Below are positions 1-49,155 of a stretch of 49,155 nucleotides of DNA, one piece after another. Each line of letters starts with the position of its first letter. Position 1 is the stretch's first letter. A program made the translations under genes and the position numbers. The notes beneath the pieces were generated by a model. It did no database searches, was not told the DNA's origin, and saw only the letters and a list, made by a program, of their open reading frames with translations. This DNA is from Geminocystis sp. M7585_C2015_104 (GTDB taxonomy: Bacteria > Cyanobacteriota > Cyanobacteriia > Cyanobacteriales > Cyanobacteriaceae), in the NCBI GenBank assembly GCA_015295805.1, contig DVEF01000006.1, positions 1 to 49,155 of the forward strand, read 5' to 3'.

Positions 1-878
1 TCCTCCCATACATCATAGGAGTAATCATCATCGTTACGAGGGCGAGACTGGGGGGCGGGGGGGGTATAATCCCGGCTTGATTCCCTTTCTATCCTTTCTG
101 CGCCCCAGTTTTCCTCCTCTGTTTCCTCCTCGTAGGATACGGCTTTGGCTACCTGACGGGGGGGGGGCGTATTAACCACTTCTTCCTCTTCCCACTCCTC
201 CTCTGCCCAATTTTCCTCAATAGCGGGTTTTGGGACTGGCTTAGCCACAGGTTTTACTGGGATAGGGGCAGGCAATTGATTTTCAGGGGGTGTAGTGGGG
301 GCATAGTAGGTTTCCTCCTCGTCCTTTTCCCATGGTGGTCTACCAATCCCCAGTTTCTCCAAAATCCCCACCGTAAGTTGTGTAACACGCTCCTGTGCTC
401 CCTCGAACACAATGATGCGATTGGGGCCACTGCTTACTATTTCATCTACCGAGATTTCATAGGTGCTAATCAACTGCTCGGGTATTTGTGGGTAGCCTAT
501 GGCGGCAATAATCAGAGAATGTAATTCTCCCGTTTTCGGGTCAAACTGGAAGTCTCTTACTCTCCCCAGGGGCTCACCGGTTTCTGTTACCACCTCCGAG
601 TTTATAAGAGGCGTGTACAAATCTATATCTATGTCCTCAATCACATCCTCATTTTCCACTAGGATCACATCCCCCATCTGGGCAATACTGTCAAGGTACA
701 TATATTTGGGAATTCCTGACAGGGCGAAACGACTACTCCTCAACCCCAGTGCCACTACTTCCCTCCTATCTATGTCTACTAATACTTCCTTGACAACCCC
801 TAATTTCTTGCCCGTATCCCTTGTGATTACTTCTGTGTTAAGTAATTCGTTTCTCAGGCGAGTTTTTGCATCTATCAT
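1..878 (-). CDS. PRC-barrel domain protein (3' end outside window)
   Basis: The gene reads leftwards from an ATG at 878 and runs off the window edge without a stop. The first ~170 residues hold two PRC-barrel-like halves (about residues 11-75 and 92-160), each with the 'TG(K/E)xLG(x)V(K/R)' turn followed by 'D...V' strands. After residue ~175 the protein becomes acidic and proline-rich (runs of E, P and W), which looks disordered. PRC-barrel proteins are common in cyanobacteria and are usually linked to membrane or RNA-processing complexes, but the specific role of this family is not known to me. No gene precedes it on this strand before the tRNA, so it is probably transcribed alone from the 879-1034 gap. 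Domain call is fairly sure; function is open. Confidence 0.8.
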   Translation of the reverse strand, partial: MIDAKTRLRNELLNTEVITRDTGKKLGVVKEVLVDIDRREVVALGLRSSRFALSGIPKYMYLDSIAQMGDVILVENEDVIEDIDIDLYTPLINSEVVTETGEPLGRVRDFQFDPKTGELHSLIIAAIGYPQIPEQLISTYEISVDEIVSSGPNRIIVFEGAQERVTQLTVGILEKLGIGRPPWEKDEEETYYAPTTPPENQLPAPIPVKPVAKPVPKPAIEENWAEEEWEEEEVVNTPPPRQVAKAVSYEEETEEENWGAERIERESSRDYTPPAPQSRPRNDDDYSYDVWE

Positions 879-1034
879 AATATCTTAAGGCCCTAGCAAG
901 TTTAGCAAAAGCGAAAGTTTCCTCTTTTTTCCCTTAGTCTTTATGATAATAACTTATAATCCGTAACCCGTGAGAGGTCATCCCTTAGTCCCATTCTAAC
1001 TAATCCCTTTTCCATAGGCCAAAACTATTTTTGC

Positions 1035-1063
1035 TTGATTGACCCCCCAAAATCTGTTATAAT
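1035..1063 (+). promoter_or_regulatory. Sigma70-type promoter of tRNA-Leu
   Basis: A TTGATT -35 element (1035-1040) and a perfect TATAAT -10 element (1058-1063) are separated by 17 nt. The -10 ends 13 nt before the mature 5' end of the tRNA, so the primary transcript would have a very short leader. Confidence 0.75.
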
Positions 1064-1076
1064 GTAACTGACGTTC

Positions 1077-1157
1077 GCGGATGTGGCGGAACTGGTAGAC
1101 GCGCACGTTTGAGGGGCGTGTGGCTTGTCCGTGCGAGTTCGAGTCTCGCCATCCGCA
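1077..1157 (+). tRNA. tRNA-Leu (anticodon GAG)
   Basis: A class II (long variable arm) tRNA of 81 nt without encoded CCA. The acceptor stem GCGGATG (1077-1083) pairs with CATCCGC (1150-1156), with A as discriminator base. The D arm contains the leucine-type 'TGGTAGAC', the anticodon loop TTGAGGG gives GAG, and the T arm contains GTTCGAGTC. It reads CUC/CUU codons. Decayed transposon sequence begins about 55 bp downstream. Confidence 0.95.
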
Positions 1158-1211
1158 TGGCCTAGCCCTAAGGTCGAGACCCCCGGGGTGAAATCTGGAG
1201 ACTCGGGTGTG

Positions 1212-1790
1212 GTTGGACTAACTGTTCTACTTCTTCTGCCCCCGGGATTGTGTGTTTTAATTTCTGTCTTATACCCCCTCAGAAGTATTATAAGAGAACA
1301 GTATCAGGTAGAATATCCTTTAACTGGTGTAAGAAGGCCTCATTGGAAAGATAGGGATGACTTGACTATAGAGAGCCACAAGAGGCAAATAGGATTTTTT
1401 TCAAAGAAATGTCAGAAACAGTGCTCGGCCTCATGGGGGTTTATGGGGGAGATAACATGGCTGCTATAGGCTTTCTCCATGGGAAACACCATCAGAAAAG
1501 GGCCTCCACTCAAGGGGTGTGGTCTTAAGGTAAGGAAGAATACAGACAAATACAGGCTTGTTGATGAGAAATCTTTAACCTTTACAGAGGATGCCAGTCC
1601 CCAGAGCTATGGCAAGGCATTGGAAGATATAAGGCGGCTCAATGGGGATAAAAAAGTTATAGTGGTAATACTTGATAGTTTCAGGTCCCCCTATAAGGGG
1701 TACAGGGGGACTTGATATAGGACTTGTGTGTCTACTACAGCCCCAGTGGGGGGTGATACAGAGATATTTGTCTTTGGTGTTTGTGGCTAG
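1212..1790 (+). mobile_element. IS630-family relic A
   Basis: A decayed insertion sequence without an intact reading frame. It begins with GTTGGACTAA, which also starts two other relics in this window (5733 and 34727). A fragment at 1479-1715 reads as transposase: a 'KNTDKYRL' stretch, 'ALEDIRRLNGDKK', then 'VIVVILDSF', the strand carrying the second catalytic Asp of the IS630/Tc1 DDE fold. A frameshifted remnant of 'LVYLPPYSP' follows. About 300 bp of the middle part is clearly homologous at DNA level to 6760-7030 and 34830-35110. Many stops and indels mean it is inactive. Left edge is supported by the shared start; right edge is approximate. Confidence 0.7.
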
Positions 1791-1799
1791 AGTTCACCA

Positions 1800-2095
1800 G
1801 GCCTGTTGCTGATTATGAGCTTTTGTAGAGCCTGAGCCTACAGGCCTCCGCTTGTCGGGACAGTTTTGGTTTAGCCACACCGCCATGGGCTCTTAGGTTG
1901 GTTAGGTTTTTTCTTCAAGCCTGTGGTATATGGTTCTTTCTGGCATGTCAGTCAGTTTATACAGTTTACTTACACTACCCATTCCACGAGCTTGACCATG
2001 AGAGTTTTGAAGTCCTGGCTTTTTTCCCCCTGCAGCTACTTTCTCTCAAGTTCGTCAATGTCCTTAACCCTTATCCTTTTTGGCATGCTTAACAA
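1800..2095 (-). mobile_element. IS630-family relic, inverted N-terminal segment
   Basis: Read on the minus strand from about 2095 this gives 'MPKRIRVKDIDELERK', then after stops 'VSKLYKLTDMPERTIYHRL' and a lysine/proline-rich stretch. The second motif matches the plus-strand piece at ~6086-6170 in another relic ('VSKLTDVPELKT...'). This is the helix-turn-helix N-terminus expected before the catalytic part of IS630 transposases. Its orientation is opposite to the flanking catalytic fragments, so the locus was rearranged after insertion. Confidence 0.55.
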
Positions 2096-2109
2096 TCCTT
2101 TAATGTACT

Positions 2110-2530
2110 ATACTCGACACCCTCAAAGAAAAAGACTACTGGACTACTAGAGAAGTCAAGGCTCTCATAAATTCAATTAAGAATACTCTCAAGAGGACCA
2201 CCTTGAGTTTTGGTATTCTGTATATCAGGCCTTATCCACTTGATTACAGAAAACCGGAAAAGGCAAAAAAAAGGGCATAGTATTGTTTGAGGAAACGCCT
2301 CCACGGGTGTGGGCTTTCAGGGAAGATAAGCAGGAATACAGACGGGCATGGGCTTAATGCTCTTGGTTATTACTTTACTGAAAAGGCCACCAGAGATATA
2401 TGTAGAGCTCTTGAGGGCATAAAGAAAACGAACAAGGACAAAAAGACAATGCCACCATACAATCCTGTGAGTTTTGTAAGGTGGATAGCGCAACCAGAGA
2501 AAGAGCTTCCTTTTCTCAAACAAGTGGATG
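2110..2530 (+). mobile_element. IS630-family relic B
   Basis: A decayed transposase segment. Reading across frames gives 'LKEKDYWTTREVKALI', 'FGILYIRPYPLDYRKPEK' and then an open stretch (2287-2541) with 'KNTD'-like 'RNTDGHGLNALGYYFTE' and 'ICRALEGIKKTNKDKK', followed by 'PPYNP'. The same order of motifs is found at 6220-6600. The conserved 'V(V/I)LDNF' strand has been deleted here, so the catalytic domain is broken. Confidence 0.6.
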
Positions 2531-2790
2531 GTTTGGCATAAAAATAAACACAACGTTAACAATCCCCTCAGGGTGGATTTTGAGGGAGTAATAATTAGAC
2601 TGCCGGTTGGGCAGGTGAAGTGCAAGTTCTACCGGAAACAACTATCAGGAAAAAAAAGACTGGTGAGTATTTTGTATTCAGTGCTGGTGGAAGGGGAGGT
2701 CGGGGTCTGTGATATGCTACCAGGATGGGTGGAAAGAGTGGAAAATCCAAAGGATTTACGGGCTACCCTTAGAAAGGTCAAAAAATAACG
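2528..2790 (+). mobile_element. IS200/IS605 TnpB-like relic
   Basis: An 86-residue open frame beginning 'MVWHKNKHNVNN' continues with 'PLRVDFEGVIIRLPVGQVK', which resembles the TnpB (OrfB) segment before the RuvC-like core. In the +1 frame the following bases read 'TIRKKKTGEYFV', the typical TnpB 'S(K)TGxYFVS' strand, and the first frame then resumes as 'VLVEGEV'. One frameshift therefore splits the family motif. No TnpA or intact RuvC motifs are nearby. The assignment rests on motif memory and should be treated as moderate. Confidence 0.45.
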
Positions 2791-3060
2791 GAGGTCTAAA
2801 AACTGGAAAAAAGGCTACATGAAAGGGCACTTTCTGCATAAGCCGTCCAAGAGAATACCAGAAAACCTATCTGTGTCGGCCCTTGTTTCTAACGGTTATC
2901 CCCCGACACATGTCAGTGCCTTGCCCACAGGGCTTTGTGGAATGGTTGGGAAGTTATTTTCTTTCATCAAAGCTCTCAGAAAGGGAATGGACATGTATCA
3001 TGTGTAATTTAAGAAATGTCAATGCCGGCAGAAACCCGCCGAACCCCCCCTCAAGGGAAA

Positions 3061-4107
3061 CTAGTCTACCAAACACTCTTGTAGGTGCTTGATGATACTA
3101 TCCCCCTCTAGATTTTGCCCGATGAATACTAGTTTGTTCTGTTTGGGTTGGTTAGGTTTCCAAACGTCGTCCTCTATGGTAAACCTTCTGCCACTCAGGT
3201 GAAAGATGTGTCTGTCTGGAGATTCTTTAAACCAAAGTATCCCCTTTGCCCTAAACACATTGGCAGGAAGCTGATTATCCAAAAAGTATTGAAGCTTTCG
3301 AATGGCAAAGGGCCTGTCAGAAACGAAAGAAACGGAAACAAAACCATCATTTTCTAAGTGGCGAGAATGGTGGTGGTTGTGCTCATGGGCGTGAGCCTGC
3401 TCATGGTTATGCTCATGGTGATGGTCATGGCCGTGATGGTGGTGGGTGGTATTATCACCTGCATAGTACTTGTCTGACTCGAACAGGCCAACACTCAAAA
3501 TTAGCGGCAGGGGTACCTGCCCCCTTGTGGTGCGGAGAAGTCTTGCCCCCGGTTTGATGTTTCTAATTCTCGCCTCCAACAGATCTACATCGGCCTCATC
3601 CACTAAGTCTATCTTGTTGAGGAGGATGATGTCACCATAGGCAATCTGGTTGTAGGCGGCCTCACTGTTGAACAAGTCTAGACTAAAATTGGCACAGTCC
3701 ACTACAGTTATAATCGAGTCTAGTCTTGTCATGTCCCGTAGCTCAGTGCCCAGAAAGGTCAAGGCCACCGGCAGAGGGTCAGCCAATCCTGTAGTCTCCA
3801 CCACTAGATAGTCTACTTTGTCTTCCCTCTCAAGAATCCTATATACCGCATCCACCAGGTCGGCATTGATATTACAACAGATACAACCATTACTCAACTC
3901 TATCATTGAATCATTTGCCGCCACAATCAGCTCATTGTCAATCCCTATCTCCCCAAACTCGTTTACCAACACCGCCGTTTTTAAACCCTGTTGATTAGTT
4001 AAGATGTGGTTGAGAAGGGTTGTTTTCCCACTGCCCAGAAACCCAGTAATTATTGTCACAGGCATCCCCCTCTTGGGGGCATCCATTAGAAACTCTACAC
4101 TAGTCAT
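3061..4107 (-). CDS. COG0523 (CobW/ZNG-like) GTPase, putative zinc metallochaperone
   Basis: A 348-residue G3E-family GTPase. The P-loop GFLGSGKTT is at residues 22-30, the metal-binding CICC motif (CxCC) at 75-78, and the guanine-specificity NKID motif near 163. A histidine-rich loop spans about residues 221-250, then the CobW C-terminal domain follows. COG0523 proteins of this architecture deliver metals, usually zinc, under limitation. The sequence does not indicate a cobalamin gene context: neighbours are transposon debris and an orphan, so a zinc role is favoured over CobW proper. A palindrome resembling a cyanobacterial Zur box lies 13 nt upstream of the ATG (see separate entry), suggesting induction by zinc starvation. 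A second start at Met15 would still keep the P-loop. Confidence 0.88.
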   Translation of the reverse strand: MTSVEFLMDAPKRGMPVTIITGFLGSGKTTLLNHILTNQQGLKTAVLVNEFGEIGIDNELIVAANDSMIELSNGCICCNINADLVDAVYRILEREDKVDYLVVETTGLADPLPVALTFLGTELRDMTRLDSIITVVDCANFSLDLFNSEAAYNQIAYGDIILLNKIDLVDEADVDLLEARIRNIKPGARLLRTTRGQVPLPLILSVGLFESDKYYAGDNTTHHHHGHDHHHEHNHEQAHAHEHNHHHSRHLENDGFVSVSFVSDRPFAIRKLQYFLDNQLPANVFRAKGILWFKESPDRHIFHLSGRRFTIEDDVWKPNQPKQNKLVFIGQNLEGDSIIKHLQECLVD

Positions 4108-4120
4108 ATCTATTCTACTT

Positions 4121-4135
4121 GAAATTCATTTTCAA
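4121..4135 (-). promoter_or_regulatory. Candidate Zur operator
   Basis: On the gene's strand this reads TGAAAATGAATTTCA, an inverted repeat that fits a TGAnAATnATTnTCA-type Zur consensus with one mismatch. It is immediately upstream of a COG0523 gene, a classic Zur target in cyanobacteria and other bacteria. The position, ending 13 nt before the start codon, would block transcription initiation or early elongation. The match is by eye and the consensus is from memory. Confidence 0.5.
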
Positions 4136-4147
4136 CTCCCTAGTATA

Positions 4148-4192
4148 ACCCATCACTCCCATCCTTCCCCACTTCACCCATCACTCCCATCC
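4148..4192. repeat. 17-bp direct repeat
   Basis: ACCCATCACTCCCATCC occurs twice, at 4148-4164 and 4176-4192, a period of 28 bp, just upstream of the candidate Zur site. It does not read as protein on either strand. It could be a slippage duplication or a tandem binding site. Confidence 0.8.
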
Positions 4193-4440
4193 ATTTCTTC
4201 TGTGAATTTCCTCCAAAATTTCCCTGGTTCAAAAATTACTTTCCCCCCCCATCATCCCGGGTTTTTTGTATAAAGTTTGCGGTCGCAAGTGGAGAAATTT
4301 TGCATTGGGTGAATAGCCTTATGTCTTACTACTTTCTTCCCGGATGTTGTCTTGTTTATATATTAAAATTTATTAAAATGGTTGCCAAAATTTTCTGAAA
4401 TGGATTACAATGGTGACAGGGTTTAATAAGGGTGAAATTT

Positions 4441-4578
4441 ATGGTTTACACAGAAATTAAAAAAATAGAAAAGAATTACCTAGCAATGGGCGAAAGAAAT
4501 GGGCAAGGAGGCGTGGGGGCGGAAACAGAAAGAGACGACAGTTATTTTAGATACCAAGATGAGGGGAGCAGGCGATGA
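4441..4578 (+). CDS. Possible small protein (45 aa)
   Basis: An ATG frame encodes a polar peptide starting MVYTEIKKIEKNY and ending in an acidic/arginine tail. A weak purine-rich stretch (AATAAGGGTG) lies upstream. Its stop overlaps the ATG of a 25-codon frame (4575-4652) in an ATGA-type junction, as in translationally coupled genes. No family is recognised, and a chance frame is quite possible. Confidence 0.2.
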   Translation: MVYTEIKKIEKNYLAMGERNGQGGVGAETERDDSYFRYQDEGSRR

Positions 4579-4649
4579 GAATAAGACCCGGAAAGTTGCA
4601 AAAAAATAAAGGTAGCCGCTCTGCTGTCGGGGGCGATTTTATGGAAGCG

Positions 4650-4674
4650 TGATAGGGGGAGAGAACGCCTATCA
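4650..4674. repeat. 7-bp inverted repeat upstream of 4747 gene
   Basis: TGATAGG (4650-4656) and CCTATCA (4668-4674) form perfect arms around an 11-nt loop. There is no T-tract after either arm, so it is not a standard terminator. It could be an operator or leader hairpin for the gene at 4747. Confidence 0.4.
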
Positions 4675-4746
4675 TAAATGATGGAATAAATTAGAAAAAA
4701 AAACTGCTTAGCACATAAAGTATTATAAGTAAAGAGGAGTAGGAAG

Positions 4747-5115
4747 ATGGCAAAGAAAATATATGAAGGTCTGGACTACAGACAATATCAAAGAAGAAAT
4801 TCCAGAATCTTCTTCAGTCTGAGCAAACGAGAACAAAAAAAACTGAGGGCAAAAGGGTACTGGAATGTGGGCTGGGATAAGGTTAGGATGTCCTGGGTTA
4901 TTCTGCAAGAATACCTGGCCTCCTCGCCAGCAAAGTTCGAGGATTGTGAGCTCCAAAAAGAAGCAGAGAGAAATTTTCCACGGGCACGGATGAAAAAGCT
5001 AGAATACCTAGTGGCAGTTTTGGGGATGGAGAGAGAGGGTCCACTGGCCGACCTCATAACACTACAATGCTGCCTATTTTTGTTGTCCGAAATTCTATTG
5101 AGGCCATTTCTTTGA
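4747..5115 (+). CDS. Conserved-looking hypothetical protein, 122 aa
   Basis: The ATG is preceded by a good ribosome binding site (AGAGGAGTAGGAAG). The protein is basic in its first half ('YRQYQRRNSRIFFSLSKRE', 'KKLRAKGYWNVGWDKV'), has an acidic and basic middle, and ends in a hydrophobic stretch (about residues 100-122) that could be a single C-terminal membrane anchor. I do not recognise the family. Neighbours are a COG0523 gene on the other strand and transposon debris, so there is no functional context. The strong ribosome binding site and even composition make it more likely real than not. Confidence 0.5.
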   Translation: MAKKIYEGLDYRQYQRRNSRIFFSLSKREQKKLRAKGYWNVGWDKVRMSWVILQEYLASSPAKFEDCELQKEAERNFPRARMKKLEYLVAVLGMEREGPLADLITLQCCLFLLSEILLRPFL

Positions 5116-5732
5116 GTCATCAGGGTTATGAAGGGTTGTCGACTCTCTCAGTCCCCCCTTCTGGCCACAGGGACAATTAGTGCTCATTAAGGTGTAAATG
5201 GGACTGGCTCCGAGCTTAGTCTTAAAGGGGCATCCTGTTTCTGACAAAAGAGCAACTAGGGCAGTAGGTTAGTACAGGAAAGATAACCCTGTCGACTCAA
5301 CAATTCGTCGGAATTCAAGAGTGCGACCGGATAGCGGCCACCAATATGGAACGGGAGAGTTTTTTGGCGAAGCATGGAAGAATTGCAAAGATAGCACTTG
5401 AGATTGTTCCTCCAGGGCTCCAGCTCAGGCAAATAACATTGCCAAGCCCCCAACCGTAGGCTCATTTTACAACAGTGCCTGGCATCCCCATCAGTGAATT
5501 TTGTGGTTCGTGCCGTCAAAAAGGCAGAAGCAAAGCGGGATAAGAGATGGTATTACACTGGGGAAGGATGAGATGCACCAAGGGGCGAAAGTAAGAATTG
5601 TTATGCCAAAGAAAAAGAATCGGATTTGGACAAGTTTATTGCTGACTGCCCCCAGTCACAGCAACACCCCAGGGCGAGTATGTTATACTCTCTCTGTGCC
5701 TGTAGCTATCTGATATAGGGGGGTGGGGTGTA
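5116..5732. other. Intergenic, no supportable gene
   Basis: About 600 bp of mixed short frames with no recognisable product. The longest are an 87-codon minus-strand frame (5256-5519) and a 70-codon plus-strand frame (5501-5713), neither with convincing translation signals. Given its position next to a relic cluster it is probably decayed mobile DNA. Confidence 0.5.
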
Positions 5733-6760
5733 GTTGGACTAATTGTTCTACTTCTGCTGTCTTAACCTTATCAGGTAGAATATGGTATGAAACATAACCT
5801 CATGTAAAAAGTTCTAAAGCTCTATTGAAGTTCTCAGCAACGGCATCTCCATAAACCTTCTTTAAGGCCTCCCTATCCGCTTTAGCTCTTCGCCTTGCCT
5901 TCTTGCTTCTGTGGGACTTAAAATTGTCCTTTTATATTTCTTTGTTTGCTTTATACTTTCAGGGGCTCTACATATCTAGTGACCTTTTCAGAAAAACACA
6001 TTATATTACAGAGAGGGCAGAAAGAAGGGAAGAAGTATATACGAGGTAAAAAGAGCCCTCATAGTAAAACTGGTAGAAAAAGTCGGCTTCGTGCCAAAGG
6101 TGTCAAAACTTACCGATGTTCCAGAATTGAAGACTGGAGTAAAAAACAAACCTAAAAGGTCGTGGTGGTGGTACTAAACCAAAGCTGTCTGAGCAAGACA
6201 AAGAACAACCACTGAGCATGTTCAAAGAAAAAGACTAATGGAGTACAACAAATGTTGAATACTCTCAAGTGCACATAAGAAGACCACTAAGGGCTTTTGG
6301 TATGCTGTATATCAAGCCCCACCCACTTGACTACAGAAGACCCCAGAAAAGAAGGTAAAGATAAGCAAGAATACAGACAGGCACAGGATAAACGCTTTTG
6401 GCTATTATGCATACACAGGGGACAGCCGTTTGACTTTTAGCGAAGATGCTACTGCAGATAGTGTATGTAATACACTTTAAGAGATAAGAAGGTTGTGGTT
6501 GTTATTCTTGACAATTTTGCCTCTCACAGGAGTAGTAAGGTGAGGGAGAGGGCTAATGCTCTTGGAATAGTGCTTGTATATTTACCGCCCTATAGTCCTG
6601 ACCTATAGAGCAGGTGTGGAGGGTGGTCAAGAAAGCTTTGTCTGTGAGTTTTGTCAAGTGCTTGTCTGAGATATGGGAGTGCTGTGAGAAGCTTGGGCTT
6701 TTGCCGAGCTTTCTCTAAGAGTTTGGAGTATGCCCTCCGGTTTTCTGCATGAGGTTGTGT
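5733..6760 (+). mobile_element. IS630-family relic C1
   Basis: This relic starts with the shared GTTGGACTAA end. After a divergent insert (5790-6060) it gives nearly the whole transposase in pieces: 'VSKLTDV' (N-terminal HTH part), 'FGMLYIKPHPLDYRRP', 'KNTDRHRINAFGYY', 'VVVVILDNFASHRSSKV', 'LGIVLVYLPPYSPDL' and, after a small deletion, 'IEQVWRVVKKALSVSF'. The LDNF...PPYSPDL...IE order is the IS630/Tc1-mariner DDE signature: the second Asp and the final acidic residue of the catalytic triad. Internal stops and frameshifts make it non-functional. Confidence 0.75.
5800..5932 (-). pseudogene. Short basic gene fragment inside relic C1
   Basis: The minus strand is open for about 43 codons and reads a very basic stretch ('KSHRSKKARRRAKADR') followed by 'EALKKVYGDAVAENF' and a stop. 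It has no start codon and no shared sequence with the other IS630 relics, so it is an insert in the relic. It looks like the C-terminal remnant of a real protein, but the family is unknown to me. Confidence 0.3.
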
Positions 6761-7170
6761 TCTATAATAACTGGTGTAAGAAGGCTTCAGTCGAAAGCTC
6801 TTCGACCACAACAGACAAGTGAGGTTTTTTTTTTTCAAAGAAATATCAGAAACAGTGCTCGGCCTCGTGCAGGTTTATGGGGGGGTAACATAGCTGTGGG
6901 CTTTTTTGATGGGAAACATCTCCAGAAAAGAGCCTCCACTCAAAGGGGTCTGGTATTACAGAAAAATACAGGCTTGTTGATGAGAAATCTTCAACCCCTA
7001 TAGAGAATACCAGTTCAGCAGGGCGTAGGGAGACATGGGGCGAGAAAACTTCAGGTTCCAGGCCAGGGGCGTCAGAAAGTTTAAAAGAGGGCAGAGGAAC
7101 TTGGTACAAGGGTTGTGTATTTATCGCCAAAAAGTCCTGAGCCCGAGAAGTGGATAATGTTCACCATGAG
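6761..7170 (+). mobile_element. IS630-family relic C2
   Basis: A second partial copy directly follows C1. From 6768 the DNA parallels relic A ('actggtgtaagaaggc', then the segment around 'cagaaacagtgctcggcctc') and relic D. It encodes fragments of the central catalytic domain ('NIAVGFFDGKHLQKRAS') and, near 7115, a drifted 'VYLSPKSPEPEK' corresponding to the PPYSPDLNPIE motif. It ends about 100 bp from the kinase stop codon, so insertion occurred in the kinase's downstream flank. Confidence 0.65.
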
Positions 7171-7276
7171 GTTGCTTTTAGTCCGACTTCTGCTATCTTT
7201 CTGCACGTCTGCCCAGCAGGAGGGTAAAAAAAATGACCCCCCAAAAGGGCTACTCCTAAGGACAACTGTAATTGTA

Positions 7277-9238
7277 TTATCTTCTGGGTTCCAGGACTCG
7301 GCGGAATCTGGAATTGACAATCTTGGGCACCCCATCAATGATTTTCATGGTAAAGTCTCTTTCTTCTATTTGTTTTGTGCCATCCGGATAATAGTAAGTA
7401 TTTGTACCTAGGAGGGTAATGGTATCGCTACCCTCGTAAACCACCCTCAGATTCTCTACCGTAACCCGGGAGAAGCGTTGGAAAAAGCCTGGATCTAAAT
7501 TGTTGGGGTTAGCGAAGAATATTCTAGCTTGGGGGAATTGTTTTTGGGACACCAGATTATAGAATTGTACCAGTGCCTCCATGGCCTGGGATGGAGCAAT
7601 GACACTGGTGTTGGCATCAGCGGGGGGGTTGGTGTTACTGTTGGCGGAGTTGGAATTGTCTAGCGTCTCGGCGGCATTGTCAGTGGGGGTGTTATCCTCG
7701 GGATTGGCAGAGTCGGTGGGATTGTCAGGCGGAAAAGTTTCTTGATTGTCCTGGGAAACTTCTGGTGGTGAGGAAGGCATGGGGTTATTATTCTCCTGGG
7801 CTGGGGGGGTGGGCTGTACTATTATAGTCCTGGTCTGCTCTTTTTGCTGTCTACGCAAAGCCTCTGCCCTAATTCTTTCCAATTCCGCCTGTTGTTGTTG
7901 ACGCAGTCTTTCTGCCTCCTCTCGTTTCCTGGCCTCTTCTTCCCGTTTTCTTTGTTCCTCTGCCAGACGGGCTTCCATTTCAGCCCGTTGTTGTTCAATG
8001 GCCGCCAATTCTGCCCTAGTTTGTTTTACATATTCTAGGACAACGAGACCGCCCCCTACCATTACCCCGGCAACAATGGCAGAGGCAATTATCAGGGGCC
8101 AGTTGTTGGAAGGCGTCTCCACCTCAGAGGGGGAGTTAGGAGTTGGCATGGAGGGATGGGGAGGGGTTGGAGATGTATTTGTGTTCTCCTGGGCGTTTGG
8201 TGGGGGGGGAGGGGGGGCATAGGATGGTGCGGCACTGGGGATTGTAGAGGGATTATGCTCATAAGTTCGTCTGGCAGAGGGAGTGCTGATGGGGGGCAAG
8301 GTTACGGTGGGGGTGGGAACGGTAGAATCGGGGACAGGTTTAGTATTTTCAATATCTCTTTTTGGGGGTACAACCGCAACGGTTTTAATTTCCGAAAGGG
8401 TCAGGTCATACAACATCTCCTGGGCGGTTTTGTAGCGTTGACCCAGGTCCACTTTGCTGGCTTTAGTCAAGACTGCCATCAGTTGTGGATCCGTTTGGGG
8501 AGCCATAGCTTGCCATTGTAAATCTCCGGTGAGGGTATCCACGGGGAATTCTATAGGGTATTTGCCTGTAATACTGTAAATCATGGTTAGGGCCAGGGCA
8601 TACAAGTCACTGGCATAAACGGTACGCCCCGCACTTTGTTCTGGTGGCATAAAGCCTTTGGTGCCCACTATCACTGAACTTATCATGCTTCCAGAACTAA
8701 GGACCACTGTGCCCATGGCCTCTTTTACTGCCCCAAAGTCGATGAGGATGGGCAGTCTATCCCTCTCCCTGATGATGATATTTTCTGGTTTAATATCCCT
8801 GTGGATGATTTTACGACCATGGATATACTCCAGCACCTTCAAAAGGGAACACAGGATTCGCCGGCATTCAAGGGTGTCAATTTTTCCCAAATCTGCCAGA
8901 CTACAACCTTCTATATACTCTTGTACTAAGTAGTATTGTTCGTTTTCGACAAAATAGGCATATAGGGTAGGAATTTGCGGGCAATTTTGACCCAACTCTT
9001 CTAAAACCTGGGCTTCTTTTTTGAACAAATCGGCAATGATTTCCGGGGAAACACGATTGCTGGGGTTGACTTGACGTAGACGTTTGACTACAACAAGTCT
9101 TTGGGAGGGCAAATGAGTATCCCTTGCCAAGAAAGTCTCGCCAAAGCCCCCCTTGCCCAAAGTCTTAACGATATGATACCGTCCCGCAATCAATAAGTCC
9201 ATGTTGGTAGTCATGACACAGGCCAATCCCTCATTCAA
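7277..9238 (-). CDS. Membrane-anchored serine/threonine protein kinase
   Basis: A 653-residue Hanks-type kinase. Visible motifs are the glycine loop GKGGFGETF (28-36), the ATP lysine in VVVKRL (K52), HRDIKPEN (146-153), DFG (167-169) and GTKGFMPPE (192-200). A proline-rich linker leads to one membrane segment near 378-402, followed by a long charged coiled coil (E/R/Q-rich, ~403-465), a second Asn/Pro-rich linker and a C-terminal NTF2-like domain (~545-653), which is common in cyanobacterial kinases. The kinase would be cytosolic and the NTF2-like part extracytoplasmic. All catalytic residues appear intact. The true start may be the Met at 9214 or 9202 ('MDLLIAGRYHI'), since homologues begin just before the AGRY motif. 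Substrates are unknown. Confidence 0.9.
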   Translation of the reverse strand: MNEGLACVMTTNMDLLIAGRYHIVKTLGKGGFGETFLARDTHLPSQRLVVVKRLRQVNPSNRVSPEIIADLFKKEAQVLEELGQNCPQIPTLYAYFVENEQYYLVQEYIEGCSLADLGKIDTLECRRILCSLLKVLEYIHGRKIIHRDIKPENIIIRERDRLPILIDFGAVKEAMGTVVLSSGSMISSVIVGTKGFMPPEQSAGRTVYASDLYALALTMIYSITGKYPIEFPVDTLTGDLQWQAMAPQTDPQLMAVLTKASKVDLGQRYKTAQEMLYDLTLSEIKTVAVVPPKRDIENTKPVPDSTVPTPTVTLPPISTPSARRTYEHNPSTIPSAAPSYAPPPPPPNAQENTNTSPTPPHPSMPTPNSPSEVETPSNNWPLIIASAIVAGVMVGGGLVVLEYVKQTRAELAAIEQQRAEMEARLAEEQRKREEEARKREEAERLRQQQQAELERIRAEALRRQQKEQTRTIIVQPTPPAQENNNPMPSSPPEVSQDNQETFPPDNPTDSANPEDNTPTDNAAETLDNSNSANSNTNPPADANTSVIAPSQAMEALVQFYNLVSQKQFPQARIFFANPNNLDPGFFQRFSRVTVENLRVVYEGSDTITLLGTNTYYYPDGTKQIEERDFTMKIIDGVPKIVNSRFRRVLEPRR

Positions 9239-9323
9239 TATAGCTCAAATCAATATAGCTCAGAGTTTAGTGTAACCTTCCCCGGCGCGGTTTATGGGAC
9301 TGTCTTTTCCGCCGCAAGTTCCC

Positions 9324-10082
9324 CTAGTGCTCCTCCTTTATTCTACCAAAGCGTCTTTCTCGTTGTTGATAGCTGAGGAGGGCTTGGTGGAATTCTTCCC
9401 TGTCAAAATCTGGCCATAGAGTTGGAGTTACATAGATTTCGCTGTAGGCCACTTGCCAGAGGAGGAAGTTACTGAGTCGCATTTCGCCACTGGTGCGGAT
9501 GAGTAAATCGGGAGGGCTTATCCCCTGAGTGTAGAGGTGGTTTTCAAACAACTGTTCGTCTATGTCTTCCACATCTATTTCCCCTTGTTTCACCTTAAGG
9601 GCGATTTTTTTGCATGCTTGGAGGATTTCCTGACGACTACCATAATTGGTTGCCACATTGAATTGAATCCCCTGATTGTTGCGGGTTTCTTCCATGGCGT
9701 GGGCTATTTCTGCCTGTAAAGACTGTGGCAGGGCAGTCAAGTCGCCTATGAAGCGGATTCTGACATTTTTACCCATCATCTCCGCCAACTCCCGCCGCAA
9801 AACTCTTTCAAAGAGGGTGAGGAGAAATTCCACCTCATGACTTGGCCTTCCCCAATTTTCTGTGGAAAAGGCATAGGCAGTTAAGACTTTTATCCCCCAG
9901 TCATCACAACAACGCAGTAACTCCCTAAGGGCATCCACACCTCTCTGATGGCCGACAATGCGGGGTAAACCACGACGCCTCGCCCAACGCCCATTGCCAT
10001 CCATAATCACCGCCACATGATGGGGCATTTTTTGGGGGCATAGATCCGAAGGCAACCCTATCAGTGTTTCGTTTGCATTCAT
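9324..10082 (-). CDS. uppS: Isoprenyl transferase (undecaprenyl diphosphate synthase)
   Basis: Makes the C55 lipid carrier for peptidoglycan and other surface glycans by cis-prenyl condensation of isopentenyl diphosphate. Numbered from the ATG at 10082, the catalytic [12 protein letters not shown] motif starts at residue 27 (Asp28). '[10 protein letters not shown]' and the C-terminal '[18 protein letters not shown]' are the other family signatures. The chosen start gives 252 residues, close to the usual length. The frame remains open upstream to a GTG at 10163, but the extra 27 residues are Trp/Cys-rich and unlike the family, so I reject them. It lies between the kinase and tRNA-Glu with no obvious operon partner. 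Confidence 0.93.
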
Positions 10083-10330
10083 TTGAACTACCGACCAGCG
10101 CTCACAATTAAAACAACCTTCCTCTGGATTCCACAAATAGAACGGCCACAGCCACAGCCCCACCCTCTCCCACCCTACACCAGCAGTCCACTATTATAAT
10201 TCTACCGTCAACCTACCGAATCTGCTGCAGTAATTTTAGCCCCCTTAACCCCTGCCCTTTTAAAACTTGCCACACCCCCGGGGGCGGGGGATTATTTGGA
10301 TGTCCCTCCATACCACTAAAAAAACAAAAG

Positions 10331-10403
10331 TACCCCCAAGGGAATTCGAATCCCTGTTTCCTCCGTGAAAGGGAGGTGTCCTAGGCCTCTAGACGATGGG
10401 GGC
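10331..10403 (-). tRNA. tRNA-Glu (anticodon UUC)
   Basis: A 73-nt cloverleaf on the minus strand: GCCCCCA acceptor (10403-10397) pairing with TGGGGGT (10338-10332), discriminator A, D arm 'TCGTCTAGAGGCC', anticodon loop with TTC, and T arm 'GGATTCGAATCC'. No CCA is encoded. Besides translation, glutamyl-tRNA of this type feeds 5-aminolevulinate and hence chlorophyll synthesis in cyanobacteria. Confidence 0.95.
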
Positions 10404-10467
10404 TTGTTTATTGGTTTTTGCCTTGAACCGGATTGTTTTTATTGCCTTGGTTCAACGCACATGTATC

Positions 10468-10496
10468 AGTTTAACGAATCTTTTTTGTCCTGTCAA
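10468..10496 (-). promoter_or_regulatory. Sigma70-type promoter of tRNA-Glu
   Basis: On the minus strand TTGACA (10496-10491) and TAAACT (10473-10468) are 17 nt apart. Transcription would start near 10461, giving a leader of about 58 nt. That leader contains a 7-bp inverted repeat, TTGAACC/GGTTCAA (10423-10429 and 10449-10455). Confidence 0.6.
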
Positions 10497-10528
10497 GGGA
10501 GAGGGGGAAAATTTTTGAGAAAGGGGGC

Positions 10529-12478
10529 TTATTGGATTTTTTTGAACATTACCATGGCCAGGGGGGGCACTGTGATTTCCAGGGCGTGGGGCCAAGGACA
10601 AGAATTCCACTGACGGCTGTGCACCTTGCCGTTTACTACCCCACTGCCTCCATATTTCAGGTCATCGGTATTAATGATTTCTTCATATAGGCCGGGTTCG
10701 TTGATGCCCAACCAGTAGTGGTGGTAGACATGGGGTTTAAAGTTGCAGGCTATAACCAGTACTTCTTTGCCACTTTTATCCCTACGCATGTAAGTTATTA
10801 AACTACGACCAGCATCATGGCAGTCAATCCACTGGAAGCCGTTGGGGGTGAAGTCATCGGTGTAAAGGGCAGGTTCACTCCGGTAGAGGCGGTTTAAGTC
10901 TTTGACCAGCTGTTGTAGTTGTTGATGGGGTTGCCATTGTAACAGCCACCAGTCCAAGTCGAGAAAATACTTCCATTCCCGTCGTTGCCCCAATTCCATC
11001 CCCATAAAAAGGGTTTTCTTGCCGGGGTGGGTAAACATATAACCGAACAAAACCCGCAGGTTGGCCATTTTTTGCCATTCATCTCCGGGCATTTTCTGCC
11101 AAAGATGTCCCTTGCCATGGACTACTTCGTCGTGGGAGAGGGCTAACATGAAGTGTTCGGTGTAGGCATACCACATGCTGAAGGTGAGTTTGTTGTGGCA
11201 GTTGGGCCTTTGTTCATGGGGGGTTAGAAGGTATTTTAGGGTGTCATTCATCCAACCCATATTCCACTTGTAGTCAAAGCCTAGGCCTCCATATTGGGTG
11301 GGGTGGGACACCTTCTCCCAGGTAGTGGATTCTTCGGCAATGGTAATCACTCCCGGATAGTACTTCTTGATGGCATTGTTTAGTTGACGCAAAAAGTCAA
11401 TACCTTCTAAGTTTTCCCTCCCCCCGTACTTGTTTCTAACCCACACCTGTCTTTCATAGTCCAGATACAGGATGGCCGCCACTGCATCCACCCTTAAACC
11501 GTCGATATGATACTTATCTAGCCAAAACATGGCGCTAGAGATCAGGAAATTACGGACTTCGTTACGCTCGTAGTTGAATACAAGGGTGCCCCATTCTAAG
11601 TGTTCCCCTTTACGCCAGTCGGAATACTCGTACAGGTGAGTGCCGTCAAAACGGGCTAAACCGTGTTCGTCTTTGGGGAAGTGTCCTGGCACCCAGTCTA
11701 GTATTACACCAATCCCCTCCTGGTGACAACGGTCTACAAAATACATGAAATCCTGGGGGGTGCCATAACGGGAGGTGGGGGCGAAAAAGCCTACAACTTG
11801 GTATCCCCATGAGCCATCAAAGGGGTGTTCAGTGATGGGCATTAGCTCGATGTGGGTGTAGCCCATTTCTTTAACGTAGGGGATGAGACGGTCTGCCAAT
11901 TCCCTGTAGGTTAGAAAACGGGCCCCCGGTTTGTCTGGTACTGGTAAAAGGGGGCCGCTGGTGGGTGGGTTTTCTATGCTATCATGTAACCATGAGCCTA
12001 AGTGTACCTCATAGACGGAGATGGGCTTGTCATAAGCTTGTATTTCCTGTCGTTTACTCATCCACTCCTGGTCATGCCATTCATAAGATAAGTCCCAGAC
12101 GATAGAGGCATTGGCGGGGCGGATTTCTTGTTCAAAGCCATAAGGATCTGTTTTAAAACAGGTATGTCCGTAACAATTCTTAACAGCATACTTGTATTTC
12201 TCTCCCTGTTTGAGCCCGGGGATAAATAATTCCCAAATCCCCATAAAATTGCGGCTCATGTTGTGTCTTTCTGGCTGCCAACCGTTGAAATCGCCCACTA
12301 CGGAGACATTCTGGGCATGAGGCGCCCAAACCGCGAAGTGTACGCCCTTCTCGCCATTTCTTTCTGTAATATGAGCCCCTAGCTGTTCATAAATACGGTA
12401 GTGGGTACCTTCCCCAAACAAATATAAATCTACTTCACTAAACCAGCTTTCTTGTTTTGCCTGTTGTGCCTGAGTCAT
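10529..12478 (-). CDS. glgB: 1,4-alpha-glucan branching enzyme, short form lacking N1 domain
   Basis: Introduces alpha-1,6 branches into glycogen or semi-amylopectin. The 649-residue protein has a CBM48 domain (about 25-130) followed by a GH13 barrel. The nucleophile is in GLRVDAVAAI (Asp331), the acid/base in AEEST (381-385) and the third Asp in SHDEVVHGKG (Asp450). The usual C-terminal all-beta domain is present. Typical cyanobacterial GlgB is around 760-770 residues because of an extra N-terminal N1 domain. Here the protein begins where the second module normally starts, so N1 is missing. It may therefore be a paralogue with different chain-length preference. No other glycogen gene is adjacent; glgP is 36 kb away at the right edge. 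Confidence 0.92.
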   Translation of the reverse strand: MTQAQQAKQESWFSEVDLYLFGEGTHYRIYEQLGAHITERNGEKGVHFAVWAPHAQNVSVVGDFNGWQPERHNMSRNFMGIWELFIPGLKQGEKYKYAVKNCYGHTCFKTDPYGFEQEIRPANASIVWDLSYEWHDQEWMSKRQEIQAYDKPISVYEVHLGSWLHDSIENPPTSGPLLPVPDKPGARFLTYRELADRLIPYVKEMGYTHIELMPITEHPFDGSWGYQVVGFFAPTSRYGTPQDFMYFVDRCHQEGIGVILDWVPGHFPKDEHGLARFDGTHLYEYSDWRKGEHLEWGTLVFNYERNEVRNFLISSAMFWLDKYHIDGLRVDAVAAILYLDYERQVWVRNKYGGRENLEGIDFLRQLNNAIKKYYPGVITIAEESTTWEKVSHPTQYGGLGFDYKWNMGWMNDTLKYLLTPHEQRPNCHNKLTFSMWYAYTEHFMLALSHDEVVHGKGHLWQKMPGDEWQKMANLRVLFGYMFTHPGKKTLFMGMELGQRREWKYFLDLDWWLLQWQPHQQLQQLVKDLNRLYRSEPALYTDDFTPNGFQWIDCHDAGRSLITYMRRDKSGKEVLVIACNFKPHVYHHYWLGINEPGLYEEIINTDDLKYGGSGVVNGKVHSRQWNSCPWPHALEITVPPLAMVMFKKIQ

Positions 12479-12616
12479 AGTCCCTTTTTATAACAAATTC
12501 TTATATGTGGCAGATAGATTCTTTTAGAATTTATTAATAATATTATTCTCCTGTTTTTTTCCCGTGTCTGGTATCCCCTGTTACTTTTTATCACAGGGGG
12601 TTAGTCCAAAAATGAC

Positions 12617-13324
12617 TTACAGTTCAATTCCTGTTTCTTTAAATAAAGCTACCAAATCTTGGCTCATGAATTTATCCTGTAACAAGAGGGCAAGACAACG
12701 TTTGGCGAAGTAGTCGTCTTGTTTTATTTTCTTGATGAGAAACTCTTTTACGGTGTCGGTGGTTATTTTCGGGGGTATGTATAGTTTTTGTACTTCTTCG
12801 TATGAGCGAGCGAGAAAGATATTTGTCTCATCCACCTCATCCTCGTATACTACCTCCTTACTCATCCACTCCCAATCCACCCTCTGAATCCACATCTTCT
12901 CGTGGGTGTAGATGGAGTTAATGTTGATTGTCATGTCGTCGGTGACATACCAGTATGTTTCTGGATCATCAAATATGCTTCCTTCTACACTGTTAGGGAG
13001 GGTTATATTTCGCCCTGAAAAGGTACGTATGTTTACATTCGCGTTCTCAGTTGTTCGATAGGCCAGTTTGAGACGTAGATACAATCCCTCTTTCTCATAT
13101 TTGTTTTTACGGGGTAGCAGATGACGGAAACAGATAGCCGCGCCGGCGCCATAGATTTCTACCAAGCCTGACTCCCTATCCAAATACCAGTTATCCCCAA
13201 AAATTGCCGCATCCACTGCCCAAGCGGTGCCACTTTGCCCCAATACGTCTGTCTCTTCTAAGGAGTACGGCCGCGGCATTATGGTTTTTCGCACCAGGGG
13301 GAAAAATTCTCTTTTTAGCTCCAT
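12617..13324 (-). CDS. Hypothetical protein, 235 aa
   Basis: A well-formed frame starting MELKREFFPLVRKTIMP with no signal peptide or membrane segment. The middle is aromatic and beta-rich ('NWYLDRESGLVEIYGAGA', 'PETYWYVTDDMTININSIY', 'KMWIQRVDWEWMSKEV'). The last 50 residues look helical ('VKEFLIKKIKQDDYFAKR'). I do not recognise the family. It sits between menE and glgB, all on the minus strand, with a gap of about 135 bp on either side, so it may have its own promoter. Confidence 0.7.
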   Translation of the reverse strand: MELKREFFPLVRKTIMPRPYSLEETDVLGQSGTAWAVDAAIFGDNWYLDRESGLVEIYGAGAAICFRHLLPRKNKYEKEGLYLRLKLAYRTTENANVNIRTFSGRNITLPNSVEGSIFDDPETYWYVTDDMTININSIYTHEKMWIQRVDWEWMSKEVVYEDEVDETNIFLARSYEEVQKLYIPPKITTDTVKEFLIKKIKQDDYFAKRCLALLLQDKFMSQDLVALFKETGIEL

Positions 13325-13458
13325 TTTCCATCTATTATTTTTTAGTCTGGTGTCATATATAATCCCTTAGGGTATTGGTGTCAAGTTATTTTTTCCCCTC
13401 AGCCTGTTGTTCAATTCCCTTACCCCATTATGTTACTTTAATCCTGTGGCCCGGCTTT

Positions 13459-14832
13459 CTAGTTACTGCCATAATACACAGTCAGACTGGGGTGATTATA
13501 GTTTATTTTCCCCTGGTCATTTCTGGGAATAAATTCTCTTTTTTCCCAGATTTTTGGAATTTTATAACTGCTAATTTCCCCCTGGATTCTCAGACGTATT
13601 TGCTCTGCCGTTATCGTTTCATTTTTTGGCACATAAAAACAGGCTACAATCTCTCCCCAATAGGGGTGTTTTACTCCCCTTACCGCCACATCCTCCACCA
13701 AATTCGTAGCCAATATTACTTCTTCTACCTCTTGGGGAAAAATATTCTCTCCCCCGCTAATTATTTTGAAACTATTCCTCCCTAAAACATGTAAATAGCC
13801 CTCAGAGTCAAGATGGCCCACATCGTCAGTTACAAATACATGCTGGGGTTTATAGTGAGGATAATATCCCTTAAAAAGGGAAGTTGACTCAACCTTTATC
13901 ACGCCATTTTCTGTCGTTATTTTAGCATGGGGTAACGGCTTGCCACTGCTTTTATTGTTGCTGGCAAATTCTTCCGGTTTAAGGATTGTAATTCCCCCGG
14001 CGGTTTCAGTCATGCCATAGGTTGGGGCTAGGGGTAAAGCATGTTTTCTTGCCAGAAACATTTGCTCGTTTGTGAGTGGAGCCCCCCCCACTAGTATAGC
14101 TTTAAACTGCTTTAAAAAATCGGGATTATTCTCCAGGAAAAAATTGAGCTGGGTTGGCACCAAAGAAATGTAAAAACCGGAAAAATTCTCCCGGGGATAT
14201 TCTCCTTTCTTCAGAAGGCCAAAGGGGTAGAAAAACAGCCTACCTCCAGTAGTGAAACTCCGGATAAAAGGCATTAATCCACTGACATGATAGAGGGGGA
14301 GACAAACAAAATAGTTAATGGTTTTACAACCAAAATAATGATAAAAAGCCAGGGCAGAATTCACCAGGGTATCCCAGGTATGGATGGCAAATTTAATCCT
14401 ACCAGAAGTACCCCCAGTGGGAATCATAACCCCGGCAATTCTAGGACAATTTTCTTCCGGCATGTCGCCCTGGTCAAAGTTTTGTGGTATAGTTCCCAAA
14501 ACTATATCAGGTTTAGCAATAGTCTTCAGCTGTTGCCATTCTTGTTTTTGCCACAGAGGGTTTATCAAAAATAGACAACCTCTGCCGGCTATGGATGCCA
14601 AAAAGGCGCTGACAAATTTTTCTGTTTTTTTTTCCCCCAGGAATATTATTGGGCTTTTGCCTTCTTTATATCTTTCGTTTACTAGGTCTAAATATACCTT
14701 AAATAGTTCCAATATCTCGCCATTATCTCTGCCAAAAAAAAACCACCTATCCCGCAGCTCAGACAAGCGCTGGTATATAAAATCAAAAGCTAACATAGCC
14801 AAATAAAGGGCATAACTATAGGACTCCAGCAT
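13459..14832 (-). CDS. menE: o-Succinylbenzoate-CoA ligase
   Basis: An AMP-forming ligase of the ANL superfamily, which activates o-succinylbenzoate on the way to phylloquinone, the photosystem I quinone. Visible motifs are the P-loop-like PTGGTSGRIKFAIHT, YGMTETAGGITIL (A5), a 'TDDVG' (A7 region) and GRNSFKIISGGENIFP (A8), with the catalytic C-terminal lysine in 'QGKINYNHP'. Length is 457 residues, typical for cyanobacterial MenE. It follows mreB by 63 bp on the same strand and could be cotranscribed with it. Other men genes are not in the window. MenE rather than a fatty-acid ligase is favoured by length and overall resemblance, not by a single decisive residue. Confidence 0.85.
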   Translation of the reverse strand: MLESYSYALYLAMLAFDFIYQRLSELRDRWFFFGRDNGEILELFKVYLDLVNERYKEGKSPIIFLGEKKTEKFVSAFLASIAGRGCLFLINPLWQKQEWQQLKTIAKPDIVLGTIPQNFDQGDMPEENCPRIAGVMIPTGGTSGRIKFAIHTWDTLVNSALAFYHYFGCKTINYFVCLPLYHVSGLMPFIRSFTTGGRLFFYPFGLLKKGEYPRENFSGFYISLVPTQLNFFLENNPDFLKQFKAILVGGAPLTNEQMFLARKHALPLAPTYGMTETAGGITILKPEEFASNNKSSGKPLPHAKITTENGVIKVESTSLFKGYYPHYKPQHVFVTDDVGHLDSEGYLHVLGRNSFKIISGGENIFPQEVEEVILATNLVEDVAVRGVKHPYWGEIVACFYVPKNETITAEQIRLRIQGEISSYKIPKIWEKREFIPRNDQGKINYNHPSLTVYYGSN

Positions 14833-14895
14833 TTGCCAAAGTACAAAAAAGCCGGAAAGGCCAAAGACTCAAACAACAACAAAAGAGGGATATTA

Positions 14896-15939
14896 CTATC
14901 TACTAAATCTCTTACGACTAGCCCTTCCTAGACGCTCATATTCTTCTAAAACCTTACCTGTGCCATAGACAACACATTTGAGGGGTTCAGGCGCTACGTG
15001 GGTAATAATACCGGTTTTCTCAGAAATAAGTATATCTAAACCCCGCAAAAGGGCACCACCCCCCGCAAGAGTAATTCCCCTGTCGATGATGTCTCCTGCT
15101 ATTTCCGGGGGAGTTTGTTCTAGAATCCTCTTGATAGACTCTACAATCAAACCAATAGTATCAGTAATACACTCCCGGATTTCCTCGGCAGTGATGGTAA
15201 TGGTTTTGGGTAAACCGGAAACTACATTCAAACCACGAATTTCCATACTGGGAATCAGGTTTTCTACCGGATAGGCCGAACCAATTTCAATTTTTATCCT
15301 TTCTGCGGTACAATCGCCAATAATCAGGTTATACTTGCGTTTAAGATAGAATTTAATGGCCTCACTGATTTCGTCTCCCGCAATCCGAATAGAATCACTC
15401 AACACTATACCGTGGAGGCTCAACACTGCTACCTCTGTAGTACCACCACCAATATCTACAATCATACTACCGACAGGCTCGTCCACCGGTAATCCGGCGC
15501 CTATGGCAGCGGCGACGGGCTCGTCAATAAATTCTATATTATCAATAGCCCCAGAAGTCTCCATGGCTTCTTCTACTGCCCTTCTCTCCACCGCAGTGAT
15601 ACCACTGGGCACCCCTATGACAATACGAGAGGATTTGGTAAGATTGTTATTGCCCCTTACCTTTCTGATAAACTCTCTTAGCATCATCTCTGTGAGTCTC
15701 ACATCAGTTATAACCCCGTCTTTGAGGGGGCGGAAGGTTTTGACATTCCTCGGCGCGCGCCCCAGCATTCTTTGTGCCTCCTTCCCCACTGCAATTGCCT
15801 CTTGTCTCTCCTCGTCAATGGCAATTACCGAAGGCTCGTCTAATACTATACCTTTGCCGGGCATATAAATGAGAGTATTGGCAGTGCCCAAGTCAATCCC
15901 CATGTCTTGAGATTCCGAAGAAAACCCAAACAGGCCCAT
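14896..15939 (-). CDS. mreB: Rod-shape determining actin homologue MreB
   Basis: A 347-residue bacterial actin that organises the cell-wall elongation machinery at the inner membrane. The phosphate 1 loop DLGTANTLIY (17-26), phosphate 2 'MIVDIGGGTTEVAVLSL' and the adenosine motif 'ITLAGGGALLRGLD' are intact, and an amphipathic start (MGLFGF) fits membrane association. A ribosome binding site AGAGGAT precedes the ATG. mreC and mreD, which often follow mreB, are absent; menE is the next gene. Confidence 0.96.
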   Translation of the reverse strand: MGLFGFSSESQDMGIDLGTANTLIYMPGKGIVLDEPSVIAIDEERQEAIAVGKEAQRMLGRAPRNVKTFRPLKDGVITDVRLTEMMLREFIRKVRGNNNLTKSSRIVIGVPSGITAVERRAVEEAMETSGAIDNIEFIDEPVAAAIGAGLPVDEPVGSMIVDIGGGTTEVAVLSLHGIVLSDSIRIAGDEISEAIKFYLKRKYNLIIGDCTAERIKIEIGSAYPVENLIPSMEIRGLNVVSGLPKTITITAEEIRECITDTIGLIVESIKRILEQTPPEIAGDIIDRGITLAGGGALLRGLDILISEKTGIITHVAPEPLKCVVYGTGKVLEEYERLGRASRKRFSR

Positions 15940-16141
15940 TTTTTGTATCCTCTTAGAAAATAACAGAAATACGATTGATTGTTTTATAATCCCATTATCT
16001 TAATCCACTTCTCCTATTTTGGAAACAGTTGTAGATTTAACCGCCGGTTTTTTCCCCAAAAGAGGGAGAAAGATAAGGAAAGAGGTAAAATCTAAAAGTT
16101 GTATTGTCTAATAGTATCCAGTCAATTGAGGCAGAATCCAC

Positions 16142-16843
16142 ATGACAAACAGTCTCCGGAAAACCAGGGATGATAAAACAATAGTCAAGGAATATTTTAA
16201 CGCCACAGGGTTTGAACGTTGGCGTAACATTTACGGGAATGGTAAAGTAAATAGGGTACAGTTGGATATTCGTCAGGGACATCAACGCACTGTAGATACG
16301 GTCGTCGCTTGGCTGAGGGAGGGAGGCAACTTATCTAAACTCACCATTTGTGATGCCGGCTGTGGTGTTGGCAGTTTAACTATTCCCCTAGCTAGAGAAG
16401 GCGCCAGGGTGTTTGCCTCTGACATCTCTAGCAAGATGATACAGGAGGCGGCAGACAGGATTAGACGGGCTATTCCCAACCCCCACAATGTTAGACTAGC
16501 AGTAGCAGATTTGGAGTCTCTTACAGGACAATACGATGTAGTAATCTGTCTAGACGTTTTAATCCATTATCCCACCCCAGATGCCGCCAGAATGCTCAAT
16601 CACCTCTCTTCCCTAGCTTCATCCCGTCTTATTCTCAGTTTTGCCCCAAAAACCTTCTTTTTGACCATATTAAAGGGTATTGGCAGTCTTTTTCCCGGGG
16701 CCAGCAAAACCACTCGTGCCTACCAGCACAGGGAAGAAGACATTATTACTATTGTCCAACAAAATGGCTTTACTGTCCAGCGTAAACAGATGATTAGTAC
16801 CCGTTTTTATTATTCTTGTGTTTTAGACGCTGTTAGGTGTTAA
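16142..16843 (+). CDS. chlM: Magnesium protoporphyrin IX methyltransferase
   Basis: Methylates the C13 propionate of Mg-protoporphyrin IX using S-adenosylmethionine, the step after Mg-chelatase in chlorophyll synthesis. The 233-residue protein starts MTNSLRKTRDDKTIVKEYFN, typical of ChlM. It has the SAM-binding CDAGCGVGSL (70-79), the acidic 'ASDIS' after strand 2, and 'VICLDVLIHYP' after strand 4. GAGG lies 9-13 nt before the ATG. It diverges from mreB and is followed by 340 bp without genes. Confidence 0.95.
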   Translation: MTNSLRKTRDDKTIVKEYFNATGFERWRNIYGNGKVNRVQLDIRQGHQRTVDTVVAWLREGGNLSKLTICDAGCGVGSLTIPLAREGARVFASDISSKMIQEAADRIRRAIPNPHNVRLAVADLESLTGQYDVVICLDVLIHYPTPDAARMLNHLSSLASSRLILSFAPKTFFLTILKGIGSLFPGASKTTRAYQHREEDIITIVQQNGFTVQRKQMISTRFYYSCVLDAVRC

Positions 16844-17181
16844 AGGAGGTTGGGGATTTGGGGGTATATGCTAATGAAGACGCTATTACTGTTATCCAAA
16901 TCCAACTTTCCCTGTCTTTTCTCTTTTTGTAAGAGAATTCCCCTGCTTGGTGGCAGTATTCTTGTTGGTTAATACCATCTCCCGCCACGCCACCGCATTT
17001 CTCTGCCCCGTTTTTCTATCCCATCACTTTTCCCCTTGTCCCAGTGGTGGTTTTTTCACACCATCAATCCCCATCCCATACTACTCTCTTCTTGCTGACA
17101 ACAGTCTTGTTATCCCCCCACCCTTATTCCTCAAGTCGCGGCATTTTTCTTGTTTCTGACACCATCTTTCTCTCATCAAAC
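16844..17181. other. Intergenic, nothing recognised
   Basis: 338 bp between the convergent chlM and murT genes. The plus strand is T/C-rich downstream of 16900. I see no hairpin with a T-tract, no RNA gene and no credible small frame. Confidence 0.5.
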
Positions 17182-18522
17182 TTAAAGAATCCCCCTGCCT
17201 ACTAGCAGTTTTCGCACCTCCAACATCGCCGAGTAAGTGGGGATTATATATAGGGTTTCCCCAGGCGGTGTCAGACTTAATGCCTTTTCTACAGCAGTTG
17301 CCAGTTTTTCCTCTACCACCAAATTTAAATTATTCTCCTCTAGTTTCTCTAGGCTGTATTTTAGTCTTAGGGCCATATCATAAACCCTATCCCCACTCAC
17401 CACTATATTCCCACCCCTGGCTACTAGTTTTTCCGTATCCACATCCCAAATCCAAGATACATCTGTGCCATCAGGAGTTCGATCATTTAGTACCATCAAT
17501 ATAGTGCTCAAGGGTTGGTATTCCCTCATCTCGTTAACTGTCCTAATTGTCTCATTCATTCCCACTGGATTTTTTGATAGCAGTATTCTCACCTTTTTGT
17601 TGCCAATTTTTAATTCCTCTGCCCTCCCAAAAGCAGGTTTAAAATTGTTTATGGCTTCCAGTATTTTTTCCCTGGTGATGCCTATCGACTCCGCTACTGT
17701 CGCCGCCGCCAGAGTGTTGTACTTGTTGTAAACCCCCATTAAAATCTGAGGCCATTGCTTACTTTCTATTGCCAGTCTTTCCTTATAAAATCCACAACTC
17801 CCACAATGATAATCCCCTAGATGCGAAAGATAAACACCTTTGTAAATTAGTGAACTACCACACCTTGGACAATAAATAGAATCAACAGCATGAGGAATTT
17901 CATCTAAATATAAATCCGGCTCATTTAAACCGAAATATAACACTTTCTGTGGCAGATTTTGACCAAGATAGCATAAAGTGGGATCGTCTCCATTCAGAAT
18001 CACAATTGTTTCTTCTTTTAGACTACTAATTGCCTGTCGCCAGCGGTAACTGATGGTGTCTACCTCCCCATATCTGTCCAGTTGATCTCTGAACAAGTTT
18101 AAGGCTAAAATATGACTAGGTTGGCATTCTTTTAATACTAGGGGGAGTACATTTTCGTCCACTTCCAGAATACCATAATCCGCCCTGATTGCACCCCATA
18201 AACTGCTATTAGTAACTAAACAGGTGATTAAACCATTCATCAAATTGGCGCCGGTGGCGTTGTGGATTACCCGATACCCCTCATTGGCCAGTATTTGTTT
18301 TAATAGTAGAGAAGTTGTTGTTTTCCCATTTGTGCCTGCTACCAGAATTATTCCTTTTTTAAATTGCCTAGACAAGGTGTTAAAAATGCGGGGATAAAGA
18401 CGAGAGGCAATTTCTCCTGGCAAAACACTTGCGGCACCTAATCTAAAAATTTTTACCAACCCCGTTACAATCTTCGCAACGGCCACCGCTGCCCCTAAAC
18501 GTATTTTCTCTACTATATCCAT
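17182..18522 (-). CDS. murT: MurT-like lipid II isoglutaminyl synthase subunit
   Basis: A 446-residue Mur-ligase-like protein. The P-loop VAGTNGKTTTSLLLK is near residues 62-76. A four-cysteine zinc ribbon, 'YCPRCGSSL' and 'YHCGSCG', is inserted in the central domain, and the C-terminal part matches the MurT-type C-terminal domain. This combination distinguishes MurT from MurE/MurF. MurT normally works with the glutaminase GatD, which amidates the stem-peptide D-glutamate, but no GatD-like gene is in the window. The upstream neighbour is a degenerate GGDEF protein. Confidence 0.85.
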   Translation of the reverse strand: MDIVEKIRLGAAVAVAKIVTGLVKIFRLGAASVLPGEIASRLYPRIFNTLSRQFKKGIILVAGTNGKTTTSLLLKQILANEGYRVIHNATGANLMNGLITCLVTNSSLWGAIRADYGILEVDENVLPLVLKECQPSHILALNLFRDQLDRYGEVDTISYRWRQAISSLKEETIVILNGDDPTLCYLGQNLPQKVLYFGLNEPDLYLDEIPHAVDSIYCPRCGSSLIYKGVYLSHLGDYHCGSCGFYKERLAIESKQWPQILMGVYNKYNTLAAATVAESIGITREKILEAINNFKPAFGRAEELKIGNKKVRILLSKNPVGMNETIRTVNEMREYQPLSTILMVLNDRTPDGTDVSWIWDVDTEKLVARGGNIVVSGDRVYDMALRLKYSLEKLEENNLNLVVEEKLATAVEKALSLTPPGETLYIIPTYSAMLEVRKLLVGRGIL

Positions 18523-18585
18523 ATATTCTTTTATTCAGTAATCTTCTTTAGTTAGAAAGTAATTTTACCAAATATAACTCATTTT

Positions 18586-19575
18586 CTATTCTGATATTGT
18601 TAGGTTTTCTTCCAAATCTTTTAAAATCTTGCTATAAGACTCTCCATGACGGGGTATAACACTAGCCACTGAACACAACAAAACACAATCTGTATAATCT
18701 TCTCTAGACTTCAGTAAACTTCTTATCTTTCTAACCATGTTATTCTTTACACATGTGGCGCCCTTTTCGTCGGTATTTGGCAACATCACCATGAATTTAT
18801 TTTCCTTGCAATATGCCCCTAAGTCAGCCGGGCGTTTAGTCTCCTCTAAAATTATGTTCCCTAGGAGGGCTAGTGTAACATCTTCAAGGGTTTTTTCGCA
18901 ATTTATAACAATTAAAATAAGGGAAAGTGGTTGTCTTTCCCTGGCTAATCTCCTCCATTCATAGTCTATACAATCCATAAAGGAGTTATAATTGGCCAGA
19001 CCTGTCACTTCATCCAACAGGGAATAAGACTGACAACTCTCTTCTACCATTTTTAGTCTTTCATAAACAAAACTCCTCTCTACTGCCAGAATGATGTATT
19101 GTATAATCTCTCCTATTTTCTCAATTTCCTTTTGTTGCCATTTTCTTTGACAATCATAATCATAAATATACAAAAAACCCCATAGTTTATTTTCTAATTT
19201 TTTTTCCCCATCCTCCTCCCCATTCAAGGCAACAACCTCCGGGGTTTGTAGCCAAATTGGGAACACTAACTCGGCACGATTTATGGGATGGGTGTCCTCT
19301 TCATCGTATATATCTTCATGAGTTAAGTAGTTTTTTTTGTCTCTCTCTATTTTTCTGCTAAGTAGAGAAGTTATAGCTTCATAAGCCCCACCATATAACT
19401 CGATATCTTCCCTAGTCTCCCCGCTAATTTCAATTATTTCTCCTTGAGTTTCTTCCCCCTGTATTCTCTCCACAAAAACCTGATCTACCCTCAACTCCTC
19501 TTTTATTTTTGCCAAAAGAATTGGGAGAGTCAAATGATAGTCTAGGGAAATAAATAGAGACTCAATTCCGCCCAT
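18586..19575 (-). CDS. Degenerate GGDEF-domain protein with N-terminal GAF-like region
   Basis: A 329-residue protein. Residues ~10-170 look like a GAF-type sensor ('LWGFLYIYDYDCQRKW', then 'IGEIIQYIILAVERS'). A helix leads to a diguanylate-cyclase fold starting 'DEVTGLANYNSF' (188-199), which matches the usual DxLTGLxNR entry. The active-site GG(D/E)EF is replaced by KENKF (257-261), while the following 'MVMLPNTDEKGA' is conserved, so the alignment is secure. It cannot be a normal diguanylate cyclase. It may bind a nucleotide or act as a protein-interaction domain. No RxxD inhibitory site is seen. It is transcribed divergently from the XisF-like gene, 74 bp away. Confidence 0.85.
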   Translation of the reverse strand: MGGIESLFISLDYHLTLPILLAKIKEELRVDQVFVERIQGEETQGEIIEISGETREDIELYGGAYEAITSLLSRKIERDKKNYLTHEDIYDEEDTHPINRAELVFPIWLQTPEVVALNGEEDGEKKLENKLWGFLYIYDYDCQRKWQQKEIEKIGEIIQYIILAVERSFVYERLKMVEESCQSYSLLDEVTGLANYNSFMDCIDYEWRRLARERQPLSLILIVINCEKTLEDVTLALLGNIILEETKRPADLGAYCKENKFMVMLPNTDEKGATCVKNNMVRKIRSLLKSREDYTDCVLLCSVASVIPRHGESYSKILKDLEENLTISE

Positions 19576-19632
19576 ATATTGTAATAATAATGTAAAAAAA
19601 TGTTACAGATTAATTATACATTAATAGAGCCG

Positions 19633-19645
19633 ACACCACTGGTGT
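19633..19645. repeat. Perfect 13-bp palindrome before XisF-like start
   Basis: ACACCACTGGTGT, two 6-bp arms around one base, ends 4 nt before the ATG of the recombinase-like gene. There is no Shine-Dalgarno sequence at this position. It could be an autoregulatory or recombinase-type binding site, or a hairpin covering the initiation region. Confidence 0.6.
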
Positions 19646-19649
19646 TAGA

Positions 19650-21059
19650 ATGATAACATCAATTGAGAGGCCTTTGCACAGGGAAGCAGCAGTGACGGCC
19701 ATGGCCTATTTTTATAAAAACCCCCTAATCAATCAGGAGACAAAATTGGGATGCAATATAGGGCGAATAGAAAAAATATATCAGGATATAGGCGACAGAA
19801 GACAGCTGAGAAAACTAATTGAAGATTGCCAGAATGAAAAACCAGACTGTTTAATGGTATCCAGTTTGGCATCTCTGGGTGATAACCTGGAAGAAGTAGA
19901 AGGAATAATCACACATTTGGAGTCATTGGGTGTGGAAATTATCGCCGCAAACGAAGGGTATAAAACTAGTGATTTTAAGGTGGTAGATACACCCACAAAA
20001 AGGAACAAACTCAGAGAAATTTGGAAACAAATAGAAAAGGAGTTGCAAAGAAGAAAATTAATTCTATCCCACGCAATAAGGAAAATGGAGACTCTGCCAC
20101 CACCGGGGAGGGCTCCCTTCGGCTATATAAGGGGCAATAAGGGCTATATGATTGACCCCGTAAATGCCCCGATAATCAGGGAGTTTTTTAGGGTTTTTTT
20201 ACTCTCAGGCAGTCTCAGAAGAAGTGTAAAATATCTGGAAGAAAAATACCAAAAAAAAATCTCACCATCTACTGCCAAAAACTGGCTGAAAAACCCGGTA
20301 TATAGGGGAGATTTGCTGTATAACAAAAACACCATCGTCTCTGATACCCACCCTCCAATCATAACTAGACAAGAAAGTGCTCAAATTGAGCGCCTTTTGA
20401 GAAACAACAAAAAATTTGCCCCGAAAAGTGTCTCCTCAAAACACTGTCTCGCCGGCTTACTAAAATGTAAAAGCTGCCAATGCCCCCTCAGGGTTAATCC
20501 TGTAAGTAACAAAACAAAGGGGTATTCTTATTTGTATTTAACTCCCACAAATTGCCCTAAGAATAAACCCTGTAAGTCCCTGTCATACAATTCGGTGTTG
20601 ACGAGGCTCATTGAAACGATATGTAATTTATTTGAGGCAATTAAAGAAACGGAGACAGAGAGGGATAAAATAGAGGAAACAAGAAACATTGAGAGGGAGG
20701 AAATCAAAAAGATAAAAGAAAAATTGGAGGTGATAAGAAGACTAGAAGATGAGGGAGTGTTAGAAGAGGAAGAAGCCAAAAAGATAACTTACCGTCTGAG
20801 GGAAAAGATGAGTAAAATGCAACAAAAAATAAACCAAATGCCGCCAAACACCCTAGGGGTGATAGCCAAAAATCTGTCTAACCCCCAGTTATGGCATGAC
20901 TTGTCAAATTCAGAAAGAAGATTCTATCTAAGGGAGTTTATAGACACCATAGAGGTAAATATGGGGGAGAATCATGATGATAAACTCGAACTGAATCTCG
21001 TTTTTGCTAACCCACAAATAGGCAATTCATGGCAGAATAAATTAAACAAACAAGAGTAA
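19650..21059 (+). CDS. XisF-like large serine recombinase homologue without catalytic motifs
   Basis: A 469-residue protein with the complete architecture of large serine recombinases: a resolvase-like N-terminal domain (1-125), a Recombinase domain ('RAPFGYIRGNKGYMIDP' to 'NPVYRGDLLY', 150-225), a zinc ribbon (Cys273, Cys276, Cys302, Cys308), a long coiled coil (330-395) and a C-terminal tail. It resembles XisF, which excises the fdxN element in heterocyst formers. Its catalytic motifs do not fit: the Y-x-R-x-S strand is 'FYKNPLINQE' (21-30), with Pro where the nucleophilic Ser should be, and DRxxR is replaced by 'SSLASLGD' (71-78). The frame is intact, so this is not simple decay. It probably binds DNA without cutting. 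Confidence 0.85.
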   Translation: MITSIERPLHREAAVTAMAYFYKNPLINQETKLGCNIGRIEKIYQDIGDRRQLRKLIEDCQNEKPDCLMVSSLASLGDNLEEVEGIITHLESLGVEIIAANEGYKTSDFKVVDTPTKRNKLREIWKQIEKELQRRKLILSHAIRKMETLPPPGRAPFGYIRGNKGYMIDPVNAPIIREFFRVFLLSGSLRRSVKYLEEKYQKKISPSTAKNWLKNPVYRGDLLYNKNTIVSDTHPPIITRQESAQIERLLRNNKKFAPKSVSSKHCLAGLLKCKSCQCPLRVNPVSNKTKGYSYLYLTPTNCPKNKPCKSLSYNSVLTRLIETICNLFEAIKETETERDKIEETRNIEREEIKKIKEKLEVIRRLEDEGVLEEEEAKKITYRLREKMSKMQQKINQMPPNTLGVIAKNLSNPQLWHDLSNSERRFYLREFIDTIEVNMGENHDDKLELNLVFANPQIGNSWQNKLNKQE

Positions 21060-21113
21060 AGCCTAACATAAACACTAAACAGAAACAGGGTAGACAGAAA
21101 TAAGGAGGGGAAA

Positions 21114-21551
21114 ATGCGTATTTTACATACAATGATAAGGGTGGGGGATTTGGAAAAGTCCCTAGACTTTTATTGCAATGTTTTGGGGATGAAACTGTTG
21201 AGGAAAAAAGACTACCCCGGCGGCAGATTTACCCTCGCCTTTGTGGGTTATGGAGATGAGGCTAACAATAGTGTAATCGAATTAACCCACAACTGGGACA
21301 CCGACAGCTATAATCTGGGTGACGGATTTGGACATATAGCAATAGGAGTAGATGACATTTACGCCACTTGTGAACAAATTAGGGCTAAGGGTGGTAAAAT
21401 AACCAGAGAACCGGGTCCAATGAAGCATGGTAGCACAGTAATAGCCTTCGTAGAAGACCCAGACGGTTATAAAATAGAGTTAATCCAACTATCTAGCCGA
21501 GAGAATAGTCCACAACAAGAAGAAAAACAAACATCAGTGGCAAGTGTCTAG
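21114..21551 (+). CDS. gloA: Lactoylglutathione lyase (glyoxalase I)
   Basis: Converts the methylglyoxal-glutathione hemithioacetal to S-lactoylglutathione, detoxifying a by-product of sugar metabolism. The 145-residue protein has all four metal ligands of the Ni/Co-type enzyme: His5, Glu56, His74 and Glu122. Two vicinal-oxygen-chelate repeats cover nearly the whole length; the last ~18 residues are a polar tail rich in Q and E. A clear ribosome binding site (AAGGAGGGGA) precedes the ATG. It follows the recombinase-like gene by 54 bp and ends at a terminator hairpin, so the two could share a transcript. Confidence 0.95.
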
Positions 21552-21577
21552 TATCTGGGTTTCAGTAGCCACAGGCA

Positions 21578-21602
21578 GGGGGAGAAAATTAACTCCCCTT
21601 TT
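21578..21602 (+). terminator. Rho-independent terminator after gloA
   Basis: GGGGAG (21579-21584) pairs with CTCCCC (21593-21598) around an 8-nt A/T loop and is followed directly by TTTT. It lies 27 bp after the gloA stop. Confidence 0.6.
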
Positions 21603-21656
21603 GCCACTCACTGTCTTCTGGCAGTTTACCCAACGAGGAACTAGTCTTGTTCTATT

Positions 21657-22883
21657 CTACCTGGTAAACAACTGGAAATAAATGGATGTGACTAACTCCT
21701 TAATGGGGAATAGGACATAGGTTAGGGGATTAATAGTCACAATAATGTCACGACAATCCCTAGTGGCAAGATTGACAATTTGTCTGGCAACCCAGTCTGG
21801 AGACATTACCCCAATGGGGTTAAGATTACTCTTAAAAGGCCCTAAAATGAGTTTTCGGATGACACAGGGGGCATTTATCCTTTTCAAAGTTACAATATCC
21901 CCCATGGTACGTTTACTCATCTCATAAAGAGGACTAAATGCTGGACTTACTTCTGCCTCGGACGTATTAACCCATATTTCTTTTGTAGCCTTGTCCTTAT
22001 TGGTTTTAACGGTGGCTAGGAATAATTCCATTAATCGCCACTGGGAAAAGGTATTAATTTCAAAAGAATTTTGAATGGCTTCTGCAGTTTTTTCCCCATG
22101 CACATTAATACCGTGATTGAGGATAAGAATATCAGTTTTTGCCAGAATTTCGGCCAAATCCGATTCTCTCCCTATCTGCCACTTAATAGTTTTAATGGGG
22201 ATTTGTTTGTCATCAATGTTTATTGACAATTCCTTATCTCGGGAGGTTAAGGCAGTAACTTGTGCCCCTTTTAAGTATAGCTGTTTAGCCAAGGCCCGTC
22301 CCAGGGCTCCATTGGCGCCTGTGATGGCAATCCTCTTGCCCTTTAAAGAAAGAGATGTGCCCATTATCTTATCTACCAATGTAATAGTACCACAAAAGTA
22401 GGCATTTTGGTCGTCAAAATGATGACGCCAATGGTAAGGACGATTTACTAACCAGTCCCCCGGAACTTGGGTAAATTCCCCCGGACGATGGGTCACATCT
22501 GTAATAACATCCGCACCTGGTATTCCCAACCCACGAGCTATGGCACCCCCTGTAAATGTTAGACTGTAAACAGTCCCACTCCAGGCTAACCATTCTAACC
22601 CCTCCCTCAACCACTGTTGTCTTAGCACCGTCAGGGCGTAAATAATGCTAAAACTTAGCATAACCAGGGATTCCGGGAAATCGTTGTACCAGTTGGCCTT
22701 TCGGTAAATCTCCTCACTGTATACTGATAAATCCGGTTTAAATACCCTATGGTGCCATCCGTGTAGTTTACATAGTGGCTGCCACACATGTCCCAATACA
22801 TGGTATATGTCTCTCACCACCTCCACCCATACTATAGACAACAACCCTATTACTCCTCCCCATAGTACGCCGTTTATGCTCAT
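21657..22883 (-). CDS. Fused membrane hydroxylase/sterol-desaturase-like and short-chain dehydrogenase
   Basis: A 408-residue two-part protein. The N-terminal ~175 residues have several hydrophobic helices and histidine clusters (HGWHH near 40-44, 'THRPGEF', HWRHH near 152-156) like the di-iron fatty-acid hydroxylase/sterol desaturase superfamily. From ~180 a Rossmann SDR begins: KRIAITGANGALGRALAKQL with the TGxxGxxG nucleotide motif, 'LILNHGIN', and a YxxxK catalytic pair in 'YEMSKR'. This fusion is annotated in many cyanobacteria; the substrate is not established to my knowledge. The ribosome binding site is AAGGGGAT just before the ATG. Likely an integral membrane enzyme with a cytosolic SDR domain. 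Confidence 0.85.
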   Translation of the reverse strand: MSINGVLWGGVIGLLSIVWVEVVRDIYHVLGHVWQPLCKLHGWHHRVFKPDLSVYSEEIYRKANWYNDFPESLVMLSFSIIYALTVLRQQWLREGLEWLAWSGTVYSLTFTGGAIARGLGIPGADVITDVTHRPGEFTQVPGDWLVNRPYHWRHHFDDQNAYFCGTITLVDKIMGTSLSLKGKRIAITGANGALGRALAKQLYLKGAQVTALTSRDKELSINIDDKQIPIKTIKWQIGRESDLAEILAKTDILILNHGINVHGEKTAEAIQNSFEINTFSQWRLMELFLATVKTNKDKATKEIWVNTSEAEVSPAFSPLYEMSKRTMGDIVTLKRINAPCVIRKLILGPFKSNLNPIGVMSPDWVARQIVNLATRDCRDIIVTINPLTYVLFPIKELVTSIYFQLFTR

Positions 22884-23048
22884 ATCCCCTTAAACTCCTT
22901 TTTTTCCTCTTCTTTCCTACTGCCCTATCATTATATTCCCCTCCCCTCCCTTTTCACCTCTCCCCTTCTTGACGACAGTTATTCTCTTTTAAATTTTGTA
23001 CAGCCAAAGGGGATAGGGATGGCAGTGGGGTGTGGTGGGGGAAAAAGT

Positions 23049-23984
23049 TTACAGGGGGATAATGCCACTGGGATTGAGGGGGAAAAGACTGCTATAGTAG
23101 TCTTTCTTAATGGTGTCTAGACAGTAGGTGTTTCTAATGCCGGGTAAATTGTTTATGTCTTGGAGATACCGGGAAATATGCTGGTAAGACTGTAAAGGCC
23201 TGATGCTACACTTGAAAAGGGGATAGTAAATGGCATCAAAACGAATAAGGGTGGGAAACAGACGTACATCAGCCAAGGTGAAATTATCCCCACACAGGTA
23301 GCGATTAGACTTAAGATGAGAATCAATTTCGTCTAAGGTGGCAAACAAAAGACGACAGGCAGATTCATAAGCCTCCTGGGTTTGGGCAAAACCACACTTA
23401 TAAACGCCGTTGTTGATATACTCATAAATCTTCTCATTCCAACTGTCAATTTCCCCACGCAAAGAAGCCGGGTATAAGTCTAATTGGGGATTTTTCGCCC
23501 ACTGGTTAAACTGGCTATTCAAATAGACAATTATTTCCCCACTCTCATTGTTGACTATTCTCTTGCTTTTAGTATCCCATAAGACAGGAACAGTACAACG
23601 ACCGCGATAACCAGGTGAGGACAATTTATATAATTGGCAAAGGGTGACACAACCCTCAGAGGCGTCTTTCATCACCCAACCGCCACTGGTAACGGAGGGG
23701 ATTACCACTACTACCTCTATGACGTCTTCTAACCCCTTTAATGCTCTGACTATTGTAGTCCGATGGGCCCAGGGGCAACTCATGCCTACGTACAGGCGAT
23801 AACGTCCTTTTTCTGGCGGATAATCTCCCTGTTTGCTAATGGCATTGCGAAACTGACTGGATGGCCGTTGATAATCCCCCCTTTCCCCCACGGGCGCCAA
23901 CCTGGACATCATCAGCCGCCAAAGACTTCTCCATATCCACCTGGCTGCTGCTATCTGCCACGATGCCGGCAACCACTTCCCCAT
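23049..23984 (-). CDS. Xi-class glutathione S-transferase / glutathionyl-hydroquinone reductase
   Basis: The thioredoxin-like domain carries 'YVGMSCPWAHRTTIVRAL', the CPWAH catalytic signature of glutathionyl-hydroquinone reductases (Cys70 counting from the chosen start). A C-terminal GST helical domain follows with 'YLCGDNFTLADVRLFPTL'. Such enzymes remove glutathione from glutathionylated quinones. I chose the ATG at 23984 because AGGGGAAAAGG lies just upstream. The frame stays open to 24152, but the extra 56 residues are Cys/Gly-rich and unlike the family. It is divergent from hisA. Confidence 0.88.
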   Translation of the reverse strand: MGKWLPASWQIAAARWIWRSLWRLMMSRLAPVGERGDYQRPSSQFRNAISKQGDYPPEKGRYRLYVGMSCPWAHRTTIVRALKGLEDVIEVVVVIPSVTSGGWVMKDASEGCVTLCQLYKLSSPGYRGRCTVPVLWDTKSKRIVNNESGEIIVYLNSQFNQWAKNPQLDLYPASLRGEIDSWNEKIYEYINNGVYKCGFAQTQEAYESACRLLFATLDEIDSHLKSNRYLCGDNFTLADVRLFPTLIRFDAIYYPLFKCSIRPLQSYQHISRYLQDINNLPGIRNTYCLDTIKKDYYSSLFPLNPSGIIPL

Positions 23985-24153
23985 ACCTTTTCCCCTCACA
24001 AACCCCTCACAACAAGTACACAAAAAACAAAGGCTCACGGGAGTCTTGCCGTGTTTCGACCCCATGAGCCACTCCTTGATTTCCTCACACCCTAATCGGG
24101 TCCTCTGACCCCAACTGCCTCCGATTATATACCTTTTTTTTCCCCCTGTCAAC

Positions 24154-24162
24154 TGGTATAAT
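24154..24162 (+). promoter_or_regulatory. Extended -10 promoter of hisA
   Basis: TGGTATAAT, a perfect -10 box (24157-24162) with the TGn extension. No good -35 is visible, as expected for extended -10 promoters. It would give a leader of about 27 nt before the ATG at 24196. Confidence 0.5.
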
Positions 24163-24195
24163 AAAATTCCTTTACAATTACTGTGTGTGTCAGGT

Positions 24196-24960
24196 ATGGA
24201 AGTAATACCGGCAATAGACCTTTTGGCAGGACGTTGTGTAAGACTGTATCAGGGAGACTATCAGCAGTCCCAGGTATTCAGTGATAATCCGGTGGAAATG
24301 GCGTTGCAATGGCAATCATTGGGCGCGCCACGCCTCCATTTGGTGGACTTGGATGGGGCTAGGGAGGGTAATACAGTTAACCTGGAAATAATTGCCAAAA
24401 TTGTCAGGAGTCTCAATATTCCCGTACAGGTGGGGGGGGGAATACGCAATAGGGAGGCAGTAGAAAGACTGTTGGATTTGGGGGTGGCAAGGGTAATTCT
24501 GGGCACAATGGCAGTAGAAAACCCGGAATTGATGCAACAGTTGTGTGAGGCTTATCCTGGCAAAATAGCAGTGGGAATCGATGCCCGTAATGGCAAGGTG
24601 GCTACCAGGGGTTGGTTACAAACTTCCTCCGTGGATGCAGTCCAGTTGGCCAAACAAATCCCCCCCACCGCCTCCGCCATCATCTACACTGATATTACCA
24701 AGGACGGCACCCTGGAAGGGCCAAACCTTCCCGCCTTGAGGGAAATAGCAGAGGCCGTTAATATTCCCATTATCGCCTCTGGGGGTATTAGTGGTCTCAC
24801 TGATATATTAAGTATTGCTAGCCTTGAGCCTCTAGGGGTAACCGGGGTAATCGTGGGGAAGGCTTTATACACTGGCAAGTTATCTTTGCCGGAGGCAGTC
24901 AAGGCAGTGGGAGATGGACCTATCCAAGACATCCCCCCCAACCCTTCTGCTTTTGTCTGA
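24196..24960 (+). CDS. hisA: ProFAR isomerase (histidine biosynthesis)
   Basis: Catalyses the Amadori rearrangement of ProFAR to PRFAR in histidine synthesis. A 254-residue (beta/alpha)8 barrel. The catalytic acid/base pair is Asp8 ([10 protein letters not shown]) and Asp129 (VGIDARNGK); 'VQVGGGIR' and 'IIASGGISG' bind the two phosphates. The ATG at 24196 is preferred because the family starts at '[10 protein letters not shown]'; an in-frame GTG at 24187 would add three residues. It converges on ilvE, with 9 bp between the stops. No other his gene is nearby, as is usual in cyanobacteria. Confidence 0.96.
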
Positions 24961-24969
24961 TTGTCCCTA

Positions 24970-25881
24970 TTAAATGGGGATAACGGTAATCCAGTGTCTA
25001 TATTTAGGCTCTTTATTTTCGGTGATTGCTGTCAATTTTTCTTTAAGTGTCATGGTAATTTTCCTCTCCGGCGGCAGCAGATAGTTTTCCACCCTCTTCA
25101 CCGGGGTTATTTTCGCTGCTGTCCCACACAAGAATACCTCGTCTGCTATAAACAATTCTGTCTTGTCTACGGGCCTTTGTTCTACTTCAATCCCCAAATC
25201 CTTGGCAATAGTAATAATACTATCTCTAGTAATCCCCTCTAGAATATCTTGATCCACACTGGGGGTAATTAGCTTACCATTTCTTACTAGGAAAATATTC
25301 ATTCCCGTGGCTTCACACACTTTCCCCTGGGAGTTGAGAAGAATTGCCTCGTCAAAACCACTCTCCACTGCCTCCGTTTTAGCTAAAGCCGAGGTTATAT
25401 AGGCGCCACTTATTTTCCCCCTCAAAGGCAAACTCCTATCCTCTTGACGATGCCACGAACTTATACGGCAACTAATCCCTTCTGGAGATAGATAATCCCC
25501 CATTTCTAAACCATACACGAAAAAGTCCTTCTCTATGTTGTGAAGTCTGGGGGCTATCCCTAAATCCGAGGTGTAGACAAATGGCCTAATGTAAAAAGGC
25601 TTACTGGGCCTGTTTTTTACCACAAACTCCTTAATCACCGACTCTATGAAAGCCGCTGGTAAGTCATAGTGCAAATACTTCGCACTGTCACTTAGACGAC
25701 GACAATGGCGGTCTAAACGGAATAACAACACCTGTTGGGGGTTTTCCGGATCTATTGTACCTCTTAGCCCGCCAAAGGCCCCTGTCCCATAGTGTAAACC
25801 ATGAGTAGCTATAGAAATCTTTGCTTCAGCAAAGGGGATAAACTCTCCCCGGAAATAGGCAATTGGCAAAAAGTCTGGCAT
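24970..25881 (-). CDS. ilvE: Branched-chain amino acid aminotransferase
   Basis: A 303-residue fold-type IV PLP enzyme, transferring the last amino group to valine, leucine and isoleucine. The PLP lysine is Lys156 in 'RGKISGAY'. Other signatures are 'HGLHYGTGAFGGLRG' near the start, the cofactor Glu in 'CEATGMNIFLVRNGK', and 'GITRDSIITIAKDLG'. Class IV also includes D-amino-acid and aminodeoxychorismate enzymes; the overall sequence and length favour IlvE. The start ATG is the first in frame. Confidence 0.92.
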   Translation of the reverse strand: MPDFLPIAYFRGEFIPFAEAKISIATHGLHYGTGAFGGLRGTIDPENPQQVLLFRLDRHCRRLSDSAKYLHYDLPAAFIESVIKEFVVKNRPSKPFYIRPFVYTSDLGIAPRLHNIEKDFFVYGLEMGDYLSPEGISCRISSWHRQEDRSLPLRGKISGAYITSALAKTEAVESGFDEAILLNSQGKVCEATGMNIFLVRNGKLITPSVDQDILEGITRDSIITIAKDLGIEVEQRPVDKTELFIADEVFLCGTAAKITPVKRVENYLLPPERKITMTLKEKLTAITENKEPKYRHWITVIPI

Positions 25882-26074
25882 GACTGCAAAAAATTGTCTC
25901 GCTTCTGTTCAAGTCACAAACACAGATCTTCCAATATTATCATCAAGCTAAACCCTATTGTGACAAATTGTGACCAACCTTTACATATATCATGGCAATT
26001 TCCCCCTCTTAGGCCACCAGGGCTTGAGGCTTTTCTAATAGACTATAATTAGTGACCAACCCTTGACATAGGCC

Positions 26075-26557
26075 ATGAAGGAAACAATACTAATAAAAAA
26101 AACAGGGGAACTTTTAATAGATGCTGGTATTGTTAATAGTAACCAAGTTCTGGTGGCCCTTTGGGAACAAAAAAACTACCCCGAATTGCGCATAGGGGAG
26201 ATTCTGGCGTACCATGGTTGGATTACTCAAAAAACCGCTGATTTCTTTGGAGAAAAAATAAAAGGGTATTTGTCTAGTTGTCTGCCTGGTAAAACCCTTG
26301 AAGAATACCTCCTAGAAGCGGGTATCCTCCACGAAAACCAAATAGAGGAAATTAGGGACGAAAAAACCACAAATACCTCTAATTTCGCCACTGTTGCTCT
26401 AGAAAAAGGATATATAAAACCTAAGACTATAGACTTTTTTAAAAAATATTTAAATGCTCTAGAATACCCAGATTTGAAGCCAGATTCTCCAAAAGTTATT
26501 CATAACCACGAAAACAGTAGCATAGAAGAAATTGAACTCACATGGCTTGATTGTTAG
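26075..26557 (+). CDS. Small protein with two MshEN/GspE-N-like repeats
   Basis: A 160-residue soluble protein with an internal duplication. Repeat 1 (about 12-60) reads 'LLIDAGIVNSNQV' then 'GEILAYHGWITQKTADFF'. Repeat 2 (about 76-131) reads 'YLLEAGILHENQI' then 'VALEKGYIKPKTIDFF'. This pattern is like the N-terminal domain of GspE/PilB ATPases, which in MshE binds c-di-GMP, and the N-terminus of the PilB-like protein at 36867 has a similar 'LIQSGYIDKESLKRAL'. The ATPase domain is absent. A stand-alone regulatory or adaptor function is an inference. The ATG has no strong ribosome binding site. Confidence 0.75.
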   Translation: MKETILIKKTGELLIDAGIVNSNQVLVALWEQKNYPELRIGEILAYHGWITQKTADFFGEKIKGYLSSCLPGKTLEEYLLEAGILHENQIEEIRDEKTTNTSNFATVALEKGYIKPKTIDFFKKYLNALEYPDLKPDSPKVIHNHENSSIEEIELTWLDC

Positions 26558-26617
26558 AAGCAGCCAGAGCAAAAAAACTATATAACAAGAAATCCAGAAA
26601 TAAAGGGGGCTCAGACA

Positions 26618-26647
26618 CTAGACTAAATACAAACACAATAAGTCTAG
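26618..26647. repeat. Inverted repeat between convergent genes
   Basis: CTAGACT (26618-26624) and AGTCTAG (26641-26647) flank a 16-nt A-rich loop, between the stop of the MshEN-like gene and the stop of dapL. There is no T-tract, so it is at best a weak bidirectional terminator. Confidence 0.35.
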
Positions 26648-26664
26648 CCTAGCCCCTCGTGAGG

Positions 26665-27903
26665 TCAGTTGAAGTTAAAAGTGGAAGTAATGCGATTCAT
26701 AGCCTCTATGACATTTTCCCGGCTGTTGAAGGCACTAAGACGCAAATAACCCTCGCCGGCGGCACCAAATCCAGCACCGGGAGTGCCCACCACATGTACA
26801 CTATGTAGTAGTTTGTCAAAAAACTCCCAACTAGATAAACCTTCTGGCGTTTTCACCCACACATAGGGGGCATTCACCCCACCATAAACCTTCAAGCCTG
26901 CCCTTGTCAACTCCTCCCTGATAATGCGGGCGTTTTCCATGTAGAATTTTACCAGTGCTGCCACTTGTGCCTTCCCCTCATCCGTGTAAACTGCCTCCGC
27001 ACCCCTTTGCACAATATAAGACACCCCGTTGAATTTCGTAGACTGACGACGATGCCACAACTGCCATAGGTCCACCTGTTGGCCATCTCTAGTTTTCCCC
27101 TTCAGAGTTTTTGGTACTACAGTGAAAGCACAACGAGTCCCAGTAAAGCCGGCATTTTTGGAAAAAGAGCGAAATTCTATGGCACAATCCTTTGCTCCCG
27201 GTATTTCATAGATAGAATGGGGGATGCTAGGATCTGTGATAAACGCTTCATAGGCAGCGTCAAAAAGGATGATGGCATCGTTATCCCTAGCATAGTCCAC
27301 CCAAGCCTGTAAATGCTCCTTAGTTGCCGTTGCACCGGTGGGGTTATTAGGGAAACACAGATAGATCAAGTCTACCTTCTCCTTTGGTATTGCTGCCGTA
27401 AAGTTATTTTCTGCTGTTATAGGTAAATATACCAACCCCTCATATTCGCCTTTTTCGTTGGCCTCTCCTGTATGTCCAGCCATTACATTAGTATCTACAT
27501 ATACAGGATAAACGGGGTCTGTTACAGCAATCCTGTTATCATCCCCAAAGATGTCCAAAATATTGCCCGTATCACACTTTGAGCCATCTGAGACGAATAT
27601 TTCATCGGCAGATATATCACAACCTCGACTTTGATAGTCGTGTATAGCGATTTTCTCCCTTAACCAAGGATACCCTTGTTCTGGCCCATATCCTCTAAAG
27701 GTTTGGCGCACACCCATTTCCTCCACTGCCAATTTCATTGCCCTTATGCAGGCTTCCGGTAGTGGCTCTGTCACATCTCCTATACCCAGTCTAATTATTT
27801 TTGCTGTGGGGTTAGCCTGGGCAAAGGCATTCACCCTCCTTGCTATTTCCGGAAACAGATACCCCGCCTTCAATTTCAAATAATTCTCGTTTATCCTTGC
27901 CAT
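26665..27903 (-). CDS. dapL: LL-diaminopimelate aminotransferase
   Basis: Converts tetrahydrodipicolinate directly to LL-diaminopimelate, the one-step route of plants, cyanobacteria and Chlamydia to lysine and peptidoglycan cross-links. A fold-type I PLP enzyme of 412 residues; the PLP lysine is in '[12 protein letters not shown]', and 'FPNNPTGA' and '[12 protein letters not shown]' are family signatures. The ATG at 27903 ([20 protein letters not shown]) matches the family start. The frame is open 18 codons further, which I reject. Confidence 0.95.
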
Positions 27904-27960
27904 TACTTCTTTTCTCTTGCTCCCTTTTCGTCCTATAACACCATACCACAGAAACACACT

Positions 27961-28167
27961 CTACGGTATAAAAACAAGCCCTATCCACATTCCCTCCGGG
28001 CGCGGGGAGTCTTCTGCCCTTTCCATGACAAATATACTGCCTTCCCACTTGGTGCACCACCCACCGTTTACCTTTCCATCCTGCCACTGGACAATCGGAA
28101 ATGTGCAAGGGACTACGTTTCCCCCTGGTGTCGTACTGGCCAGTGTTGATAAGATTCCAACTGCCAC
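27961..28167 (-). CDS. Possible small protein upstream of dapL
   Basis: A 68-codon frame from a GTG at 28167, in dapL orientation and ending 57 bp before it. The sequence after residue 15 has a folded look ('VVPCTFPIVQWQDGK', 'GGWCTKWEGSIFVME', 'MWIGLVFIP') with two cysteines and several Trp/Gly turns. No ribosome binding site is obvious and no family is recognised. It could equally be a remnant or chance frame. Confidence 0.25.
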   Translation of the reverse strand: MAVGILSTLASTTPGGNVVPCTFPIVQWQDGKVNGGWCTKWEGSIFVMERAEDSPRPEGMWIGLVFIP

Positions 28168-28283
28168 CCACCAACCCTATTGCCTTTCTTCTCCCCATTC
28201 TAGCCTCCCCATTATCTCCAACTTTCTTGTGGTTCAGTTTTCTCCTATACCCCTAGTCTCCCCTCATGTTATCCCATTTTCCC

Positions 28284-28311
28284 TTGACACTGGGTTTTTT
28301 TCTGCTATGAT
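28284..28311 (+). promoter_or_regulatory. Sigma70-type promoter upstream of the ABC ATPase
   Basis: A perfect TTGACA (28284-28289) and TATGAT (28306-28311) are separated by 16 nt. The predicted 5' leader is about 175 nt before the ATG at 28494, is purine-rich in its second half, and has no obvious small gene. Confidence 0.65.
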
Positions 28312-28493
28312 AGTTAGTGTGGGCGGCAGGTAGAGAGACTGTCAAAACACTTGGGCTGAAAATTTAACAAATAAGAATTAATTTCAAAAAGATGGGGGGA
28401 AGAATGGAAGGGGGGGAAAGAAAAATGGAATACAAAAACAGAAATTGGATATGATGGGCTAGGAAAGAAAGGAGAAAGGGAGAGAGAGAAAAA

Positions 28494-29282
28494 ATGTTGG
28501 AAAAAAGAGAAAAAGAAGAGGAGTTAATACTGCAGGCAATAAACGTATCAAAGAGTTTTGGGAGTTTAAAGGCAGTAGACAGGGCAAGAATAGAAGTAAA
28601 AAAGGGGAGCATAACGGGGTTAATAGGGCCAAATGGGGCGGGAAAAAGTACTTTTTTTAATCTACTGTCCAACTTTATAATGCCAGATGAAGGAATAGTG
28701 TTATTTGAGGGGAAAGCAATCCAACATCTGCCACCCCATAAAATAGCCCAACTAGGGATGGTAAGGACTTTTCAAGTAGCAAGGGCCCTGTCGCGTTTGA
28801 CAGTGTTGGAAAATATGTTATTAGGAAGAAAAGGACAAGTGGGGGAGAGTCTGATTTCTGTTTTCCTAAAAGGGGGGAAAATTAGACAACAAGAAAGGGA
28901 AAATAAAGAAAAGGCAATGGCAATTCTAGAATCAGTGGGTTTGGCAGAAAAAGCCCATGACTACGCGGGGGCATTATCGGGAGGACAAAGAAAATTATTA
29001 GAAATGGCCAGGGCACTAATGACAGAGCCTAAATTAATTTTACTAGATGAACCAGCAGCCGGGGTGAATCCAACCCTCATCAATCAGATTTGCGAACATA
29101 TAATTCGTTGGAATAAACAGGGAATATCCTTTCTGATCATAGAGCACAACATGGACGTGATCATGTCCCTATGTAGTCATGTATGGGTATTGGCAGAGGG
29201 GAAGAATTTAGCAGATGGGACTCCTTCTCAAATACAGGGCAATGAGAAGGTGTTAGAGGCTTATCTAGGAGAATCTTATTAA
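28494..29282 (+). CDS. livG: ABC transporter ATP-binding protein, LivG/NatA type
   Basis: A 262-residue ATPase with Walker A 'GLIGPNGAGKSTFFNLL', signature LSGGQRKLLEMARAL, Walker B 'LILLDEPAAGVNP' and H-loop 'IIEHNMDVIM'. The long insert after the Q-loop ('GMVRTFQVARALSRLTVLEN' onward) is characteristic of branched-chain or neutral amino acid uptake ATPases (LivG; cyanobacterial NatA). Permease, binding protein and the second ATPase (LivF) are not adjacent; in cyanobacteria the Nat genes are often scattered. LptB is similar but has a different region around the insert. A terminator hairpin begins at the stop codon. Confidence 0.8.
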   Translation: MLEKREKEEELILQAINVSKSFGSLKAVDRARIEVKKGSITGLIGPNGAGKSTFFNLLSNFIMPDEGIVLFEGKAIQHLPPHKIAQLGMVRTFQVARALSRLTVLENMLLGRKGQVGESLISVFLKGGKIRQQERENKEKAMAILESVGLAEKAHDYAGALSGGQRKLLEMARALMTEPKLILLDEPAAGVNPTLINQICEHIIRWNKQGISFLIIEHNMDVIMSLCSHVWVLAEGKNLADGTPSQIQGNEKVLEAYLGESY

Positions 29283-29305
29283 AAAACCCACTTCCCCGGT
29301 TTTTT
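29281..29305 (+). terminator. Rho-independent terminator of the ABC ATPase gene
   Basis: AAAAAACC (29281-29288) pairs with GGTTTTTT (29298-29305) around a 9-nt C-rich loop; the 3' arm is itself the T-tract. It overlaps the last base pairs of the stop codon. Confidence 0.6.
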
Positions 29306-29373
29306 CCCTTAACTCTGTAAATGAAGAACCAGTAGAATATACTAGGAAAAAACTAGTCCATGGAGAGGAGAAT

Positions 29374-29769
29374 ATGAGCGAAAACAACAACAATCAAGAG
29401 AAGAAAACCACTGCAACAACCGAATCCCCAGTCACAGCCACCAATAACCCAGCCTCCCCCAACCCCACCCCAGCTGCCTCTGGTAGCGTATTAATGTATG
29501 CGGGCGGCGAAAAATCCACCCTATTGCCGTCAAACCGTCCAATTTCCCCATGCAGCCTTCAAATTGTAAAAACTTACTCCTCTGTGGGTAGTATCAGACC
29601 AGTGGTTAAAAGTGGTCTTAAAATAAAAAACATGATCACAGTATCGGGAAATCGTCCTATAGTGGCCAGTGGTTTAAAAATCAGTCAAGAATACAAAATC
29701 ATGGGTAATCGCCCAGTTGCCTCCAATCAAATTGACGATCCTGTATTACTAATGGGTTATCTAGATTAA
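29374..29769 (+). CDS. G-x-R-P repeat protein, 131 aa, unknown function
   Basis: The first ~40 residues are a disordered Asn/Thr/Pro/Ala-rich tail. The rest has four degenerate repeats of about 20 residues centred on an (N/I)RP(I/V) turn: 'LPSNRPISPCSLQIV', 'GSIRPVVKSGLKIK', 'SGNRPIVASGLKIS' and 'MGNRPVASNQ'. The alternating pattern suggests stacked beta strands. There is no signal peptide or membrane segment. GGAGAGGAG lies about 5 nt before the ATG, a strong ribosome binding site. It has its own space between livG's terminator and rpiA. I do not know the function. Confidence 0.75.
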   Translation: MSENNNNQEKKTTATTESPVTATNNPASPNPTPAASGSVLMYAGGEKSTLLPSNRPISPCSLQIVKTYSSVGSIRPVVKSGLKIKNMITVSGNRPIVASGLKISQEYKIMGNRPVASNQIDDPVLLMGYLD

Positions 29770-29780
29770 CACCATAAACT

Positions 29781-29801
29781 AAAATGGCCCCCATGAGGGG
29801 C
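29781..29801 (-). terminator. Probable terminator of rpiA
   Basis: On the minus strand GCCCC and GGGGC arms (29801-29797 and 29791-29787, loop TCAT plus one base) are followed by a T-rich run (CATTTTAGTTT). It lies about 30 bp after the rpiA stop. Confidence 0.4.
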
Positions 29802-29832
29802 TCATGAGAACATTATAACTGCACCAGTATAC

Positions 29833-30540
29833 TTAGGAAATTTCTCTTACCACTGGTTTGCCGTCTACAATCTCGCCCACCAAAATCACATCGGCTAGCC
29901 CTACAAACAAACCATTCTCTACAACCCCTGGTATATTATTGATAGTTTTTTCTAACTCAGCCGGCTCGTCAATAGAGTCAAACTTTACGTCTATCACTAG
30001 ATTACCTTGATCCGTCACCACCGGGCCTGCCTTTTTCACTCCCATCCTCAACTCTGGCTTTCCCCCCAGTTTTTCTAACTGTCTCATCACCGGGGTTACA
30101 GCCATGGGTATCACCTCCACGGGTAGGGCAAAGGTGGTGCCCAATTTTTCCACTAGTTTACTACTATCTACTACAACTATAAATAAGTCGGCCAGACTAT
30201 CTACCACTTTCTCCCGAGTGTGGGCAGCCCCTCCCCCTTTGATAAGATTTTTATGGGGGTCTACCTCATCAGCACCATCTATGGCAATATCAATATGGTC
30301 TACCATGTCCAAAGTAGTTAGAGGGATGCCATACTTTCTCGCCAACACCTCCGCCTGATAGGATGTTGGTATTCCCACCACATTGCTGATTTCACCCTTT
30401 GTCAACCTCTTGCCAATATACTCAATGGCATAAGCAGTAGTAGAACCTGTCCCTAGTCCTACTATACAATTGGATTGTACCCTTTGCGCCGCTGCCTTTC
30501 CCACCTCTTGCTTCATTAATTCTACAGGGGCTTGATTCAT
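29833..30540 (-). CDS. rpiA: Ribose-5-phosphate isomerase A
   Basis: Interconverts ribose-5-phosphate and ribulose-5-phosphate, required for the Calvin-Benson and pentose phosphate cycles. The 235-residue protein has the substrate loop 'GLGTGSTT', 'DGADEVD' and '[11 protein letters not shown]', the RpiA catalytic signatures. The ATG at 30540 is chosen because GGAGG lies 5 nt upstream; the frame is open to 30606, but those residues do not fit the family. Confidence 0.95.
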
Positions 30541-30687
30541 AATTTCCTCCATATTTCTAACTCCAACGTGTCTCCCTATTATCTTGGATTTATGAACATT
30601 CCACAATTACTGCCTATAGCCTTTATAGTGGTTTAGGTAGAATCCATTGGTGACTACTAGAAGCCTCTATCACACACGCCAACAGAC

Positions 30688-33184
30688 ATGAGTAGGGATT
30701 TTGATTGGGATAGGGTAGAATTGGCCCTCAAAATAGAAGAAGAGTCTGGTTATCAAAACCTGAAGGGCAATCAATATCAATTCCATGAATTTTTATGTCT
30801 CACCTTTGGACAAACCCCACCAATATCAGTGTCTGCCTCTACCCTCCTACTCAGGCTTCGTTGGCTGGATACTGCCAAAAAATTTGCCCGTTATCCTCAG
30901 TTAACCATTCCTGAAAGAAGGCATTTAATTGCCCAAACTCGCGCTTTGATTGCCTCGGTAAAACAAGTACAACAAAATCAGTCCCCACCTTCTCCTCCCA
31001 AAGACATTTTCACACAAAAAAACTTCCCCTCCCTGCAGATAAAAAAACCACCCATATTTTTCAACTCTTCCACTATATCTTCTCTTAGATTAGACGACCC
31101 AGTTGGGGTTTTAAAAGGCGTTTCTGTCAAATACCAACACTTACTCGCCAAATTGGGCCTAGAAACAGTGCGGGATTTGCTTTTTTATTATCCTAGGGCT
31201 CATATTGACTATGCCCGTCAAGTCAATATAAAAGACTTGCAGGCTGGTGAAACCGTTACAGTGGTTGGTAGAGTTAGAAAATGTGAGTGTTTTTCCAGTC
31301 CTAAAAATAAAAAACTAACCATCTTCAACCTGGTTTTAAGAGACTCCACAGGGGAAGTTAAAATTACCCGCTTCTATGCCGGTGTTTATTATAGTCACAG
31401 AGGCTGGCAAGAGAAGATGAAAAGGATGTATCCCCAAAATGCCATCGTTGCCGCCTCCGGATTAGTCAAAAAAACCCCCTATGGCACCACCCTAGACAAT
31501 CCCGAATTTGAAGTCCTCGACAGTGACGGCAATACTATCAATTCCCTAAAGATAGGGCGTCTTGTACCCGTTTATCCCCTCACTGAGGGCCTTCCCTCCG
31601 ACTTCATCAGGAAAACCATAATGGAGGCCATGAAGGCTATTCCCCTTCTTGAGGATCCACTGCCCCATTGTATCAAAAAAGAGTACAATCTAATGGACCT
31701 ACAAGCTGCCATTGCCCAGATTCACTACCCCCAAAACCAAGAAGAATTGGCCCAGGCTAGGAGAAGACTGGTTTTTGACGAGTTTTTTTACCTGCAATTA
31801 GGCTTCCTTAAAAGAAGACAAGAACAAAAACAAAATCAAACCGCTACCCCTTTTTCTGCTAGTGGGCGTTTAATAGAAAGACTACAAGAAATTCTGCCTT
31901 TTTCCCTCACAAATGCCCAAAAAAGGGTCATAGAAGCAATTAAAAACGATTTACAGTCCTCCACTCCCATGAATCGTCTCCTCCAAGGGGATGTAGGATC
32001 CGGGAAAACAATTGTAGCTGTATTTGCCATTTTGATGGGAATCCAGTCAGGATACCAAGCAGCCTTGATGGCGCCCACAGAGGTATTAGCGGAGCAGCAT
32101 TATCGTAAAATAGTACAGTGGTTCAACCAGCTTCATCTGCCAGTAGAGTTGCTAACGGGTGCGACAAAACCCTCTAAACGTAAACAAATATATGCACAAC
32201 TAGAAAGTGGCGAATTACCCCTAGTAATTGGTACTCATGCCCTAATTCAGGATAATGTTAAATTTCGCAATCTAGGCTTAGTAGTTATTGACGAACAACA
32301 CCGCTTTGGGGTACAACAGAGGGCCAAATTGCTGTCAAAGGGAAAGGCTCCACACGTTTTAAGTATGACAGCAACACCCATCCCCCGCACCCTCGCCCTA
32401 ACCCTCCATGGAGACTTAGATGTCAGTCAGATAGACGAATTGCCCCCTGGCAGACAACCCATAACTACCAAAGTCTTGACGGGAAAACAGCGTTTACAAG
32501 CCTATGAGTTAATAAAAAGAGAAGTAGCTAATGGCAGACAGGCATATATTATCCTTCCCTTGATAGAAGAGTCGGAGAAACTAGAAGTAAAAGCCGCCAC
32601 TAGGGAATATGAAAGACTAAGCCAAAAAGTCTTCCCTGACTTCCGGGTGGGATTACTCCACGGCAGAATGACATCCCAAGAAAAAGAAGCCTCCCTCAAT
32701 GCCTTTCGCAATAACGAAACCCAGATAATTGTCTCCACCACCGTCGTCGAGGTGGGAGTGGATGTTCCCAACGCTACAGTGATGTTAATAGAGAATGCCG
32801 AAAGATTTGGCCTCTCACAACTACACCAACTAAGAGGGAGAGTCGGCAGGCAAACACAAATCCTATTGTTTCCTAGTTACCAACAGTAAAACCCCCGAAA
32901 CTGTCCAACGGTTAAACATTTTAGAGCAGTCCCAAGATGGTTTTTTCATTGCCGAAATGGATTTAAGACTAAGGGGGCCCGGAGAAGTATTGGGAAATCG
33001 CCAATCGGGATTGCCCGACTTTGCCCTCGCAAGTCTAGCAACAGACCAGGATGTTCTTATGATGGCACGAAATGCCGCCGAAAAGCTAGTCACCCAATGG
33101 GCTAACAACAATCCCGAAAACTGGCGGTGGGAGAGGGAATTGGCCAGACGTCATCAAAAACTGATGGGGGGAATTTTAACCTAA
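30688..33184 (+). pseudogene. recG: recG, ATP-dependent DNA helicase, split by a frameshift
   Basis: RecG remodels stalled forks and branch-migrates Holliday junctions. The first frame (30688-32889) encodes the wedge/OB domain, Walker A 'GDVGSGKT', 'VIDEQHRFGVQQ' (DEQH box), 'MTATPIPRTL' and 'LRGRVGR'. Just after that motif VI the frame breaks: the expected GRG-KH reads as GR-QT and stops 13 codons later. The other frame continues the family sequence ('KHKSYCFLVTNSKTPETV', 'RLRGPGEVLGNRQSGLPDF') to 33184. Joining them requires two extra bases at 32850/32851; the whole would be 832 residues, normal for cyanobacteria. The GGCAGGCAAAC site looks like a lost GG from a G-run. Sequencing error, real mutation and recoding are all possible; ends and length are otherwise intact. 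Its stop lies 8 bp from the clpP stop. Confidence 0.9.
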
Positions 33185-33192
33185 GACAATCC

Positions 33193-33786
33193 CTAACTTT
33201 TTTGTTGTTTTGGTGTCCTTGTAATTACCACATCAATTAAACCGTACTCCTTGGCTTCCTCGGCAGACATAAAGAAATCCCTTTCCGTATCCTCCTCTAT
33301 TTTCTCCAAGGGCTGACCAGTGTGTGCTGCCAAATAGTGATTAAGCTGTTTTTTTAGATACAGAATCTCCTTGGCCTGGATTTCAATATCCGCCGCCTGT
33401 CCTCTTGCGCCCCCTAGGGGTTGGTGAATCATGATGCGGGCATTGGGCAGACTCATTCTTTTTCCCTTCGCCCCTGCACTCAGTAGGAATGCCCCCATGC
33501 TAGCGGCCAGACCTACACATATAGTACAAACATCTGGTTTAATTTGATTCATGGTATCATATATGCCCAACCCCGCAGAAACTGACCCTCCGGGGGAGTT
33601 GATGTAAAGGTAAATATCCTTGTCCGGATCCTCTGCTTCTAATAGTAGCAGTTGGGCGACTATGGAATTTGCCAGTTCATCGGTAACCTCTTCCCCCAGA
33701 AATACTATCCTCTCCCGCAATAAACGGGAGTATATGTCAAAGGCGCGCTCCCCACGCCCCAAATTTTCAATTACAGTTGGTATCAT
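33193..33786 (-). CDS. clpP: ATP-dependent Clp protease proteolytic subunit
   Basis: Forms the tetradecameric proteolytic chamber fed by ClpC/ClpX. The 197-residue protein has the complete triad Ser96 ('[11 protein letters not shown]'), His121 ('MIHQPLGG') and Asp170 ('TERDFFM'), and the 'YINSPGGSV' turn. So it is a catalytic ClpP, not a ClpR. GAGGAAGAG precedes the start codon. Cyanobacteria have several clpP paralogues; the window does not tell which. No clpX is adjacent. Confidence 0.95.
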
Positions 33787-33866
33787 TTAGTTTTTCTCTT
33801 CCTCTAATGGGATTTTTTTTGTTTGCTTAACCTCTATTTTAACTCATATTAATGAGAGCCCCCACC

Positions 33867-34181
33867 CTAATAATCCAACTCCAGACTTGCCACCACCACT
33901 GCTGTAAAGGCAAAAGCCAACACCAACGGGATGGGGCAATTCCACACCATACTACCAATTGTTCCCAAAACAGTGACCACCAAACTGGCCAGTAGCCACA
34001 TCTTCTCCTCTGGGGAGAAACCCTTTTCTGCCTTTATCTGCAGCAACACCTCCTTGGGTATTGGCAATGGCATTACTGCCTGTGGGGGAAAAGCCCAATA
34101 ATTCTTACGTTCTAAAAACCAATCTGTCCATCCGTTTTGTTCACACCACTCTTGTATCCATTCGTCGCAAAAATGCTTCAT
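33867..34181 (-). CDS. Small membrane protein, 104 aa, unknown function
   Basis: The start at 34181 is chosen for its GAGGGGAA ribosome binding site. The soluble N-terminal half is Trp-rich ('CDEWIQEWCEQNGWTDW', 'ERKNYWAFPPQAVMP'). Two hydrophobic helices follow ('LLASLVVTVLGTIGSMVW' and 'IPLVLAFAFTAVVVASLEL'), with a very short turn between them. This looks like a conserved cyanobacterial membrane protein of unknown role. It lies 80 bp upstream of clpP on the same strand and could be cotranscribed. Confidence 0.65.
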   Translation of the reverse strand: MKHFCDEWIQEWCEQNGWTDWFLERKNYWAFPPQAVMPLPIPKEVLLQIKAEKGFSPEEKMWLLASLVVTVLGTIGSMVWNCPIPLVLAFAFTAVVVASLELDY

Positions 34182-34726
34182 TTCCCCTCTTTTTTTTCTC
34201 TCTTTTCCCTCTTTCAATCCCTTGTCACCAGTCTATCAGAACTCCTCTATTTTCGTTCATTTTCTTTATCAAATTTAATATTCTCTTTTGAGTACTTATA
34301 CTTATTACCTTATACTTACTGGAAAGGAGAAACACAGAGGGGAAAAGGATACTTATCTGCCAATGGCAAACCTGTTTAAGACAAATAAGCTGTGCCAAAA
34401 TGCCAAATATTTCCCTGCCATAACCAGTTTTAAAATGTGCTTGGTACACCCAGTCTCTTTTTAGGAGTTTTCCTATTTTATAATCCAGTTAATAGTGGCC
34501 TCCCAAGACAGTTAATTATTACTCCCACCCCTGTAACAATTGTTGCCTGAAAGAATGGTTGTCGTTGGCAGGGTTTAAAAGGGTTCAAATTAGAATCAGC
34601 CTGTAGACTGCGTCGTTTTAGCCCGGTAGGATACTGAGGAAAATATAGTATAGAATAAAACCCATTGCAGAAAGGGGGTAGGATGTGGGGGGCTATTATT
34701 TATGTTATTATCAACGGTTTTCAGCC
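34182..34726. other. Intergenic, no gene recognised
   Basis: A 545-bp AT-rich stretch containing a CAACGG/CCGTTG hairpin (34712-34730) that overlaps the left end of the following transposon relic. A few short frames exist on both strands but none has good signals or a recognisable product. Confidence 0.5.
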
Positions 34727-35360
34727 GTTGGACTAACTGTTCTACTTCTACCTCCAGACTCATGGACTTTAACTTCTGTCTTATACACCTTCAAAGGTCT
34801 TATATGAGAACATTATCAAGTAGAGTGTTCTTTAACCCATGTAAGAAGGCCTAAAAGAGGTATAATTACAGTCTAACTACAAAGAACTATAAAGGCCGGT
34901 GAGGTTTTTTCAGCAGGTTTACGGGGAATATAACATAGCTATAGGCCTTCCTGATGGGACGGGGCCGCAGACTCAGGTTAATACTCAAAGGGTATGGTAT
35001 TTTGGAAAGATATAGGGTAAAGAAGAATACAGACAAATACAGGCCTGTTGATAATAAATCTTTAGCCCCCTTTACAGAGGATGCCAGTTCACAGAACTAT
35101 AGGAAGGCATTGTAAGATATCAGGCGAGCCAATGAGGATAAGAGGGCTATAGTGGTGAGAATTGCTAATTCCAGGCTTCAGGGGCGTCAAAAGGCTTAAA
35201 CGAGGGCAGAGGAACTTGGTATAGGGCCTACCACCAAAAAGTACCAACCCCAATTTGTGAGTCAGTAATGTTTACAGTAGGTTTACAGGTAGTCTGAGTT
35301 TTTGTAGAATGGCCTAAGGGCTTCCGTCTGCCAACTTTCTGCATGGGGTGTTGTTTTACA
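34727..35360 (+). mobile_element. IS630-family relic D
   Basis: Starts with the same GTTGGACTAACTGTTCTACT as relic A and stays recognisably parallel to it and to C2 for about 600 bp, including 'acaaatacaggcctgttgat', 'acagaggatgccagttcaca' and 'agggcagaggaacttgg'. All frames are interrupted. The 3' part matches the tail of C1 ('tttctgcatg(a/g)gg'). It stops just before the terminator of the downstream dehydrogenase, so it inserted in an intergenic spacer. Confidence 0.65.
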
Positions 35361-35367
35361 CCACAAG

Positions 35368-35390
35368 AAAAACCCCCCTTCCTGGGGGGG
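35368..35390 (-). terminator. Rho-independent terminator of the dehydrogenase gene
   Basis: On the minus strand a run of 6-7 C pairs with GGGGGG around a 5-nt loop and is followed by TTTTTCTT. It lies just 21 bp after the stop codon at 35412. Confidence 0.75.
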
Positions 35391-35411
35391 TGTTATAGGC
35401 CAATGATTGCG

Positions 35412-36560
35412 TCAGTCAATAGTAGTGGAAACCATTGCCATAACGACGTTGTCAACGGTGACGGGGAAGGGGAGACGATGGATGTCTGACTCGGGTTTAC
35501 AGGCGATTTCCGCACACTGACGTAGTTGGCCAAGGGTAATATTATTTAGGCTCAATTCTTCTAGGGTGGAAGGCAAACCAATAACTTTGTAGAATTTAAG
35601 TAATTGTTTTCGGGCAGTGGCGGCTAGTTGACTGTGGCCTATTATTTCTTCCAGTCGCAATTGTACTAAAATACCATAGGCTACTTTTGCACCATGTAAG
35701 TGTCTACGGGTTTCGGGGAAATAGGTGAGGGCATTGTGAACTGCATGTGCTCCAACAGTACGACAACTGGCTCCCCCTAAACCACCACTAATTCCCGCCA
35801 GCAAGACTGTGGCATCCACTACCTCCTTCCAAGTGGGGGTAAGGGGATGGGCTAAAGCTTCTTCTGCCTTTTGGAATAGAATATCTCTTAAAACCCTAGC
35901 CTGTTGTACTGCGGCAATGGTGAGAGAGGCAGTAGAATTGCCACTGCTGACAGAAGATTCATACCACTTGGCCAAAGCATCTCCTATCCCCGCCGCCAGT
36001 GTAGCCCTTGGCGCAGTAGCAACAAGGTTGTAATCTAGAATGAGTACATTGGGGCATTGACTAAGGGGCACATCGTATTGAAAGGCACCCTTGTCCGAGT
36101 AGATGTTACTTAGGGCTGTCCAAGCTGCACAAGTGGCCGCCGAGGTGGGAATGGTAACCACTGGCAGTTGACACTTTTGGGCTACTAATTTAGCGGCATC
36201 TAGGGCCTTTCCCCCCCCTGCCCCAATTACTGCATCCGCCTGGTGGGATTTTACCTCTTGACAAAGACGTTCAATGGTGTGCTCACAACAGTCAGGATAG
36301 TAGCTTTGATAGTGGCAATGGCAGTCATACTCGGTTTCTAAGAATTGCAGACGGGGCTTAACTACAGATAGGCTATTTTCCCCCCCCACCACCAGAAAAC
36401 GTTTTCCCAGGGTGGTAATGACATCCCCACTGACTGCTAAACAGTTTTCCCCTTTTACTATCCTTCCTGGGGCTACCTGTAAATGGAGAATTTGATTCAG
36501 TTGACTAGCTTGAGTGGTTTGTTGGCTTTGTTGACTAAAAGCAGACTTGGATTCGGTCAT
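35412..36560 (-). CDS. Iron-containing alcohol dehydrogenase/glycerol dehydrogenase family
   Basis: A 382-residue protein. After a Gln-rich N-terminal ~25 residues the nucleotide-binding motif 'GAGGGKALDAAK' and 'PTSAATCAAWT' appear. The metal site is Asp in 'GIGDALAKWYE' plus His residues in 'GAHAVHNALT' and 'HLHGAKVAYG', as in glycerol and glycerol-1-phosphate dehydrogenases. The extended N-terminus is not typical of either. The substrate is not predictable from sequence alone. It is divergent from pilB. Confidence 0.8.
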   Translation of the reverse strand: MTESKSAFSQQSQQTTQASQLNQILHLQVAPGRIVKGENCLAVSGDVITTLGKRFLVVGGENSLSVVKPRLQFLETEYDCHCHYQSYYPDCCEHTIERLCQEVKSHQADAVIGAGGGKALDAAKLVAQKCQLPVVTIPTSAATCAAWTALSNIYSDKGAFQYDVPLSQCPNVLILDYNLVATAPRATLAAGIGDALAKWYESSVSSGNSTASLTIAAVQQARVLRDILFQKAEEALAHPLTPTWKEVVDATVLLAGISGGLGGASCRTVGAHAVHNALTYFPETRRHLHGAKVAYGILVQLRLEEIIGHSQLAATARKQLLKFYKVIGLPSTLEELSLNNITLGQLRQCAEIACKPESDIHRLPFPVTVDNVVMAMVSTTID

Positions 36561-36722
36561 TCTTCTGGGCGAAAAGTGGATTCTGAATTTTTTGAATTAC
36601 AATAGATGAGGCGCTATTGAATATATTAGCAACTATTACTAATTATCCGTTCAAACTACTCCCCCCGCATTTAGCTTATCATGGAATAAGGGGAAGTGCT
36701 CCAGGGGGGAACGCCTGCATAC

Positions 36723-36754
36723 CATTATTGCGCCATTACATTATTGCGCCATTA
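36723..36754. repeat. Tandem 16-bp repeat upstream of the PilB-like gene
   Basis: CATTATTGCGCCATTA is repeated exactly twice in tandem (36723-36738, 36739-36754), and a following CTGCGC resembles the start of a third, decayed unit. It lies in the 306-bp divergent spacer between the dehydrogenase and the PilB-like gene, about 113 bp before the latter's ATG. Confidence 0.85.
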
Positions 36755-36866
36755 CTGCGCTTTTCCAAATGGGCTAGGTGGTCAATTCCTAGTATATTAC
36801 AGGAAAAACCCCCGGGAAAACTCCCCTCACTGTCCAGTATTTTCCAGCATTTAAGAAAAAAAGGCC

Positions 36867-38894
36867 ATGACTCAAACACCCACCAGCAGAGAAAAACTGA
36901 AAACCGCACTGGTAAGCCCTGACTACTTTAACCCCTTCGGCAACAAGTTGATTCAATCGGGTTACATCGACAAGGAAAGTCTGAAAAGGGCTCTGGCAGA
37001 AGTAAGAAAAACTAAACAACCCCTGCTCAAGGTTTTAGAACAAATCACCCATAAGGCTTTATCCCCGGAATTAGTAAGACAATACAAACAACACCAACTG
37101 TTCGAGTTGAAAATCCTCTACGGAGTCGACTGTGTCGATCCGGATGCAGAGGATATACCCTGTGAGCAAATGTGTGAGCTTATCGACTCGCTCATTGGGA
37201 TCAATATATGTCGTAACCGTAAGGTGTTACCAATGCGACGCATAGAAGGGGAACCACCCACCATTGTAGTGGCCATGGTCAACCCCGATGACCTACACGC
37301 CCTAGACGACCTAAATAAAATCCTCCGCAGCAGGGGCCTCAACCTACAAAGAATTGTTATTACCGAAGAGGATTACGACCGTCTCCTGCAAGAGTACTAC
37401 AAGATAGAACAGGCCAAAAAACAAAAAGAAGAAGAGCTGAAAAAACAACAAGAAATGCAAAAAATGGCCGATGTTAGTGAAATCATGGAAGACTTAGACC
37501 AGGGTCTGGAGGAGACGGAAGAGGAAACCAGTGATGCTGATTTAAGTGCCGACGATGCTAACCAGGCTCCCATCATCAAACTGGTCAATAAAATTCTCAT
37601 AAAGGCCCTACAAGAAAAGGCCTCTGATATTCACGTCGAGCCCCAAGAAACCTACCTCCGGGTTCGCCTCCGTAAAGACGGTGTCCTGAGAGAATACTTC
37701 AGATTACCCAAGCATATTACAACAGCAGTGGTAGCGCGTTTCAAGATCATGGCGGACCTGGACATCGCCGAAAGACGTTTGCCCCAAGACGGCAGAATAC
37801 GTCGCGTATTCCAGGGGAGAAATGTAGACTTTCGGGTCAATACTCTTCCCAGCCGTTATGGGGAAAAGGTCTGTCTCCGGATTTTGGACAACTCGGCAAC
37901 CCAACTGGGGTTAGACTTTTTAATTACCGACAAGGAAATCCTGGCCAAGGTAAGGGAAATCTCCCGTCGCCCCTTCGGTTTGATTCTGGTAACAGGGCCC
38001 ACCGGAAGTGGTAAGTCTACCACCCTATATTCCATCCTAGCAGAAAGAAACGAGCCGGGGGTAAATATCAGCACGGCAGAAGATCCCATCGAGTATGCCC
38101 TGGAGGGGATAACCCAAGTCCAGGTAATCAGGGAAAAAGGTATGGACTTCGCCTCCATACTCCGTGCTTTCCTCCGTCAAGATCCTGATATTATCCTGGT
38201 GGGTGAGACGCGAGACAAAGAAACGGCTAAAACCGCTATCGAAGCCGCCTTGACGGGACACCTGGTTTTGACTACCCTCCACACCAACGACGCGGCAGGT
38301 GCCATCGCCCGTCTGGACGAAATGGGCATTGAGCCTTTTATGATTTCTGGAGCTTTGCTGGGGGTACTGGCTCAAAGACTACTACGACGAGTATGCACCG
38401 AGTGTCGTATCCCCTACACCCCAACCCAAGAAGAACTAGCCCGTTTTGGTTTGTCCTCTTGGGGTAATCAATCTGTGACCTTCTATCGCGCCAACGTCTT
38501 ATCGGGAGAAGCCCTGCAGAAGGCCCAGGCAGAGGGCACCGTCTGTCCTAAGTGCGGTGGTGCGGGCTACAAGGGACGTGTAGGGGTGTATGAGTTCATG
38601 GTGATCACCGAATCCCTGCAAAAACTCATTAACCAAGGGGCCACCACCGACATGATCAAGGAGAAAGCGGTAGAAGAGGGGATGGTAACCATGCTGGCCT
38701 ACGCCCTAAATCTGGTGCGGGAGGGCTATACTACTCTAGAGGAAGTGGAAAGGGTAGTATTGACGGATTCCGGGTTGGAGGCGGAATTAAAGGCTAAACG
38801 CAAATCCAGCCTCACCTGTCGCGGCTGTGGCGCCCAGTTACAACCCGAATGGTTAGACTGTCCCTACTGTATGACTCCTCGTTTCAGCGACTAG
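36867..38894 (+). CDS. pilB: PilB/GspE-type secretion ATPase
   Basis: A 675-residue hexameric ATPase that powers type IV pilus extension or type II secretion. The N-terminus is an MshEN-like domain ('LIQSGYIDKESLKRAL'). The core has Walker A 'VTGPTGSGKSTTLYSIL' (~377), an Asp box ('ISTAEDPIEY'), Walker B 'DPDIILVGETRD' and a His box 'GHLVLTTLHTNDAAGA'. A tetracysteine zinc site ('VCTEC...CPKCGG', ~510-560) is typical. The C-terminus adds a second zinc ribbon ('CRGCGAQLQPEWLDCPYC'). pilT and pilC do not follow; ppx does. This may be a second PilB paralogue or a rearranged locus. Confidence 0.88.
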   Translation: MTQTPTSREKLKTALVSPDYFNPFGNKLIQSGYIDKESLKRALAEVRKTKQPLLKVLEQITHKALSPELVRQYKQHQLFELKILYGVDCVDPDAEDIPCEQMCELIDSLIGINICRNRKVLPMRRIEGEPPTIVVAMVNPDDLHALDDLNKILRSRGLNLQRIVITEEDYDRLLQEYYKIEQAKKQKEEELKKQQEMQKMADVSEIMEDLDQGLEETEEETSDADLSADDANQAPIIKLVNKILIKALQEKASDIHVEPQETYLRVRLRKDGVLREYFRLPKHITTAVVARFKIMADLDIAERRLPQDGRIRRVFQGRNVDFRVNTLPSRYGEKVCLRILDNSATQLGLDFLITDKEILAKVREISRRPFGLILVTGPTGSGKSTTLYSILAERNEPGVNISTAEDPIEYALEGITQVQVIREKGMDFASILRAFLRQDPDIILVGETRDKETAKTAIEAALTGHLVLTTLHTNDAAGAIARLDEMGIEPFMISGALLGVLAQRLLRRVCTECRIPYTPTQEELARFGLSSWGNQSVTFYRANVLSGEALQKAQAEGTVCPKCGGAGYKGRVGVYEFMVITESLQKLINQGATTDMIKEKAVEEGMVTMLAYALNLVREGYTTLEEVERVVLTDSGLEAELKAKRKSSLTCRGCGAQLQPEWLDCPYCMTPRFSD

Positions 38895-39005
38895 CATCTT
38901 CTGGGCAGGGGAGAAGACAAATCCAACCCCTGTGCTCATTGACAGCGAGGGGGACATCCCCGACAATAAAATAAACTGAAGTAGGCCAAAAGTGGGTGAT
39001 TGTCC

Positions 39006-40634
39006 ATGGTTTTTCCCCCTGCCTTGTCCTCACCGCAAATCCAGACAGAGAGGAATCTAAAAGACTGTATCCTCGCCGCTATAGACATAGGCACTAACTC
39101 CATTCACATGGTGGTGGTGAGGATTAATGCCCAAATTCCCTCCTTCTCCATCATCACCAGGGAAAAAGAAACTGTTAGATTAGGGGAACGAGATCCAGAA
39201 ACGGGCAACCTCACCCCGGAGGCTATGGAAAGGGCTATATTTGCCCTGAAAAGATGTAAGCAGTTAGCGGAAACCCTCAAAGCCGAACAAATAATTGCCG
39301 TTGCCACCAGTGCCACCAGGGAGGCCCCCAATGGACAAGAGTTTCTGGCGAGAATCGAAGCGGAATTGGGAATAGTAGTGGATTTAATTTCTGGCCAGGA
39401 AGAGGCTAGAAGAATCTATCTGGGGGTACTGTCGGGTATGGACTTCGGGGGAAAACCTCACCAGGTGATCGATATTGGCGGGGGTTCCACTGAAATAATC
39501 CTGGCTGATAGTGAAGACATTCGTTGTCTTAGCAGCACCAAAGTAGGCGCCGTCCGTCTCACCCGGGAGTTTATTCATACTGACCCCATTAGTGCTAAGG
39601 AGTTGATCGCACTTAGGGCCTACATTAGAGGAATGTTAGAAAGGCCAGTAGAAGAGTTACAACAGTTTCTTAAACCGGGGGAAAAGCCAGTTTTGGTGGG
39701 CACCTCCGGCACCGTGGAAACTTTGGCAATCCTTCATGCCTCTGGGAAAAAATCAGAGGCCCCCGTAACCCTCAACGGCTATCAGATGTCACGGTGGGAG
39801 ATTGAAAGCCTTTTCTCCCGTCTGGCCAAAATGAGCTATAGTGAACGGGTGGCCATGGGCATGTCCGAAAAAAGGGCAGAAATTATCATTGCCGGCGCTG
39901 CTATCCTAGTAGAAGCTATGAACATGTTAAATGCCGACTCCCTCATCGTCTGTGAAAGAGCCCTAAGGGAAGGTCTCATTGTGGACTGGATGCTACAACA
40001 CGGCTACATAGAAGACCGTCTAGCATACCAGAGTCAGGTTCGTCCCCGAAATGTATACAAGATAGCTCACAAGTACCATGTAGACCTACCCCATGCCGAG
40101 AGGATTGCCCGTTTTGCCCTCAAGATATTCGACAGTTTGAGGGGAAAATTACATTATTGGGGGGAGCTGGAGAGAGAATATCTTTGGAGTGCGGCTATAC
40201 TCCACAACTGCGGCCTGTATGTCTCCCACTCAGCCCATCACAAACACTCGTACTATCTAATCCGTCACAGCGAGTTGTTGGGCTTTAGTGAGATGGAAAT
40301 AGAACTGATCGCCCTCATTGCCCGCTATCATCGCAAGAGTAAGCCAAAACGGAAGCATGTGGGTTATGCCACCTTGTCAGAGGGTCACCGGAAAGTGGTG
40401 CGCCAACTGAGTGCCATTTTGCGGTTGGCCATAGCCTTAGACCGAAGACAGATCGGGGCGATCAGGGATTTGGAGTGCGAGTACGACCCGGAGTACAGAA
40501 GAATACATCTGCATCTGTACCCCCAGAATCCCCAGGACGACTGCGCCCTGGAATTGTGGAATCTGGACTACAAAAAGCCCATTTTCGAACAAGAATACAA
40601 TGTTAGGGTAATTGCGACACTACACCGGTGCTAA
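39006..40634 (+). CDS. ppx: Ppx/GppA phosphatase (exopolyphosphatase)
   Basis: Degrades polyphosphate from its ends; paralogues hydrolyse pppGpp. Actin-like domain motifs are 'CILAAIDIGTNSIHMVVV' and 'VIDIGGGSTEIIL', with the catalytic-type Glu in 'ISGQEEARRIYLGVLS'. The C-terminal HD-like domain holds 'AAILHNCGLYVSHSAHHKH'. The ATG at 39006 is preferred over an in-frame TTG at 39000. It converges on pnp with 7 bp between the stops, and follows the PilB-like gene by about 110 bp. Ppx versus GppA specificity cannot be told from the sequence. Confidence 0.93.
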   Translation: MVFPPALSSPQIQTERNLKDCILAAIDIGTNSIHMVVVRINAQIPSFSIITREKETVRLGERDPETGNLTPEAMERAIFALKRCKQLAETLKAEQIIAVATSATREAPNGQEFLARIEAELGIVVDLISGQEEARRIYLGVLSGMDFGGKPHQVIDIGGGSTEIILADSEDIRCLSSTKVGAVRLTREFIHTDPISAKELIALRAYIRGMLERPVEELQQFLKPGEKPVLVGTSGTVETLAILHASGKKSEAPVTLNGYQMSRWEIESLFSRLAKMSYSERVAMGMSEKRAEIIIAGAAILVEAMNMLNADSLIVCERALREGLIVDWMLQHGYIEDRLAYQSQVRPRNVYKIAHKYHVDLPHAERIARFALKIFDSLRGKLHYWGELEREYLWSAAILHNCGLYVSHSAHHKHSYYLIRHSELLGFSEMEIELIALIARYHRKSKPKRKHVGYATLSEGHRKVVRQLSAILRLAIALDRRQIGAIRDLECEYDPEYRRIHLHLYPQNPQDDCALELWNLDYKKPIFEQEYNVRVIATLHRC

Positions 40635-40641
40635 TGGAGGG

Positions 40642-42801
40642 CTACAACTGGAATTGGGCCTCCTGACGTGCCATGGCTGCCTGTTCGGGATGTATCCCCA
40701 AACGGGTTAAATTGAGACGCCCCTTGCTGTCGAAACCGCGGATTTTCACTACAATTTGATCCCCCACAGATACCTCGTCTTCCACCCGGCCCACACGGTG
40801 TTCCGCCAATTGGGAGATGTGGATCATACCCTCCTTGCCTGGCAACACCTCTACGAAGGCTCCAATGTCAATAATACGGGTGACACGTCCAAGATAGACC
40901 TCTCCCTCGTTGAGTTTGCGGGTGATGTTTTGGATAAGCCGTTTGGCCTGTTGCGCCTTTTCTGCCTGGCTGGCACAGATGGTAACAGTGCCATCGTCGG
41001 CAATATCAATCTTACAACCAGTTTGCTCAGTAATAGCCTTAATGGTCTTGCCGCCGGGGCCAATTACGGACCCGATCATATCAGGCTCAATCTTCATAGT
41101 CAATAGACGAGGCGCATAGGGAGACAGATGTTTACGGGGCTCTTGTATCACCTTCAACATCTCCTGGAGAATATGGAGACGAGCGGCCTTCGCTTGTTCA
41201 ATAGCTTTGGCAATAATATCAATGGACAGGCCCGTAATCTTCATGTCCATCTGCAGGGCAGTAATTCCCTCATCAGTGCCCGCTACCTTAAAGTCCATAT
41301 CCCCCAGAAAGTCCTCTATGCCCTGAATGTCAGTGAGGATGCGTACCTCATCCCCTTCCTTAATCAACCCCATGGCGGCACCACTCACCGGCTTGGATAT
41401 GGGCACCCCCGCATCCATCAACGCCAGGGTAGAGCCACATACAGAGCCCATGGAGGTGGAACCGTTGGATGATAGCACTTCTGATACTACGCGAATCACA
41501 TAGGGGAATTCCTCTTGGGGAGGCAACACCGGTAGTAGTGCCCTTTCCGCCAAAGCCCCGTGTCCAATTTCCCTACGTCCCGGGGAGCGCAGGGGCCTAG
41601 TCTCCCCTACAGAATAGGGTGGGAAGTTATAGTGGTGCAGATAGCGTTTTTCTAGTTCCGGATACAGGTCGTCTGGCAATTCCTGGGCATCGGCTGAAGT
41701 GCCTAAAGTTACGATTGATAGTACTTGAGTTAATCCTCTTTGGAAGAGAGCACTACCGTGAACCCTAGGAGGTAATACGCCGACCCGACAGCTGATGGGA
41801 CGCACCTCATCCAGTTTTCGCCCATCCACTCTCACCCCCTCGTCTAAAATCTGACGGCGCATCAGTTCCTTAGTGAGTTTTTTGTAGAGGGTGGGCACCA
41901 GACGGGAATCCTGAGCAGCCGCCAGTTTCACCTCATGGTCGTCAGGAAGGGCCTTGATGGCCTCTTCCACCTGCAATTGAATGTTGTCCAGCGCTTCTTC
42001 TCGGCCTTTTTTGCCCAAGTCGAACTGTTTAAGGATTTTTTTCACCTCTTCTTGGGCTCTTTCCCGGATAAACTCATAGACAGTCTCATTAAATTCTTCT
42101 CTTTCCTCATACACCCTCTCAATGCCTAACTCTTGGAGCAAATCCTGTTGGGCTTTAATTAACTCCTGGATGGCCTCATAGCCAAACTCGATGGCCTCAA
42201 TAATGTCTTGTTCGGGCAGTTGGTTGGCACCGGCTTCCACCATTACCACCCCGTCGGGAGTACCAGCCACTACCAAGTCTAAATCTCCCTGTTCGATTTC
42301 CCGGAAGGTAGGATTGATGATAAACTCATCGTTCAAAAGTCCCACCCTAACTGCTGCCATGGGTCCTGCAAAGGGGATTTTTGCCAACATGGTGGCTACA
42401 GAAGCACCGGTGACGGCTAAAACGTCCGGGGGTACATCCTCATCCATGGAAAGGGTAGTGGCAATGATTTGAATGTCATCCCGCAACCAGGAGGGGAAAA
42501 GAGGACGTAGTGGTCTATCTATGAGACGGCTAATGAGGATAGCTCTTTCTGGGGGTTTGCCCTCCCTACGTAGGAAACCGCCAGGTATTCTCCCGGCAGC
42601 ATATAATCTCTCTTCGTAATCTACTGTGAGGGGTAAGAAGTCTATGCCTTCCCTACCTGGGGTGCGAGTGGCGGTGACTAGTACAGCAGTGTCTCCCGAC
42701 TGAATTAAAACAGCGCCCCCTGCCTGGGGTGCCAACAAACCCACTTGTATTTTTATGTCTCTCCCTTCAAAAAAAGCTATGGACTTATTATATTCTTCCA
42801 T
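40642..42801 (-). CDS. pnp: Polyribonucleotide nucleotidyltransferase (PNPase)
   Basis: A phosphorolytic 3'-5' exoribonuclease; in cyanobacteria it is also the main RNA-tailing enzyme. The 719-residue protein has two RNase PH domains separated by a helical linker. '[17 protein letters not shown]' and 'RSLRP'-like motifs mark the first, '[20 protein letters not shown]' the second. A KH domain with 'IGPGGKTIK' and an S1 domain ('[19 protein letters not shown]') follow. No truncation. It lies 95 bp after dnaB on the same strand and may be cotranscribed. Confidence 0.97.
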
Positions 42802-42896
42802 TGTTCTACTGGAATCCTTGCACTTGACTTTTCTCTATTCTTTTCTTTATGTAATCGTAACATGAGTGCCGGACTAACTGTAAGGGAAAAAGCAGG

Positions 42897-44237
42897 TTAG
42901 TGTTTAAGATTCAAAAATCGAGTGTATTCTGGGTGGAAAAGAAGTTTAATTTGACCAGTGGGGCCATTTCTGTGTTTAGCTATAATTACCTCCGCTATAC
43001 CTCTATCGGGGGTATCCGGATGATAATACTCATCTCGGTATAACATTAATACCAGGTCAGCATCCTGTTCAATGGCTCCTGATTCTCTCAAATCCGATAA
43101 CATCGGTCTTTTGTTAGTCCTTTGTTCTACGGCACGACTGAGTTGGGAGAGGGCTATTACTGGCACATTCACCTCCCGGGCCAAACTCTTGAGGGCGCGG
43201 GTAATCCTGGACAATTCCTGTACCCTGTTTTCACTATTACTGCCCTGCATCAGCTGTAAATAGTCCAACAATACCAACCCCAACTCCCCTTTCTTTTCCG
43301 CCTGAAGTCGACGCACTTCTGAACGCATCTGCATTACAGTTAAATTTCCCGTGTCGTCTATATAGATGGGTAATTCCGATAAAACCCCCACTGCCCTCAT
43401 CAACTCCTCCATTTCCTGTTCTGTAATACGCCCCGAGCGGATACGATTACTCTCAATTTTGGCCTCGGAAGACAGCAGCCGCATAACCAGTTGTTCCCTG
43501 GACATTTCCAGACTGAAAATAGCTACTGGCAGATGTTGTTTTTGGGCAACATTAAGGGCAATATTGAGAGCAAAGCTGGTTTTCCCCATAGAGGGCCTGG
43601 CGGCTATAATGATCAAATCTGACCTTTGCAAACCCCCAGTCATGGCATCCAAGTCATAAAAGTGGGTGGGTATGCCGGGAAGGGCAATCTTGTCCTGGAA
43701 AGACTGAATCTCTGTAAAAGTTTCTACTATCGTTTCGGAAAGGGGTAATAATCCCTTTTGTACTCTTGTTTGCGTAAGGTTGAAGAGCTTTTGTTCCGCC
43801 TCATCCAACACTGAATCTAAATCCTTGGTGGTGTCATAGGCCAATTCCCCAATTTCCTTGCCCACATTAATGAGTTGTCGCCGAACATACTTGTCTACAA
43901 GCAGTGGTACGTATAATTCAATATTGGCGGAAGAAACCGTCCTCTCCAGTAAACTGACGATTTTGGGTGTACCCCCCACCTTATCCAGCAAATTGTGATC
44001 CTTCAACCATGTGGAAACGGTAATTACATCAATGGGTTGTCCTTTGAAGTAAAGCTGTACGGCCGCCTCATAAATGTGTCTGTGGGCAGGTACATAGAAG
44101 GCCGCCGATGGCAAAAGGTCTACAATTTTCTCCATACAATTGGGATCTAGAAGAATACTGCCCAGGATTATCTCTTCCGCTTCTATGTTTTGTGGGGGGA
44201 GAGAAGTTATCGCCAAATCCGGGGTGAATTCAGTCAT
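42897..44237 (-). CDS. dnaB: Replicative DNA helicase
   Basis: The hexameric fork helicase. 446 residues: an N-terminal primase-interaction domain ('PPQNIEAEEIILGSILLD') and a RecA-like motor with Walker A 'IIAARPSMGKTSFALNI', Walker B 'LVLLDYLQLMQ', and 'LSQLSRAVEQR' plus 'RESGAIEQDADLV' downstream. No intein interrupts it, although cyanobacterial dnaB is a common intein site. The ATG at 44237 has GGAG upstream. It follows the WD40 gene by 15 bp, so it belongs to the mgtE operon. Confidence 0.97.
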   Translation of the reverse strand: MTEFTPDLAITSLPPQNIEAEEIILGSILLDPNCMEKIVDLLPSAAFYVPAHRHIYEAAVQLYFKGQPIDVITVSTWLKDHNLLDKVGGTPKIVSLLERTVSSANIELYVPLLVDKYVRRQLINVGKEIGELAYDTTKDLDSVLDEAEQKLFNLTQTRVQKGLLPLSETIVETFTEIQSFQDKIALPGIPTHFYDLDAMTGGLQRSDLIIIAARPSMGKTSFALNIALNVAQKQHLPVAIFSLEMSREQLVMRLLSSEAKIESNRIRSGRITEQEMEELMRAVGVLSELPIYIDDTGNLTVMQMRSEVRRLQAEKKGELGLVLLDYLQLMQGSNSENRVQELSRITRALKSLAREVNVPVIALSQLSRAVEQRTNKRPMLSDLRESGAIEQDADLVLMLYRDEYYHPDTPDRGIAEVIIAKHRNGPTGQIKLLFHPEYTRFLNLKH

Positions 44238-44252
44238 GACCAAAAAACTCCA

Positions 44253-45728
44253 CTATTTCTGTTCCCAAACCTTGACTGTGCCATCAACACCCCCTGCTGC
44301 CAACATTCTGCCATCTTTGCTTAGAGAAAGGCAGAAGATACGATTGGAATCGTTAATTTTCAGATGACCCAATTCCTCCCCACTGGCTGGATACCAGATT
44401 TTTATTAATCCATCAGTCCCGGCACTGTACAACAACTGGGAATCGGGGCTCCAGCTCAGATCCATTACCTGGCCATGATGAGCATTGAGTTCCAAAAAGG
44501 GTTCTATTTGTAGGAATATACTAAATATGGTGGTGGGGAGTTTCCAGAGTTTAATAGTCCCATCAGCACAAGCCGCGGCAATGATTTCTCCTGTGTGACT
44601 AATGGCCACCGCCTCCACCTTGGCCATGTTGCCCACAAGGACACCCAGTTGTTGTTCCGCACCTAGTTGCCAGAGGCTGATAGTGCCATCCGAGGCCCCA
44701 CAGGCCACATACCCATTTTCCTCATCCACTGCTAGGGCTGACACGGGGGCCTGGTGATAGCAACTACAAACCAGTTTGCTAGTGGTCAGTTCCCATTGTT
44801 TTAGGGTTTGATCATAACTGCCACTGAGGAGCAAATTCTGTCCTGTCGCCATAGCCAGACAGTGGATAGAGCCAGTATGATGGGTTAGGGTATATTCTGG
44901 TCGGAATTCCAAAGACTTCTTCCCTGGCACTAACGACCAGACTCTTATCAGTTGATCCAAACCTCCCGTAGCTACCCCAAAGTCCTGATAATTATCTTTT
45001 CTGACACAGAGACACAAAACCCCTTGAGCCGCTGCCTCTGTCCCACTTACCTCAGTCCCGTCTTTTAACGACCATAGGCGGAGATGTTGATCCCAAGACG
45101 TAGTAAGAAGGTATTTCCCGTCGGCAGTAATAGCCAAATCCGTCACTGATTGACTATGAGCCTTTATTATATGAATACAACGCCAGGCAAGTCTGGGAGG
45201 TGGCAATATATCTATCTTTTTGCTTTCTTGTAGCACATTTTTGTCGGGTAATTCTAGCCCCTTACGAGGGGCTTGTAACCCCTGGTACAGTTTTTCTAGG
45301 TTTTTCAGACGTAATTCTATATTGTGTTCCTTGATGTAACTAATTATACTAGTTATAGACCTGTTGATACTGTCTATGTCTTCCTGCAAAGAGGCAATCA
45401 CCTCGTCATCTGACTTGGGAGTATTGTGGAGTTTTGGGGGTATGATGGAGGCCTTGTCTTCTGCCAAAAACTGGTGAAGATTCTCCTTTAGTTCGGCCAG
45501 TTGTGCAGAAAAACGTTTTAACTGAATATTCAAGGCAGCAGCAATTCTGGCCTTATGACGCAATTCTGCCCTCCAGCGGCCTATGACTCCTAACATCAGA
45601 TCGACTGTCAACAACAGATAGAATGGGGAATATTGCTGTGTTCTTGAGGCCACCAGTAGGGCAACAAGGGTCAAAAATAGAAATACCCCTTCTATTATTT
45701 CCAACCATAATGAATAGATAAATCTCAT
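44253..45728 (-). CDS. Membrane-anchored WD40 repeat protein
   Basis: A 491-residue protein. Two hydrophobic helices near the N-terminus (~8-27 and ~34-50) are followed by a charged coiled coil (~55-155). Seven WD40 repeats then form one complete propeller, each ending in a W-containing strand ('DQHLRLWSL', 'DQLIRVWSL', 'DQTLKQWEL', 'DGTISLWQL', 'DGTIKLWKL', 'DGLIKIWYP', 'DGTVKVWEQ'). The propeller is cytosolic if the helices are a hairpin. It begins 11 bp after mgtE and precedes dnaB, so it is cotranscribed with both. A scaffold role is inferred; no partner is known. Confidence 0.88.
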   Translation of the reverse strand: MRFIYSLWLEIIEGVFLFLTLVALLVASRTQQYSPFYLLLTVDLMLGVIGRWRAELRHKARIAAALNIQLKRFSAQLAELKENLHQFLAEDKASIIPPKLHNTPKSDDEVIASLQEDIDSINRSITSIISYIKEHNIELRLKNLEKLYQGLQAPRKGLELPDKNVLQESKKIDILPPPRLAWRCIHIIKAHSQSVTDLAITADGKYLLTTSWDQHLRLWSLKDGTEVSGTEAAAQGVLCLCVRKDNYQDFGVATGGLDQLIRVWSLVPGKKSLEFRPEYTLTHHTGSIHCLAMATGQNLLLSGSYDQTLKQWELTTSKLVCSCYHQAPVSALAVDEENGYVACGASDGTISLWQLGAEQQLGVLVGNMAKVEAVAISHTGEIIAAACADGTIKLWKLPTTIFSIFLQIEPFLELNAHHGQVMDLSWSPDSQLLYSAGTDGLIKIWYPASGEELGHLKINDSNRIFCLSLSKDGRMLAAGGVDGTVKVWEQK

Positions 45729-45738
45729 AAGTATTCCC

Positions 45739-47136
45739 CTAGATTCCTAGCAGGAAACGAGCAATATAAAAGTAAATTAAAACCCCCAAAACGTCTACAA
45801 TGGTGGTAATAAAGGGAGCAGACATCAATGCTGGATCTAAACCTAGACGACGGAAAAAAAAAGGCAAAAAAGAACCAGCCACCGTAGAGATCACAGAAAT
45901 GACTAAAAGACTCAGTCCAACGGCAGCGGCCACAATAGGGTTTTTCCGGGTATGAGGCAGAAAATAAGCCCAAATGGAGGTCAACACTGCCAACATAATT
46001 CCCAAAAGGATGCCAGCCACTCCCTCCCTCAGGACTACCTGGACGGAGCCCAATTTGTCCACCTGACCTGTGCTTAAACCCCTGATTACCACAGTAGAAG
46101 ATTGAGTCCCTATATTGCCCCCCGTGCCGATGAGAAGAGGGATAAAGGCGGCTAACACTGTCACCTTGCTGATTACCTCTTCTTGAGAACCAATAATACT
46201 ACCGGTGAGAGTGTTAGTGAAAAGAAGTACCAATAACCAGGTTAAACGACGACGGGCAATAGTAAACAAGTTCTGGCGAAAGTAATTGTAGCCATCCCCG
46301 GCTGGCACCGCCCCCAGGGCATATATTTCTTCCGTGGCTTCTTGCTCTAAAATATCAATAACATCGTCTACAGTGACAATCCCCACCAGTCTTAATTCTC
46401 TGTCCACTACCGGAATAGCCAACAGGTCATATCTTTGAATCAAACGTGCTACTTCCTCCTGAGGGGTATCTGTTTTCACGTAGATTACATCCCTCGTCAT
46501 GATTTGTTCTAGGGTTTCCTCCGATTGATGTATCACTAAGTCTCTCAAAGAAACTACGCCCATTAAATGACGGGATTCATCGGTAACATAGATGTAATAA
46601 ACTAGTTCAGTACGTCCAGCCAGGGTATGTAGTCTTTCAATAGTCTCCTCCACAGTGAGATGTTGTTTGAGGGAGACATATTCCGGCGTCATGATCCTGC
46701 CGGCAGTACCCTCTTCATAGCCCAGCAGCAGATTTGTAGCCTGTCGTTCTTCCGGACTAAGTTGTTCTAAAATACGACTTACTACACTTGCTGGCAATTC
46801 ATCAAAAAGACGAGCCCGATCGTCAGGAGACATTTGTCCCACTATGTCAATGACTTCCTGACGTCTGAATTGTTCGATGAGGGATTGTTGACAGGAAGAG
46901 TCCAGGTGTTCGTAGACACTGATGGCTATGTCTTTACTGAGGAGACGAAAAACAATCAATTGTAAACCCTCTGGGAGCTGTTCAATAGCCTCGGCAATAT
47001 CTGCAGGGTGAACAGGTTGTAACAAAGTCTTGATTCCCTCCAGATTGTTATGTTCCAAAAAAAGTTTCAATTGGCCGACTACTAATTCCCGCAACTCCTG
47101 ACGGGGATCGTTTTTAACAACGGTGGATTCAGACAT
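45739..47136 (-). CDS. mgtE: Magnesium transporter MgtE (copy 1)
   Basis: A 465-residue Mg2+ channel-transporter. It has the acidic N-domain ('HPADIAEAIEQLPEG', 'MSPDDRARLFDELPA'), two CBS domains ('MTPEYVSLKQHLTVEETI', 'VTVDDVIDILEQEA') and five membrane helices with the pore segments 'GTGGNIGTQSSTVVIRGL' and 'PALMSAPFITTIVD'. The Met at 47136 is chosen because AGGAGGT lies 7 nt upstream; the Met two codons earlier is too close. It is followed by the WD40 gene (10 bp gap) and preceded by a second mgtE (54 bp). Confidence 0.95.
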   Translation of the reverse strand: MSESTVVKNDPRQELRELVVGQLKLFLEHNNLEGIKTLLQPVHPADIAEAIEQLPEGLQLIVFRLLSKDIAISVYEHLDSSCQQSLIEQFRRQEVIDIVGQMSPDDRARLFDELPASVVSRILEQLSPEERQATNLLLGYEEGTAGRIMTPEYVSLKQHLTVEETIERLHTLAGRTELVYYIYVTDESRHLMGVVSLRDLVIHQSEETLEQIMTRDVIYVKTDTPQEEVARLIQRYDLLAIPVVDRELRLVGIVTVDDVIDILEQEATEEIYALGAVPAGDGYNYFRQNLFTIARRRLTWLLVLLFTNTLTGSIIGSQEEVISKVTVLAAFIPLLIGTGGNIGTQSSTVVIRGLSTGQVDKLGSVQVVLREGVAGILLGIMLAVLTSIWAYFLPHTRKNPIVAAAVGLSLLVISVISTVAGSFLPFFFRRLGLDPALMSAPFITTIVDVLGVLIYFYIARFLLGI

Positions 47137-47190
47137 ACTCATTACCTCCTAATTGGACATGGTTAAGACAGGCCCTTTTCCCCGGTGAGA

Positions 47191-48588
47191 CTAGATACTC
47201 AACATTGCCTTGGCGATGTTAAAATACACGAAAATACTTACCACATCCACGGCCGTAGTGATAAACGGACCGGACATAAGGGCCGGATCGAGGCCGAAAC
47301 GACGAAACAGAAAAGGCAAAAGGGCGCCGGCAGTGGAGGCGAGGGCGCAAATTAAAGTGAGGGTCAAACCGACAGTAAAAGCAATAAGAATGTTTCCACG
47401 GTTACTGGGGAGAAGGTAGGCCCAAATCATGGCCACAACTCCCAAAAGGACTCCTAAAATCAGTCCTGCTATTGTCTCCTTCAAAATTGCCCCTACTGCC
47501 CCTAAATCCTTTATCTCATCAGTGCTAATGCCCCTAATTACCACAGTGGAAGACTGCGCCCCCACATTGCCCCCAGTATCCGCTAACAGGGGCATAAAGG
47601 CTGCTAGAATGGCATATTGGCTTAAAAGAGCCTCCTGGGCACCAATGATGGAACCGGTGATACTATTGGTTAGCAGCAGGACTAACAACCATCCTACCCT
47701 TCTCCTGGCAATAGTGAACAAATTAGTCTCAAAGTAGTCCTCCTCTTCGGACTGAAGCCCACTGAGTTTGTATATGTCCTCTGTAGTCTCTTGTTCTAAA
47801 ATATCGATAACGTCATCCACAGTTACTACCCCCACAATTCTCTTTTCCCTATCCACCACCGGTATAGCAAAGAAGTCATAGTGTTTAATTAGTTTGGCCA
47901 CCTCTTCCTGGTCTGTACTTGTATACACATAAACTACATCCTTCGTCATTATGTCTCTGATCACACTATTCTTGTCATTCATGATCAGCTCTCTAAAAGA
48001 GACTACTCCTTGTAGTCTTCTGGTGTCATCAACGACGTAAACGTAGTAGATGAGCTCGGAGGTACGGGCACAGGAGCGGATTTTACTGAGGACTTCTGCG
48101 ATGGTAAGGTTTTCGCGAACACAAATATACTCCGGCGTCATTATCCGGCCGGCAGTACCCTCTTCATAACCCAGCAGCAAATTGGTGGCCTGTCTCTCTT
48201 CAGGACTGAGTTGGGAGATAATTCTGGCAACCACGGCGGCGGGAAGTTCGTCAAATAGACGGGCGCGATCGTCAGGAGACATTTTGTCCACAATGTCGAT
48301 CACATCCTGGCGTTTAAAGTCCTCGATGAGGGCTTGTTGTACCTTCGAATCCAAATGCTCGTACACCTCTATAGCCTTATCCTTGTCCAAAAGTCTGAAA
48401 GCGATAGCCTGTTCGGATTCTGGCAAATCCTCTATGGCCTCGGCAATGTCTACCGGCTTTACGGGGATCAGAAGAGTTTTTGCCCCTTCTAGGTTATTCT
48501 GTGCCAATAGCAAGTGTAACTGAGAACGGACCAATTGCCTCAGCTCATGACGGGAATTGTTACTGACAACAGTTGGGTTTCCATTCAC
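47191..48588 (-). CDS. mgtE: Magnesium transporter MgtE (copy 2)
   Basis: A paralogue of the gene just downstream, with the same domain order and similar length (465 residues). A block of about 30 residues around 'LLLGYEEGTAGRIMTPEY' is identical between the copies, whereas the N-terminus, CBS loops and membrane helices differ. The pore segment here is 'DTGGNVGAQSSTVVIRGI'. The frame starts with GTG, with GGAG about 10 nt upstream. As the first gene of the operon it is probably expressed from the spacer shared with glgP. Confidence 0.94.
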   Translation of the reverse strand: MNGNPTVVSNNSRHELRQLVRSQLHLLLAQNNLEGAKTLLIPVKPVDIAEAIEDLPESEQAIAFRLLDKDKAIEVYEHLDSKVQQALIEDFKRQDVIDIVDKMSPDDRARLFDELPAAVVARIISQLSPEERQATNLLLGYEEGTAGRIMTPEYICVRENLTIAEVLSKIRSCARTSELIYYVYVVDDTRRLQGVVSFRELIMNDKNSVIRDIMTKDVVYVYTSTDQEEVAKLIKHYDFFAIPVVDREKRIVGVVTVDDVIDILEQETTEDIYKLSGLQSEEEDYFETNLFTIARRRVGWLLVLLLTNSITGSIIGAQEALLSQYAILAAFMPLLADTGGNVGAQSSTVVIRGISTDEIKDLGAVGAILKETIAGLILGVLLGVVAMIWAYLLPSNRGNILIAFTVGLTLTLICALASTAGALLPFLFRRFGLDPALMSGPFITTAVDVVSIFVYFNIAKAMLSI

Positions 48589-48757
48589 CGCCGGATTTCT
48601 CCATATGCTCTCATCGACTTATCATTTTAACCCTCACCCATAAGTGTCAGAAAAGTTAACTTTTTTTAAGTGTCTTCCGCAACAAAATTTTGCTAGTAGT
48701 AGTACAAAGCTGGAGTTACACTTTAATAGAGACTGGCAGGAGGTTAAGGAAGCTAAA

Positions 48758-49155
48758 ATGAGCCTATTTAATCTTTTTTCTCAAAAAAACATCGAAGAAA
48801 AACCGGATACTAACCGTGGTCAAAGAGATAATATGCCACAAGAAGACGAACGCACCGGCACTTCTGTTGCCACCCTGAAAAAAGCTATTGCCAATAACCT
48901 GTTTTATGCCCTGGGTAAATTCCCCGCTACAGCCACTGACAATGACTACTACATGGCTCTAGCCTACACTGTTAGAGACAGGATGTTACAACGCTGGCTG
49001 GCCTCTGCCAACAGTTACTGGGAAAACAAAAATCGCATGGTTTGTTATCTGTCGGCAGAATATCTTTTAGGCCCTCATTTGGGTAATAATCTGATCAACC
49101 TGGGGATATATGAGCCGGTCAAACAAGCAGTAGAAGAGTTAGGATTGAATCTAGA
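48758..49155 (+). CDS. glgP: Glycogen phosphorylase, N-terminal part (runs off window)
   Basis: The ATG at 48758 is preceded by AGGAGGTTAAGGA. After a variable, charged tail (~45 residues) the sequence reads 'NNLFYALGKFPATATDNDYY', 'RDRMLQRWLASANSYWENK' and 'CYLSAEYLLGPHLGNNLINL', the N-terminal signature of glycogen/starch phosphorylases. This enzyme releases glucose-1-phosphate from glycogen. No stop is reached before the window end. It is divergent from the mgtE operon. Confidence 0.92.
   Translation, partial: MSLFNLFSQKNIEEKPDTNRGQRDNMPQEDERTGTSVATLKKAIANNLFYALGKFPATATDNDYYMALAYTVRDRMLQRWLASANSYWENKNRMVCYLSAEYLLGPHLGNNLINLGIYEPVKQAVEELGLNL

Follow-up and report, generated by a model that had tools for sequence, protein, structure and literature searches.

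A cyanobacterial protein family related to large serine integrases that lacks the catalytic residues and may act by binding DNA

SpoIVCA of Bacillus is a domesticated yet active recombinase, which works by recombination, and in the known serine recombinases arginine residues activate the phosphate. XisF-type proteins are located inside the elements that they excise, according to a published account (PMC4874684). Here we describe a related gene from the cyanobacterium Geminocystis sp. M7585_C2015_104, found in a stretch of 49,155 nucleotides of contig DVEF01000006.1 (hereafter the window). An earlier note, made from the letters of this stretch, had called its product a full-length XisF-like serine recombinase that has lost its catalytic serine and become a domesticated DNA-binding protein. 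In one library of open-access literature we found no earlier description of such a non-catalytic family.

The gene and its missing active site

The frame is uninterrupted, as the earlier note had said: it runs on the forward strand from an ATG at 19650 to a stop at 21059 and encodes 469 aa, although a GTG at 19692 may be the true start, judging from relatives that begin near there. The features of the gene are as follows:

19650..21059, forward strand: whole gene, a member of a serine-recombinase family without catalytic residues, 469 codons and the stop (frame, domains, relatives)
19695..19979, forward strand: residues 16-110, a resolvase-like N-terminal domain that has lost the catalytic residues (alignment; 3guv fold match)
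19713..19721, forward strand: residues 22-24 (Y-K-N), which are R-V-S in active recombinases (alignments, motif test)
19869..19883, forward strand: residues 74-78 (ASLGD), which are DRLxR in active recombinases (alignments, motif test)
20085..20414, forward strand: residues 146-255, the Recombinase domain (putatively DNA-binding), which evolves most slowly (Pfam, dN/dS, identity)
20415..20669, forward strand: zinc-ribbon region, residues 256-340, with C273, C276, C302 and C308 (Pfam, below cut-off; cysteine conservation)
20670..20849, forward strand: residues 341-400, a region of two long helices where integrases carry a coiled coil (predicted structure)
20850..20969, forward strand: conserved C-terminal segment, residues 401-440, W-x-D-L-S-x-x-E-R-R-F-Y-x-R-E-F (family alignment)

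The protein has the domains of a large serine recombinase, with Pfam scores of 33.9 bits for Resolvase (PF00239, cut-off 23.3) and 47.5 bits for Recombinase (PF07508, cut-off 21.1). The zinc ribbon (PF13408) is a weak match, at 18.8 bits under a cut-off of 25.3, and three of its cysteines, C273, C276 and C302, are present in 102/102 family rows and the fourth, C308, in 93/102 (rows with an identical C-terminal stretch collapsed). The top NCBIfam model is the XisF equivalog NF041201, whose cut-off of 375 is far above the 150.5 bits of our protein, so that the name XisF-like is right at the superfamily level only; the PHROG 95 integrase also matches, with 187.6 bits. When solved structures were searched by sequence, the A118 integrase was recovered (E about 1e-4), the rest being chance matches near E 0.6. 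The structure model (mean pLDDT 81.4, pTM 0.53), in which the helix pair is predicted with confidence, matches 4kis_B, a DNA-bound large serine recombinase, over residues 141-455 (Z 15.5, rmsd 5.2, 271 aligned), and its N-terminal domain matches the resolvase-type 3guv (Z 13.8, rmsd 1.9 over 96 residues); the rmsd is large for whole-chain matches, and fold likeness alone shows no function.

In an alignment with 23 other recombinases, Y20 falls on the Tyr of Y-x-R-V-S, the place of the Arg is taken by Tyr22 and that of the Ser by Asn24, and the place of DRLxR reads A74-S75-L76-G77-D78; the Ser-Gly loop of most other recombinases is shorter in the window protein, and D46 and R50 are retained. 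The window protein thus has neither Y-x-R-x-S nor DRLxR. The earlier note had read Pro in place of Ser and Lys in place of Arg, which is one residue off, as these are Pro25 and Lys23; it had also given SSLASLGD as the replacement of DRxxR, and here the motif is indeed absent, its exact place being ASLGD. Because a second alignment opened a gap near residue 24 and paired this residue with a different column (a register shift), the loss was also tested free of register. Y-x-R-x-[ST] was found in 0/117 family rows, DRLxR in 0/118, and R-x-S near the site in 2/117 (L120 and L095, of one genus), against 25/27 and 23/27 for the first two motifs in the comparison set of other recombinases, where the exceptions are L084 and L032 for Y-x-R-x-[ST] and four proteins for DRLxR. 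Some of these comparison recombinases, L075, L074 and L076 among them, have frames of 591-630 aa with insertions relative to XisF.

The same picture emerges position by position in 121 distinct relatives (collapsed as above, with gapped rows excluded from each n). Position 24 is Asp in 80, Asn in 14, Glu in 12, His in 4 and Tyr in 1, and never Ser (0/111, 10 gaps); position 22 is Tyr in 113, Phe in 2 and Ala in 2, and never Arg (0/117, 4 gaps). At position 23, where an alternative Ser would be closest, the residues are mixed (43 Thr, 35 Ser, 15 Ile, the remainder others; n=118); position 75 is mostly Glu (81) or Asp (24), with Arg in 1/118, and position 78 is mostly Asp (75), Glu (18) or Asn (12), with Arg in 2/118. 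The former catalytic site carries instead a motif of the family's own, Y-x-Y-[ST]-[DEN]-P, and the site of the same-genus relative is equally degenerate. Neither of the two observations that the earlier note had named against itself was made, namely another conserved Ser/Arg pair or the canonical motif in close strains; the loss of the catalytic Ser, the Arg and DRLxR is family-wide and not specific to the window protein.

Could the family cut DNA with another nucleophile, such as Tyr20, Tyr22 or Asp/Asn24? Such an active recombinase is scarcely credible to us: Y20 and D46 (117/117 rows each) and Y22 (113/117) are conserved as it would require, but Arg is gone at position 22 and, save for the 1 and 2 of 118 rows given above, at 75 and 78, and three members lack the whole domain. 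In these three (L088, L089 and L090) the frames are 340-347 aa long and start a little ahead of the recombinase domain. Their 11-kb regions, searched with an N-terminal-domain profile, gave no credible remnant (best E 0.4); a further locus, L093, has remnants of the domain in two frames. L088 and L089 are sisters in the tree, which implies at least two separate losses of the domain. These losses fit a protein valued for its putative DNA-binding part.

Distribution, descent and selection

The family gene is present in 55/60 genomes of relatives, our own included, and in 53/55 of those at least 90% complete (E 1e-5), as well as in 124/195 genomes drawn evenly across the class, again including our own (E 1e-20), the other 71/195 being without a match. 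When 244 genomes from the phylum were searched by profile, 96 gave a match at E 1e-10; some of these, including all six outside the class (best 4.3e-20), are relics or weak hits on other recombinases. At least 17 genomes of a small-genome family (f34) had no match, and no f34 genome had one. Loci from the relatives, class, XisF-model and phylum searches are best matches and not a random sample. The gene is nearly always single: our genome (2.82 Mb, 108 contigs) has no second copy of the protein at E 10, and the exception is G199, which has two. Both lie on one contig (L097 and L098, frames of 437 and 336 aa, the second truncated) and are a segment duplication with some neighbours in common.

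A contig scan by short exact peptides recovered just two proteins, a close relative and the ordinary recombinase L032 (25%). Searches of mobile elements returned distant proteins: phage and plasmid records, queried with the relative L017, gave 44 phage and 5 plasmid matches, none of which reached 60% identity, the range being 22-28% among the matches listed (8 of the 44 phage records); a scan of viral contigs gave nine loci with 21-27% identity. In a tree built without the N-terminal domain, one branch with 100% SH-aLRT support parts 42 family rows from 27 other recombinases, this being a quick tree with long branches. In a second tree, likewise a quick one, with 121 members, assigning the 38 taxonomic families takes 41 label changes, the minimum being 37. 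As far as the sequences indicate, the gene tree follows the taxonomic families and inheritance is mainly vertical. Vertical descent, a near single copy and a position off mobile elements are what a gene domesticated by its host would display, with G199 as the exception.

Two further explanations tie the family to elements or to active recombinases. In the first, the dead integrase would be a guard or decoy that occupies the attachment sites, or poisons the integrase tetramers, of incoming elements. The domains for site recognition are retained with the chemistry gone, and XisF-type recombinases do occur in some genomes (13/195 of the class sample over the model's cut-off), yet neither an attachment site nor such an element was identified and the family is found in many genomes without XisF over the cut-off, so that we hold this to be very unlikely. 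In the second, which we rate as even less probable, the protein would be a helper subunit for an active XisF-type recombinase encoded elsewhere. Its homology to XisF (150.5 bits) would suit this role, but at E 1e-20 the XisF model finds nothing further in our genome, which has no second copy of this protein either, and the 13/195 class genomes with XisF over the cut-off compare with 124 that have the family. Among the control genomes searched with the XisF model, Synechococcus elongatus, the species of the laboratory strain PCC 7942, gave a match, which may be the family gene.

Purifying selection has kept the gene with its catalytic site lost. Across 27 disjoint pairs, dN/dS ranges from 0.061 to 0.552, with a median of 0.149 and 23/27 at or below 0.27; the top ratios, 0.552 included, come from pairs that are saturated, with dS close to 1 or greater. 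Restricting the set to dS < 0.8 leaves 16 pairs, with a median of 0.135 and a maximum of 0.269, and the window protein and its same-genus relative give 0.173. These ratios, together with the invariant zinc cysteines, argue against a decaying pseudogene, an explanation with next to no probability in our judgement even though broken copies do exist: there are split frames at some loci (for example L095, L096 and L103), a relic with 11 stops in G339 (C1, 1826495-1826866; a 2.8-Mb genome, whose 4.8-Mb same-genus relative G336 carries the complete gene) and fragments of the gene in G350 (C21 and C145). Given such copies and the 71/195 unmatched class genomes, the family gene is not essential everywhere.

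Constraint is uneven along the protein. The domain medians, computed as domain dN over whole-gene dS (the split frame of the pair L129/L103 inflates one domain value), are 0.215 for the N-terminal domain, 0.080 for the recombinase domain, 0.145 for the zinc ribbon, 0.232 for the long helices and 0.116 for the C-terminal segment, and mean identity within the family is 0.62 in the recombinase domain and 0.36 in the N-terminal domain. This bears on the idea of a chromosome bridging factor, in which two bound dimers would join two sites in the manner of an integrase synapse, without cutting. The helix pair at the coiled-coil place is retained and confidently predicted, and the modelled fold matches synaptic integrase complexes, with a large whole-chain rmsd; the helix-pair region is, however, the least constrained of all, and we consider bridging possible but unlikely. 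Since the N-terminal and long-helix regions evolve faster and the N-terminal domain is absent in three members, pairing or bridging need not be general.

Gene neighbourhood

Directly 3' of the family gene lies a gene of the glyoxalase superfamily:

21114..21551, forward strand: gloA, lactoylglutathione lyase (TIGR00068, 180.8 bits against a cut-off of 120)

gloA is downstream of the family gene in 7/13 f1 loci. A second glyoxalase-fold (VOC) gene, which is not gloA, matches PF00903 and scores under the NCBIfam cut-offs, precedes the family gene on the same strand, at no more than 1 kb, in 32/121 loci spread over 16 taxonomic families; in the class sample it precedes it by 0-1108 bases in 28/124 family-positive genomes (neighbours chosen by reading coordinate lists, with distances recomputed). 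By our estimate, chance would place it there in far under one genome at one VOC match each. The adjacency changes 14 times on the family tree, a count that takes in two loci outside the 32: L095, with an overlap and a split frame, and L094, at a distance of 2.1 kb. In the neighbourhoods of 61 loci, family and overlying shadow frames aside, VOC/gloA is the commonest cluster (15 loci), and each remaining cluster that was inspected covers at most 9 loci, mostly of one genus or family. L107 has gloA first, then VOC and then the family gene. Together these arrangements suggest an old gene cluster.

A narrower form of our preferred reading takes these neighbours at face value, with the protein as a local transcription regulator of the adjoining glyoxalase-superfamily gene, perhaps responding to reactive carbonyls. 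The recurrent upstream VOC gene, the downstream gloA and the arrangement at L107 speak for it. However, the VOC neighbour is missing at most loci and its adjacency changes repeatedly; f46 genomes lack the family gene yet carry VOC; and our own genome has no VOC orthologue, its sole match at E 0.001 being gloA (1.7e-4), nor was a VOC gene found in G000 and G003. Footprinting, too, gave no candidate binding site: nothing stood out beyond coding or start regions, whether upstream of the family gene in three groups, between the window and its nearest relative, or upstream of the VOC gene (some of the alignments being poor, and L176 and L048 giving no VOC start). Old gene order by itself could account for the pairing, and local regulation is in our opinion an unlikely, if reasonable, explanation. 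Promoter-like sites number 5 where 5.1 are expected, and terminator-like sites 5 where 2.8 are expected; neither count is informative.

Other neighbours were noted in passing. The divergent gene at 18586-19575 (reverse strand) matches GGDEF (PF00990, 35.7 bits against 23.8) and by eye has YCKENKF in place of the GGDEF signature, and so its product may be a second degenerate enzyme. On the reverse strand at 21657-22883 is what by eye looks like a fusion of a membrane hydroxylase-like and a short-chain dehydrogenase-like protein, and the neighbour clusters of L093, L101, L130, L135, L137, L140, L141 and L142 resemble, also by eye, subunits of light-independent protochlorophyllide reductase.

Proposed role and comparison with known recombinases

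Our preferred reading, held with moderate confidence, is that the family is an ancient, mainly vertically inherited, non-cutting descendant of a large serine integrase that serves as a putative DNA-binding regulator or architectural factor. The sequences give good support to the earlier proposal of a domesticated protein without recombinase activity, since both searches for contrary evidence were negative and purifying selection acts on a gene whose site is lost family-wide; the terms DNA-binding and nucleoid or regulatory factor are what we infer from the conserved domains and the modelled fold. The residues for cutting are lost and a chromosomal gene is kept under selection, which means that the protein probably binds DNA without cutting it. 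The machinery for finding and holding DNA seems to have been retained; the cutting machinery has gone, and this state is inherited.

In such a protein, the recombinase and zinc-ribbon domains would bind one or a few chromosomal sites, the N-terminal domain, where kept, would mediate pairing, the long helices may tether two sites, and the role of the bound protein would be regulatory or architectural, the foremost possibilities being regulation close to its own cluster and DNA bridging. A site would be sought first in this gene cluster, which often has a glyoxalase-fold gene. Tentatively, and as a possibility we would not call probable, early cyanobacteria may have captured an integrase, dropped its chemistry and kept site recognition and synapsis as a bridging or regulatory factor that much of the class has inherited since then: a synapse without cleavage. 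If our preferred reading is true, the family is a natural case of an integrase descendant turned into a host DNA-binding protein. Automatic annotation would name its members recombinases or XisF-like, which is probably wrong throughout the family.

The family thus resembles three known systems and differs from each: (i) with XisF, the excision recombinase of the fdxN element (NF041201), it shares the domain order and can be aligned over most of its length, but XisF-type proteins keep Y-x-R-x-S and DRLxR, whereas the family has neither, scores far under the cut-off and forms a separate clade. (ii) With the large serine integrases of phages (A118, 4kis; Bxb1; PhiC31) it shares the Recombinase domain, the cysteines of the zinc-ribbon region, the helix pair and the predicted fold; in contrast to them, it is chromosomal, to all appearances vertically inherited and without catalytic residues, and no adjoining element was seen. 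(iii) Like SpoIVCA, it is an integrase relative retained by its host, and unlike SpoIVCA it has been retained without the catalytic residues.
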